NCBI GenBank assembly: GCA_028693955.1
Contig: JAQUUH010000004.1
Span: 1-49,039 of the forward strand
DNA: 49,039 nt
Origin: Bacilli bacterium
Lineage (GTDB): Bacteria > Bacillota_I > Bacilli_A > RFN20 > UBA1709
Direction of reading: 5' to 3'
Shown here: piece by piece, positions 1 to 49,039 of the stretch
Layout: the number at the start of each line of letters is the position of its first letter
How positions within the stretch are numbered: position 1 is the stretch's first letter
The notes under the pieces: model-generated
Seen by the model: the letters and a program-made list of their open reading frames with translations, nothing else
Databases searched by the model: none
Told to the model about the DNA's origin: nothing
Program-made: the position numbers and the translations under genes

Positions 1-91
1 ATTTGCACTTCAGCAAAGGTTCATTCATCAACCGAAATTCACCTTCATCTTTAGTTAAATTACATAACTTTTGTTGAAACTTGAACTCCAA
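1..91 (-). other. possible partial reading frame at window edge
   Basis: On the minus strand the frame stays open from a TTG near position 91 to the window edge. It follows an in-frame TAA and would encode about 30 residues of plausible composition, including NLTKDEGEFRLMNEP. There is no ribosome binding site, and the frame lies just downstream of the tRNA-Leu terminator. It could be the start of a gene, a decayed fragment or chance. I do not recognise it. Confidence 0.2.
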
Positions 92-106
92 AAAAAATTA
101 TTTAAC

Positions 107-140
107 AAAAAAAGGTTTGATAATTTTATATCAAACCTTT
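107..140 (-). terminator. intrinsic terminator of the tRNA-Asn/Glu/Thr/Leu cluster
   Basis: A perfect 10-bp inverted repeat (AAAGGTTTGA / TCAAACCTTT) with a 10-nt AT loop lies 11 bases downstream of tRNA-Leu. On the minus strand a run of seven T follows it. This is a typical rho-independent terminator closing the four-tRNA transcript. Confidence 0.85.
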
Positions 141-150
141 GCTTTAAATA

Positions 151-233
151 TGGTGCGGCTGAAGGGACTTGAACCCTTATGCCGAAGCGCTAGATCCTAA
201 GTCTAGTGCGTCTGCCAATTCCGCCACAGCCGC
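151..233 (-). tRNA. tRNA-Leu (anticodon UAG)
   Basis: The minus strand folds as a class II tRNA with acceptor GCGGCTG / CAGCCGC, discriminator A and an encoded CCA. The anticodon loop CTTAGGA gives anticodon UAG, which reads CUN leucine codons. It has the long variable arm expected of tRNA-Leu and a TTCAAGT T-loop. It is the last gene of a four-tRNA cluster. Confidence 0.97.
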
Positions 234-241
234 ATAAAAAA

Positions 242-318
242 TGGTGCTGACTATAGGAATTGAACCTACAACCTACTGATTACAAGTCAGTTGCTCTGCC
301 TGGTTGAGCTAAGTCAGC
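242..318 (-). tRNA. tRNA-Thr (anticodon UGU)
   Basis: The minus-strand cloverleaf has acceptor GCTGACT / AGTCAGC, discriminator A and an encoded CCA. The anticodon loop CTTGTAA gives UGU, reading ACN threonine codons. It is third in the cluster. Confidence 0.97.
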
Positions 319-361
319 ATAAGTATTAGTATTTTATCAAAATAATTAACAAAAATCAATA

Positions 362-438
362 TGGTGATCGGTACGGGATTCGAACCCGTGAATGCATGCG
401 TGAAAGGCATGTGAGTTAAGCCGCTTCTCCAACCGACC
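362..438 (-). tRNA. tRNA-Glu (anticodon UUC)
   Basis: The minus-strand cloverleaf starts GGTCGGT, carries an encoded CCA and has anticodon loop CTTTCAC, giving UUC. The acceptor contains one mismatch or wobble against ACCGATC. It reads GAA and GAG codons and is second in the cluster. Confidence 0.95.
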
Positions 439-445
439 ATAAAAA

Positions 446-520
446 TGGCGCCTAGTGTAGGGATTGAACCTACGACCAACCGGTTAACAGCCGGTTGCTC
501 TACCGCTGAGCTAACTAGGC
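446..520 (-). tRNA. tRNA-Asn (anticodon GUU)
   Basis: The minus-strand cloverleaf has acceptor GCCTAGT / ACTAGGC, discriminator G and an encoded CCA. The anticodon loop CTGTTAA gives GUU. It is the first gene of the cluster, about 20 bases below a strong promoter. Confidence 0.97.
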
Positions 521-542
521 GTACGCTCTTTAGCGCCTATTT

Positions 543-571
543 ATAATAACATACTTAAAATAGTATTTCAA
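543..571 (-). promoter_or_regulatory. sigma-A-type promoter of the tRNA cluster
   Basis: On the minus strand TTGAAA and TATTAT are separated by 17 bp, with TGT just before the -10 (extended -10). The promoter sits immediately upstream of tRNA-Asn. Its -35 falls at the centre of an AT-rich inverted repeat. Confidence 0.85.
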
Positions 572-579
572 TACTATTT
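558..579 (-). terminator. candidate MATE-gene terminator overlapping the tRNA promoter
   Basis: A perfect 10-bp inverted repeat (AAATAGTATT, GA, AATACTATTT) begins about 30 bases after the MATE stop codon and ends in TTTT on the minus strand. It is wholly AT-rich, so its strength as a terminator is doubtful. The tRNA promoter -35 lies across its loop, so it could instead be a protein-binding site. Confidence 0.4.
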
Positions 580-610
580 AAATGTTTTTTTGCTTTTGAA
601 CTACCTTTTT

Positions 611-1972
611 TTAATCTAATTTTAAGGCTAAATTTTTTATCCAAATTCCTTTTCTTACCATCCTTGTTCCAATAAAAGACTTAACGATATCTGTCAATTG
701 AACCGCTACAAAAACTTCATATATTTTAAGATCAGTAAATAAAGTTAGTAATAATGCTATTGTGACTTGTCCTAACCACATAAATAGTGAATCAAATAAA
801 AGAGTTTGCCTTGTGGCCCCTCCTGCTCTTAGTGTAAAAAAACAGCACACATTATATGTATAAACGGCAAAGAATATTCCGCTAATTGTCATTAAATATT
901 GAGCAATATGTCTTATTGAATCATCAACATTATATAATAATGGTATATATCTAGATATTACTATCAAAATTACTCCCATTAAAATGGCAACTACAGTCCC
1001 AAATGCAATTAACTTATGGGCATCATCTTTTGCTTCATCTAATTTATTTGCTCCTAAATTGCTTCCTACAATTATTGCTATACTGCTACCTAAAGCTCCA
1101 AACAATATAAAAAACATATTTGTTGTTGCCTGAGATATAGTTAGTGCTGAGACTATGTCTTCCCCATGCATTGAATAAGCCAAAACTGTTACTGTACTTC
1201 CAAGACTCCAGAGAACTTCATTTGCTAGGAGTGGCATTCCTTTTTTAAATATCCTTATTAACAAACGCTTATCTATTTTAAAATTCTTGTATGCTCCATG
1301 GCAAAATACTTCTTTTCTAGCATGTGACATTATTACCAAGATTAAAACTTCTATAACTCTAGAAAATACTGTCGCAATAGCAGCTCCTCTAACACCCAAT
1401 GCTGGAAATCCAAAATGTCCAAAAATTAAAACATAATTTAAAAATAAGTTTATGCAAATTGCAATAACACCCGCTATCAAAGGAAGATGAGTTTTACCAA
1501 TTTCCCTTAATGAAGATCCATATAATTGAACTATAGCAATCAATACTATTCCAACTATCATAATATTTAAATAGGATTGAGCTGCTTGTATAGAAGCAGT
1601 TTCTTCTAAAAAAAGATGAATTATTGAGGGACTAAAAAATGAATATATTAAAATCAATGGGATAGATATTATTATTGCAAAAAGGACTTTTGCTCTAAAA
1701 GATTGACGAACTCCTTCATCATCTTTTGCCCCATTGTATTGAGCAACAAAAATACCTGGTCCTGCTAGTCCTCCCATAAGTGCAATATTAACAATAAATA
1801 ACAATTGAGCAGCTATTGCGACACCTGCAATAGCATTTTTATCAAGTTGACCCACCATTATATTATCTAGTAAATTAACAAAATTAGTAATTCCTTGATG
1901 AAGCATAATAGGAAGAGATATTGCAACAATTCTTTTATAAAATCTTTTGTCACCAATTAATTTTTTTAGCAT
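611..1972 (-). CDS. MATE family multidrug efflux transporter
   Basis: This is an integral membrane antiporter of the MATE family, which exports cationic or aromatic compounds using an H+ or Na+ gradient. The 453 residues form about twelve hydrophobic helices in two homologous halves (roughly 15-200 and 235-430). The first helix region holds the family-typical segment around NLLDNIMVGQL. Length is normal for the family. The start has AGGAGG nine bases upstream. No promoter is visible between the tRNA-Ile terminator and this start, so expression probably depends on readthrough. The substrate cannot be told from sequence. Confidence 0.9.
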   Translation of the reverse strand: MLKKLIGDKRFYKRIVAISLPIMLHQGITNFVNLLDNIMVGQLDKNAIAGVAIAAQLLFIVNIALMGGLAGPGIFVAQYNGAKDDEGVRQSFRAKVLFAIIISIPLILIYSFFSPSIIHLFLEETASIQAAQSYLNIMIVGIVLIAIVQLYGSSLREIGKTHLPLIAGVIAICINLFLNYVLIFGHFGFPALGVRGAAIATVFSRVIEVLILVIMSHARKEVFCHGAYKNFKIDKRLLIRIFKKGMPLLANEVLWSLGSTVTVLAYSMHGEDIVSALTISQATTNMFFILFGALGSSIAIIVGSNLGANKLDEAKDDAHKLIAFGTVVAILMGVILIVISRYIPLLYNVDDSIRHIAQYLMTISGIFFAVYTYNVCCFFTLRAGGATRQTLLFDSLFMWLGQVTIALLLTLFTDLKIYEVFVAVQLTDIVKSFIGTRMVRKGIWIKNLALKLD

Positions 1973-1987
1973 GGTTCTCCTCCTTTA

Positions 1988-2012
1988 TAAAAAAAAAACA
2001 CATATGTGTTTT
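1988..2012 (-). terminator. intrinsic terminator of tRNA-Ile
   Basis: The perfect palindrome AAAACACATATGTGTTTT lies 11 bases below the tRNA. On the minus strand the T-run continues to about ten T. It also lies directly upstream of the MATE ribosome binding site. Confidence 0.85.
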
Positions 2013-2022
2013 AACATAGTTA

Positions 2023-2099
2023 TGGTGGGCCTGAATGGAATCGAACCAGCGACCTTACCCTTATCAGGGGTACGCTCTAACCAACTGAGCTACAGGCCC
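2023..2099 (-). tRNA. tRNA-Ile (anticodon GAU)
   Basis: The minus-strand cloverleaf has acceptor GGGCCTG / CAGGCCC, discriminator A and an encoded CCA. The anticodon loop CTGATAA gives GAU. It is a single-gene transcript with its own promoter and terminator and no rRNA nearby. Confidence 0.97.
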
Positions 2100-2115
2100 A
2101 CATAACGGCTTTATT

Positions 2116-2144
2116 AATATAGCATTTTATTAAATGCATGTCAA
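2116..2144 (-). promoter_or_regulatory. sigma-A-type promoter of tRNA-Ile
   Basis: TTGACA and TATATT are separated by 17 bp on the minus strand, with TGC before the -10. The spacer is almost exactly filled by the inverted repeat GCATTT-AATA-AAATGC. Confidence 0.85.
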
Positions 2145-2197
2145 TAATATTTCCGTATTTTAAAGCAAAATATGCTTTTAGTTAAGTATTCTAAATG

Positions 2198-2647
2198 TTA
2201 AATTCCTAATTTAGTTTGAATATCATTATATAGTTGCTGGGTTTCTTCTTCATTACTACTATTAATAACAAAAATATCCTCAATAGTATCTATTACTATA
2301 TAAGCTTCACAATCATTATATATATAAAGAAGATAGTCTCCATATGCTTCATTATTAAAGTGTCCTTCAGATAACTTAGTTCCCCCTAAACCATTAGTTC
2401 TTCTACCAATTTCTAAATCACTAATATAGGCAACTGACTCAATATCTGAATAATCTATATTGTTATCTGGCCAATAGGCAGCATCAATATATATATCTGA
2501 ATCTCTTAATTCTACTTTTATATCTCCTGTAAATATCATAGAAATAATAAAAACTCCTAATATTATTGTAACAATTACTGATACTATGACAGCAATCACT
2601 GTAATTTTACTCTTTTTTTGAGAATCAACGTTGTAATTATTTGACAT
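2198..2647 (-). CDS. small membrane-anchored PH-like domain protein
   Basis: The 149-residue protein has a short polar N-terminus, one strong transmembrane helix at about residues 15-38, and an extracytoplasmic beta-rich domain. The domain pattern (DIESV near 66, GRRTNG near 82, GxF, YLLYIYND, then VINSSNEEET) resembles the bacterial PH-like family bPH_5 (PF10882) from memory. Function is unknown. It is transcribed alone from its own promoter, between rplM-rpsI and tRNA-Ile. The family call is moderate and no enzymatic motif is visible. Confidence 0.7.
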   Translation of the reverse strand: MSNNYNVDSQKKSKITVIAVIVSVIVTIILGVFIISMIFTGDIKVELRDSDIYIDAAYWPDNNIDYSDIESVAYISDLEIGRRTNGLGGTKLSEGHFNNEAYGDYLLYIYNDCEAYIVIDTIEDIFVINSSNEEETQQLYNDIQTKLGI

Positions 2648-2671
2648 ATTTCACCACTCCCCATAGATTAT

Positions 2672-2700
2672 ATTCTATATTATTAGTAAATATTTAGCAA
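2672..2700 (-). promoter_or_regulatory. promoter of the PH-like membrane protein gene
   Basis: TTGCTA and TAGAAT are separated by 17 bp on the minus strand, between the rpsI terminator and the gene. There is no extended -10. Confidence 0.65.
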
Positions 2701-2726
2701 ATTCCCTTTTTTATAAAATTCATCAT

Positions 2727-2753
2727 AAAAAAACTCCCACATAAGTGAGAGTT
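2727..2753 (-). terminator. intrinsic terminator of rplM-rpsI
   Basis: On the minus strand AACTCTCAC and GTGGGAGTT form a 9-bp stem with one G-U pair and loop TTAT, followed by seven T. It lies about 24 bases after the rpsI stop. Confidence 0.9.
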
Positions 2754-2776
2754 CCCAAAATTGATAATGAATTTGA

Positions 2777-3184
2777 TTAACGCTTTGAAAATTGTGGTGC
2801 ACGTCTAGCAGACTTAAGACCATATTTTTTACGTTCTTTAGCTCTTGCATCACGAGTAAGCATACCAGCTTTTTTCAATATTGCTCTATAATCTAAAGAG
2901 GCAACCAATAAAGCTCTTGCAATACCTAACCTAATTGCACCTGCTTGTCCAGTGAATCCACCACCATTAACATTTACTGAAATATTAAAATGATCTTGTG
3001 TATTAGTTAATACTAATGGTTGTTTTAAATCCATAACTAGAGTAGCAGAAGGCATATATTTTTCTACCTCTACTTCATTTACTAATATTTTACCTGTTCC
3101 TGGAGTTAAAATTACACGAGCTGTTGAACTCTTGCGTCTTCCTACTCCTCTATATTGAACAGCAACTTTTTTCTTTGCAGCCAT
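2777..3184 (-). CDS. rpsI: 30S ribosomal protein S9
   Basis: S9 belongs to the small-subunit head, and its basic C-terminal tail reaches the P-site tRNA. The 135 residues match the family throughout: [14 protein letters not shown] near the N-terminus, [20 protein letters not shown] in the middle, and a C-terminus ending RAPQFSKR with the conserved terminal KR. It lies 10 bases after rplM in the usual rplM-rpsI pair and is closed by a terminator. Confidence 0.98.
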
Positions 3185-3194
3185 TTTCTACCTC

Positions 3195-3632
3195 CTACTT
3201 AAATTCCAATACTTGTGGATTTTGAGCAGCATGTGGATGTTCTGCTCCTTCATACACAAATAATTTCTTATAAATCTTTCTACCTAATGGTCCTTTTGGC
3301 AACATTCCCCATACTGCCCTTTCAACCATTTCTATTGGATACTTTTCAATCATAGTTTTTGCACTACGAGTTCTAAGTCCTCCTAAATAGCCAGAAACAT
3401 TATAATAGTTTTTTGTACGTAACTTATTTCCTGTTAAGTTAACCTCTTTTGCGTTTATTACAATTACATAATCTCCGCAATCAACGTTTGGAGTAAAAAT
3501 CGGCTTATTTTTACCTGTTAAAACCATTGCTAGTTCACTTGCTAGACGACCAAGGTTTTTGCCTTTAGCGTCTACAACATACCACTTGTGAGTTACCTCT
3601 TGTGGTTTAATAATTGTTGTTTGTCTTTGCAT
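3195..3632 (-). CDS. rplM: 50S ribosomal protein L13
   Basis: L13 is an early-assembling large-subunit protein. I start it at the ATG encoding MQRQTTIIKPQE, 20 codons inside the track ORF, because AGGAGG lies about seven bases upstream and homologues begin here. The longer ORF would read through the leader. The product has 145 residues, with KWYVVDAKGKNLGRLAS and GMLPKGPLGR as in the family. It is co-transcribed with rpsI from a promoter just below ackA. Confidence 0.97.
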   Translation of the reverse strand: MQRQTTIIKPQEVTHKWYVVDAKGKNLGRLASELAMVLTGKNKPIFTPNVDCGDYVIVINAKEVNLTGNKLRTKNYYNVSGYLGGLRTRSAKTMIEKYPIEMVERAVWGMLPKGPLGRKIYKKLFVYEGAEHPHAAQNPQVLEFK

Positions 3633-3656
3633 ACAAATCCTCCTCACTAAATTGTA

Positions 3657-3679
3657 GCTTACCGGGGCTCCAATTAAGC
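3657..3679 (-). promoter_or_regulatory. candidate rplM leader hairpin
   Basis: The rplM 5' UTR of about 60 nt contains a hairpin with stem GCTTA / TAAGC enclosing the GC-rich segment TTGGAGCCCCGG, unusual in such AT-rich DNA. Autogenous L13 leaders are known in Firmicutes. I cannot confirm a match to that family, so the role is inferred from position. Confidence 0.35.
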
Positions 3680-3697
3680 AAAACAGTGCCATTAATT

Positions 3698-3726
3698 ATG
3701 ATAACTTTATTACCAGTAAAAGTCAA
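3698..3726 (-). promoter_or_regulatory. promoter of rplM-rpsI
   Basis: TTGACT and TATCAT are separated by 17 bp on the minus strand. The -35 lies within about 11 bases of the ackA stop codon, and no terminator separates the two. Confidence 0.8.
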
Positions 3727-3736
3727 GATTATTTGA

Positions 3737-4924
3737 TTACTTATGTGATAGTAGATATTCTTTTGCTTTCCTAGCAATAATTATCTCTTCATTGGTAGCT
3801 ATAACATATACGGCAACTTTTGAATCAATGCTATTTATTTTTGTATCACATTTAGCATTTTCATTTAATTCATTATTAATTTTTATTCCTAGAAATTCTA
3901 AATTGCTCAAAACCTTTTGTCTTACTAAACTAGAATTTTCACCTATTCCTCCTGAAAAAACAATAGCATCAATTCCTCCTAAGGCTGCACTATATGCTCC
4001 AATATACTTAGTAATGTCATAACAATATTTATCAATAGTGTTTATGGCATCAATATTTCCCTTATAAGCTTCTATTTCAATATCTCTTAAGTCATTAGAA
4101 ACATGAGACATACCATACAGTCCTGCGTTTTTATTTAACATTAATTTTATCTCATCTTCACTCATTTTTGCCTCATCCATTAAATAAAAAATTATATATG
4201 GATCAATATCACCACATCTATTATTATGCATTATCCCACATTGCAAGGAAAAACCAAGTGTTGTATCAATTGATTTACCATTTTTAATTGCACATAAAGA
4301 GGCTGAACCTCCTAGATGACAAGTAATGATTTTAATATTTTCCTTCCCCATATATTCGCTAACCTTGTTTGCTAAATATTCATGACTTGCTCCATGAAAA
4401 CCATACCTTCTAATTGAATATTTTTCACTTATGTCTTTATCTATTGGATACAAGTATGCTTTTGGCTCCATTGTCTGATGAAACCCTGTTTCAAAAGAAC
4501 CAATTAAAGGTATTTTTGGAACTATTTTTTTAAATTGACGAATTGCAGAAATGTATGGAGGATTATGAGCCGGGGCTATGCAATTAAATGCAGCCATTGA
4601 ATCTAGTACATCTTCATCTAATTGTTTAACACCACTAATGCCTTTTGCATGTACTACTTTAAATCCAATACAAGAAATTTCTTCAAGTTCTTGAATCAAT
4701 CCCTTTTTCAATATTTCAATCATTAATTCAATAGCAAAACTATGATCGCTTATAGCTAATTCTTTTTTAAAAATTAATCCCTTTACATCATTATGAGAAT
4801 ATATTCCATTTTGTGAACCAACTCTTTCTATTTTCCCAACACATAATGATTTTTCATTATCATCCATATCTATTAATTGATATTTAAGAGAAGTACTTCC
4901 AACATTACACACTAAAATTTTCAT
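3737..4924 (-). CDS. ackA: acetate/propionate kinase family protein (divergent AckA)
   Basis: This ASKHA-fold kinase interconverts acyl phosphate plus ADP with ATP plus carboxylate, the last step of acetogenic fermentation. The 395 residues are normal length. Conserved motifs are CNVGSTSLKY (2-16), YGFHGASH (174-181), GGSASL, NRCGDIDP, SGGIGENS and ATNEEIIIAR. Two catalytic positions differ from the classical enzyme: the Arg of HRVVHGG is Lys89 (FKVVHAKG), and the Asp of FDTAFH is Glu145 (FETGFH). This suggests the divergent acetate/propionate kinase branch, so the preferred acyl group is uncertain. It lies 13 bases after truA-PHP and is an extra gene relative to B. subtilis order. Confidence 0.9.
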   Translation of the reverse strand: MKILVCNVGSTSLKYQLIDMDDNEKSLCVGKIERVGSQNGIYSHNDVKGLIFKKELAISDHSFAIELMIEILKKGLIQELEEISCIGFKVVHAKGISGVKQLDEDVLDSMAAFNCIAPAHNPPYISAIRQFKKIVPKIPLIGSFETGFHQTMEPKAYLYPIDKDISEKYSIRRYGFHGASHEYLANKVSEYMGKENIKIITCHLGGSASLCAIKNGKSIDTTLGFSLQCGIMHNNRCGDIDPYIIFYLMDEAKMSEDEIKLMLNKNAGLYGMSHVSNDLRDIEIEAYKGNIDAINTIDKYCYDITKYIGAYSAALGGIDAIVFSGGIGENSSLVRQKVLSNLEFLGIKINNELNENAKCDTKINSIDSKVAVYVIATNEEIIIARKAKEYLLSHK

Positions 4925-4937
4925 AATTTCTCCTTTT

Positions 4938-6491
4938 TTATAAAACTTTTTTAAATTTTATCTTTTCATCAATTTTAATCCCTAATTTTTCAGCAAAATC
5001 ATAACTTAATTTTACTGCTGGATTACTAAAATCTTTAGGATTATGAGCATCAACATTAATAACAATTTTATTCCCAACTTTTTTAGCTATTTCCCAAAAT
5101 TTATAATATGGGTATAAATAACGTTCTTCAATATTTATTCCACCATTTATTGAATAGCGTATTCCTCCTTGGTTTATCTCAAGTGGTATATCTAAAGCTT
5201 TTGCTGTTTCACATAATTTCCATGCACAATCATCACAAATTGGTGTCCATTCTTTCATTGAATTCATAAACAAATCTGGATGAGCAAAACATGAAAATAA
5301 GCCTGTTTTTAATGCCTCTAGAGCCATGACAGTGTATTCAATTACATCTTCATCTGTTTTACAATACCCAAAATATCCTGTTATGCTTTTGCCATCGTAG
5401 TAACGATAATGATTACCATATATTAGGTAATCAAGTTTCTTTGAAACTAATAAGTCATGGAGAAAGTCATATAATGGTGGAAAATATTCACATTCCATCC
5501 CGACATAAACATCAATCTCATTTTTATATTTTTCTTTTAAACTCCTTATTGACTCCACATATCCTGGAAACTCGGAAAATTTTCCTCTTGTCCAATTGTC
5601 ATTATCTACTCCTGGTACCATCATATGGTCGCTAAATCCAATAGTTTTGTAACCATTTTTTATTGCCGATAGTACATATTCTTCATCGGAACCATTAGCA
5701 TGAAGACATCTATATGTATGAGTATGATAATTATGAAGTTGTTTTTTAATACTAGACTCATAAGTCACTTCTTCCAAATATAAACCATGTGCCGGCGCTC
5801 TATATGGAATAATATCTCTTTCTTCTTTATCAAGTCTATTTGTTATAACATCATTTGTAACTCTTTCCAAGCCAATCTCTATTATCACACCAACTATATT
5901 TCTAACCATATATCTCAAAAATCCATCACCAATTACCGAAATATTTAACAATTTGTCTTTTGCTGCTATATTTATGCTCTTGATATTACGAACAAAACTT
6001 TCTGTTTCTTCTTCATCATTTGCACAAAAATTCCTGAAATCGTGACTCCCTAAAAACAGTTTTGCAGCCTCTTGCATCTTATCTATATTTAAAAATCTAC
6101 ATAATTGATAAACATAATTATTTTGTAAAGGATCATATTCGCCAGTACTAATTATATAACGATATTCTTTTTGAATAGCTGAAAATCGTGCATGAAAATT
6201 ATTATCAACCTCTTCAACTTCGCTAACATAAATATCACTAGGAAGAATACTATTTATCGCTTTTTTCCATTGAACAACCGACATCTTAATATCAGTATCA
6301 AAATGTATAACTTGTCCTCTTGAGTGAACTCTAGCATCAGTTCTACCAGAGCCGATAATATGGATATCTTTTTTATTTATTGTTGATAATGCTTTTTCTA
6401 ATTCATTTTGTATAGTACGCATATTATTTTGAATCTGAAAACCAGAAAAATTGGTTCCATCATATTTAATAACACATTTTATTCTAGCCAC
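4938..6491 (-). CDS. truA: tRNA pseudouridine synthase A fused to a PHP-family phosphoesterase
   Basis: Residues 1-244 form a complete TruA, which makes pseudouridine at tRNA positions 38-40. Catalytic Asp52 lies in GSGRTDARVHS, and the domain ends at the usual HGLYLEEVTY. A linker of about ten residues (ESSIKKQLHN) leads into a complete PHP metal-dependent phosphoesterase (about 254-517) resembling HisJ-type histidinol phosphatases. PHP ligand motifs are HTHT (256-259), FSDHM, GMECEYFPP, GNHY, AHPD and VDAH. Separate TruA is normally about 250 residues. The start is GTG after a GGGGTG site and overlaps ecfT by 13 bases. I see no stop, frameshift or internal start with a ribosome binding site at the junction. 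The PHP substrate is unknown. Confidence 0.9.
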   Translation of the reverse strand: MARIKCVIKYDGTNFSGFQIQNNMRTIQNELEKALSTINKKDIHIIGSGRTDARVHSRGQVIHFDTDIKMSVVQWKKAINSILPSDIYVSEVEEVDNNFHARFSAIQKEYRYIISTGEYDPLQNNYVYQLCRFLNIDKMQEAAKLFLGSHDFRNFCANDEEETESFVRNIKSINIAAKDKLLNISVIGDGFLRYMVRNIVGVIIEIGLERVTNDVITNRLDKEERDIIPYRAPAHGLYLEEVTYESSIKKQLHNYHTHTYRCLHANGSDEEYVLSAIKNGYKTIGFSDHMMVPGVDNDNWTRGKFSEFPGYVESIRSLKEKYKNEIDVYVGMECEYFPPLYDFLHDLLVSKKLDYLIYGNHYRYYDGKSITGYFGYCKTDEDVIEYTVMALEALKTGLFSCFAHPDLFMNSMKEWTPICDDCAWKLCETAKALDIPLEINQGGIRYSINGGINIEERYLYPYYKFWEIAKKVGNKIVINVDAHNPKDFSNPAVKLSYDFAEKLGIKIDEKIKFKKVL

Positions 6492-7312
6492 AAGAACACC
6501 CCTTTCAATAAATTGGGATTATTAATAAGAAAAATAGTTAAAACTATAACTACCGTTAAAATTATTATTGCCCATAAATCACTCCAAGTAAACTTCATTA
6601 TTCTATATCTTGTTCTTTTACCACTTGGATTATATCCTCTTGCTTCCATAGCATTTGCTAATTCTTCTGAACGTTGAAAAGAAGATATAAACAAAGGTAT
6701 TATCAAAGAAATAATTGCATTAACTTTTTCTTTTAGTTTTCCTTGTTGCAAGTCAACTCCTCTACTTGCTTGAGCCTTAACTATTTTTTCTGTTTCTTCT
6801 AATAACGTTGGAATAAATCTTAAAGCAATAGAAATAGTCATAGCTATTTCATGTGCTGGAAACTTGATTATTTTTAAAGGTGACATAAAATACTCAATTC
6901 CATATGTTAAATCCAGTGGTTTTGTTGTTGCTGTTAGTATTGTTGTAATAGAAATCATTAAAGCCAAACGAACAACAATCTGAAGTGTCTGTAAAAGTGC
7001 CCTAGTATAAATACTATAACCAAATATTGTAAAAGCCACTTCACCTGTTCTAATAAGAATTACATTGAAAAATAGCAAAAACAGCATCATAAACCACATT
7101 GGTTTTAATGATTTAAAAATTGATAAAATTTTTATTTTAGATAATTTTAACAAAAAAATTACAACTATAGCTAAAAATATATATCCTAAATAATTAACAT
7201 CTAAAAAAACACAAATTAATAGACCTAGCAAACCCAATAATTTTGTCCGCGGATCTAATCTATGAATAATCGTATCATATGGTATGTATCTACCTAAGGT
7301 GATATTTTTCAC
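6479..7312 (-). CDS. ecfT: energy-coupling factor transporter transmembrane subunit EcfT
   Basis: EcfT is the membrane scaffold joining the two ECF ATPases to interchangeable vitamin-binding S components. The product has several transmembrane helices and both coupling-helix motifs, SRGVD and ARGYN. I choose the GTG start giving MKNITLGRYIPYD rather than the TTG two codons upstream. It has GAGGTG seven bases away, matches homologues, and makes a GTGA overlap with the ecfA2 stop. It is the third gene of ecfA1-ecfA2-ecfT and is coupled to truA downstream. Confidence 0.95.
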   Translation of the reverse strand: MKNITLGRYIPYDTIIHRLDPRTKLLGLLGLLICVFLDVNYLGYIFLAIVVIFLLKLSKIKILSIFKSLKPMWFMMLFLLFFNVILIRTGEVAFTIFGYSIYTRALLQTLQIVVRLALMISITTILTATTKPLDLTYGIEYFMSPLKIIKFPAHEIAMTISIALRFIPTLLEETEKIVKAQASRGVDLQQGKLKEKVNAIISLIIPLFISSFQRSEELANAMEARGYNPSGKRTRYRIMKFTWSDLWAIIILTVVIVLTIFLINNPNLLKGVFLWLE

Positions 7313-8169
7313 TTGCAATCACCTCTACTTTTTATTATTTGTTCTACTAAACTAGAAACATCTCTTATTTTCCCATAATTTAATTTCATCCCAGAATCAA
7401 TTAATTGTTGCATAATTTTTATTACTAATGGTGCTTCAATTCCAACTCTTTCTAGTAATCTTCTATTCATAAAAATATTTATTGGTTCATCAAAAGCTTC
7501 TATGGCTCCATCTTTTAAAACAATTACCTTATCGCAATATTGAAGAACATAATCCATCTCATGAGTAACCAGTACAATTGTCTTTCCTTCTTTATTAAGT
7601 TTTTTAAACAAATCTAATGTATCTACTGCGCCTTGAGGATCAAGTCCAGCAGTTGGTTCATCTAAAACCAATATGCTAGGATTAATTGCTAATATTCCAG
7701 CTATAGCGACTCTTCTTTTTTGTCCTCCAGAAAGTTCAAAAGGAGATTTATCCAGATAATTTAAATCCAAACCTAAAAGTTTCATTAATTCTTCTACATT
7801 AGGACGAATTTCTTGTTCAGTAACTCCAAAATTTTTAGGACCAAAAGCTATATCTTTAAAAACTGTTTCTTCAAATAATTGATATTCTGGAAATTGAAAA
7901 ACTAACCCTGCTTTTTTTCTTAAATTTTTGACTCCTTTTGGTTTAGTATCAGGAGCAATTAAAAAATCATCAACCTCAATCTCTCCGCTACTTGGTAATA
8001 AAAGAGCGTTTATATGTTGAACTAGAGTAGATTTCCCAGAACCTGTATGTCCAATTATCCCAACAAATTCTCCATCTTTAATTTCAAAACTGACACCTTT
8101 AAGTGCAGTATGCTCATATGGAGATTTTGGTAAATAGGTATAAAAAACATCGTGAAATTTTATTGACAT
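7309..8169 (-). CDS. ecfA2: energy-coupling factor transporter ATPase EcfA2
   Basis: This is one of the two ABC ATPases powering ECF vitamin and cofactor uptake. The 286 residues contain Walker A GHTGSGKST (about 39-47), Q-loop QFPEYQLFEE, signature LSGGQKRRVAIAG, Walker B ILVLDEPTAGLD and switch His in VTHEMD. The EcfA2 assignment over EcfA1 rests on position (second gene) and on the PEYQLFEETV Q-loop. It overlaps ecfA1 by 10 bases and ecfT by 4. Confidence 0.95.
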   Translation of the reverse strand: MSIKFHDVFYTYLPKSPYEHTALKGVSFEIKDGEFVGIIGHTGSGKSTLVQHINALLLPSSGEIEVDDFLIAPDTKPKGVKNLRKKAGLVFQFPEYQLFEETVFKDIAFGPKNFGVTEQEIRPNVEELMKLLGLDLNYLDKSPFELSGGQKRRVAIAGILAINPSILVLDEPTAGLDPQGAVDTLDLFKKLNKEGKTIVLVTHEMDYVLQYCDKVIVLKDGAIEAFDEPINIFMNRRLLERVGIEAPLVIKIMQQLIDSGMKLNYGKIRDVSSLVEQIIKSRGDCK

Positions 8170-8972
8170 AATTTTTTCACCATCTTTTCTATATCTATAG
8201 TGTCCATTTCTATTCCATTTTTTCCTAGTAAATTTTTGAATTTATAGACAAAAGGAATATCAAGACTTAATTTTTTTAATAAATCATCTTTTATAAAAAC
8301 TTCTTCTGGTGTTCCCTGAATAGCTATTTCTCCATTGTCAACAACAATGACTTCATCTGCTAAAAGTGCTTCTTCAACATCATGGGTAATCGATAATATT
8401 GTCATATCTTTAAATAATTCTCGCATTTTCAAAATTACTTCTTTAATTTCTTTTTTACCTTTTGGATCTAACATGCTTGTTGCTTCATCAAAAATAACAA
8501 TATCTGGTGTCATTGCTAAAACACCTGCAATTGCAACTCTTTGTTTTTGACCTCCAGATAAATTAGAAGGTTCTTTGTCTAAATACTTATCCATACCTAC
8601 TTTTTGGGCATATTCATTTATAATTTGATCCATTTTATCTTGAGCAACCAAATGATTTTCAAGACCAAAGGCTATATCATCCCTAACTGTTGCTCCTATA
8701 AATTGATTATCAGGATTTTGAAATACAATTCCAATTCTATTTCTAATGTCATAAATATTTTTTTCATTTATTTCAATACCATCAACTTTAATTTGTCCTT
8801 CTTGTATTGTTAATAATCCAGTTATTAATTTTGCTAGAGTAGATTTTCCAGAACCATTGCGACCTAAAACTACACAATATTTACCCTTTTCTATATCTAA
8901 AGATAAATTATTGAAAACTTTTTCTTGTTTATCATAAGAAAATGTTAAATTTTTTATTTCAATTGCTCTCAT
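8160..8972 (-). CDS. ecfA1: energy-coupling factor transporter ATPase EcfA1
   Basis: This is the partner ABC ATPase of EcfA2. Walker A GRNGSGKST, Q-loop FQNPDNQFIGATV, signature LSGGQKQRVAIAG, Walker B IVIFDEATSMLD and switch His SITHDVEE are all intact. I start at the ATG of MRAIEIKNLTF (270 residues), preceded by GGAGAG. The track start 48 bases upstream lies inside the rplQ terminator hairpin and adds non-homologous residues. There is no promoter of its own between rplQ and this gene, so expression probably comes from readthrough of the alpha operon. Confidence 0.95.
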   Translation of the reverse strand: MRAIEIKNLTFSYDKQEKVFNNLSLDIEKGKYCVVLGRNGSGKSTLAKLITGLLTIQEGQIKVDGIEINEKNIYDIRNRIGIVFQNPDNQFIGATVRDDIAFGLENHLVAQDKMDQIINEYAQKVGMDKYLDKEPSNLSGGQKQRVAIAGVLAMTPDIVIFDEATSMLDPKGKKEIKEVILKMRELFKDMTILSITHDVEEALLADEVIVVDNGEIAIQGTPEEVFIKDDLLKKLSLDIPFVYKFKNLLGKNGIEMDTIDIEKMVKKLCQ

Positions 8973-9007
8973 TATTTCTCTCCAATCCAATAAAAACAAA
9001 ATTAAAG

Positions 9008-9032
9008 TCAAAAAGGCCACACTAGGTGGCCT
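9008..9032 (-). terminator. partial terminator after rplQ
   Basis: On the minus strand AGGCCAC and GTGGCCT form a 7-bp GC-rich stem with a 5-nt loop, followed by TTTTT then GACTTTAA. It begins 8 bases after the rplQ stop. The short T-tract and the missing ecfA1 promoter suggest incomplete termination. Confidence 0.75.
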
Positions 9033-9039
9033 ATTTTAA

Positions 9040-9432
9040 TTATACTAATTCTACAAGACACATTGGTGAATTATCTCCACGACGATTTTGTACCTTCAAT
9101 GCTCGTGTATAGCCACCATTTCTCTCTTTATATTTTGGAGCAATCTCATCAAATAACTTTTGAAGAACTGTTACTTTTCCAGTCTCATCTGCATAGATAT
9201 CGCGAATAACACGACTTGCTTGACGTCTAGAATGTAAATCTCCTTTTTTTGCAAAAGTTACCATTTCATCTGCTAATATTTTTAGATCAAATGCTACTTT
9301 TTCTGTTACTTCTACATGACCGAATTTAAATAATTCAGTAACGAGATTACGCATCATATTTTTCTTTTTACTTGCGGTAAAACCAGCCTTAAATTTGACT
9401 CCTTTTTTACCGTGAATATTTTTACGTGCCAT
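9040..9432 (-). CDS. rplQ: 50S ribosomal protein L17
   Basis: L17 lies near the exit-tunnel side of the large subunit. The 130 residues contain the family core from FTASKKKNMMRNLVTELF through GDLHSRRQASR to RRGDNSPMCLVELV. The N-terminus is a little different from the classical MxYRKLGR form but similar in length. It is the last gene of the alpha operon, 17 bases after rpoA. Confidence 0.97.
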   Translation of the reverse strand: MARKNIHGKKGVKFKAGFTASKKKNMMRNLVTELFKFGHVEVTEKVAFDLKILADEMVTFAKKGDLHSRRQASRVIRDIYADETGKVTVLQKLFDEIAPKYKERNGGYTRALKVQNRRGDNSPMCLVELV

Positions 9433-9449
9433 AATACGGTCCCTCCCTA

Positions 9450-10409
9450 TTAATCGTAATTTTTGAAGCTAAGACCGTAACTCTGCAAAACTTCTTTAAC
9501 TTCTTTAAGAGACTTTTTGCCAAGGTTCCTGACTTTTATCATGTCTTCTTCGGTCTTTTGAGTTAATTCTAAAACTGTTTGAATTCCTGCTCGTTTTAAA
9601 CAATTATATGAACGCACTGACAATTCAAGATCTTCAATTGTCATATTTTCAAATTTATTTGTTGGCTCTTCAACTGTTTCTTTCATAACACTAACCATTT
9701 TAGCTTGTGTACTTAATTCTACAAATAGTTCAAGATGATCCATTAATATTCTTGCAGATAATGCAATTGCAGCTTGTGGAGTAATTCCACCATTAGTTTG
9801 AATCTCTATTGTTAATTTATCATAATTGGCATCATTGCCAAATCTTGTTGCTTCTACCTCATATGACACTTTATCAATTGGAGAATATTTTGAATCTGTT
9901 GGAATCATGCCAACAGGAAATCTAGCACCAGGTTGTCTTTTATTTTGCTCTGCAGTGACAAAGCCACGACCACCTTTAGCGTAAAGTGTAGCAACAAATT
10001 TTCCACCTTCTGAAACAGTTGCAATATGCAAATCTTTAGAAATAATTTCAACTCCTGCTGGACAAATTATGTCTTCACCAGTAATTTCTTTTGGTCCAAT
10101 GACTTCTATTTCTAGTTTTTTAACAACATCTGCTTCATCATCTATAGTAAATACCAAATTTTTTAAATTTAAGATTATTGATGTAACATCTTCAACAACT
10201 CCTGGTAAAGCAGAAAACTCATGACGAGCTCCTTCTATTTCTACTGCATAAACTGCAGCACCAGGAAGGGATGATAGTAGTACTCTACGTAAAGCATTAC
10301 CTAGAGTTATTCCAAATCCCCTTTCAAGAGGTTCAATAACAAATTTACCATAATTGTCACTTTCACTTAAATCAGCAATTTGATACTTAGGTTTTTCAAA
10401 TTTTTTCAT
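9450..10409 (-). CDS. rpoA: DNA-directed RNA polymerase subunit alpha
   Basis: The alpha dimer nucleates core assembly and contacts upstream promoter DNA and activators. The 319 residues have an N-terminal dimerisation domain (1 to about 230: GFGITLGNALRRVLLSSLPG, FPVGMIPTDSKYSPI) and an HhH-type alphaCTD (about 250-319: SYNCLKRAGIQTV, KVRNLGKKSL). Length is normal. It lies between rpsK and rplQ, with a consensus AGGAGG before the start. Confidence 0.98.
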   Translation of the reverse strand: MKKFEKPKYQIADLSESDNYGKFVIEPLERGFGITLGNALRRVLLSSLPGAAVYAVEIEGARHEFSALPGVVEDVTSIILNLKNLVFTIDDEADVVKKLEIEVIGPKEITGEDIICPAGVEIISKDLHIATVSEGGKFVATLYAKGGRGFVTAEQNKRQPGARFPVGMIPTDSKYSPIDKVSYEVEATRFGNDANYDKLTIEIQTNGGITPQAAIALSARILMDHLELFVELSTQAKMVSVMKETVEEPTNKFENMTIEDLELSVRSYNCLKRAGIQTVLELTQKTEEDMIKVRNLGKKSLKEVKEVLQSYGLSFKNYD

Positions 10410-10465
10410 TAATTACGCCTCCTTTAAGCGGTTGTTCTAATTTAATATACAAATTCTAACAAATA

Positions 10466-10870
10466 TTATCCGCGAGGGCGCTTTGGTGGACGGCAACCAT
10501 TATGAGGAACTGGAGTTACATCAACTATTGATAAAATTTCTAGTCCTGCTGCTTGTAATGATCTCACCGCTGCTTCACGACCAGGTCCTGGTCCTTTAAC
10601 ATTTACATCCACACTCTTCATCCCTGCATCAACGACAACTTTTGCAGCTGCCTCTGCTGCCATTTGTGCGGCGAAAGGAGTTGATTTTTTTGAACCTTTA
10701 AATCCTAATCCACCAGCACTTGACCAAGATAGTGCATTTCCTTCTTCATCTGTTATAGTCACTATTGTGTTGTTAAAAGATGAATGAATATGTGCAATAC
10801 CTTTAACGGCGACTTTTCTAGCACGACGCTTACGTGCTGCTGCAACTGCAGCTTTACTTACTTTTGCCAT
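10466..10870 (-). CDS. rpsK: 30S ribosomal protein S11
   Basis: S11 sits on the 30S platform by the mRNA exit. The 134 residues include [46 protein letters not shown] and [17 protein letters not shown], all family signatures. The N-terminus is an Ala/Arg/Lys-rich stretch. It follows rpsM by 18 bases. Confidence 0.98.
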
Positions 10871-10888
10871 TTACATTTTCCCCCTTAA

Positions 10889-11266
10889 CTAACCTTTAGA
10901 AGCGACTTTCTTATTAGCAATCGTACGACGTGGTCCTTTTCTTGTTCTAGCGTTTGTCTTTGTTCTTTGACCACGAACAGGTAATCCTTTACGATGGCGA
11001 GTACCACGATAACTACCAATTTCTTGGAGTCTTTTTATATTCATTGATACTTCTCTACGTAAATCTCCCTCAACTCTATAATTTGCTAAAGCATTACGGA
11101 TTGCAGTTAATTCTTCTTCTGTTAAATCTTTTACTCTTTTATCTTCAGAGATATTTACTTTTTTCAAAATCTCTTGTGATAATGGTTTACCAATTCCAAA
11201 GATGTATGTTAATGAAATAACTACTCTTTTATCATTTGGTATATCGACACCAGCTATACGTGCCAT
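10889..11266 (-). CDS. rpsM: 30S ribosomal protein S13
   Basis: S13 forms the head-body bridges to the large subunit and contacts P-site tRNA through its basic tail. The 125 residues begin [14 protein letters not shown] and contain [25 protein letters not shown] near the C-terminus. It has the standard length and position between rpmJ and rpsK. Confidence 0.98.
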
Positions 11267-11284
11267 AATCTTTTATCCCCCTTA

Positions 11285-11431
<147 letters not shown>

Positions 11432-11650
11432 CTATTTATATCTAAATGTTATACGCCCACGTGTTAAATCATATGGCGAAATTTCTAATGTGACTTTATC
11501 ACCCGGTAAAATGCGAATGTAATTCATACGGATTTTACCAGAAACGTGAGCCAAAATCACTGCGCCATTTTCCAGTTTTACATTGAACATTGCATTAGGC
11601 AATGTTTCAATAACTGTAGCTTCAACTTCAATTACATCAGTTTTTGCCAT
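11432..11650 (-). CDS. infA: translation initiation factor IF-1
   Basis: IF-1 binds the 30S A site during initiation. The 72-residue OB fold shows [44 protein letters not shown] and the terminal FRYK. I start at ATG (MAKTDVIEV) rather than the TTG one codon upstream. The site GGAGGAGG lies upstream with good spacing. Confidence 0.97.
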
Positions 11651-11663
11651 CAATTTCCTCCTC

Positions 11664-12410
11664 CTATAATTTAGTTAATATTTCATATCCTGTGGAATTT
11701 ATTATTATAGTGTGTTCGTAATGAGCAGAAAGTTTTCCATCAACAGTAACTACAGTCCAATCATCACTCAACACTTTTGTTTCTTTAGATCCTTGGTGAA
11801 CCATTGGTTCAATGGCTAGACCCATACCCTCTCTTATAAGAGGTCCATGGCCTGCTGCTCCATAATTTGGTATATAAGGATCTTCATGAAGATTACTCCC
11901 AACACCATGACCTGTATAATCACGAGGTATAGAAAAGCCAAAACTTTCTACATACTCTTGAATTGCGTGAGAAATATCACCTATTCTATTTCCTGGTTTT
12001 GCTTGAGCTAGTCCAACAAATAATGATTCATGAGTAACTTCCATCAATTTTTGAGCTTCTTTGCTAACTTCACCAACTGCATATGTCCATGCAGAATCTC
12101 CATGATACCCTTTATAACAAGCCCCAATATCTACTGATATTATGTCCCCGTTTTTTAAAGGTGTATCATTAGGAATCCCATGCACCAACACATTGTTAAC
12201 AGAAGTGCAAGCACTTGCTGGGAATCCACCATACCCCTTGAAAGATGGAGTAGCATGATTTTTTCTAATAACATCTTCAACTATTTTATCAAGTTGACGG
12301 GTCGTTACTCCTTCTTTAATATGTTTTGAAACTTCTTGATGAGCTAATGCAACAATTCTACCTGCAATTCTCATCTTTTCAATTTCATCTTTGCTTTTTA
12401 ATGTAATCAT
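11664..12410 (-). CDS. map: methionine aminopeptidase, type I
   Basis: The enzyme removes the initiator methionine from nascent proteins. The 248 residues form the pita-bread fold with five metal ligands: Asp in ISVDIGACY, Asp in HGDSAWTYA, His in [12 protein letters not shown], Glu in AIEPM and Glu in AHYEHTIII. It lies one base after adk. The secY-adk-map-infA order is standard in Firmicutes. Confidence 0.97.
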
Positions 12411-12411
12411 A

Positions 12412-13059
12412 TTATAACTTCCTTAATATTTTATCAATATCTTTGAAAACTTCTTCTATGCTACGCAAAGCATCTATATTTTTACAAATTCCTCGACATG
12501 AATAATAATCAATTAATGGAGAAGTTTGTGAATAATATGCTTGCATTCTTGTGTGAACACTTTTAGCATTATCATCGTTTCTTTGATACAACTCTCCACC
12601 ACATTTATCACAAACACCAGCAACCTTTGGAGGATTGTTGGTTAAATGATATGTAGCACCACAGACCTTGCATAAACGTCTTCCTTCTATTCTTGGAAGA
12701 AGAGCTTTTTCATCAACTACTAAATTTATTACAAGTTGAATTGGATGCCCTAATTCTTGACAAATCTCATCAAGAGCTTTCGCTTGAGCGATTGTTCTTG
12801 GAAATCCATCTAACAAACATCCTTTTTTGCAATCATCTTTTGACAATCTTTCTTTTACTATTGCTATCGTCACAGCATCAGGAACTAAATGCCCAGCCTT
12901 CATATATTTTTGTGCTTCTTTTCCTGCTGAGGTTCCTTCGCTTACTGCTGCTCTAAACATATCGCCTGTTGAAATATGAGGAATGTTATATTTCTCAACT
13001 ATTAAATCAGACTGAGTTCCTTTGCCAGATCCTGGTGGTCCTAAAAAAATAATATGCAT
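12412..13059 (-). CDS. adk: adenylate kinase (zinc-LID form)
   Basis: The enzyme catalyses ATP + AMP to 2 ADP. I start at [16 protein letters not shown], eight codons inside the track ORF. AGGAGG sits seven bases upstream, and the track start would add residues not seen in homologues. The 215 residues hold the P-loop GPPGSGKGT, the NMP-binding domain, DGFPRT, and a LID with four cysteines (CKVC and CDKC) that should bind structural zinc, as in other Gram-positive forms. Confidence 0.97.
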
Positions 13060-13075
13060 AATTCTGCCTCCTATT

Positions 13076-14386
13076 TTAGCCAATAAACCCTTGATATTCT
13101 TTTGCTGCTAGACGACCATCAATTTCTTTAGCGGTCTCAAGAATAACACCAACAACGATAATTAATCCTGTTCCTCCAAAAGCGATTGATGATGGCAATG
13201 ATAAATACATTGTTAAAAACATTGGAAGTGCCGAAATAATCGTTAAGAATAAGGCACCTAATGTAGTAACTCTATAAATTACCTTTTTCAAATACTTTGC
13301 TGTCTCATTTCCGGGCCTAATTCCTGGAATGTAAGCACCAGATTTTGCAAAATTATCACTAATTTTAACAGGATCAACTTGCAACCCCGTATAAAAATAA
13401 GTGAAAACTATAATTAGGATGATATACAAGATTAAGCCAAATGGTATACCTAGATACGTTCCATTAATGGATAATATCTGATATACTGGATTGCTCCTTG
13501 GAATACTTAAAAAATTCATTATTATTGGAGGAGCCGTTAAGACTGATGAAGCAAAAATAACAGGTATAACTCCAGCAGAATTTATTTTTATTGGTAAATA
13601 TGTTACATCATTAGTTCTTGCTTGGAAAGTAGTAGAAGCATACTGAATAGGTACTTTTCTTATTGATCTTTCCATAAATATTACAAAAATTACTAATAAC
13701 AAATACGCCAATAAATAAATACTAAATTTAATTACACCATTAAAAATTGCTCCGCCTGTAACATCAACTCCAACAAAATTTTGGAAAGCATTCACAATTT
13801 GATAAGGTATTTCTGTTATAATTCCAGCAAAAATAATGATTGATACTCCGTTACCTACACCTTTTGAAGTAATTTGATCAGCCATCCATACTAGCAAGAA
13901 AGTTCCTGCCATTGTTATTACTATCAAATATATGTAGTCCCAGAAAGAGAAACTACCTCCACCAATAGGTGATAGACCATATTGATTTTGCATGGTTACA
14001 ACAATACCATACGCTTGTACTCCAGCCAATAACACTGTTAAAGCACGAGTCGTATCATCCAATTTTTTTCTACCTTGTGCCCCTTGTTTAGTTAATTCTT
14101 CAAGTTTAGGAAGAATTCCCATTGATAACAAGTTAACAACGATAGATGCAGTGATATATGGAGAAACTCCAAGAGCAAATAAAGAAAATCTTTTTAATGC
14201 TCCACCACCCAAAATATTCATCAGTCCAAAAATATCACTTGAGTTTTGAATATCAACATTTGTAATATCAACTCTTGGAATAGTGATTGTTGAACCGAGT
14301 TTGAAAATAAAGAGTATGACTAATGTAAATATAATCCTATTCAATACTTCTTTATTTTTTAAAATTGAGGTTATTTTTTTAATCAT
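13076..14386 (-). CDS. secY: protein translocase subunit SecY
   Basis: SecY is the pore of the Sec translocon. The 436 residues form ten transmembrane helices. Visible family regions include LGVSPYITASIVV, the plug-side GMLMNILGGG-like segment, and IRKVPIQYAS in the cytoplasmic loop. It lies two bases after rplO and is followed by adk. Confidence 0.98.
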   Translation of the reverse strand: MIKKITSILKNKEVLNRIIFTLVILFIFKLGSTITIPRVDITNVDIQNSSDIFGLMNILGGGALKRFSLFALGVSPYITASIVVNLLSMGILPKLEELTKQGAQGRKKLDDTTRALTVLLAGVQAYGIVVTMQNQYGLSPIGGGSFSFWDYIYLIVITMAGTFLLVWMADQITSKGVGNGVSIIIFAGIITEIPYQIVNAFQNFVGVDVTGGAIFNGVIKFSIYLLAYLLLVIFVIFMERSIRKVPIQYASTTFQARTNDVTYLPIKINSAGVIPVIFASSVLTAPPIIMNFLSIPRSNPVYQILSINGTYLGIPFGLILYIILIIVFTYFYTGLQVDPVKISDNFAKSGAYIPGIRPGNETAKYLKKVIYRVTTLGALFLTIISALPMFLTMYLSLPSSIAFGGTGLIIVVGVILETAKEIDGRLAAKEYQGFIG

Positions 14387-14387
14387 A

Positions 14388-14828
14388 TTAAATCACCTCA
14401 ATTGTTCCTCCAGCTGCCTCAATAGCTTGCTGGGCACTCTTTGAAAATTTGTGAGCCTTTACTGTCAATTTTTTAGATAGTTTACCACTACCCAAAATTT
14501 TTACACCATCAAATTCTTTTCGTACTAATCCAGCCTCTTTTAAACATGTTGGACAAACTGAACTACCATCTTCAAATACATTCAAACTTTCAATGTTAAC
14601 GATGGCATACAATGTTTTGTCTTCATTTATAAATCCTCTTTTAGAAACACGACGATAAATAGGGTTTTGACCACCCTCGAATCCTAAACGAGTTCCTCCT
14701 CCAGTACGTGATTTTTGTCCTTTTTCACCACGCCCTGAAGTACGACCACGTCCTGAAGAAATACCTCTTCCATAGCGTGTTTGCTTAGTTCTTGATCCTT
14801 CTGTCGACTTCAATTCATGTAACTTCAT
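14388..14828 (-). CDS. rplO: 50S ribosomal protein L15
   Basis: L15 is a late-assembly large-subunit protein. I start at [13 protein letters not shown], not the GTG three codons upstream that overlaps the AGGAGG site. The 146 residues have the Arg/Gly-rich N-terminal tail ([20 protein letters not shown]) and a globular C-domain ending [11 protein letters not shown]. An unusual VCPTC sits where homologues lack cysteines. rpmD normally comes just before rplO and is absent. Confidence 0.97.
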
Positions 14829-14852
14829 GTACCACACCTCCTATATAAGGTC

Positions 14853-15491
14853 TTAAGCCTTAATATCTTTTACTGATTTGCCGCGCAAAGCTGCAATTTT
14901 ACTAGCAGTTTTTAGCGAAGCTAAACCTTCAACTGTTGCTCTTACAATATTAATAGCTGTACGTGAGCCATAAACTTTTGAATAAATATTTTTAACTCCA
15001 GCTAGTTCAAGAACAGCACGAACTGGTCCACCAGCAATTACTCCAGTTCCAACTGGGGCTGGCTTCAAAAATACTTTACATGCCCCGTATTTACCATTGA
15101 TTTCATGTGGTATAGTATCACCTTTTACCACTGAAACTTTGAGCATGTTCTTTTTAGCAGTCTCTAGTGCCTTTTTGATTGCATCTGGAACTTCATTTGC
15201 TTTTCCTGTTCCATAACCAATATTACCATTTCCATCGCCAATAGCAACAAGTGCACTAAAGCGTAAACGCCTACCACCTTTAACGGTTTTAGAAACACGA
15301 TTTATTGAAATAACTTTTTCTTGATATTGTTTTTCGCGATCCCGACGTTGTCCTCTAAAATTTCTTCTTTCTCCTCTATTTTGATGACCTCTAGTTTCTG
15401 GAGATATTGTTCTTTGTGGGCGTTCTTCTTTTACTTCAACATTTCCAGAAGTTTTGACTTCTTCTGTTAATTTTTTTTCATTTGATTCCAT
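14853..15491 (-). CDS. rpsE: 30S ribosomal protein S5 with N-terminal extension
   Basis: S5 sits at the mRNA entry tunnel and affects decoding fidelity. The dsRBD-like domain and C-domain begin near residue 58 ([23 protein letters not shown]). They contain [17 protein letters not shown] and [13 protein letters not shown]. About 45 charged, Arg-rich residues precede them ([16 protein letters not shown]), making 212 residues against about 166 in B. subtilis. Only 24 bases separate it from the adjusted rplO start, so no rpmD fits. Confidence 0.97.
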
Positions 15492-15501
15492 TTTTTACCT
15501 C

Positions 15502-15858
15502 CTAGAATACTAAGCCGCCTGCTCTTGCAGCATCAGCCAAAGCTTTAATTCTACCATGATATAGATATCCACTACGATCAAACACTACTTTTGCAATGTT
15601 CTTTTCTTTTGCTAGTTTTGCAATTTCTGCACCAATCAATTTTGCTGCTTCAACATTGCTTCCGTTTTTCAACTTCATCTTTAAAGTTGATGCACTTGCC
15701 AAAGTTTCCCCCTTAACATCATCAATTAATTGAACATGAATATGGGAATTAGAGCGGTAAACACTCAAGCGAGGACATTCAACTGTTCCAGATAATTTAG
15801 AACGAATTCTTAAATGACGTTTTAAACGCAAAGAATTACTAGACTCTTTTTTTATCAT
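15502..15858 (-). CDS. rplR: 50S ribosomal protein L18
   Basis: L18 binds 5S rRNA in the central protuberance. The 118 residues contain [18 protein letters not shown] and [26 protein letters not shown], both family signatures. It lies 10 bases before rpsE and 29 bases after rplF. Confidence 0.97.
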
Positions 15859-15887
15859 ATAAATTTTATCTCCTTTCTTGAAACCGA

Positions 15888-16427
15888 TTATTTACCGGCT
15901 TTTTTACCTTCTTTATGGCGAATTCTTTCACCCTTATAAGAAATACCTTTACCAAGATATGGTTCTGGTTCTCTTACTTTTCTAATTAATGCAGCTACTT
16001 CACCAACTGCTTGTTTATCGCAACCAGAAACCATAATTTCTGTAGGTGAAACAACTTCTATTTTTGTATTTGGCATTGGCTTTATTATGAATTCATGAGA
16101 ATATCCAACACTTAAAGAAACATTTGTTCCACTCATTTGAGCTTTATAGCCAGTTCCTTTTAATACTAGTGATTTACTATATCCTTTTTCAACGCCTTTT
16201 ACCATATTTGCAATTAATGCACGGGTTGTTCCATGTAATTGACGACTTTCTTTTTCATCATCAATTCTAGTAACTAACACTTGATTATTTTCTATCTCAA
16301 CTTTTATTTTTGGTTTAAATTCTTGAACAAGTGTACCTTTAGGTCCACTAACTTTAATTTTATTGCCTTCTAAGTCAACTTTTACATCGCTTGGAATTTC
16401 TACTGGCATTTTTCCTATACGTGACAT
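15888..16427 (-). CDS. rplF: 50S ribosomal protein L6
   Basis: L6 supports the sarcin-ricin loop region at the factor-binding site. The 179 residues contain two homologous alpha/beta domains, start [12 protein letters not shown] and end in [25 protein letters not shown]. The start and length match the family. Confidence 0.98.
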
Positions 16428-16442
16428 ACTAAATTCTACCCC

Positions 16443-16835
16443 CTACCATACATAGGCGATAACTTCGCCACCTATACCTTTTTCGCGAGCTTGTTTATCT
16501 GTCATTAAACCACTTGATGTTGAAATAAGAGCAATACCTAACCCATTTAATACTTTTGGCAAATCTTCCGCGCTTGAATAAACTTTCAATCCTGGCTTAG
16601 AAATTCTTTTTAATCCAGTGATAACGCGGTCGTTACCTGAATATTTCAAAGACAAAGTAAGATTTTTCTTTTCGTCTGTTGAAACTTGATAACCATTTAT
16701 ATAACCTTCATTTTCTAAAATCTTAGCAATTTCTACTTTGATTTTAGAACTAGGCATGATAACAGTTTCATTCTTCATCTGATTTGCATTACGAATTCTT
16801 GTAAGCATATCAGCAATAGGATCTGTCATAACCAT
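16443..16835 (-). CDS. rpsH: 30S ribosomal protein S8
   Basis: S8 is a primary 16S-binding protein and, in E. coli, the spc-operon repressor. The 130 residues start [18 protein letters not shown] and end [32 protein letters not shown] lies eight bases upstream. Confidence 0.98.
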
Positions 16836-16862
16836 ATTTTTTTCCTCCTTCTAAACCAGTCT

Positions 16863-17048
16863 TTACCAGCTTGATTTTTTTAAGCCTGGAATTTGACCTT
16901 TATAGGCTAATTCTCTAAGGCATATACGGCAAAGTTTAAATTTTTTAATAACGGCGTGAGGGCGTCCACAACGCTCACAGCGTGTGTATTCTCTAACCGC
17001 GAATTTCTTTGGACGATGGTATCGTACCAACGTTGATGTCTTGGCCAT
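16863..17048 (-). CDS. rpsN: 30S ribosomal protein S14, zinc-binding type
   Basis: The 61-residue S14 of the 30S head has two CxxC zinc pairs (CERCGRP and CRICLRE). It is therefore the short zinc (type Z) form used by Gram-positives, not the longer zinc-free form. It ends IPGLKKSSW. It lies between rplE and rpsH. Confidence 0.98.
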
Positions 17049-17066
17049 TTTTTATTTACCCCTCCC

Positions 17067-17615
17067 CTATTTTGCAAACGGTGTTCCTAATAAAGAAAGC
17101 ATTTCTTTAGCTTCTTCATCAGTATTTGCCGTTGTAACTATTACAATATCCATTCCTCTTACACGATTAACTTGTTCATAGTTAATCTCTGGAAAGATTA
17201 ATTGTTCTTTAACACCTAAAGTATAATTTCCTCTACCATCAAATGCCGTCTTTGATACTCCACGAAAATCACGAGTTCTAGGTAAAGAAATAGAAATTAA
17301 TTTATCAAAAAATTCATACATTCTTTGTCCACGCAAAGTTACTTTACATCCAATTGCAGTACCTTCACGTAACTTAAATGTTGCAATTGATTTTTTTGCT
17401 TTAGTTATTATTGGTTTTTGACCTGTGATTTGAGATAATTCTTTAACAGAATCATCAAGCAATTTTGAATTTCCTGTTGCATCACCGACTCCAATATTTA
17501 CTACTACTTTCTCAATTTTTGGAACTTCCATTATTGATGAATAATTAAATTTTTTAAAAAGTGCAGGAACTACTTCTTTTTTGTACTTATTATACATTCT
17601 ATTATTAATAGCCAT
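17067..17615 (-). CDS. rplE: 50S ribosomal protein L5
   Basis: L5 binds 5S rRNA and contacts P-site tRNA. The 182 residues include [13 protein letters not shown]-type core ([14 protein letters not shown]), [21 protein letters not shown] and [22 protein letters not shown]. Its ATG overlaps the rplX stop by one base (TAATG), so translation is likely coupled. Confidence 0.98.
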
Positions 17616-17968
17616 TATTTAGTCCCTCCTTTTTTTGCTGTTTTAGTTTGTTTTGCTGGTTTATCTATATTAGATCCGTTTTTCTTAGCAAATCTAATTT
17701 TTTCACCATTTTCAACCTTATAGCCAACTTTTGATGTATCTTTAGCCTTAGCATCATAATATGCAACATTTGAAATATGAATTGGAGCTTCTTTTGTTTC
17801 AATTCTTCCTTCTGGATTAGATTGACTTGGTTTAATATGTTTTGTAGCCATATTAACTCCCTCAACTATTACCTTTTCATCCTTAACATATACATGAAGC
17901 ACTTGACCGATGGTTCCCTTACTAGAACCTGCAATTACTTTAACTTTATCGCCTTTTTTTATTCTCAT
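17615..17968 (-). CDS. rplX: 50S ribosomal protein L24
   Basis: L24 is one of the assembly initiators of the large subunit. It has the KOW motif ([19 protein letters not shown]) and [23 protein letters not shown] start at MRIKKGDKV because GGGGG is nine bases upstream and homologues begin here. The ATG two codons upstream is only three bases from that site. A Lys-rich C-terminal tail makes the protein slightly long (117 residues). Confidence 0.95.
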
Positions 17969-17983
17969 ATTCATTGACCCCCT

Positions 17984-18358
17984 TTATAATACTTCTGGAG
18001 CAAGAGAAACGATTTTCATAAATCCTTCGCCCTTATCTCTAAGTTCTCTAGCTACTGGTCCAAAAACACGAGTACCTCTTGGTGTTCCATCATCTTTAAT
18101 AAGAACACAGGCATTATCATCAAACTTGATATGTGCGCCATTTTCTCTTCTTACACCTTTTTTTGTGCGGACTATTACTGCTCTAACAATTTCGCCCTTT
18201 TTAACACCAGAGTTTGGCATAGCATCTTTAACAGCACATACCACAATATCACCAATGTTTGAGGTTTTTCTAAAGGATCCTCCTAGTAATCGGAAAACAC
18301 GAACACTACGTGCTCCCGAATTATCAGCAACCACAAGATTTGTTTCATTTTGAATCAT
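17984..18358 (-). CDS. rplN: 50S ribosomal protein L14
   Basis: L14 forms intersubunit bridges and is the RsfS docking site. The 124 residues start [19 protein letters not shown] and contain [28 protein letters not shown]. It is the standard gene between rpsQ and rplX. Confidence 0.98.
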
Positions 18359-18371
18359 AAATAGTTACCTC

Positions 18372-18641
18372 CTATTCGCCTTCAACTTTAGCAGCTTTTG
18401 CAAGCACTTCCACAAGTGTGAAATGCTTTGTTGCTGATAAAGGACGTGTCTCCATGATAAGAACCTTATCACCTACATGGGCAATTCCTTGTTCATCATG
18501 AGCTTTGTATTTTTTAGTGTTTCTTACTTTTTTCAAATATAGACTATGTTTTTTATGGGTTACAACTTCAACAGTGATAGTTTTTTCCATCTTGTCAGAA
18601 GTTACAATACCTGTTAATTTTTTACGTTTATTTCTTTCCAT
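18372..18641 (-). CDS. rpsQ: 30S ribosomal protein S17
   Basis: S17 is an OB-fold primary 16S-binding protein. The 89 residues begin [21 protein letters not shown] and contain [27 protein letters not shown]. The normal C-terminus is slightly extended. Confidence 0.98.
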
Positions 18642-18652
18642 GATGGTACCTC

Positions 18653-18856
18653 CTATCCATTGGCAATTTCGCGTTCTTTAATAATCGTTAAGATACGCGC
18701 AATGTCTTTCTTAATTACTTTCTTTTTACTTGATTCAGTTGAATTTCCGGTTGCTTGTTGGAATCTTAATACAAATAATTCCTCCTTGAGCTCTTGAACT
18801 TTCTTAGCTAAATCTTCTGATGTTAATTCTCTAATTTCTGTTAGTTTCATGCTCAT
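18653..18856 (-). CDS. rpmC: 50S ribosomal protein L29
   Basis: L29 sits at the peptide-exit site near the SRP and trigger-factor docking region. The 67 residues form an alpha-helical hairpin with [16 protein letters not shown]. The ATG overlaps the rplP TGA stop as ATGA. A second ATG two codons later (MKLTEIREL) is an alternative start. The use of TGA as the rplP stop here shows the standard genetic code. Confidence 0.97.
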
Positions 18857-19275
18857 TCACCAACCTTTTCCGCCTTGGCAACAATTCTTGTTTTAACCGG
18901 AAGTTTATGTGACGCTAAACGCAAAGCTTCTCTTGCATCTTCTTCACTTACTCCCCCAATTTCAAACATAACTGTTCCTTCTTTTACTACTGCTACCCAA
19001 TGATCTGGAGCACCTTTACCTGAACCCATACGCACCTCTAAAGGCTTTTTTGTTCTTGATAAATGCGGGAATATTCTAATCCATACTTGACCACTTCTTT
19101 TTGTATATCTTGTTAAACAAATACGAGCAGCTTCAATTTGATTGCTTGTTATATAGTTACCTTCGAGAGCTTGAAGACCCATGCTTCCAAAAGCAACATA
19201 ATTACAACTTGTAGCCTTGCCTTCATAACTTAATGAATGTGGCTTTCTATATTTCGTTCTTTTTGGCATTAACAT
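18853..19275 (-). CDS. rplP: 50S ribosomal protein L16
   Basis: L16 helps position A-site tRNA. The 140 residues start [13 protein letters not shown] and contain [44 protein letters not shown] and [16 protein letters not shown]. It ends in TGA, overlapping the rpmC start. Confidence 0.98.
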
Positions 19276-19281
19276 AAAGTT

Positions 19282-19950
19282 CTACTCTCCTTTCGCTGAT
19301 CGAGGTTGAGTTTTGGCTTTTTCTGGAAGTATTGTTCCACGACAAATCCAAACCTTTACCCCTAAACGTCCATAAGTTGTGTGTGCTTCAGCAACTGCAA
19401 AGTCAATATCAGCACGCAAAGTATGTAGAGGAACAACACCTTCTGCATATCCTTCACTTCTGGCAATATCTGCTCCAGCTAAACGTCCTGAAACCATTGT
19501 TTTGATTCCTTTTGCTCCAGCCTTCATAACACTTTGAATTGCTCTTTTTTGTACTGTTCTAAATGAAGCACGTTGTTCCAATTGTTGAGCCATGTTTTTA
19601 GCAACCAAGACTGCATCCAAATTTGGTGACTTTACTTCAACTACAGTAATTTTAATCTTTTTATCTTTAGCAATTTTAGAAATTGCTTTATTTAATTCCT
19701 CAACCGTTTTACCATCTTGACCAATAACAACTCCAGGTCTAGCAACGTGAACAATTATTTCAACATTGTCTTTAGTTCTTAATATTTCCACTCTAGAAAG
19801 AGCTGCATCATATAATTTTTCTTCTAATAATTTGCGGATTTTAATATCCTCATGTAGAAATGTAGCAAATTCTTTATCAGCATACCATTTTGAATCCCAA
19901 TCACGGTTAATACCGACTCTCATTCCTACTGGATTTACTTTTTGTCCCAT
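19282..19950 (-). CDS. rpsC: 30S ribosomal protein S3
   Basis: S3 lies at the mRNA entry tunnel and contributes to helicase activity. The 222 residues begin [26 protein letters not shown]. They contain the KH domain ([13 protein letters not shown]-like [13 protein letters not shown]) and the C-terminal [17 protein letters not shown]. Spacing to rplP is 6 bases. Confidence 0.98.
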
Positions 19951-19963
19951 GATTTAGCACCTC

Positions 19964-20299
19964 CTATTGTTTTTCTGCAACGATGCATGTTATATGACTT
20001 GTTCTTTTTACCAAGCCAGAAGCACTACCTTTTGCTCTAGGCATAAAACGCTTCATTCTAATTCCATCGTTTGCATATATTTCTTTAATAAATAATTTTG
20101 AACCATCCATTTCATGATTCTTTGTTGCATTAGCGACTGCTGACTTAATTAGTTTTGCTACCACTGGAGCAGCAGACTTATTTGTATTTGCTAAAGTTGC
20201 TAGTGCATCATTAACTGCCATACCTCTTACAACATCAATAACCAAACGGACTTTGCGAGGAGTTATTCTAACAGTTGATACTTTTGCTCTTGCTTCCAT
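19964..20299 (-). CDS. rplV: 50S ribosomal protein L22
   Basis: L22 lines the exit tunnel through its extended beta-hairpin. The 111 residues show STVRITPRKVRLVIDVVRG and the hairpin IRMKRFMPRAKGSASGLVKRTSHI, with no insertion of the kind linked to macrolide resistance. Confidence 0.98.
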   Translation of the reverse strand: MEARAKVSTVRITPRKVRLVIDVVRGMAVNDALATLANTNKSAAPVVAKLIKSAVANATKNHEMDGSKLFIKEIYANDGIRMKRFMPRAKGSASGLVKRTSHITCIVAEKQ

Positions 20300-20313
20300 T
20301 ATTTTTGCTCCTC

Positions 20314-20613
20314 CTATCTACCACTTGATACAGCTGCAGCTTTATCTTCTGCAGTATGACCTGTGTGTCCTTTGTATGTTCTTGTTGGAGAAAATTCTCC
20401 TAATTTATGTCCAATCATATCTTCAGTAACATAAACTGGGATATGCTCACGTCCGTTGTAAACAGCAAATGTGTGTTCAACAAATTGAGGGAAGATTGTT
20501 GATCTTCTAGACCAAGTCTTGATAACTTCTTTTTTGCCTTGTTCATTAAGTTTTTCAACTTTTTTCATCAAATGAGCATCACAGAAAGGTCCTTTTTTCA
20601 AGCTACGTGCCAT
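20314..20613 (-). CDS. rpsS: 30S ribosomal protein S19
   Basis: S19 is a 30S head protein partnered with S13. The 99 residues begin [20 protein letters not shown] and contain [21 protein letters not shown] and [14 protein letters not shown]. It has the standard position and length. Confidence 0.98.
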
Positions 20614-20626
20614 TTATTTTTCCTCC

Positions 20627-21460
20627 TTACTTATCATTTCTTCTTCTGACTATTAATCTAGAAGAGTTTTTCTTACTATTTCTTGTTTTCACTCCAAGAG
20701 CTTTTTTGCCCCATGGAGTTCTTGGAGCATTGTGTCCAACAGGGTTTTTACCCTCACCACCACCATGTGGGTGATCGCATGGATTCATTACAGCTCCACG
20801 CACTGTAGGTCTTACACCTAACCAGCGTTTTCTACCAGCTTTACCTAAATTTATAAGAGCGTGGTCTTCGTTTCCTACTGATCCTATTGTAGCTTTACAT
20901 CCAACAAGGAACTTACGAACCTCACCAGAAGACAAACGAATAGTAACATATTTTCCTTCTTTACCAAGAATTTGTGCGCTACCCCCAGCTGAACGAACTA
21001 CTTGTCCTCCCCTGCCAGGCTTTAACTCAATATTATGAATAAAAGTTCCTTCAGGAATATTTGCTAGTGGAAGACAGTTTCCAACCTTAATATCAACGTT
21101 TTCTCCAGAAATAACTTGCATACCTACGGTTAATCCTTTAGGAGCTAATATATATCTTTTTTCACCATCTACATAATTAATTAAAGCAATATTAGCTGAA
21201 CGATTTGGATCATATTCAATAGTTGCAACATTTCCAATTATTCCATCTTTATCTCTTTTAAAATCAATTATACGATAGCGTCTTTTATGTCCTCCACCTA
21301 TATGGCGACATGTTATCATTCCTGTATTGTTTCTACCACCAGTTTTATTTAGATTTACCAGCAATGATTTTTCTGGTTTACTAGCAGTAATTTCTTCATA
21401 TGTCAAGCTGCTCAACGAACGACGACCAGCAGATGTTGGTTTATAATTTTTAATTGGCAT
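20627..21460 (-). CDS. rplB: 50S ribosomal protein L2
   Basis: L2 is required for subunit association and peptidyl-transferase assembly. The 277 residues contain [25 protein letters not shown]-type core and the catalytic-region signature [14 protein letters not shown]. Start and length are normal. Confidence 0.98.
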
Positions 21461-21515
21461 TATTTTTTCCCCCTTATCCTTTCATTATTTGGAAATATTG
21501 TTTTCTTCCAAACCT

Positions 21516-21878
21516 TTACTTTTTATCTTCGAAAAGATCAAGAGTTTCGCCTGGAGCTAATTTTATAATAGCTTTCTTATATGCTCCTGTAAAACCATCA
21601 AAACGACCAACGCGTTTAGGTTTTCTTCTAACATTTACAATATTGACCCTTTCAACTTTTTTATTAAAGATTGCTTCAAAAGCCTTCTTTATAGCAACTG
21701 AGTTAGCATCTTTTGCAACTTTTACAGTAATTTTATTTTCCGTTTGCATTAACTTCAAACTTTTTTCTGTAACTACTGGCTTAATAATGATTTCATAATC
21801 GAATTGAGTTGCTACTGGATATTTTGCAGTCACAACTTCAGTAGTAGCTTTTTCTTCTACTTTTTTAGTTCTTGCCAT
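21516..21878 (-). CDS. rplW: 50S ribosomal protein L23
   Basis: L23 forms the trigger-factor and SRP docking site at the tunnel exit. The 120 residues contain IIKPVVTEKSLKLMQTENK and VNVRRKPKRVGRFDGF. An extra acidic/Val-rich stretch of about 25 residues precedes the family core. The start overlaps the rplD end by 14 bases. Confidence 0.97.
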   Translation of the reverse strand: MARTKKVEEKATTEVVTAKYPVATQFDYEIIIKPVVTEKSLKLMQTENKITVKVAKDANSVAIKKAFEAIFNKKVERVNIVNVRRKPKRVGRFDGFTGAYKKAIIKLAPGETLDLFEDKK

Positions 21879-22509
21879 CTAGAAGCACCTCCTCAATTAT
21901 TTCAACAGCTTCTTTTGTGAAAATTAATGTATCGCAATTTAATAAATCATAAACATTTACTTGATCTACATATAGTAAGCCTACTGTTGGTATATTGAAT
22001 GATGATAGCATTGCGTTATCATTAAATGATTCTTCACCAACAACTATTAGTGTTTTACCTTTAGCATTAATTTTTTCCAAACTTTTAATCATGTCTTTAG
22101 TTTTTGGAGCCGCAAATTCAAACTTATCAACTACAATCATTTCTGAATCTTTAACTTTTGATGATAAGGCCGATCTTAATGCAAGGTCTCTAACTTTACG
22201 ATTAATCTTAATTTTATAGTTTTGATTACCATCTGGTCCAAAGACAACTCCACCATGTCTCCATTGAGGTGCTCTTGTCGATCCAGCTCTTGCTCTACCT
22301 GTTCCTTTTTGACGAAATGGTTTTCTACCACCGCCACTGACTTCATCACGCTTTTTAGTTTTTGCTGTTGCTTGACGAGAATTTGCTCTTGCAACATTTA
22401 CTGCATCAAACATTGCTTGCATATTTGGTTCTATTCCAAATATTGAATCATTTAATTCTATCTCACCAACATTTTCGCCTAATTGGTTTAATAATTTTAA
22501 TTTAGTCAT
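21865..22509 (-). CDS. rplD: 50S ribosomal protein L4
   Basis: L4 lines the exit tunnel and in several bacteria represses the S10 operon through its leader. The 214 residues contain the tunnel loop with FRQKGTGRARAGSTRAPQW, which is wild-type at the usual macrolide-resistance positions. The structured leader upstream of rpsJ is a candidate target. Confidence 0.98.
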   Translation of the reverse strand: MTKLKLLNQLGENVGEIELNDSIFGIEPNMQAMFDAVNVARANSRQATAKTKKRDEVSGGGRKPFRQKGTGRARAGSTRAPQWRHGGVVFGPDGNQNYKIKINRKVRDLALRSALSSKVKDSEMIVVDKFEFAAPKTKDMIKSLEKINAKGKTLIVVGEESFNDNAMLSSFNIPTVGLLYVDQVNVYDLLNCDTLIFTKEAVEIIEEVLLDGKN

Positions 22510-22535
22510 ACGTATTTCCTCCCTTCATAAGAGAC

Positions 22536-23219
22536 CTATTCAGCTGACGCTTCATAATTAATAAGCGTCTTTGCTGCAGGTACATTCTTTTGAGTTTTCT
22601 TAGCTGATTGAATTGTAACTAAGCCTCTATTTGGTCCAGGGATGGCGCCTTTAATTAAAATAACATTTTTGCTTTCATCCGCTTGAACAACAGTTAAATT
22701 TTGAATTGTTCTAGTATAGTTACCATGATGACCAGGCATTTTTCTTCCTGGATGAATACGGTTATTAGTTCTACCTGAAGTAGCCAAAGTACCTACTCCT
22801 CTATGAGAACCAGATCCATGTGCACTTGGGCCTCTTTGGTAATTGTATCTTTTTATAACACCAGAAAATCCCTTACCTTTTGTTGTTCCGATAACATCTA
22901 CAATTTCGCCAGCATCAAATATTGTTGATAAAATTTTATCTCCAACATTGAACTTCATCATTTCATCGCCTTTTACTTCTCTAACAAATTTCTTTGGAGA
23001 TGTATTAGCTTTCACAAATTGACCTTTTTCAGGTTTAGTAGCTAGTTGTTCTCTTTTATCTTCATAACCTAACTTAAGAGATTCATAACCATCTTTTTCA
23101 ATTGTTTTCTTTTGTAAAACTATATTTGGTAACACCTCAACCACAGTAACAGGAATCAATGTTCCATCAGTAGCGAACACTTGAGTCATACCAACTTTTC
23201 GTCCTAAAATAGCTTTCAT
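22536..23219 (-). CDS. rplC: 50S ribosomal protein L3
   Basis: L3 is an early-assembling protein whose loop approaches the peptidyl-transferase centre. The 227 residues begin MKAILGRKVGMTQVF and contain GTTKGKGFSGVIKRYNYQRGP and PGRKMPGHHGN. The C-terminus is about 15 residues longer than usual. Confidence 0.98.
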   Translation of the reverse strand: MKAILGRKVGMTQVFATDGTLIPVTVVEVLPNIVLQKKTIEKDGYESLKLGYEDKREQLATKPEKGQFVKANTSPKKFVREVKGDEMMKFNVGDKILSTIFDAGEIVDVIGTTKGKGFSGVIKRYNYQRGPSAHGSGSHRGVGTLATSGRTNNRIHPGRKMPGHHGNYTRTIQNLTVVQADESKNVILIKGAIPGPNRGLVTIQSAKKTQKNVPAAKTLINYEASAE

Positions 23220-23233
23220 TCTAACACCTCCTA

Positions 23234-23545
23234 CTATAATTTAATCTCAATATCAACACCACTAGGTAAATCTAATCTTGTTAGAGTATCTACTGTTGTT
23301 GGATTTGGATCTACAATATCAATTAATCTTTTATGTGTTCTCATCTCAAATTGTTCGCGGGAATCCTTATATTTGTGGACTGCACGCAAAACAGTATAAA
23401 CTTGCTTCTCTGTAGGAAGCGGAACTGGTCCAACTACTTTTGCACCAGTATTTTTGGCTGCAGCCACAATTTTCTCTGCTGAAGCATCAAGAATTCTGTG
23501 ATCGTAAGCCTTTAATTTAATTCTAATCTTATTACTTTTAGCCAT
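23234..23545 (-). CDS. rpsJ: 30S ribosomal protein S10
   Basis: S10 (NusE) is a 30S head protein that also binds NusB and NusG in antitermination. The 103 residues contain [46 protein letters not shown] and end in VDIEIKL. It is the first gene of the S10/spc/alpha operon, behind a strong promoter and a structured leader. Confidence 0.98.
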
Positions 23546-23590
23546 GAACTTTCCTCCTTTGTCTAAAATCTTGGCATAGACTGTGCTCCA

Positions 23591-23663
23591 TCTAAATTAC
23601 CTAGGCTGCCGTCATGACAACGCCTGTTTGTGTTTCAGGACATCGGCACCTAGCAACTTTAGA
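23591..23663 (-). promoter_or_regulatory. structured S10-operon leader, candidate L4-responsive element
   Basis: The roughly 130-nt rpsJ 5' UTR folds as one long hairpin of stacked helices: TCTAAA/TTTAGA outermost, CTAGG/CCTAG, TGCCG/CGGCA with a bulged G, then CCTG/CAGG around an A-rich loop. S10-operon leaders bound by L4 are known in Gram-negatives and Firmicutes. The structure is seen in the sequence, but the ligand is inferred from position. Confidence 0.65.
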
Positions 23664-23684
23664 CTTCTTCACACTCGTGGATTT

Positions 23685-23714
23685 ATTTTATCAAAAAAAG
23701 GGTCTAATAGTCAA
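23685..23714 (-). promoter_or_regulatory. main promoter of the S10/spc/alpha operon
   Basis: TTGACT and TAAAAT are separated by 18 bp on the minus strand, with TGA before the -10. No other convincing promoter was seen down to rplQ. The -35 lies in the loop of the preceding gene's terminator. Confidence 0.85.
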
Positions 23715-23720
23715 CCCTTT
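23693..23720 (-). terminator. terminator of the 124-aa membrane protein gene, overlapping the S10 promoter
   Basis: On the minus strand AAAGGGT and ACCCTTT form a 7-bp stem around the 10-nt loop TGACTATTAG, followed by TTTT. The hairpin starts 7 bases after the stop codon. Most of the S10-operon -35 box is in the loop. Confidence 0.8.
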
Positions 23721-23726
23721 TATATT

Positions 23727-24101
23727 CTATTTTTCTTCTTTAATGTTATCTTTTGTGTTTTTTTCTTCTTCCACATTTTTTTCAGCCTCTTCTTGCTTGC
23801 GTTTAGCGGCATAAGCGGCTTCCACTTTTGAAATACCAAATTTCAATATGAACCCATTTATAACTAAAATTAGTCCATAAACAGCAATTACTACTATTGC
23901 AATATCTTCAAAAAAATAGTACGCCGGAGATATTAATAGTGAAAAAACTAATGACCTAATGCCCCACTTTTTGAAAACCTTAGTCTCTTGCTTTTCTCTT
24001 TCGGAAGTATCTGCTCCTGTTTTTAAAAAACAAGAAGTTATAAATTGCATTGCCCCAACTAAAATTGTTGCTCCAATTAAGGCCCAAACTCTGCCAGACA
24101 T
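23727..24101 (-). CDS. hypothetical small membrane protein
   Basis: I do not recognise this 124-residue protein. Three hydrophobic segments are visible (about 5-25, 50-65 and 68-90), separated by a short charged loop (TSEREKQETKVFKKW). A roughly 30-residue highly charged, probably helical tail follows, rich in Lys and Glu (KRKQEEAEKN). It has its own promoter and terminator and stands between tuf and rpsJ, where B. subtilis has ybaC, to which it shows no resemblance. It may be a membrane protein with a cytosolic tail. Function is unknown. Confidence 0.8.
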   Translation of the reverse strand: MSGRVWALIGATILVGAMQFITSCFLKTGADTSEREKQETKVFKKWGIRSLVFSLLISPAYYFFEDIAIVVIAVYGLILVINGFILKFGISKVEAAYAAKRKQEEAEKNVEEEKNTKDNIKEEK

Positions 24102-24124
24102 ATATACACCTCAATTTCCTGTAT

Positions 24125-24153
24125 ATTTTATCACACTTTTTATTTGTAAGCAA
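24125..24153 (-). promoter_or_regulatory. promoter of the 124-aa membrane protein gene
   Basis: TTGCTT and TAAAAT are separated by 17 bp on the minus strand, with TGA before the -10. The -35 starts in the last two bases of the T-tract of the tuf terminator. Confidence 0.8.
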
Positions 24154-24184
24154 AAAAAAAGAAACTCATTCAGAGTTTCTTTTT
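24152..24184 (-). terminator. intrinsic terminator of tuf
   Basis: On the minus strand GAAACTC and GAGTTTC pair around TGAAT, extended by A-T pairs, and a run of nine T follows. It starts 12 bases after the tuf stop. Confidence 0.92.
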
Positions 24185-24196
24185 TCATTTATTAAA

Positions 24197-25381
24197 TTAT
24201 CCTAAAATTTCTGTTACGTTTCCAGCACCAACAGTTCTTCCACCCTCACGGATAGAGAATCTTGTACCTTGTTCAACAGCGATTGAATGGATTAACTCAA
24301 CTGTCATTTGAATATTATCACCTGGCATAACCATTTCAACACCAGCAGGTAATTCAATAATACCTGTTACATCTGTTGTACGGAAATAGAATTGAGGACG
24401 ATAATTTGCAAAGAATGGAGTATGACGTCCACCTTCATCTTTAGACAAAATATAGACTTGAGCTTTAAATTTCTTATGTGGATGAACTGATCCTGGTTTT
24501 GCTAATACTTGACCACGAATAACTTCATCTCTATTAACACCACGAAGTAAAGCACCAATATTGTCTCCTGCTTCGGCGTAATCTAATAATTTACGGAACA
24601 TTTCTATACCAGTAACAACTGTTGCCTTTGTTTCTCTAATACCAACAATTTCTGCTGGATCATTTAAATTCAAACGACCACGTTCAACTCTACCTGTTGC
24701 AACAGTTCCACGTCCTGTAATTGTAAAGACGTCTTCTACTGGCATCAAGAAAGGTTTGTCTGTTTCACGAACTGTTAATGGAATATAAGTATCTACTGCT
24801 TCCATTAATTTTAAAATGTTTTCTTCTTCTTTTGGATCTCCTTCAAGTGCTTTTAAAGCAGAACCTCTAATAACTGGGCAGTTATCTCCATCATAATCAT
24901 AAGAGCTTAGTAATTCTCTTACTTCCATTTCTACCAAATCGATTAATTCTGGGTCATCTACTGCATCACATTTGTTTAAGAAAACAATTATACGTGGAAC
25001 TCCAACTTGTCTTGATAACAAGATGTGTTCACGTGTTTGTGGCATTGGTCCATCTGTTGCAGCGACAACAAGGATTGCCCCATCCATTTGAGCGGCACCA
25101 GTAATCATGTTCTTAATATAATCAGCATGTCCTGGGCAGTCAACGTGTGCATAGTGACGATGTTCTGTTTGGTATTCAATGTGTGATGTGTTAATTGTAA
25201 TACCACGAGCTTTTTCTTCTGGAGCAGCATCAATTTCATCATATTTTTTTACTTCTCCGCCATATTTTTTTGATAGTATTGTAGTTATAGCCGCAGTTAA
25301 TGTTGTTTTTCCATGGTCAACGTGACCGATTGTTCCAATATTAACGTGTGGTTTACTTCTATCAAATTTTTGTTTTGCCAT
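24197..25381 (-). CDS. tuf: elongation factor Tu
   Basis: EF-Tu delivers aminoacyl-tRNA to the ribosome. The 394 residues have G1 [10 protein letters not shown]2 [10 protein letters not shown]3 DCPGHADY, G4 NKCD and G5 SALK, then the two beta-barrel domains. Length is normal. It follows fusA by 92 bases with its own promoter, so it can be made in excess of EF-G. Confidence 0.98.
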
Positions 25382-25421
25382 TTTTAAATCCTCCTGTTAA
25401 TTTTTTATCTAATCTTATCTA

Positions 25422-25450
25422 ATTCTAATAGATTACTGTAGCAAAATCAA
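25422..25450 (-). promoter_or_regulatory. internal promoter for tuf
   Basis: TTGATT and TAGAAT are separated by 17 bp on the minus strand in the fusA-tuf gap. No terminator precedes it, so tuf probably receives both str-operon and independent transcription. Confidence 0.6.
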
Positions 25451-25473
25451 TAAAAAAGAAACAACATAGGCCA

Positions 25474-27543
25474 TTAAGCATTATTCTTTTTGAAGATTTC
25501 TTCAGTAATTGATTTTGGCGCCTCATCATAACGTGCAAATTGCATTGAATAGGTGCCTCTACCTTGTGTGGTAGAACGCAAATCAGTAGCATACCCAAAC
25601 ATTTCAGCTAATGGAATAAAGGCTTTAATTACTTGAGCGTTTCCTCTTTGCTCCATTCCATCAATACTTCCACGTCTAGAATTTATATCTCCCATTACAT
25701 CACCCATATATTCTGTTGGCACTGTTATTTCAACACTTGATATAGGTTCCAACAAAACTGGTTGACATATTTTGGCAGCATCTTTTAAAGCCATTGAAGC
25801 GGCTATTCTATAAGCCATCTCATTGGAGTCAACATCGTGGTAAGATCCATCGTATAAAGTTGCTTTAATATCAATAACTGGGAATCCACAGAATATACCA
25901 TTAGCTAAAGCAGCTTGCAAACCTTCATTAACCGGTTTGATGTATTCTCTAGGAATTGACCCACCAACAACCTTATCAACAAATTCATATCCTTTTCCTG
26001 GATTTGGTTCAAATTTAATTTTTACATGACCATATTGACCACGACCACCAGATTGTTTAATATACTTACCTTCAGCATCGCCTGCAACTTTAATAGTCTC
26101 TCTATATGAAACTTGAGGTGCTCCTATATTGGCTTCTACTTTAAACTCTCTTTTTAAACGGTCAACTATTATATTTAGATGCAATTCACCCATACCAGCA
26201 ATGATTGTTTGTCCTGTTTCATGGTTAGTATAAGCCTTGAAAGTTGGATCTTCTTCTGCAAGTTTTGCTAAAGCTAATCCAAGTTTATCTTGGTCTGCTC
26301 TAGATTTTGGTTCAATTGCTTGGTGAATAACTGGTTCTGGAAATATCATTGATTCAAGTACTATTGGAGCACTCTCATCACATAATGTGTCACCTGTTGT
26401 TGTATCTTTTAAACCAACAGCAGCTGCTATATCACCAGCATATACTTCTTCCGCCTCAGAACGTGAATTGGCATGCATTAATACGATTCTTCCAAGACGT
26501 TCTTTAATACTTTTTGTTGAGTTATATACATAACTACCTGCCTTAACACTTCCAGAATATACTCTGAAAAATGCAAGTCTTCCAACGAATGGATCAGCCA
26601 TGATTTTAAATGCTAAAGCAGAAAATGGTGCACTATCATCTGTTGCTCTTTCTTCAATTGTTCCATCTGGAAGTGTTCCTTTTGTATGAGGAACATCAAG
26701 TGGACATGGAAGATAATCAATAACACCATCAAGCACTGGCTGTATACCTTTATTTTTATAAGCAGAACCAGCAAATACAGGGAAAAATTCCCCAGCAATT
26801 ACTGCCTTTCTTATAACTCTTTTAATTTCTTCTATTGAAGGTTCTTCTCCTTCCAAAACTTTCATCATTAATTCATCATCAAATGCTGCAAGTTTTTCTA
26901 GTAACTGTGCTCTTAATTGCTCACATTTTTCTTTTAAAGAATCAGGAATTGGTTTTTCAATTACCTTTACACCTTTTTCTCCTTCAAAATAATAAGCAAC
27001 TCTTTTTATTAAATCACATGAACCTTCAAAATTTGATTCTGCCCCTATTGGATATTGAACTGGGTGAGCATTTGCCTCTAATCTTGTATGCAATGTCTTA
27101 ACACACATATCAAAATCAGCACCAATTGCATCCATCTTATTGACAAAAACTATTCTTGGAACTCCATACTTTGTGCCTTGTCTCCAAACCGTTTCAGTTT
27201 GAGGCTCAACACCATTTTTGCCATCCAATACTGTTACTGCTCCATCTAATACACGTAGTGATCTTTCTACTTCTACAGTAAAATCCACGTGCCCTGGAGT
27301 ATCAATAATATTTATGCGGTTTCCCTTCCATACCGCTGTTGTAGCAGCGGATGTAATAGTTATACCACGTTCTCTTTCTTGAACCATCCAGTCCATCGTC
27401 GCTCCGCCATCATGAACTTCACCAATTTTATGAGTTCTACCAGTGAAAAACAATATACGTTCTGTTGTAGTTGTTTTACCAGCATCGATGTGTGCCATAA
27501 TTCCGATATTTCTAGTGTTCTCTAAAGAATATTGACGAGGCAT
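25474..27543 (-). CDS. fusA: elongation factor G
   Basis: EF-G drives translocation and, with RRF, ribosome recycling. The 689 residues start [31 protein letters not shown]. They contain [23 protein letters not shown] and NKMD, then domains II-V with [18 protein letters not shown] and [14 protein letters not shown]. It lies in the standard rpsL-rpsG-fusA-tuf order. Confidence 0.98.
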
Positions 27544-27579
27544 AATCTTTCCCCCTTCCTTTGCATATCTATGACTCTC

Positions 27580-28050
27580 CTACCAACGATAGTGAGCAAA
27601 TGCTTTGTTTGCTTCAGCCATCTTATGAATATCATCGCGTTTTTTAACAGAAGCTCCAACTCCATTGGCAGCATCTATTATTTCGGCAGCTAAACGTTCT
27701 TCCATTCTCTTTTCAGAGCGAGAACGAGAGTAATTTACTAGCCATCTTAATCCTAAAGAAATTCTTCTTTCTTGGGAAACCTCTACTGGAACTTGGTAGT
27801 TTGCACCACCAATTCTACGAACCTTTAATTCCAATGATGGCATAATATTATTAATTGATTGTTCAAATACTTCGATAGCAGGACGCTGTGTTTTTTCTTC
27901 AACTAATTTAAATGCTGAATATAATATTTCTTGAGCAGTTCCTTTTTTGCCATCTAGCATAACTTTATTAATCAAACGTGTGACTAATTTTGAATTATAT
28001 ATTGGATCTGGCAAAACATCACGTTTTGCTACACTTCCTTTACGTGGCAT
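27580..28050 (-). CDS. rpsG: 30S ribosomal protein S7
   Basis: S7 organises the 30S head and contacts E-site tRNA. The 156 residues begin [21 protein letters not shown] and contain [21 protein letters not shown]-like sequence ([20 protein letters not shown]) and ending AFAHYRW. It lies 26 bases after rpsL. Confidence 0.98.
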
Positions 28051-28076
28051 ATTTTTTCCTCCTTCTCTACTTGCAA

Positions 28077-28499
28077 CTATTTAGCTGCTTCTTTTGGTTT
28101 TTTTGCGCCATATTGAGAACGTGATTGACGACGTTTTTCAACACCGGCACAGTCAAGTGTTCCACGAATAATATGATAACGAACACCTGGTAAATCTTTA
28201 ACACGACCTCCACGAATCATAACAACGCTATGCTCTTGTAGATTATGTCCTTCTCCACCGATATAAGCTGTTACTTCATAACCATTACTTAAACGAACAC
28301 GAGCATATTTACGTAATGCTGAGTTTGGCTTTTTAGGTGTCATTGTTCCAACACGAGTACATACTCCTCTTTTTTGAGGAGAAGGATTTGAAGTTTCTCT
28401 TTTCTTCAACGAATCCCAGCCTTTGTTTAATGCAGGCGATTTAGATTTCCAAGTAGTTTGAGTTCTTCCTTGGCGAACTAGTTGACTAATTGTAGGCAT
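28077..28499 (-). CDS. rpsL: 30S ribosomal protein S12
   Basis: S12 acts in the decoding centre. The 140 residues contain [17 protein letters not shown] and [26 protein letters not shown]. Lysines at both classical streptomycin-resistance positions are wild-type. It is the first gene of the str operon, behind a consensus promoter and a leader of about 130 nt. Confidence 0.98.
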
Positions 28500-28539
28500 T
28501 ATTTATTTCTCCTTTCAACATTATTTTATAAACACACAA

Positions 28540-28628
28540 TACCAGGCGTTTTATTTTGTTTGTTTTTTTAAGTCTCTTTAGAACAAGAGACTCCCATTTA
28601 TCACTATCAAACAGCATACCTTCTGGTA
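28540..28628 (-). promoter_or_regulatory. candidate structured leader of rpsL-rpsG-fusA
   Basis: The minus-strand leader contains a hairpin CGTACC-AGAA-GGTATG near its 5' end, a perfect 8-bp hairpin AGTCTCTT/AAGAGACT in the middle, and CTGGTA near its 3' end. CTGGTA can pair fully with TACCAG of the first hairpin, giving two mutually exclusive states. This suggests autogenous control, by S7 or S12 for example, but I do not recognise a named family. Confidence 0.45.
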
Positions 28629-28639
28629 CGGCAATATCA

Positions 28640-28668
28640 ATTCTACATACTATTCTATTTTATGTCAA
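28640..28668 (-). promoter_or_regulatory. promoter of the str operon (rpsL-rpsG-fusA)
   Basis: A consensus TTGACA and TAGAAT are separated by 17 bp on the minus strand, immediately after the rpoC terminator. Confidence 0.9.
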
Positions 28669-28695
28669 TAAAAATTTGCAATATTTTACAATATT

Positions 28696-28726
28696 AAAAA
28701 AGAGACTGAATATTAATTCAATCTCT
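28696..28726 (-). terminator. intrinsic terminator of rpoB-rpoC
   Basis: On the minus strand AGAGATTGAAT and ATTCAGTCTCT form an 11-bp stem with one wobble pair and a 4-nt loop, followed by six T. It begins about seven bases after the rpoC stop. Confidence 0.93.
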
Positions 28727-28733
28727 TGTTAAA

Positions 28734-31700
28734 TTAGATTGTAGAAGTATCTGTTTGTTCATCTTGCAAATCTTCTTCAGTCGATAAAGCATCAACTACT
28801 ATTTTATCATCAGCAATACTTGCTGGAATAATACTTTTAACTCCGGTGCCTGCAGGAATTAATTTACCAATAATTACATTCTCTTTTAATCCATGTAAAT
28901 GATCAATTTTACCTTTTGTAGCTGCGTCAGTTAAAACTCTTGTTGTTTCTTGGAAAGAAGCGGCAGATAAGAATGAATCTGTTTCTAAAGAAGCTTTAGT
29001 TATTCCAAGAACTATTGGTCTTGCTAAAGCTGGTCTTTTACCTTCAAGTAATATTTCACTATTTACTTTCGTAAACTCAAATATATCAACCTTTTTGCCC
29101 GGTAGAAGATTAGTATCTCCGCCTTCTATTATCAAAACCTTCTTAAACATCTGACGAACCATTACTTCAATATGTTTATCAGAAATTTCAATACCTGTTT
29201 GACTATAAACTTTTTGTACTTCTTTTAAAATATAGCCTTGAACATCAGAAACATCACTAACTTCAAGTAAATGTTTTGGGTTAATAGCACCCTCTGTAAT
29301 CTTTTGACCATTTTTAATTTCGTCACCTTTTTTAACTCTTAGTTTTGCTCCATAAGGAGTTAAATATGTTTTGCTTTCAAGATCATTACGGATTACCACT
29401 TCAGCTCTACCATTTTCTTTATCTTCTTTTATCTCATCAATAAATCCAGTTATTTCACTTATAATTGCTTCACCTTTTGGATTTCTTGCTTCAAATAATT
29501 CTTGAACTCTTGGCAAACCTTGAGTGATATCATCACCGCCGGCAACTCCTCCAGTGTGGAAAGTACGCATTGTTAATTGTGTTCCTGGTTCTCCAATAGA
29601 TTGAGCAGCCATAACTCCAACTGCTTCACCAATTTCTACTTGTTCACCTGTTGCTAAGTTTCTACCATAGCATTTTTTGCAAACCCCATCTTTTGTTTGA
29701 CATCCAAATAAAGTTCTAATTTCTAAACTCTTTATACCAGAATTTACAATTTTCTTAGCAATATTGACATCAATCATTTTATTGTTTGAAATGATAATTT
29801 CACCAGTTTTTGGATCAACTACATCATTTAAAGGATATCTACCTATTAATCTATCTTCAAATTTTTCAATTGTACGGCTATCTTTAGAATCAACCAATTC
29901 GCTAACAACAGTACCATGATCTGTACCACAATCTTCTTCTCTAACAATAACATCTTGTGCTACATCAACAAGTCTTCTAGTCAAGTATCCTGATTCTGCA
30001 GTTTTTAAAGCTGTATCAGCTCCACCTTTTCTAGCTCCATGGGTTGAAATAAAGAACTCAGAAACTGTTAATCCTTCTCTAAAAGAAGATTTAATTGGTA
30101 ATTCAATAACATCTCCAGATGGATTATTCATCAAACCTCTCATACCTGATAATTGTAGGAAGTTTGAGGCATTCCCTCTAGCTCCAGAATCCGCCATCAT
30201 ATATACTGGATTGCTTGGATGTGACTCTAATTGATCATTCAATCCTTTTTGTATATTATCTTTGACGGTTTCCCAAGTTTTTATAACATGGTTATGTCTT
30301 TCGTCGTTGGTTAATAAACCTCTTTCATACATTTTAGAAACTTTGGAAATATTTTCTTCTGCTTCTTTAAAAATTTCAGCCTTATTCTCATAGACATAAA
30401 TGTCATCAATAGAAACAGTTATACATGATAAAGTAGCAAACTTAAACCCTTGATCTTTTAATTTATCAAGCATTAATGATGTTTCTTTGGTACCAAATTT
30501 TGAGAAAACTTCATTGATTATCTTTCCTAAATCCTTCTTTTTAAAAGGTGGATTTATCGGCATTTTAGAAATTGCTTCTTTTATATCCATTCCAGGTTTC
30601 AAGAAAAATTTCTCTGGAGTGGATTCAAAGTTTGCCACCGATATCTCATTTAAAAATGGAAAATCTTTTGGGAATATACTATTGAAAATAGCCTTACCAA
30701 CACTTGTTAATAGATAGCAACCTCTTTGCTCTTTAGTAAATGAATCATTATTTAATCCATTTGCACGAATTGCTATTCTATTATGAATATGAATTTTACC
30801 AGCTTGATATGCAAGTAATACTTCATCATAGTTGTTGAAAACTTTTCCTTCACACTCTGAATAAAGTTCAAACTCTTGAGCTTTATCTTCGTTATTATTT
30901 TTTCTATATTTTTCTGCTTTTTTCAAAAAATCTTTTGGAGATTTTTCTAATGTTAAATAGTAGTTACCAAGAACCATATCTTGAGATGGAGTTACTATTG
31001 GTTTTCCATCTTTTGGTCCAAGAATATTTTTAGCACCAAGCATTAATTGTCTTGCTTCAGCAATAGCTTCTTCTGAAAGCGGGACATGTACTGCCATTTG
31101 GTCACCATCAAAGTCAGCATTGAATGCTGGAGTTACAAGAGGATGCAAACGAATTGCTTTACCTTCAACTAATTTTACTTCAAAAGCCTGAATTCCAAGA
31201 CGGTGAAGAGTTGGAGCTCTATTTAAAAGTACAGGATGATCTACAATTACCTCTTCAATTATTTTAGAGACTTTCTCATCATGTCTTTCAATCAATTTAT
31301 CTGCTTGTTTATGACCAGATACTATACCTTGCTTTATCATTTTCGCAGCAATAAATGGCTTAAACAATTGAATAGCCATTTCGCGAGGAATACCACATTG
31401 GTACATTTTTAAATTTGGTCCTACAGCAATAACTGAACGTCCAGAATAGTCAACTCTTTTACCAAGTAAGTTTTGACGGAAACGACCTTGTTTACCCTTT
31501 AATGTATGGGAAAGAGATTTTAATGTTCTACCTGCTGCACCTGTTACTGCTTTTCCTCTACGACCATTATCAATTAAAGCATCAACTGCTTCTTGTAGCA
31601 TTCTTTTTTCATTCATTAAAATTACTGAAGGTGCTTTAATCTCAAGTAATTTCTTTAAACGGATATTTCTTGTTATAACTCTACGATACAAATCGTTTAA

Positions 31701-32831
31701 ATCACTTGTTGCAAATCTACCACCATCTAGTGGTAACATTGGTCTAAGTTCAGGAGGAATAACAGGCAAAACCTCAAGAATCATCCACTCTGGTTTGTTG
31801 TCAGATTTCCTAAATGATTCTACTACTTCTAATCTTTTAATTAATTTTTGCCTTTTTTGATTTTTTTGACCTTGAGTTTCTTTCAATTCTTTTTGAATTT
31901 TATCAAATTCTTCATTAACATTAATTTCTTTTAATAGACGTTGAATTGCCTCTGCACCAATGCCAAATTCAGCACCAGTATATTTAGAAATGAAGTTAGA
32001 ATATGTGTAAAAATCAAAAGTTTCTTTAGCGTTTTCTATTTTTGAAATTAAAACACTACATTTTGTCAATTCACCATCAGCATCAATCACAGACATTATT
32101 TCTTGCAAAACAGATATTAATTTTTGCTTGCTACCTTCTTCATCTATAGATGTAATTAAAGTATTTAAATTAACATCGCTTGTTAAAACACTACTTAAAT
32201 CATAATCAATTTGAATATTACCAATAGTTGTTATGATATTAGAGTATAAATCTTCATTACTACCTTGATTTATTGTAGATATCAACTGTTCGCATTTAAC
32301 ATAATAACCTTTGACATCCATTTTTTCTTTTATATCTTGAATAATACTTATAAATCTAGTTCTTGAAATCTTTTCATCAAGAACCTCACGATAATTTAGA
32401 AGTTCACAATTGCCTTTATTTAAGCAAATATGAGAGACAAAATATACAACTTCTTCAAGATCTTTAGGGGATATATCTAACATTTGTGCTATTCTAGAAG
32501 GAATACCTTTTAAATACCAAATGTGTGCTACAGGAGTAGCTAAATCTATATGTCCCATTCTTTCACGACGAACGCTTCTTGTTGTTACTTCGACACCACA
32601 TTTTTCACAAACTATACCAGAAAAACGAATTTTTTTGTATTTCCCACAAAAACACTCATAATCTTTTGAAGGACCAAATATTCTTTCACAAAACAAACCA
32701 TCTCTTTCTGGTTTTTGACTACGATAATTAATCGTTTCTGGTTTCTTAACTTCACCATAAGACCATTCTCTTATTTTTTCTGGAGAAGCAAGTCCTACTT
32801 GAATTGCTGAAAAGCGATTTACATCAAACAT
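28734..32831 (-). CDS. rpoC: DNA-directed RNA polymerase subunit beta-prime (with N-terminal insertion)
   Basis: Beta-prime carries the catalytic magnesium site ([15 protein letters not shown]). Also present are the N-terminal zinc finger (CFCGKYKK...CEKCG), the bridge-helix/trigger-loop region ([22 protein letters not shown]) and the second cysteine cluster ([13 protein letters not shown]). At 1365 residues it is about 165 longer than B. subtilis RpoC. Most of the excess is an insertion at about residues 137-285, between [12 protein letters not shown] and [11 protein letters not shown]. The insertion is acidic, helical in composition, and has two similar motifs ([14 protein letters not shown] and [14 protein letters not shown]). 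It follows rpoB by 11 bases and ends at a strong terminator. Confidence 0.98.
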
Positions 32832-32842
32832 TACTATTCCTC

Positions 32843-35800
32843 CTATTCTTCATCATTAGCAAAATTTCCAGTATCTATGCGATTATCAGAACTGATTTCT
32901 CTAATAGACTCGGAGACTTTTCTTTCTTCTAATTGGGTAGCCTTAGCGACCTCTTTCATATCTAATTCTTCCCCATCTTCAGCAAGTAATTTTACATCAA
33001 TTGCTAAAGCTTGAAGTTCTTTTTGTAAAACTCTAAATGATTCTGGCATTCCTGGTTGAGGAATAGGTAAATCCTTAATAATAGCTTCGTAAGTCCTAGC
33101 TCTACCCACCATATCATCAGATTTAACAGTTAATATTTCTTGTAGAGTATGTGCTGCTCCATATGCTTCAAGAGCCCAAACTTCCATTTCACCAAATCTT
33201 TGACCACCATTTTGTGCTTTACCACCTAAAGGTTGTTGAGTTACTAATGAATATGGTCCTGTTGCTCTAGCATGTAATTTATCATCAACCATGTGTGATA
33301 ATTTAATCATGTACATTACACCAACAGAAATTCTTTCTTCAAATTGTTCTCCACTTCTTCCATCATATAAGACTGTTTTACCATCTGAATCCATTCCTGA
33401 TTGATCCATTAGTTTAAATAATTCTTCATTACTTACTCCATCAAAAACAGGAGTAGCAACTTTCATACCTAATCTTTTAGCAGCCATTCCTAAATGAACT
33501 TCAAGAACTTGTCCTAGATTCATACGAGAAGGAACACCTAATGGATTTAACATAATATCTACTGGAGTTCCATCTGGTAAATAAGGCATATCTTCAACAG
33601 GTAAGATACGTGAAATAACACCTTTATTACCATGTCTTCCTGCCATCTTATCTCCTTCTGAAATTTTTCTTTTTTGAGCTATGTAAACTCTAACAACTTC
33701 ATTAACTCCTGGAGGAAGTTCATCTCCCTTATCACGAGAAAATATTTTTACATCAAGAACTATTCCTGCTCCTCCATGAGGAACTCTTAAGGAATTATCT
33801 TTTCTTTCTTTAGTTTTATCACCAAATATTGCCATTAACAATCTTTCTTCTGGACTTGGTTCACCAACACCTTTTGGAGTAACCTTACCAACAAGAATAT
33901 CTTGTTCTTTAACCTCTGTTCCTGGAACAACTATTCCATGAATATCTAAATTGGCTTTAGCTTCTTCAGAAACATTAGGTATATCTCTAGTAATTTCTTC
34001 AGGTCCTAATTTTGTTTCACGACAATCTATGTCATATTTTTCAATATGTATTGAAGTATAAACATCTTCTTTTACCATTCTTTCAGACATGATTATTGCA
34101 TCTTCATAGTTATATCCATTCCAAGTCATGAAGGCAATAGTAACATTTTGTCCAAGTGCTAATTCACCATTTTGCATACCTGGACCATCAGCAACAATTT
34201 GACCTTTTTCTACTTTTTGACCAGCAACAACTATTGGATGATGATTAATGCAAGTCCCTTGGTTTGAACGAGCAAATTTTTGCAATTTATATTCATGATT
34301 TTTACCGTCTTCATCTTCAATAATAATTTTTCTTGAATCAACATATACTACATAGCCATTTTCTTTGCTAACTACTGCTGATCCAGCATCTTTAGCAATT
34401 AATTTTTCCATACCAGTACCAACATATGGAGAATGTGGTTGTAATAATGGAATTGCTTGTCTTTGCATATTTGCACCCATCAAAGCTCTTTGGGCATCAT
34501 CATTTTCCAAAAAAGGAATACATGCTGTAGCAACAGAAACGATTTGCTTTGGAGAAACATCAACATAGTCAACATCTTCTTTACGAGCCATTATATTCTC
34601 GCCTCTATATCTTGCCACAACAAAATCATCAACTATTTCATGATTTTTTCCTAAACTTATATTTGCTTGAGCAACAACGTACTCATTTTCTTCATCTGCT
34701 GAAAGATAACTTACTTTATCTTCAGAAACCACAAAAGTCTTCTTGTTAACAAAGCGATATGGTGTTTCTAAAAAACCAAACTCGTTGATTTTAGCATAAC
34801 TAGCCATATTATTTATTAAACCAATATTTGGACCTTCTGGAGTCTCAATAGGACAAATTCTACCATAATGAGAATAGTGAACATCTCTAACTTCCATAGC
34901 TGCTCTATCTCTTGATAGTCCACCAGGACCTAAAGCTGATAAACGACGTTTATTAGTAAGTTCTGCAAGTGGATTTGTTTGGTCCATAAACTGAGAAAGT
35001 TGTGAAGAAGAAAAGAATTCTTTTATTGCAGCTGTTAAAGGACGAATATTTGTTAGTCCTTGAGCTGTAATGTTTGATGTCTCAGAAATAGACATTCTCT
35101 CTTTTACACTTCTTTCCATTCTTGAAAGACCTATTCTAAATTGGTTATATAGTAGTTCTCCAATTGTTCTAACACGACGATTTCCTAAATGGTCAATATC
35201 ATCAGTATCTCCTATTCCATCAATTATATTCATAAAATAAGAAAATGAAGCAACCATATCTGGTATGGTAATATATTTTTTATCAATTCTTAAATCTGTT
35301 CCAATTACATTAACAGTTTCTTTCATGGTATCATCTTTATAAACTTTAATCATTTGAACTGTATTAGAATCATCAAGAATTATTTTTTCTCCTAAATTAT
35401 GAGCATGAGCCCCATTTTCAAATACTTTTTTGCTCATCATGTCATTTATCATAGATTTTGTAATTAGAGTCCCTTTGGGATACAAAACCTCACCATTAAC
35501 ATCACAAAGAGGTTCTGCAATATAATGATTTAGTAATCTATTATAAATTCCTAGCTTTTTCTTGAATTTAAAGCGACCTGCTCTAGTAAGATCATATCTT
35601 TTTGAATCAAAAAACTTTTGATAAAGTATGGTTCTTGCTCCTTCTTCTGTGGCTGGTTCTCCAGGTCTTACTTTATTATATATTTCAATCATAGCATCTC
35701 TACTTGATAAAGTTTTATCTTTTTCAAGGGTATTTACTATATACTGATTATCGCCAAATAAAGCTATTATCTCTTCTGTTGTATCTATTCCAATTGCTTT

Positions 35801-36391
35801 TAATAAAATTGTAGCTGGAATTTTTCTTGTCTTATCAACACGAACAAAAATAATATCTTTAGCATCAGTTTCATATTCTAACCAAGTCCCTCTTGAAGGA
35901 ATAACTTCACCTTCAAAAATATTTTTCCCTGATTTATCACGTGATTTTTTAAAATACGCTCCAGGAGAACGAACTAATTGTGATACTATTACTCTTTCAG
36001 CGCCATTAATAACAAAAGTTCCGCTTTCTGTCATTTTTGGGAAATCTCCCATGAAAACTTCACTTTCTTTTATTTCACCTGTTTGATTATTTTTTAGTCT
36101 TAATGTCACTCTCAATGGTGAAGCATAAGTCATATCATGATCTTTACATTCATCAACAGAATATTTTGGTTCTTCGAAACGACTTTTTACGAAATGCAAC
36201 TCTAGATTATTCCCAGGTCCAAGGATAGGATAAACATCTTTGAAAACCTCATCTATTCCTTCGTTTATGAAACGAGAATACGAATCAGTTTGAATTTCCA
36301 CCAAATTTGGTAGAGGTAATTTTCCACTTATTTTGGAATAATCCTCCCGCTTTTGTGGTTCGTTGTTTGAAATTAGTAGTTTTTTTGCCAC
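32843..36391 (-). CDS. rpoB: DNA-directed RNA polymerase subunit beta (Asn at rifampicin His526 position)
   Basis: The 1182-residue beta subunit has a GTG start after GGGGTGAAGG. The rifampicin region reads [26 protein letters not shown]. The residue equivalent to E. coli His526 is Asn480 (codon AAT at 34952-34954), while the rest of the cluster is wild-type. Other landmarks are MADSGARGN-independent core motifs [23 protein letters not shown] and [16 protein letters not shown]. It has its own promoter just downstream of ybxB and is co-transcribed with rpoC. Confidence 0.98.
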
Positions 36392-36481
36392 TAGCCTTCA
36401 CCCCATATTTCTTTTTTCAATTTTTTACGCAACGCTTACAAACACATTTATTATTAAAATGGTATATGTAGGCAATTTAAT

Positions 36482-36510
36482 ATTTTAACAAAATATTCAA
36501 TAAAAATCAA
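36482..36510 (-). promoter_or_regulatory. promoter of rpoB-rpoC
   Basis: TTGATT and TAAAAT are separated by 17 bp on the minus strand, with TGT before the -10. It lies 8 bases after the ybxB stop. The leader of about 85 nt shows no strong hairpin. Confidence 0.85.
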
Positions 36511-36517
36511 TACCAAA

Positions 36518-37117
36518 TCATTTTTTTATACTTCTTAAAACATAATAACCTTTATTTCTTTTAACAATTTCACAATTGCCAAAAATTTCCAATAATTTCT
36601 TTTGTGCACTGGGAGCTCCATGAGATTTACGTATAACAACAAGAATAGCCCCGTTTTTACTTAAATGTTCAAATGAGCCCGAAAATATTTCATAAATTAT
36701 TTTCTTTCCTGCTCTTATTGGGGGATTAGTCAAAACAAAATCATAAGTGTTAGTAATTTTTTCATATAAATTACTAACATAAACCTTTGCTCTTGATTGT
36801 AAATCATATTTTTCAACATTCTTTTTTGCTAATAAAACTGCTCTTTTATTAACATCCGTCATGTCTACATTAACATCAGAAATCATTTTTAGTATAACTA
36901 CACCAAGTGTTCCTATACCACAACCAATATCTAAAACATTCCCTGATACCGGAATACTAAGTGCATAATTCAATAAAGTCTCACTACCTACATCTAACTT
37001 ATTTTTGGAAAAAACACCAAAATCAGAAAAAAGAGAAAACTGTTTTGAACCCACAACAAATTCGATTAATTTAACCTCTGTTTTTAGGTTAGGATCATTA
37101 TCAAAATAGTGTGACAT
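36518..37117 (-). CDS. ybxB: class I SAM-dependent methyltransferase (YbxB/RsmC-like)
   Basis: The 199 residues form a Rossmann methyltransferase with motif I VLDIGCGIGTLGVVI (about 60-75), acidic loop MTDVNKRAV, and motif IV LTNPPIRAGK. The NPP motif indicates amino-group methylation of RNA or protein. It resembles the C-terminal half of RsmC (16S G1207). Location between rplL and rpoB matches B. subtilis ybxB. The target is not proven. It follows the rplL terminator with a good AGGAGG but no clear promoter. Confidence 0.9.
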   Translation of the reverse strand: MSHYFDNDPNLKTEVKLIEFVVGSKQFSLFSDFGVFSKNKLDVGSETLLNYALSIPVSGNVLDIGCGIGTLGVVILKMISDVNVDMTDVNKRAVLLAKKNVEKYDLQSRAKVYVSNLYEKITNTYDFVLTNPPIRAGKKIIYEIFSGSFEHLSKNGAILVVIRKSHGAPSAQKKLLEIFGNCEIVKRNKGYYVLRSIKK

Positions 37118-37138
37118 TTTCTCTCCTCCTTTTTTAGC

Positions 37139-37166
37139 ACAAAAACCTGCTGAAAAAAGCAGGTTT
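37139..37166 (-). terminator. terminator between rplL and ybxB
   Basis: On the minus strand AAACCTGC and GCAGGTTT form an 8-bp stem with an 8-nt T-rich loop, followed by TTTTTG. It probably attenuates entry into ybxB, which lacks its own obvious promoter. Confidence 0.85.
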
Positions 37167-37191
37167 AAAAAACTAAATCTTCTAAGATAAA

Positions 37192-37569
37192 TTATTTGAT
37201 TTCTACTTCAGCGCCAGCTTCAACTAATTTATTTTTGATTTCTTCTGCTTCTGCTGGACTAATTTTCTCTTTAATTGCTACTGGTGCTGTATCCACTAAC
37301 TTTTTAGCATCAATAAGTCCTAGACCTGTGATTGCTTGAACAGCCTTTATACATGCAACTTTATTTTGACCAAAGTTTTTCAACATTACTGAAACTTCAG
37401 ATGGTCCTGCTGCTTTAACTTCTTCAGCAGCCACTGCTGGTCCTGCTGCTACTGGTGCTGCAGCTGTAACACCAAATTCATTTTCGATTTCTTTTACTAA
37501 TTCATTTAATTCAATAATTGTCATTTCTTTTAAACTAGCAATTATTTCACTTGTACTTAATTTTGCCAT
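37192..37569 (-). CDS. rplL: 50S ribosomal protein L7/L12
   Basis: L12 is the stalk dimer that recruits GTPase factors. The 125 residues have the helical N-terminal dimerisation domain (SEIIASLKEMTIIELNELVKEIE), an Ala/Pro hinge, and the C-domain with NKVACIKAVQAITGLGLIDAKKLVD. It follows rplJ and is closed by a terminator. Confidence 0.98.
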   Translation of the reverse strand: MAKLSTSEIIASLKEMTIIELNELVKEIENEFGVTAAAPVAAGPAVAAEEVKAAGPSEVSVMLKNFGQNKVACIKAVQAITGLGLIDAKKLVDTAPVAIKEKISPAEAEEIKNKLVEAGAEVEIK

Positions 37570-37606
37570 TATTATTTCCTCCTTATTATTAAATATAATA
37601 CTTAGC

Positions 37607-38107
37607 TTAAGCTACTTGCTCTTCCTTATCGGCAATAGCTTTAACTGCACAGGCAAATCCTCTAACTGGTGATTGCAAGCAACTCAATAACATTGATAGC
37701 AATCCTTCTTTTCCTGGTAATGTCGCAATTACTTTCATTTCTTTATCTGTTACAGCTTTACCTTCAACAATTCCGCCTTTAATAATCAAATTTTCATGTG
37801 CTTTAGCAAACTTTGAAACTATTCTTGGGCCAGTTACGGCATCAGTATGTGAAAACACTAACGCATTTGGGCCTTCTAAAATTTCTTTTAATTGATTGTA
37901 TCCTAATTCTTCTGCGGCTTTTTCAACTAAGGTATTCTTAAATACTTTTAATTCAGCGTTTTCTTTTTTCAAATCTTTACGCAAAATTTCTATTTCATTA
38001 ACTGTCAACCCTCTATATTCCACTATAGAAACTGATTGAGCATTCTTAAAAGCTTCAGCAACAGTATCAATTACTTTCTTTTTCGCAGCAACTATATCTT
38101 TGTTCAT
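37607..38107 (-). CDS. rplJ: 50S ribosomal protein L10
   Basis: L10 anchors the L12 stalk. I start at the ATG of MNKDIVAAKKK because AGGAGG is eight bases upstream. The GTG three codons earlier overlaps that site. The 166 residues contain SVSIVEYRGLTVNEIEILRKDLK. The C-terminal helix binds L12 dimers. L10(L12)4 is the expected ligand of the upstream leader. Confidence 0.97.
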   Translation of the reverse strand: MNKDIVAAKKKVIDTVAEAFKNAQSVSIVEYRGLTVNEIEILRKDLKKENAELKVFKNTLVEKAAEELGYNQLKEILEGPNALVFSHTDAVTGPRIVSKFAKAHENLIIKGGIVEGKAVTDKEMKVIATLPGKEGLLSMLLSCLQSPVRGFACAVKAIADKEEQVA

Positions 38108-38164
38108 TAATGGCACCTCCTATCTTTTTTGATATTTTTATGGAAACCAATATACTTTATGTAG

Positions 38165-38196
38165 AATTTAAAACCCATACTCTTGAGGTATGGGTT
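38165..38196 (-). terminator. attenuator hairpin in the rplJ leader
   Basis: On the minus strand AACCCATAC and GTATGGGTT form a perfect 9-bp stem around CTCAAGA, followed by TTTAAATT. It lies between the L10-binding element and the rplJ start, where an attenuator is expected. The T-tract is weak. Confidence 0.65.
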
Positions 38197-38199
38197 ATT

Positions 38200-38285
38200 T
38201 AGCATAGTAAATATACTTTATTAACTTCAACCTCGGCAACATTATTAAACTTTTTAGTCGTTGCTGTCTTTGGCATATTGATTAC
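38200..38285 (-). promoter_or_regulatory. L10 leader (autogenous control of rplJ-rplL)
   Basis: The minus-strand leader contains ATGCCAAAGACAGCAACG and, about 30 nt later, TTGCCGAGGTTGAAG. These are the hallmark elements of the bacterial L10 leader kink-turn region bound by L10(L12)4. Recognition is from the conserved primary motifs and from position between promoter and rplJ. Confidence 0.85.
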
Positions 38286-38291
38286 TGATTT

Positions 38292-38320
38292 ATTTTAACA
38301 AAACATCTTGATTATTTCAA
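38292..38320 (-). promoter_or_regulatory. promoter of rplJ-rplL
   Basis: TTGAAA and TAAAAT are separated by 17 bp on the minus strand, with TGT before the -10. The -35 overlaps a small hairpin (CTTGA-AATAA-TCAAG) that directly follows the rplA stop and may be a weak rplA terminator. Confidence 0.85.
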
Positions 38321-38324
38321 GAGT

Positions 38325-39011
38325 TTATTTTACATCATAGTTTACTTTAACTCCAGGACCCATTGTAGAAGAAAGTACACAATTTTTAATATATACCCCT
38401 TTTACTGATGCTGGTTTAATTTTAACTACTTGTTTTGTAATTACTCCAATATTTTCAACTAGTTTTGCTGAATCAAAGCTTAACTTTCCACAAATAACAT
38501 GAAGATTTCCTTCTTTATCTGCTCTATATTCAACTTTACCAGCCTTTATATCTTGAATAGCTTTTGTAATATCTGGAGAAACAGTTCCAGTTTTTGGATT
38601 AGGCATAAGACCTTTAGGTCCTAATAATTTTCCTAATTTTCCTAATTCCCCCATCATATCTGGTGTTGCAACTATAACATCAAATCCAAACCAATTCTCG
38701 TTTTTGATTTTTTCTAGCATTTCTTTTCCACCAACAAAATCTGCTCCTGCAGCTTTTGCTTCATCTTCTTTATGGGTTATTGCTAAAACTGTTCTAGTTT
38801 TTCCAGTTCCGTTTGGCAGAACCAAAGCTCCTCTTAATTGTTGATCTGCTTGTTTAGTATCTATACCTAAATTAAATGAAATAGTTACTGTTTCATCAAA
38901 TTTAGCAAACTTTGCTTTTTTCAATAATTCTATAGCTTCATCAATTTGATAAATTTTTCCTTTTTCTAACAATGATGAGGCCTTCTCAAAATTTTTACCT
39001 CTTTGTTTCAT
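38325..39011 (-). CDS. rplA: 50S ribosomal protein L1
   Basis: L1 forms the mobile stalk at the E site and typically represses the L11 operon. The 228 residues contain [58 protein letters not shown] and [15 protein letters not shown]. It lies 60 bases after rplK. Confidence 0.98.
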
Positions 39012-39071
39012 TACAATTTCCTCCTATGTGGTATTAGCGGATTTTTCCTCCCACTAAATATGGTAATAATT

Positions 39072-39497
39072 TTATTTTTTGTCCATGCCTTCAACAACAA
39101 TACCCATGTTGCGAGCAGTGCCTTCAATTGTACGCATTGCTGATTCAATATCATTTGCATTTAAATCAGGCATTTTATATTCAGCAATTTTTCTAACATC
39201 TTCTGCTGTAATGGTACCAACTTTTACCTTATTTGGAGTTCCAGAACCACTCTTTATGTTTGCTGCCTCTTTTAATAAAACTGCAGCTGGAGTTGTCTTT
39301 ATTACAAAACTAAAGGACTTATCTTCATAAGCCGTAATAATGACAGGCGTAACCTTACCCATATTTGCTTTTGTCTTCTCGTTAAATTCAGTACAGAATT
39401 TTGGCATGTTAATACCTGCCGATGCCAAAGCAGAACCAGGTTTTGCTTGACCCCCAGGAATTTCTAACTTAACTACCTTTGCGATCTTTTTACTCAC
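39072..39497 (-). CDS. rplK: 50S ribosomal protein L11 (shortened proline-rich loop)
   Basis: L11 forms the GTPase-associated centre with 23S H43/44. I start at the second GTG (MSKKIAKVV), eight bases after AGGAGG. The GTG three codons upstream overlaps that site. The 141 residues match the family, but the N-terminal loop reads [20 protein letters not shown]. It lacks about four residues, including the PPVG of the classical thiopeptide-binding loop. The C-domain [17 protein letters not shown] is normal. Confidence 0.97.
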
Positions 39498-39523
39498 GCG
39501 ACACACCTCCTATATTTAAAATT

Positions 39524-39566
39524 GTCCGTGCTGTGGTTATAACAGACTTCCATCTTCCCACGACGC
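39524..39566 (-). promoter_or_regulatory. candidate L1-binding leader of rplK-rplA
   Basis: The minus-strand leader folds as GTCGTG/CACGGAC (one bulged G), an asymmetric internal loop GGAAGATGGAAGT, and an upper helix CTGT/ACAG. Two short helices split by a purine-rich asymmetric loop, with GTGGGA and GGAAG, resemble the L1 site of 23S rRNA. L1 autoregulation of this operon is well known. This assignment is inferred from shape and position. Confidence 0.55.
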
Positions 39567-39590
39567 AAAATACACACTAGTGCATTGAAT

Positions 39591-39619
39591 ACTATACACT
39601 ATATCAATTTATATTTCAA
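39591..39619 (-). promoter_or_regulatory. promoter of rplK-rplA
   Basis: TTGAAA and TATAGT are separated by 17 bp on the minus strand, between the nusG terminator and the leader. Confidence 0.8.
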
Positions 39620-39631
39620 TCTTTTTTACTA

Positions 39632-39659
39632 TAAAAAGAAAAAGCTCTTTTGAGCTTTT
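39632..39659 (-). terminator. intrinsic terminator of rpmG-secE-nusG
   Basis: On the minus strand AAAAGCTC and GAGCTTTT form an 8-bp stem around AAAA, followed by TCTTTTT. It starts directly after the nusG stop. Confidence 0.9.
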
Positions 39660-39661
39660 AT

Positions 39662-40213
39662 TTACGCTTTTTCAACATCTTGGAAACTTAATTCAATTTT
39701 ATGTACTCTACCAAAAAATGTTGCAGAGACAATTACTGTTCCTTTTTCAGAATCAACACTTTCAATCATTCCACTACTACCTTGAAGAGGTCCACGCAAA
39801 ACTTTAACTTCAGTTCCAATAACATAATCTAAATACATATCTTTATTAACAATACCGGCTTTTTTCAAAACTGTATCTATTTGTTCTTTTGGAACAGGAA
39901 ATGGTTTTGTTCCTTTACCAGATGAGCCAACAAATCCAGTTACACCCGGAGTATTTCTTACAACATACCACGCCTCATCACTCATAATCATTTCAACAAA
40001 AACATAACCAGGATAAGTATTCTTAACTTTTGTGTCTCCTGTTGGAATCCCATCCTTTAATACAGGAACTTCTTCTTCGGCTACTAAAACTTGATGAATA
40101 TAATCTTGCATATTCATACTTTCAATTCTTTTTTCAAGATTATTTTTTACTTTATTTTCGTGTCCAGAGTATGTATTGACTACATACCATTGCTTTTCTC
40201 CTAATTTCTCCAT
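39662..40213 (-). CDS. nusG: transcription termination/antitermination factor NusG
   Basis: NusG binds the RNA polymerase clamp and links it to S10 or Rho. The 183 residues have the NGN domain (KQWYVVNTYSGHENKVKNNLEKR, TYPGYVFVEM, NTPGVTGFVG) and a C-terminal KOW domain (VKVLRGPLQGSSGMIE). Length is normal. It follows secE by 12 bases. Confidence 0.98.
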   Translation of the reverse strand: MEKLGEKQWYVVNTYSGHENKVKNNLEKRIESMNMQDYIHQVLVAEEEVPVLKDGIPTGDTKVKNTYPGYVFVEMIMSDEAWYVVRNTPGVTGFVGSSGKGTKPFPVPKEQIDTVLKKAGIVNKDMYLDYVIGTEVKVLRGPLQGSSGMIESVDSEKGTVIVSATFFGRVHKIELSFQDVEKA

Positions 40214-40225
40214 GTTTCACCTCAA

Positions 40226-40411
40226 CTATGAAAAGTTAATGGCTTGAAGAAGTTTTAAAACAACAAAATCAAATAAGACAAGTGAACCACCAAAAAATAC
40301 TGCATACCCTAAAACTGTAACCAATAATTTTGATAACTGTTCGCCGTTTGGCCATCTAACTCTTTTACCCTCTTTTACAACTCCTGCAAAAAAGTCTTTT
40401 ATTCTTTGCAT
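40226..40411 (-). CDS. secE: protein translocase subunit SecE
   Basis: SecE clamps the SecY pore. The 61 residues are a single-helix Gram-positive SecE: an amphipathic segment (KDFFAGVVKEGKRVRWPNGEQL) and one transmembrane helix (about 32-55). It lies between rpmG and nusG as in B. subtilis. Confidence 0.96.
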   Translation of the reverse strand: MQRIKDFFAGVVKEGKRVRWPNGEQLSKLLVTVLGYAVFFGGSLVLFDFVVLKLLQAINFS

Positions 40412-40426
40412 TAATGTTCACCATCC

Positions 40427-40576
40427 TTATTTACTTTCTTTGTGCAAAGTATGTTTATTACACCTTGGACAAAACTTAACAACTTCAAAGCGATCCTTTA
40501 CTCCATATTTTTGCTTGGTGGTAGTGTAATTTCTTGATAAACATTCTGTACAAACCAAAATAATTTTTTCTCTCAT
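40427..40576 (-). CDS. rpmG: 50S ribosomal protein L33 (zinc-binding type)
   Basis: This gene is missing from the ORF track because of its length. It encodes 49 residues beginning [20 protein letters not shown] and ending [10 protein letters not shown]. Two CxxC pairs (CTEC and CPRC) show the zinc-binding form. GAGG lies upstream of the ATG, and a promoter lies about 25 bases further up. Gene order sigH-rpmG-secE-nusG supports the call. Confidence 0.96.
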
Positions 40577-40599
40577 TTACTATTCCACCTCGTTCAATA

Positions 40600-40628
40600 A
40601 CTTTAACATAATCAATATGTCAAGTCAA
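40600..40628 (-). promoter_or_regulatory. promoter of rpmG-secE-nusG
   Basis: TTGACT and TAAAGT are separated by 17 bp on the minus strand, with TGT before the -10. It starts about 12 bases after the sigH stop with no terminator between. Confidence 0.85.
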
Positions 40629-40640
40629 TATTTTATATCT

Positions 40641-41246
40641 TCATAATTCTTTCTTTATTCCCTTTAAATTTCTTTTGATTTTAGCATAAACATTATCAAC
40701 TTTTTTTGTAGAAATACCAAATATTTTAGCTATTTCTTTATAAGAGTAACCTTCAATTATTTTAATTAATATATTTTTTTCTTGATTCGATAAACTATCT
40801 TCGCTTTTTATTTTTTCTAAATTATCTTTAAATACAAATATTCTATCTGGTTTTGAAAAAAAACAATCTGATTCTAAATAATCTAAATATGTATTCTTTT
40901 TATCTTCATTAACAAGCGCATCTAAGTGCACTAATTTAAAACCTTCGCTTTTTTTATAGAACTTATAAATAAAATTTTTTATTTCTCTTGTAATTATTAA
41001 ACGTAAATAAGAATAAAATATCCCGTTTTCTGTTCTAAAATTACCAATAGACTCTAAAAATATACTAAGTCCCTGCTGATAAAAATCATCATATTCCATA
41101 TTAAATTGTCGAGGATTAATTATCATATCATTAATCCATGATTTTATTATTGGATAATACTTTTTTGTTAATAACCTTACTGCTTCACTATTATTTTGAT
41201 TAATCATATATATCAATTCTGAATCATTTAAGGTATTAAGTTCCAA
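40641..41246 (-). CDS. sigH: SigH-like RNA polymerase sigma factor
   Basis: The 201 residues have sigma region 2 (DDFYQQGLSIFLESIGNFR and YSYLRLIITREIKNFI, about 50-95) and a C-terminal region 4 helix-turn-helix (LSNQEKNILIKIIEGYSYKEIAKIFGIS, about 150-180). Region 3 is missing, as in SigH. Position between rlmB and rpmG matches B. subtilis sigH, which controls competence and sporulation entry there. The sequence is divergent and the regulon here is unknown. The start is TTG with AGGAGG six bases upstream, inside the end of rlmB. Confidence 0.85.
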   Translation of the reverse strand: MELNTLNDSELIYMINQNNSEAVRLLTKKYYPIIKSWINDMIINPRQFNMEYDDFYQQGLSIFLESIGNFRTENGIFYSYLRLIITREIKNFIYKFYKKSEGFKLVHLDALVNEDKKNTYLDYLESDCFFSKPDRIFVFKDNLEKIKSEDSLSNQEKNILIKIIEGYSYKEIAKIFGISTKKVDNVYAKIKRNLKGIKKEL

Positions 41247-41247
41247 A

Positions 41248-41982
41248 TTATTCCTCCTTATTTAATGGATTTTTATTGCCATAAATTTGATACAAAAGAA
41301 CTGCAGTGGCAACAGAAGCGTTTAATGAATTAACATGTCCTATCATTGGTAAACGTATTTTATAATCGCATTGGTCAAGAACTAATCTTGAAATTCCCTT
41401 GCCTTCTGAACCAACCACCAAGACCGTGGGCATTTTATAATCAATCTCTCTATAATCTTGAGAATTATTAGCTTCTGCTCCCACAATCCAAAAGCCTTCT
41501 TCTTTAAGTCTTTTTAGTGTGTTTGTTAAATTTGTAACTTCTGAAACCAAAACAAATTCTATTGCTCCTGTTGATACTTTAGCAACTGTCGAATTTAAAG
41601 GGGCACTACGATGCTTTGGAACAATCACTCCATTAACTCCAATAGCATCGCATGTTCGTAAAATTGCTCCCAAATTATGCGGATCTTGAATACCATCAAG
41701 CATTACTAGCAAAGGATTTTGAATTTCTTTTATAGCATATAACAATTCATCAATACTAATTGTCTTATATGTCTTAACTTTGGCTACAACTCCTTGATGG
41801 ACTCCATTTTTTGTTATTTTATTTAAATAAGAATTTTTAACATATTTTACTGGATATTTATTTTTAATTAATTCTAAAAATCTTTCGTCTTTGAATCCTT
41901 CTTGAAGAAGCATTTCCTCAATATCAGCCTCTTTTTCTATTCTTGATTTGACCGTATTTTTACCATATATATATTGTTCCAT
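41248..41982 (-). CDS. rlmB: 23S rRNA (guanosine-2'-O-)-methyltransferase, TrmH/SPOUT family (RlmB)
   Basis: RlmB-type enzymes methylate the 2'-OH of G2251 in the 23S P loop. The 244 residues have an N-terminal substrate-binding domain and a C-terminal SPOUT knot with LDGIQDPHNLGAILRTCDAIGV, VVGSEGKGISRLVLDQCD and PMIGHVNSLNASVATAVLLYQ. I start at MEQYIYGKNTV as in homologues. The GTG three codons upstream overlaps the cysS TAG. It corresponds to B. subtilis YacO. Confidence 0.93.
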   Translation of the reverse strand: MEQYIYGKNTVKSRIEKEADIEEMLLQEGFKDERFLELIKNKYPVKYVKNSYLNKITKNGVHQGVVAKVKTYKTISIDELLYAIKEIQNPLLVMLDGIQDPHNLGAILRTCDAIGVNGVIVPKHRSAPLNSTVAKVSTGAIEFVLVSEVTNLTNTLKRLKEEGFWIVGAEANNSQDYREIDYKMPTVLVVGSEGKGISRLVLDQCDYKIRLPMIGHVNSLNASVATAVLLYQIYGNKNPLNKEE

Positions 41983-41990
41983 ATTTATCA

Positions 41991-43322
41991 CTACATCATT
42001 CCCTTGCTTGATAAAATTTTTCTAATTTTATCTGCTTCTTCGTATTTTCCTTCTTGTTTTAATTTTTCCCAATTATTAAAGAGCTCTTTATCCTCAATAC
42101 TTACATTTATTTTTTTATAACTAATTCCTAAAATATTTATCATATCTAAAAGAGTATAATATTGTTTTACAACTAAAGTCATATCATTTTTCCTTAATGA
42201 TAAATTTAATTCTTTTGTAACTTCAAAAATTATAGTTAATGCATTTGCAGTATTTAAATCATTTGATAATTCATCAATAAACCTTGAAATATATAAATCA
42301 TCAATATTTTTAGAAAAATCTTTCTCTTCTAATTGCATTTTGACACTTGCTTGATTTAAAGCCATCATTATTTTATTTAACTCTTTTTTGGCTGAATTCA
42401 TTATCTCATCATTAAAATTAAAAGGTGATCTATAATGGGTTGAAAGCATTGCAAATCTTACTGCTTGCCCACCATATTGATTTATCACATCTTTAGCAAA
42501 TTTTACATTCCCAATTGATTTTGACATTTTTTCGTTATTGAAGTTTACAAAACCATTATGCATCCAATAATTAGCTAAATATGTATTGTAACAGGCTTTG
42601 CTTTGAGCAATTTCATTTTCATGATGAGGAAATTTCAAATCAAATCCTCCTCCATGGATATCAATTAAATGTTGCTTAAAAATTGAATTAATCATGACAA
42701 CACATTCTGTATGCCATCCTGGTCTTCCTTCTCCCCAAGGAGAATTCCACTTTACTCCAATATCAGTTTTTTTCCATAAAGCGAAATCTAATGGACTTTC
42801 TTTTTTAATATTTTCTTCTACTCTTGCTCCAACTTTTAAATCTTCAATTTTAAAATTTCCAAGTTTTCCATATTCTTTAGCTTTATTTACTCTAAAAAAA
42901 ACATCACCATCAACAACATAAGCATAACCTTTATCTACAAGTTCACTTATAAAATTAATCATTGAATCCATGTTTTCTGTTACCCTTGGCATATAATTAG
43001 GCAACATAGAATTGACTTTTGTAACACAATCCAAAAAATTATCTAAGTAAAAAGAAGCAATTTCATTCTCGCTTTTTCCCTCTTTGATTGCACTATTGAT
43101 TAGTTTGTCATCAACATCGGTTATGTTGCTAACATAAGTAACTTTATAATCTAAATATGTAAAAAACCTTCTTAAAGTATCAAAAACTATCACTGGCCTC
43201 ATATTTCCAAAATGAGCATAACCATAAACTGTTGGGCCACAAACGTATAGTGATACCTCTCCTTTTTTTATAGGGATAAACTCCTCCACTTTATTTGTCA
43301 TACTATTATAAAATTTAATCAT
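41991..43322 (-). CDS. cysS: cysteinyl-tRNA synthetase
   Basis: The class I enzyme charges tRNA-Cys. I start at MIKFYNSMTNK (443 residues), with GGAGG seven bases upstream. The track start lies inside the T-box terminator. Visible motifs are the zinc Cys in LYVCGPTVYGYAHFGNMR (HIGH-equivalent HFGN), GRPGWHTEC, GGGFDLKFPHHENEIAQS and EKMSKS (KMSKS). The second conserved loop and C-terminal helical region are present, and length is normal. It is controlled by a Cys-specific T-box. Confidence 0.97.
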   Translation of the reverse strand: MIKFYNSMTNKVEEFIPIKKGEVSLYVCGPTVYGYAHFGNMRPVIVFDTLRRFFTYLDYKVTYVSNITDVDDKLINSAIKEGKSENEIASFYLDNFLDCVTKVNSMLPNYMPRVTENMDSMINFISELVDKGYAYVVDGDVFFRVNKAKEYGKLGNFKIEDLKVGARVEENIKKESPLDFALWKKTDIGVKWNSPWGEGRPGWHTECVVMINSIFKQHLIDIHGGGFDLKFPHHENEIAQSKACYNTYLANYWMHNGFVNFNNEKMSKSIGNVKFAKDVINQYGGQAVRFAMLSTHYRSPFNFNDEIMNSAKKELNKIMMALNQASVKMQLEEKDFSKNIDDLYISRFIDELSNDLNTANALTIIFEVTKELNLSLRKNDMTLVVKQYYTLLDMINILGISYKKINVSIEDKELFNNWEKLKQEGKYEEADKIRKILSSKGMM

Positions 43323-43342
43323 ATAATTTCCTCCATTAAAAT

Positions 43343-43568
43343 AAAAAACGTCTCTACAATACATAGAGGCGCTTATGAGCACGGTTCCACTCTAATTTAA
43401 ATCTTAAATGATTTATCTTTGCTCGTTAACGCCGATTTACGTCCTTTTATACTTAAATTTCAAAAAAGATTTAGTAAGTGCATTCTAATTAGTGTTGTAA
43501 GTTGCTTACACCATTTTCAACTTTCGCTTAAACAACATCTTAATTAATCTTTCCTACTACCAATTTCA
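43343..43568 (-). promoter_or_regulatory. T-box riboswitch (tRNA-Cys) of cysS
   Basis: The leader of about 230 nt has a Stem I closed by AGATT/AATCT with the specifier triplet UGC (43480-43482) in the context GAATGCACT. It also carries a T-box AGTGGAACCGTG (about 43381-43392) and a terminator CGCCTCTA/TAGAGACG followed by six T. The bulge UGGA can pair with the UCCA end of tRNA-Cys, whose discriminator is U. Uncharged tRNA-Cys should stabilise the antiterminator and switch cysS on. Confidence 0.93.
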
Positions 43569-43574
43569 TAATTA

Positions 43575-43603
43575 AGAATATCATATAAATTATTTTTTTA
43601 CAA
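43575..43603 (-). promoter_or_regulatory. promoter of the cysS T-box transcript
   Basis: TTGTAA and TATTCT are separated by 17 bp on the minus strand, with TGA before the -10. It lies immediately after the ECF S-component stop codon. Confidence 0.7.
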
Positions 43604-43608
43604 TATAG

Positions 43609-44157
43609 TTAATTCTTAATTATTTTCTTCAAAAATGGATAAATAATGAAAGCTAAAACTGTCCCAATTAAGGCTGTAATAAGTTGTGAATAAGAAAAAG
43701 CCGCACTAAGTACTTTAATTTGAGTATCATTTAAATTTGGTATCAAAGGAATAGCAATCATTACTACTCCAACATAAATTACTAACGCTTTTAGTATTGG
43801 AGAAACGACAAAAAACATTAAATAACTAAAACTTATTTTAAATTTTTCTTTCTTTTTATCATAAATTCTTTTTAAATATGTGCCTCCAAGTAAAGATATT
43901 ACTAAATTTCCTAGAGCAATAAAGGGTATAATTATCAAAAATGCTGGTCCTATCCCCAAAAAGAAAGCTAAGAATGGCGAGATAATTGCCAATATTACTC
44001 CCCCATAAATACCTAAGGCACAAAAAGAAATAATCAAAATCAAATTAACTAAAGATCCAGTAAAATATTGCCCAAGTGGCTTAGAAAAAAACTGGACAAC
44101 TAATAATATCGCCAAAAATAATGCAGTCTTTGTTATAAATAAAATTTTTTTATTCAT
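43609..44157 (-). CDS. ECF transporter S component-like membrane protein
   Basis: The 182 residues form about five or six transmembrane helices. They show the ECF-S pattern TALFLAILLVVQFF, TGSLVNLILIISFCALGIYGG and IIPFIALGNLVISLLGG, typical of PF12822-type S components from memory. These bind a vitamin or other micronutrient and dock onto EcfT-EcfA1A2, whose genes are at 6479-8972. The substrate is not evident. It is last in the GH3-GH13-PAP2 gene string, 14 bases after PAP2. Confidence 0.75.
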   Translation of the reverse strand: MNKKILFITKTALFLAILLVVQFFSKPLGQYFTGSLVNLILIISFCALGIYGGVILAIISPFLAFFLGIGPAFLIIIPFIALGNLVISLLGGTYLKRIYDKKKEKFKISFSYLMFFVVSPILKALVIYVGVVMIAIPLIPNLNDTQIKVLSAAFSYSQLITALIGTVLAFIIYPFLKKIIKN

Positions 44158-44171
44158 TTTTTGCTCCTTCT

Positions 44172-45029
44172 TTAAAATCGCAACTTTTTAAAAAGCATTG
44201 GATAAAGTCCGAACCCTACAAAGGCCATTAAAAAGTAGCGAAGGAAATGGAGATAAAAAACATCAGGGAAAACTATTTTTAAACCTTCTTTTATTCCAAT
44301 GATAATTAATAATCCTAAAGCTAATCTCATTGCTTTTTTCCAAAGTGCTCTAGGTATAGTAAAATTCACATACTTTTTTTCAAAAACGATAGCTAAGAAC
44401 GCTCCAACAAAAAGACCATATAGTTTGAAAAAATCAGTGGACAATATACTATTATCAATTGCAAAAAATATTGCAAAAGGAATGAATATTATTGCTGTAA
44501 TACCAAAAAGATAATTTTCTTTTTTATAATGGTCATATAAATAATTGCCTCCAAAGGCAAAAACAATTCCCAAAAATGCTCCAACAATAACATCTGCAGG
44601 GTAATGCACACCAAGATATAGCCTAGATATTGCGACTAAAATTATTATTATAGTTGTCAGTATGCTAGCCCATCTTTTCTTTATAAAAAGCGATAAAGAT
44701 ACATATAGTGTCGCAGCTGTTTGCGTGTGTCCGCTTGGAAATGAGTACCCTGTTGCTGTTTCTACTCTCAAAGATCTTATCCCTTCTTCTCCAATTGGTC
44801 TAGGAGCTTTAACAATATTTTTTACGATACCATTAAAAGTCATAGAAGTAAGCATTATATAAGTTAACTTTTTAGCTAATTGCTTGTTGTAACAAAAATA
44901 CATAAAGGCAATTATTAATATTGCTATCAATTCTTCTCCAAACATTGTTATATATTCAAACAAAGAATCAAGAAATCCATTATTGAATTGCTGAATCCAT
45001 CTAATAATTTCTAATTGAAATTCCTTCAT
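44172..45029 (-). CDS. PAP2-family membrane phosphatase
   Basis: The 285 residues contain several transmembrane helices with the three PAP2 motifs: KAPRPIGEEGIRS (KxxxxxxRP), SFPSGHTQTA (PSGH) and SRLYLGVHYPADV (SRxxxxxHxxxD), between about 70 and 165. It probably dephosphorylates a lipid phosphate such as undecaprenyl pyrophosphate or phosphatidic or phosphatidylglycerol phosphate. A hydrophobic C-terminal half of about 110 residues adds more helices. It is 14 bases after the GH13 gene. Confidence 0.9.
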   Translation of the reverse strand: MKEFQLEIIRWIQQFNNGFLDSLFEYITMFGEELIAILIIAFMYFCYNKQLAKKLTYIMLTSMTFNGIVKNIVKAPRPIGEEGIRSLRVETATGYSFPSGHTQTAATLYVSLSLFIKKRWASILTTIIIILVAISRLYLGVHYPADVIVGAFLGIVFAFGGNYLYDHYKKENYLFGITAIIFIPFAIFFAIDNSILSTDFFKLYGLFVGAFLAIVFEKKYVNFTIPRALWKKAMRLALGLLIIIGIKEGLKIVFPDVFYLHFLRYFLMAFVGFGLYPMLFKKLRF

Positions 45030-45043
45030 TTTAACACTCCTTT

Positions 45044-46711
45044 TTATTCAAAATAATAAACCCTGGCTTCATATGGTCTTAACAAAAAACTATTGATATC
45101 TACTACATCATCATAATTTGCTAATAAACATTCACTTTTTTTATTTTTAAATTCATCCATTAAATCAAATTTTTGATTTTTATCAGAAAAGTTAGAAATT
45201 ACAAGTATATATTTATCATTATAAACTCTACTATAAACATACAAATTTTTATCTTGTTTATAATGCTCAACATATTTTCCGTTTATTACTATATCATTGT
45301 TTTTACGAATACTAATTAATTTTCTATAATAATTTAAAACTGAATTTTTATTTTTAATATTATCTTGAACATTAATGCTTTTATAATTATCGTTAATTTT
45401 TATCCAGGGAGTTCCCTTACTAAATCCAGCATTTGCAGAATTATCCCACTGCATTGGTGTTCTAGCATTGTCTCTACTTCTTTTGAATATAGCTTTCATA
45501 ATATATGATTTAGGTATTCCCATTTTTCTTGAAACTTTCAAAATATTTAATGTCTCGGTGTCTTTAAAATCTTCAATTGTTTTAAAATCCCCATTTGTCA
45601 TTCCAATCTCTTGACCTTGATAAATGTAGGGAGTTCCTTGTAAAAAATAAATCATTGTTGCAAGCATTTTACATCCCAAATCATGATATTCAAGTTTAGT
45701 ATTGAATCTACCAATTGATCGGGGCTGATCATGGTTTTCTAGATATAGCGAATTCCAACCTATACCATACATTTTATCTTGCCATTTCGATAATACTTTT
45801 TTTAGTCTTTTTAGTTTAAACTTTCTCATTAAATATTTAACCCCAAAAAAATTATCAACATCCATGTGTTCAAATGTAAATAAACTATCTAATTCTTCTC
45901 TTTCTTCTTTTACATAATAAGGCGCTGTTTCAACATCCATTAATACTGATTCTCCAACAGTCATTGCATTATACTTGCTAAAAGCATCACGATATAATTC
46001 ATGTAAGTATTCATGAATGTGTTTACCATTTAAATAATGCTCTTTCCCAACTAAAGCAACATTCCACTTACCTTTTGGCAAATCTTTATCTTTAGATATC
46101 AAAGTTATTACATCGCACCTAAATCCATCAACACCAAGTTCTAACCAATAATTAATAATAGATTTTATCTCTTCCATAACTTTTGGATTGTTATAATTTA
46201 AATCTGGTTGCTTTTTAGTAAAAAGATGCAAATAGTAATCATCAGTATCAGGGTTATATTCCCAAGCATCTCCCCCAAAAAATGATGTCCAATTATTTGG
46301 CTTTTTACCATTAATGCCTTTTCTAAAAAAATAATAATTTCTATATGGAGAATTAACATCTTTTCTCGCTTTTTTAAACCATTCATGTTCATCTGAAGTA
46401 TGATTTATTACTAAATCCATTATTAATCTAATATTTCTTTTATGCATTTCACTAATCATTAGTTTCCAATCATCGAGTGTTCCAAAATCATCCATAATAT
46501 CACGATAATCACTTATATCGTAACCATTATCATCATTTGGAGATTTATAAACTGGAGATAACCAAACTGCATCTATTCCCAAAAAAGATAAATAGTCAAG
46601 TTTTTCAATTATTCCTTTTATATCTCCAATACCATCATCATTTGAGTCTTTAAAACTCCTGGGATAAATTTGATATATAAAAGCATCTTTATACCATCTA
46701 TTCCTTTCCAT
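45044..46711 (-). CDS. GH13 alpha-glucosidase (oligo-1,6-glucosidase-like)
   Basis: The 555-residue cytosolic enzyme has the GH13 barrel: DAVWLSPVYKSPNDDNGYDI, DLVINHTSDEHEWF, DGFRCDVI (nucleophile Asp), TVGESV (acid/base Glu) and LENHDQPRS (third acid). Length and order fit the oligo-1,6-glucosidase/trehalose-6-phosphate hydrolase group. The exact substrate is uncertain. There is no signal peptide, so it should act on imported malto- or isomalto-oligosaccharides. Its start overlaps the GH3 gene by 14 bases. Confidence 0.93.
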   Translation of the reverse strand: MERNRWYKDAFIYQIYPRSFKDSNDDGIGDIKGIIEKLDYLSFLGIDAVWLSPVYKSPNDDNGYDISDYRDIMDDFGTLDDWKLMISEMHKRNIRLIMDLVINHTSDEHEWFKKARKDVNSPYRNYYFFRKGINGKKPNNWTSFFGGDAWEYNPDTDDYYLHLFTKKQPDLNYNNPKVMEEIKSIINYWLELGVDGFRCDVITLISKDKDLPKGKWNVALVGKEHYLNGKHIHEYLHELYRDAFSKYNAMTVGESVLMDVETAPYYVKEEREELDSLFTFEHMDVDNFFGVKYLMRKFKLKRLKKVLSKWQDKMYGIGWNSLYLENHDQPRSIGRFNTKLEYHDLGCKMLATMIYFLQGTPYIYQGQEIGMTNGDFKTIEDFKDTETLNILKVSRKMGIPKSYIMKAIFKRSRDNARTPMQWDNSANAGFSKGTPWIKINDNYKSINVQDNIKNKNSVLNYYRKLISIRKNNDIVINGKYVEHYKQDKNLYVYSRVYNDKYILVISNFSDKNQKFDLMDEFKNKKSECLLANYDDVVDINSFLLRPYEARVYYFE

Positions 46712-49039
46712 TTGGATCTTTCCTTTCTTTTTTGAAAAGACTTAATATTCCTTTAAAAATTTCTCTATTCATAAAGTGAAGAATTGCCTCTGCTTTATAA
46801 TAACTAAATCCTCCTAAAAGAACCATAGTTCTAAATGTGACATAGTCTGCTTGTCTAGAAGCAGATTCCTCATTTAAAATTGCATTCTCTTTAATATTTT
46901 TAGTTACTAAACTATGCAAAATTTTTCCAAACATTGTCTTTCTCATTTCTTTTAGACTCGTATTGAAAGTAAATGGTCTACTAATTTTCTTGTTTTGAGG
47001 AGGAATAACATCACTATTTATCAAAAGTTTAAAATCATCATTATTAAATTGAGTGTGTTCGTGATAGGACTTTGGTCTTATAAATACTTTTTCGGTTTTA
47101 CTACCTTGAATCTCTAATTTGAATATGTGTTTTATATCTCTTGAAGAAGTCCCTATTGCCACTTCATAATTGCCAGTTGCTAATTCAAATTTATCGCTAT
47201 CAAAATCAAAATACATTAAATCATTAAATTCTACATCCATTGATAGGTGCCTTTTCTCGTTGATTTTCAAAAATATCTTTTCAAATTTTTTTAGTTCTTG
47301 CGAAGCAAAAAATGTATTATCAGTTTTATTTCTAACATATAATTGAACTACTTCGCTTCCAGAATAATTACCAGTATTTTCAATGTCTAATTCAACAATA
47401 AACTTGTCTTTTTGTTTATTAATTGAAAAATTACTTAATTGAAAATTAGTATAAGATAATCCATACCCAAAAGGAAATCTAACATCAATATTATATGTAT
47501 CATAATACCTATATCCAACATAAATTGATTCTAAGTAGTTACTTGCTCTTGATCCTCCTGGATAAAACTTATATGATGGTATGTCACATATTTTTTTAGG
47601 ACAACTTTCTGCTAATTTGCCACTTGGATTTACATCTCCAAATAACATATCTACAACCGCTCTTGATCCTGCCTGTCCTGGTAATAATGTGTATAATATT
47701 GCTTTTGTGTGTTCCAAAAATTCTACATTTAAAACTCCACCACCATTTAAAATTACAACAATATTTTTATTTACTTTATATAGTTCTTCAAGCAAGCGAT
47801 ATTGATTATTTGGTATTTTCAAGGATATTCTATCTGCGCCTTCTGATTCATATTCATCAGTTAATCCAATAAATAGCAAAATAATTTTGTGCTCTTTTGC
47901 TAACTTAACAGCCTGAGACACTAATGTTGCACACTCTTCTGGTATATCAGAATATCCCCTAGAATACTTAATACCTTCTTTTCTTTTTTTAAGTTCATAA
48001 AAAGTATTGTTAATATATGTAGGGTTTACTCTTGAACTTCCCCATCCTTGAATGTGGGGATTTTTAGCTAAATCACCAATAATAACAAAATCATCATCAA
48101 CATTTAATGGTAAAATATTGTCATTTTTTAATAACACAAATGATTCTTTTGCAACTTCATAGGCTATATTGTGATTTTCTATTTTATCTAATGGAAAAGA
48201 ATCAATAATTTTTTTCTTAAAATTCTCTTGTAAATTTAAAATTCTTTCAACACTAGTATTTATTACATCCTCACTTAATTGTTTATTTATAACAGCATCG
48301 ACAATTTTTTTATCATTAAGTCCTTTACTGCTTGGCATTTCTAAATCCAAGCCAGCTTTTAATGATTCTACTCTATCATTAGTAGCTCCCCAATCGCTAA
48401 CAACAATACCTTTAAAATTCCATTCTTCTCGCAACAAATCATTTAATAAATACTTATTCTCACAAGAATAAATACCATTAATCATATTATATGAGCACAT
48501 AACGCTTTCAATATCTAACTCTTCAATTATTTTTCTGAAACTATATAGATATATTTCATTTAAACTTCTTTTATCAACAATTGAATCATTACTAAAACGA
48601 TAAGCCTCTTGAGAATTCGCTGCATAATGTTTTAAGCAAACACCAACACCTTTTGATTGAACTCCTTTAATAAAAGCCATCGCGATTTGCGAAGTTAAAT
48701 ATGGGTCCTCACTAAAATACTCAAAATTTCTTCCACACAAAGGATTTCTTTTTATGTTTATGCCTGGAGCTAACAAAATATCAACCTTTTCTGATAGGCA
48801 TTCTCTTGCTATTGCTTCTCCCATTATATAAGCTATTTCTTTATTAAAACTGCAAGCCACTGTTGTGGCTGGTGGAAAACATGTAGCAGGAATTGATTCA
48901 TTATCATCTACACTATTATCATAATATTGTTTTCGCAATCCATGGGGACCATCACTCATTCTAATTGATTCAATATTTAATCTAGAAATATTTAATGTAT
49001 TCCATGAATCTTTACCAGACAATAAGCCAGCTTTTTCTT
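46698..49039 (-). CDS. GH3 beta-glycosidase (5' end beyond window)
   Basis: This is a retaining GH3 enzyme, probably beta-glucosidase. The frame continues past the TTG given by the track to the window edge, adding EKAGLL before SGKDSW, the usual GH3 N-terminus. So the gene is cut, not TTG-started. Domains are the catalytic TIM barrel with nucleophile Asp in VVSDWGATNDRV, the second alpha/beta domain (WGSSRVNP, GLTDEYESEGADR), a fibronectin-III-like domain (VELDIENTGNYSGSEVVQLYV), and a helical C-terminal extension of about 130 residues. No signal peptide is visible in the part present. The operon continues into GH13. Confidence 0.92.
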   Translation of the reverse strand, partial: EKAGLLSGKDSWNTLNISRLNIESIRMSDGPHGLRKQYYDNSVDDNESIPATCFPPATTVACSFNKEIAYIMGEAIARECLSEKVDILLAPGINIKRNPLCGRNFEYFSEDPYLTSQIAMAFIKGVQSKGVGVCLKHYAANSQEAYRFSNDSIVDKRSLNEIYLYSFRKIIEELDIESVMCSYNMINGIYSCENKYLLNDLLREEWNFKGIVVSDWGATNDRVESLKAGLDLEMPSSKGLNDKKIVDAVINKQLSEDVINTSVERILNLQENFKKKIIDSFPLDKIENHNIAYEVAKESFVLLKNDNILPLNVDDDFVIIGDLAKNPHIQGWGSSRVNPTYINNTFYELKKRKEGIKYSRGYSDIPEECATLVSQAVKLAKEHKIILLFIGLTDEYESEGADRISLKIPNNQYRLLEELYKVNKNIVVILNGGGVLNVEFLEHTKAILYTLLPGQAGSRAVVDMLFGDVNPSGKLAESCPKKICDIPSYKFYPGGSRASNYLESIYVGYRYYDTYNIDVRFPFGYGLSYTNFQLSNFSINKQKDKFIVELDIENTGNYSGSEVVQLYVRNKTDNTFFASQELKKFEKIFLKINEKRHLSMDVEFNDLMYFDFDSDKFELATGNYEVAIGTSSRDIKHIFKLEIQGSKTEKVFIRPKSYHEHTQFNNDDFKLLINSDVIPPQNKKISRPFTFNTSLKEMRKTMFGKILHSLVTKNIKENAILNEESASRQADYVTFRTMVLLGGFSYYKAEAILHFMNREIFKGILSLFKKERKDPNGKE

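Follow-up and report, generated by a model that had tools for sequence, protein, structure and literature searches.

The closest described relatives of the two parts of the protein studied here are TruA, the tRNA pseudouridine(38–40) synthase known from the Escherichia coli structures 1dj0 and 2nqp, and the HisJ-type phosphatases of the PHP superfamily (2yxo, 3dcp/6nlr and 4gc3/4gk8/4gyf). The ancestral Bacilli ecf operon places truA in the ecf gene group (PMC8046335). A fusion of TruA to a PHP domain was not reported in the literature that we searched, which comprised open-licence papers. In the window, the whole 49,039-nucleotide stretch of Bacilli DNA that was analysed, truA holds the same operon place as in the ancestral operon; however, where E. 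coli TruA ends, the C-terminus of this protein continues straight into a PHP domain. The gene is a single 517-codon frame on the minus strand (6491→4938) that starts with GTG, contains no internal stop and is overlapped at its start by 13 bp of ecfT. The features of the locus are as follows.

4938–6491, minus strand: truA::PHP fusion of 517 codons, running from a GTG start at 6491 to the stop codon at 4938–4940; the same fusion occurs in a second genus (G002)
5760–6491, minus strand: TruA domain, residues 1–244 (PF01416, TIGR00071 and motif alignment)
5736–5759, minus strand: junction or linker, residues 245–252, ESSIKKQL (comparison of junction DNA, alignment, low pLDDT at 246–249)
4941–5735, minus strand: HisJ-like PHP domain, residues 253–517 (PF02811, profile match to 2yxo, domain model and Foldseek)
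6479–9020, minus strand: upstream operon genes ecfA1, ecfA2 and ecfT (gene order; ancestral Bacilli ecf operon, PMC8046335)
3737–4924, minus strand: putative acetate/butyrate-kinase-like gene, by sequence reading, downstream of the fusion
3195–3692, minus strand: rplM, named by sequence reading, downstream of the fusion
2777–3184, minus strand: rpsI, named by sequence reading, downstream of the fusion

The source genome (G000) amounts to 910,527 bases at 95.43% completeness, and the fused protein is the sole TruA detected in it. A second copy of the fusion was found in another genus of the same family (G002, a metagenome assembly; contig JAQUTO010000047.1, L003/L056), where the frame is likewise free of stops and the protein is 58% identical over residues 3–516. 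The kinase-like gene that lies between the fusion and rplM in the window is missing in G002, and rplM there follows directly behind the fusion. The truA::PHP gene is a real, derived and lineage-limited fusion, and a new domain architecture made from two known families, the mechanism of which is probably ordinary.

The N-terminal half has the hallmarks of a complete TruA. In a Pfam search of the fused protein PseudoU_synth_1 (PF01416) matched with E = 1e-41, its best stretch covering residues 142–245, and the NCBIfam model TIGR00071 scored 227.9 bits over residues 3–239 against a cut-off of 142.85, which places this half in the TruA family over its full length. Catalytic Asp52 is present in GRTDARVH, as established by aligning GRTD and the core motifs across 40 proteins, and the motifs GRTD, KEYRY, HDFRNF, GDGFLRYMVR and GLYL are all intact. 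In whole length, catalytic Asp and core motifs this half resembles E. coli TruA. The conserved Gly of GRTDxGVH is replaced here (Arg54), and we considered whether its loss marks a dead enzyme; this was rejected, as many relatives with a separate truA vary at the same position.

The C-terminal half belongs to the PHP superfamily (PF02811, residues 255–440, 5.5e-15, 56.5 bits against a cut-off of 26.4). All of the expected metal-ligand motifs (H256xH258, H264, D288-H289, E333, H361, H404 and D481xH483) are present, with the ligand residues conserved not only between the two fused proteins but throughout the order. A profile search with the domain matched the Thermus thermophilus HisJ structure 2yxo at 6.9e-24. 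A model of the domain, built from 29 PHP sequences of the order, reached a mean pLDDT of 95.7, and Foldseek placed it closest to 2yxo (4.6e-17), followed by HisK-type enzymes of Listeria and Lactococcus; profile and fold searches point to the same three proteins. The likeness to the HisJ-type phosphatases listed above extends to fold, metal-ligand motifs and the conserved Arg of their ‘GGIRR’ segment, and every truA-linked PHP protein of the order retains Arg445, which corresponds to the GLRR segment of HisJ. These features suggest that the PHP half is probably a metal-dependent phosphomonoesterase. The first-pass annotation had described an in-frame join of an intact TruA to an intact PHP domain, by a linker of about ten residues and in the canonical truA place after ecfT; each of these points held, the linker measuring about 8 residues and the order ecfA1-ecfA2-ecfT-truA recurring across relatives.

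The same genome carries a second HisJ-like PHP protein of 284 aa (contig 22, 4280–5134, minus strand; L053), flanked by a glutamine-synthetase-like gene and a HAD-like hydrolase gene and about 33–36% identical to the fused PHP domain.

To place the fusion among its relatives, we compared truA neighbourhoods across the order. The two genes are adjacent in 28 of 58 genomes, fused in 2 and separate in the other 26. Families f1, f2, f4, f5, f6 and f8 share the order ecfA1-ecfA2-ecfT-truA-PHP; the alignment gap separating truA from PHP ranges from a few bases to some tens, and many genomes have rplM-rpsI farther along. In one genome (G010) PHP lies about 640 bases from truA. Outside the order, two genomes of family f25 also have the two genes as neighbours: PHP overlaps the end of truA in G289, and the gene order in G416 is ecfT-truA-PHP-rplM-rpsI. 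The separate neighbours in related families of the order are homologous to the fused halves and lie in the same gene order, but a stop codon, a ribosome-binding site and a start codon stand between them; the position of these elements in relatives corresponds to the junction at residues 245–252. In about ten relatives from families f2, f4, f5 and f8 (G032, G021, G050, G040, G090, G148, G097, G042, G007 and G020) truA and PHP share a frame save for a stop at or near the junction, and an operon fusion can thus be seen here beside its unfused state, in pairs that a single stop codon splits.

The search of related genomes for TruA–PHP proteins that the first-pass annotation had proposed yielded the second fusion, and an uninterrupted frame occurs only in G000 and G002 among the 279 genomes of the order searched. 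No further fusion was seen in samples of 395 genomes of the class and 392 of the phylum under strict thresholds; a Fimbriimonadales match (L023) proved to be a TruA without a PHP domain. Relatives with consistently separate truA and PHP genes had been named in advance as something that would refute the fusion. Such separation is seen outside the family, but since G002 shares the fusion, it marks the fusion as derived rather than as an artefact. The accompanying proposal that PHP was added to the resident truA fared less well. As PHP is already a separate gene directly behind truA in 26 other genomes, the fusion is a join of two resident neighbours, and a recent addition of PHP to a bare truA is contradicted by synteny. 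No PHP match was obtained in about 16 of the 58 genomes, among them G003 from the same family, all of which keep TruA, so that the PHP gene is dispensable.

Trees of TruA (40 rows) and PHP (31 rows) place G000 and G002 as sisters with support of 100/97 and 100/99, respectively. G001 and G003, the rest of the family, pair with each other in the TruA tree, and the PHP gene was not found anywhere in G001 (66% complete) or G003. The simplest account is a single fusion event, with PHP lost in the G001/G003 sister pair. In family f2, branches are generally shorter in the PHP tree than in the TruA tree, so that the PHP gene is under constraint wherever a genome retains it. Together, these observations make it likely that a translational fusion arose once, by loss of the stop between truA and PHP, and that its product is a two-domain, two-function protein in which a TruA half is joined to an independent phosphomonoesterase. 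The ancestral state would have been truA and a HisJ-like PHP gene, adjacent and co-oriented in the ecf operon, and the stop codon between them would have been lost in the common ancestor of the two related genera. The N-terminal half would then form pseudouridine at tRNA positions 38–40, and the C-terminal half would act as an independent metal-dependent phosphomonoesterase on a short flexible linker. The link between truA and PHP would stem from shared transcription and position, not from catalysis on tRNA.

We next considered how the two halves may relate within the chain. The full-length model, for which ten of the 12 input rows were relatives read through their own stop codon, has a mean pLDDT of 88.4 and a pTM of 0.56 and consists of two well-defined domains, with pLDDT below 50 only at residues 246–249, in the linker, and at 451–458. 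A model with a low-confidence linker of this kind does not point to a fixed interface between the halves, and the best reading is of two independent enzymes on a single chain. The first-pass annotation had offered either a bifunctional protein, which is the natural reading, or a phosphatase tethered to tRNA or the ribosome, a reading for which the support does not reach beyond gene neighbourhood. In a functional form of tethering, PHP would act on RNA or nucleotides met by TruA, such as tRNA ends or breakdown products of modified nucleotides, and the fusion would deliver it to its substrate. Consistent with this, truA and PHP are conserved neighbours across several families of the order and also in two genomes from another family of the class, a PHP-fold RNase P protein is a weak fold match of the PHP model (1.4e-4), and the 59 scanned neighbours of PHP relatives outside the order include, besides the TruA of G289, SpoU methylase (3), QueG (3) and PTH2 (2). 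These RNA-modification neighbours, counted without a background, could hint at a functional link. However, truA sits in a transcription/translation operon, where RNA-related neighbours are expected by position, and the neighbours outside the order are mixed, FAD-binding oxidoreductases being the commonest (8 of 59). Moreover, the roughly 16 genomes that lack PHP keep TruA, and the nearest structures are small-molecule phosphatases. We therefore regard functional tethering as unlikely, and slightly more doubtful still the narrower proposal of a phosphoesterase directed at RNA or nucleotides, which would be a working partner of TruA and be brought to tRNA by the fusion. If that proposal were true, tRNA pseudouridylation would be tied to a phosphatase by a connection hidden in the conserved truA–PHP pair of related Bacilli, and cooperation of the halves would be the first clue that a phosphatase can act together with tRNA modification. 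SpoU RNA methylase or QueG genes adjoin the PHP relatives at L088, L096, L099, L097, L121 and L135, which lie outside the order.

Returning to the preferred reading of a single two-function chain, we asked whether a PHP-only protein might be made alongside the full-length fusion by internal initiation. In the window, two in-frame codons precede the PHP domain, TTG 239 and GTG 242, as such a second product would need, but neither seems, to judge by the sequence, to have a well-placed ribosome-binding site; the GGAAGAA ahead of GTG 242 leaves too little spacing to serve well as one. In G002, where the HxH motif begins at codon 255, there is not a single in-frame ATG, GTG or TTG between codons 206 and 289, and because none lies in frame near the junction, a PHP-only product is impossible there from standard starts. 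The production of two proteins from this gene is thus improbable.

The single two-function chain leaves the substrate of its phosphatase half to be considered, and here a role as histidinol phosphatase of the HisJ family is the obvious candidate. The top NCBIfam matches of the PHP half are PRK07328 and TIGR01856 HisJ, and its closest solved structure is T. thermophilus HisJ. However, neither curated cut-off was reached: PRK07328 scored 107.3 with the whole protein and 109.2 with the domain alone against 202, and TIGR01856 fell just short, with 87.2 and 89.4, respectively, against 90.2. The PHP half further differs from HisJ phosphatases in its fusion to TruA, in the lack of markers of the histidine pathway, and in Arg261 (HTHTxRC), which is invariant in the truA-linked PHP proteins of the order and present in 29 of 55 relatives outside it, whereas T. 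thermophilus HisJ has Leu at this position, as does the contig-22 paralogue. Profile searches of this genome, at 95% completeness, found neither hisD (PF00815) nor hisA/hisF (PF00977), while control genomes gave matches. Likewise, hisD was not found in 57 of the 58 genomes of the order searched, and the one genome with a match, G053, is a 5%-contaminated assembly. The failure to find these genes makes histidinol phosphate an unlikely natural substrate, and with the scores under their cut-offs we rejected the histidinol phosphatase role as highly improbable. The PHP half probably acts on some other small phosphomonoester. The truA–PHP pair and its fusion thus flag a HisJ-like phosphatase, so far uncharacterised, and because it persists in genomes where histidine synthesis is not recognisable, an annotation as histidinol phosphatase is likely wrong.

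Finally, the idea that an assembly or sequencing error deleted a stop codon can be dismissed: the genome is a draft in 47 contigs and truA and PHP are separate in relatives outside the family, but a second genus carries the join too, again free of stops and in a protein 58% identical, which rules out such an error and effectively excludes a chance frame or a missed base.

Two groups of relatives showed further variation around these genes. In two f2 genomes, G029 and G035 (L037 and L039), a PLD/cardiolipin-synthase-like gene lies behind PHP and continues its frame past a single stop codon; these had been taken as candidate fusions (frame lengths 745 and 744) and were rejected since the stop separates the two genes. 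Similar genes also lie behind PHP in several other f2 genomes. In family f5, the TruA proteins (L046, L047, L066 and L067) have SR(L/V)D instead of GRTD and group apart on long branches in the TruA tree, and the PHP neighbours of their genes are near 40% identical to the fused PHP domain.

Follow-up and report, generated by a model that had tools for sequence, protein, structure and literature searches.

In the window (the whole stretch of DNA analysed, 49,039 nt), the 37-nt segment AAAAGGGTTGACTATTAGACCCTTTTTTTGATAAAAT (23721-23685, minus strand), which lies 3' of a 124-aa gene's stop codon and 5' of rpsJ, contains both a hairpin of the intrinsic-terminator kind and a strong sigma-A-type promoter. 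We consider it likely that this is a compact dual-use junction of two co-directional units, in which the same DNA serves as insulating terminator and as S10 promoter. The original prediction had claimed that one segment ends one transcript and starts the S10 operon, the largest ribosomal-protein operon. The arrangement is supported by the anatomy, by the order-wide conservation of the promoter and the conservation of the leader RNA that follows it, and by the same nest in one other genus, while we infer that termination and initiation actually occur at the segment. The underlying observation holds and now covers a second genus as well; it is a real, but probably mundane, instance of signal sharing.

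A hairpin and a promoter on the same nucleotides

The gene order on the minus strand is tuf, the 124-aa gene, rpsJ, L3, L4 and the remainder of the S10 operon. The features of the locus are, in the direction of transcription:

24197..25381, minus strand: tuf (EF-Tu), the next gene 5' of the 124-aa gene (ORF translation, named from sequence)
24152..24186, minus strand: tuf terminator, a long hairpin with A/T-rich ends and then T9 (14-bp fold, -15.2 kcal/mol)
24125..24153, minus strand: candidate promoter of the 124-aa gene, TTGCTT-17-TAAAAT with extended TG (sequence)
23727..24101, minus strand: 124-aa gene, a predicted membrane protein with a charged C-terminal tail (ORF translation)
23693..23721, minus strand: intrinsic-terminator-like hairpin (RNA fold; conserved in genome G002)
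23721-23713 paired with 23704-23696, minus strand: hairpin stem arms, with the loop at 23712-23705 (RNA fold)
23709..23714, minus strand: -35 element TTGACT of the S10 promoter, within the hairpin (sequence, promoter scan)
23699-23693, minus strand: T-run of the hairpin, T7 (sequence)
23685..23693, minus strand: extended -10 TGATAAAAT, which shares its first T with the end of the terminator T-run (sequence)
23690-23685, minus strand: -10 hexamer TAAAAT of the S10 promoter (sequence)
23678, minus strand: probable transcription start, 7 nt beyond the -10 and about 4 nt ahead of the first leader helix (from promoter and leader placement)
23546..23678, minus strand: S10-operon leader RNA, homologous to RF03136 (alignment, covariation, Rfam matches in relatives)
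23234..23545, minus strand: rpsJ (ribosomal protein S10), first gene of the S10 operon (ORF translation)

The hairpin starts 5 nt beyond the last base of the 124-aa stop codon (23727). RNA folding gives it a 9-bp stem (AAAAGGGTT/GACCCTTTT), an 8-nt loop (GACTATTA) and an energy of -10.3 kcal/mol, which two to three of 200 dinucleotide shuffles equalled. Directly followed by T7 and placed 3' of a coding gene, it has the make-up of an intrinsic terminator. Termination may be weak, given that G-C pairs number only three in the stem and that the stem can take up four of the seven T of the T-run by pairing. A generic terminator scan did not list the hairpin, probably because those four T pair into the long A-U-ended stem and too few T are left in the tail window.

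The elements first described, a stem AAAGGGT/ACCCTTT enclosing most of the -35 element, are all present, and with a stem of that extent TGACT lies in the loop. The hairpin stands, and its stem, first given as 7 bp, lengthens to 9 bp on folding, so that the TT of the -35 element falls within the stem, with GACT left in the loop. The T-run (23699-23693) was likewise correctly located in the promoter spacer, between TTGACT (23714-23709) and TAAAAT (23690-23685), and its last T (23693) also opens the extended -10 motif TG(A)TAAAAT. Masking of the -35 element by the hairpin was considered and rejected, since sigma reads duplex DNA while the fold is in the RNA of the upstream transcript.

The S10 promoter and its leader RNA

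The promoter, TTGACT-18 nt-TAAAAT with an extended TG, matches the consensus at 10 of 12 positions, has hexamers and a spacing (16-18 nt) of the sigma-A (sigma-70) type, and ranks among the better matches of the region in a promoter scan. A promoter could be placed in 28 of the 29 S10 upstream regions from the same order, with 121-162 nt between the end of its -10 and the rpsJ start codon (139 nt in the window); these placements were not blind, as hexamers in the second pass were entered by eye for each genome under the guidance of a first automatic pass. Given this matching position in 28 of 29 relatives, just upstream of a conserved leader, the assignment of the segment's promoter to the S10 operon, as originally proposed, is strongly supported.

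The consensus structure of the leader comprises 15 predicted pairs, 13 of which show double-sided changes in at least one sequence (alignment, covariation). Relatives match the Rfam family RF03136, some of them above its gathering score of 35.1 bits (G008, 36.1 bits; G017, 37.8 bits), and G003, from the same family as the window, falls under it (31.7 bits). The window leader returned no RF03136 match even at E up to 1, and it aligns along its full length with that of G008 and others. It shares with the RF03136 S10-Clostridia leader the order of helices, the conserved motifs GTTGC, GTTGTC, GGAGCA and GTCTA, and the location between promoter and rpsJ, but it differs in carrying a 15-nt insertion and in staying below the Rfam threshold. 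This insertion is common to the four genomes of the window's family and was seen only there. A separate, new class of leader RNA had been suspected from the Rfam blank in the window, and was dropped once relatives matched RF03136, a family that Rfam also detects in B. subtilis and L. lactis. Because the first leader helix begins at about 23674, transcripts with the full leader must start upstream of that position; a start near 23678 fits the leader, and one further downstream is excluded.

Several other leader features were noted in passing. A second, free-standing copy of a leader loop motif, ACRC....GTTGTCRT (e.g. AAACGCGGATAGCCGTTGTCAT), occurs upstream of the S10 promoter and outside the leader in some relatives (L014:1249, L016:2064, L020:2100, L022:1237), with looser variants recognized by eye in L012, L017 and L018; in the portion of the window's genome that was examined, none was found. 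The copy may represent an RNA in its own right or a binding site that was duplicated. Genome G017 has two rpsJ copies (C1:2652-3077 and C6:67563-67995), whose proteins share 69% and 80% identity with that of the window and both of which have an RF03136-type leader of their own; this reflects either duplication or assembly contamination. Elsewhere in the window, an L10 leader (RF00557, above its gathering score) at 38158-38291 on the minus strand directly follows a promoter (38320-38292) that has an extended -10.

Recurrence of the nest and chance expectation

The same nest is found in one relative of a different genus within the same family, G002 (L003), whose gene order is tuf, a 143-aa gene and rpsJ, and whose middle protein is 37% identical to the 124-aa protein of the window. 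Its junction, AAAGGGGTTGACTTTCAACCTCTTTTTTTGTTAGAAT, has the same -35 element, 18-nt spacer and T7G as the window, and a hairpin with an 11-bp stem (-12.5 kcal/mol). Between the two stems one A-U pair has become G-C through changes on both sides, and two further pairs are altered on one side and still paired.

Among the relatives compared, only the window and G002 have a hairpin of -9.8 or better that overlaps the -35 element. Two other members of the family, G001 and G003, have no such hairpin at the S10 promoter, and their nearest upstream genes (a 480-aa ORF in G001, tRNAs in G003) run in the opposite direction, as would be expected of a hairpin serving a co-directional gene upstream of it. 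In the rest of the order, any terminator found is positioned upstream of the -35 element (e.g. G008, G017, G024); the weak folds that do overlap it (-5.4 in G017, -4.0 in the genome of L015) are within the expectation for A/T-rich sequence. The nest is thus rare, being kept by one other genus and absent from the other relatives examined.

The 124-aa protein itself has no Pfam match over the cut-off, and no further copies of its gene occur in the searched contigs of the window's genome. Its relatives among 40 related genomes are confined to G002, in the same place, apart from a 580-aa frame that gave two weak, partial matches. Upstream of this gene, the tuf terminator T9 ends in the two T that begin the gene's own candidate promoter, TTGCTT-17-TGATAAAAT (window 24125-24160, minus strand), and in G002 the tuf T-run ends shortly before TGCTAGAAT. 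The tuf/124-aa junction is a milder overlap of terminator and promoter than the S10 segment.

How readily such a nest arises by chance bears on the reading that the terminator does not work, i.e. that inverted arms happen to flank the -35 element in A/T-rich DNA and that the 124-aa gene is co-transcribed with the S10 operon. When the hexamers were held fixed, the remaining sequence was shuffled and terminator-like folds as good were counted, 5.3% of dinucleotide shuffles matched the window and 0.64% matched G002; none of 5000 mononucleotide shuffles did so. Taken singly, a locus exceeds chance only marginally, and the case for the nest lies in its recurrence in G002. The joint null is about 3 in 10,000 if the window and G002 are independent, a figure that their relatedness weakens. 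We also sampled 491 kb of the genome with a simple script and crude gene calls. Among its 62 terminators between co-directional genes, the present site was the only one with a -35 element inside the hairpin at a promoter score of at least 11 (null mean 0.095, P ~0.1). Promoters clear of, or further downstream of, terminators were strongly enriched in the 491 kb, and looser promoter thresholds gave no clear excess of nesting there, the looser nested matches resembling chance matches in A/T-rich sequence. Nesting as a genome-wide habit was therefore rejected, there being a single good-promoter case among the 62. The 5% chance at one locus under the strictest null, together with this lack of enrichment, speaks for a non-working terminator; against it stand the correct placement of the hairpin right after the stop codon and the fact that it recurs in G002, where the stem is longer and compensated and the T7 unchanged, at the joint null given above. 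We regard the chance reading as improbable.

Possible polymerase traffic at the junction and its significance

In the dual-use junction that we favour, a polymerase leaving the 124-aa gene would make the AAAAGGGTT-GACTATTA-GACCCTTTT hairpin and stop in the T-run at about 23693. Sigma-A polymerase would read the same DNA as a duplex (TTGACT, 18 nt, TGATAAAAT), start near 23678 and make the S10 leader. The bases could be shared without conflict because the two readouts differ, one being an RNA fold and the other the recognition of duplex DNA. The overlap probably originated by intergenic shrinkage around a fixed, conserved promoter, and would have been kept since both functions are needed. From the geometry, the promoter is necessarily covered by any polymerase that is at the termination site, which makes both occlusion and direct re-use possible; these would act in opposite directions and are equally compatible with the sequence.

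Occlusion was raised in the original prediction. As a regulatory device, whereby polymerases reading or terminating in the segment cover the promoter and cut S10 initiation, so that the upstream unit tunes the S10 operon down, it draws on the expectation that the footprint of a complex stalled at 23693 would extend over spacer, -10 and start. Geometry makes such cover inescapable for as long as a polymerase occupies the termination site; its size and any regulatory use are hypothetical. Dwell at a terminator is, however, short relative to the intervals between initiations, except under very high transcription of the upstream gene, a level that the 124-aa gene is not known to reach, and a lowering of ribosome synthesis would be an odd trait to keep in two genera without other benefit. 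We think this reading quite improbable.

The re-use alternative is that, after release of the 124-aa RNA, the polymerase stays on the DNA, gains sigma and starts the S10 operon, so that upstream transcription feeds it. Termination site and S10 start are about 15 bp apart, near the minimum possible distance, and the neighbouring tuf/124-aa junction is likewise overlapped. E. coli polymerase mostly remains on DNA after intrinsic termination and reinitiates nearby with distance-dependent efficiency (PMC6978380, PMC6978322, PMC7957599, PMC11347151), distance being the main factor for reinitiation in vitro (PMC6978322, PMC6978380, PMC7957599). The demonstration was, however, made in vitro with E. 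coli enzymes; diffusion spans hundreds of base pairs, so that nesting would be unneeded; and in most relatives the S10 promoter has no nested terminator. This hand-over of polymerase seems to us unlikely, and it is very unlikely that the nest is a selected hand-over element through which the tuf, 124-aa and S10 units are coupled, by two successive overlapped junctions, without read-through RNA. Coupling of neighbouring units has been proposed, and not shown in vivo (PMC11347151).

The favoured dual-use junction has recognizable parallels. In B. subtilis no major termination site is more than 952 bp away from a start site (PMC11347151). The present segment shares with the terminators of E. coli and B. 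subtilis that are found near downstream promoters (PMC11347151) a terminator closely followed by a co-directional promoter, but here the -35 element is inside the hairpin, the T-run is in the spacer, and about 15 bp separate termination from start. With post-termination recycling (PMC6978322, PMC6978380, PMC7957599) it has in common a geometry that would favour reinitiation in the sense direction, although that work concerns another organism and recycling needs no overlap. A literature search on overlapping terminators and promoters, with most subscription journals outside its range, returned no close bacterial precedent by name. The segment is a new example of an already known kind of arrangement.

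For annotation the case advises caution, in that a terminator with a -35 element in its stem can escape simple scans. If polymerase hand-over were true, the segment would offer a natural test case at near-zero distance for reinitiation, so far shown mainly in vitro on E. coli templates. For the organism itself, the overlap shows how far regulatory DNA can be compacted in a 0.9-Mb genome with both functions kept.
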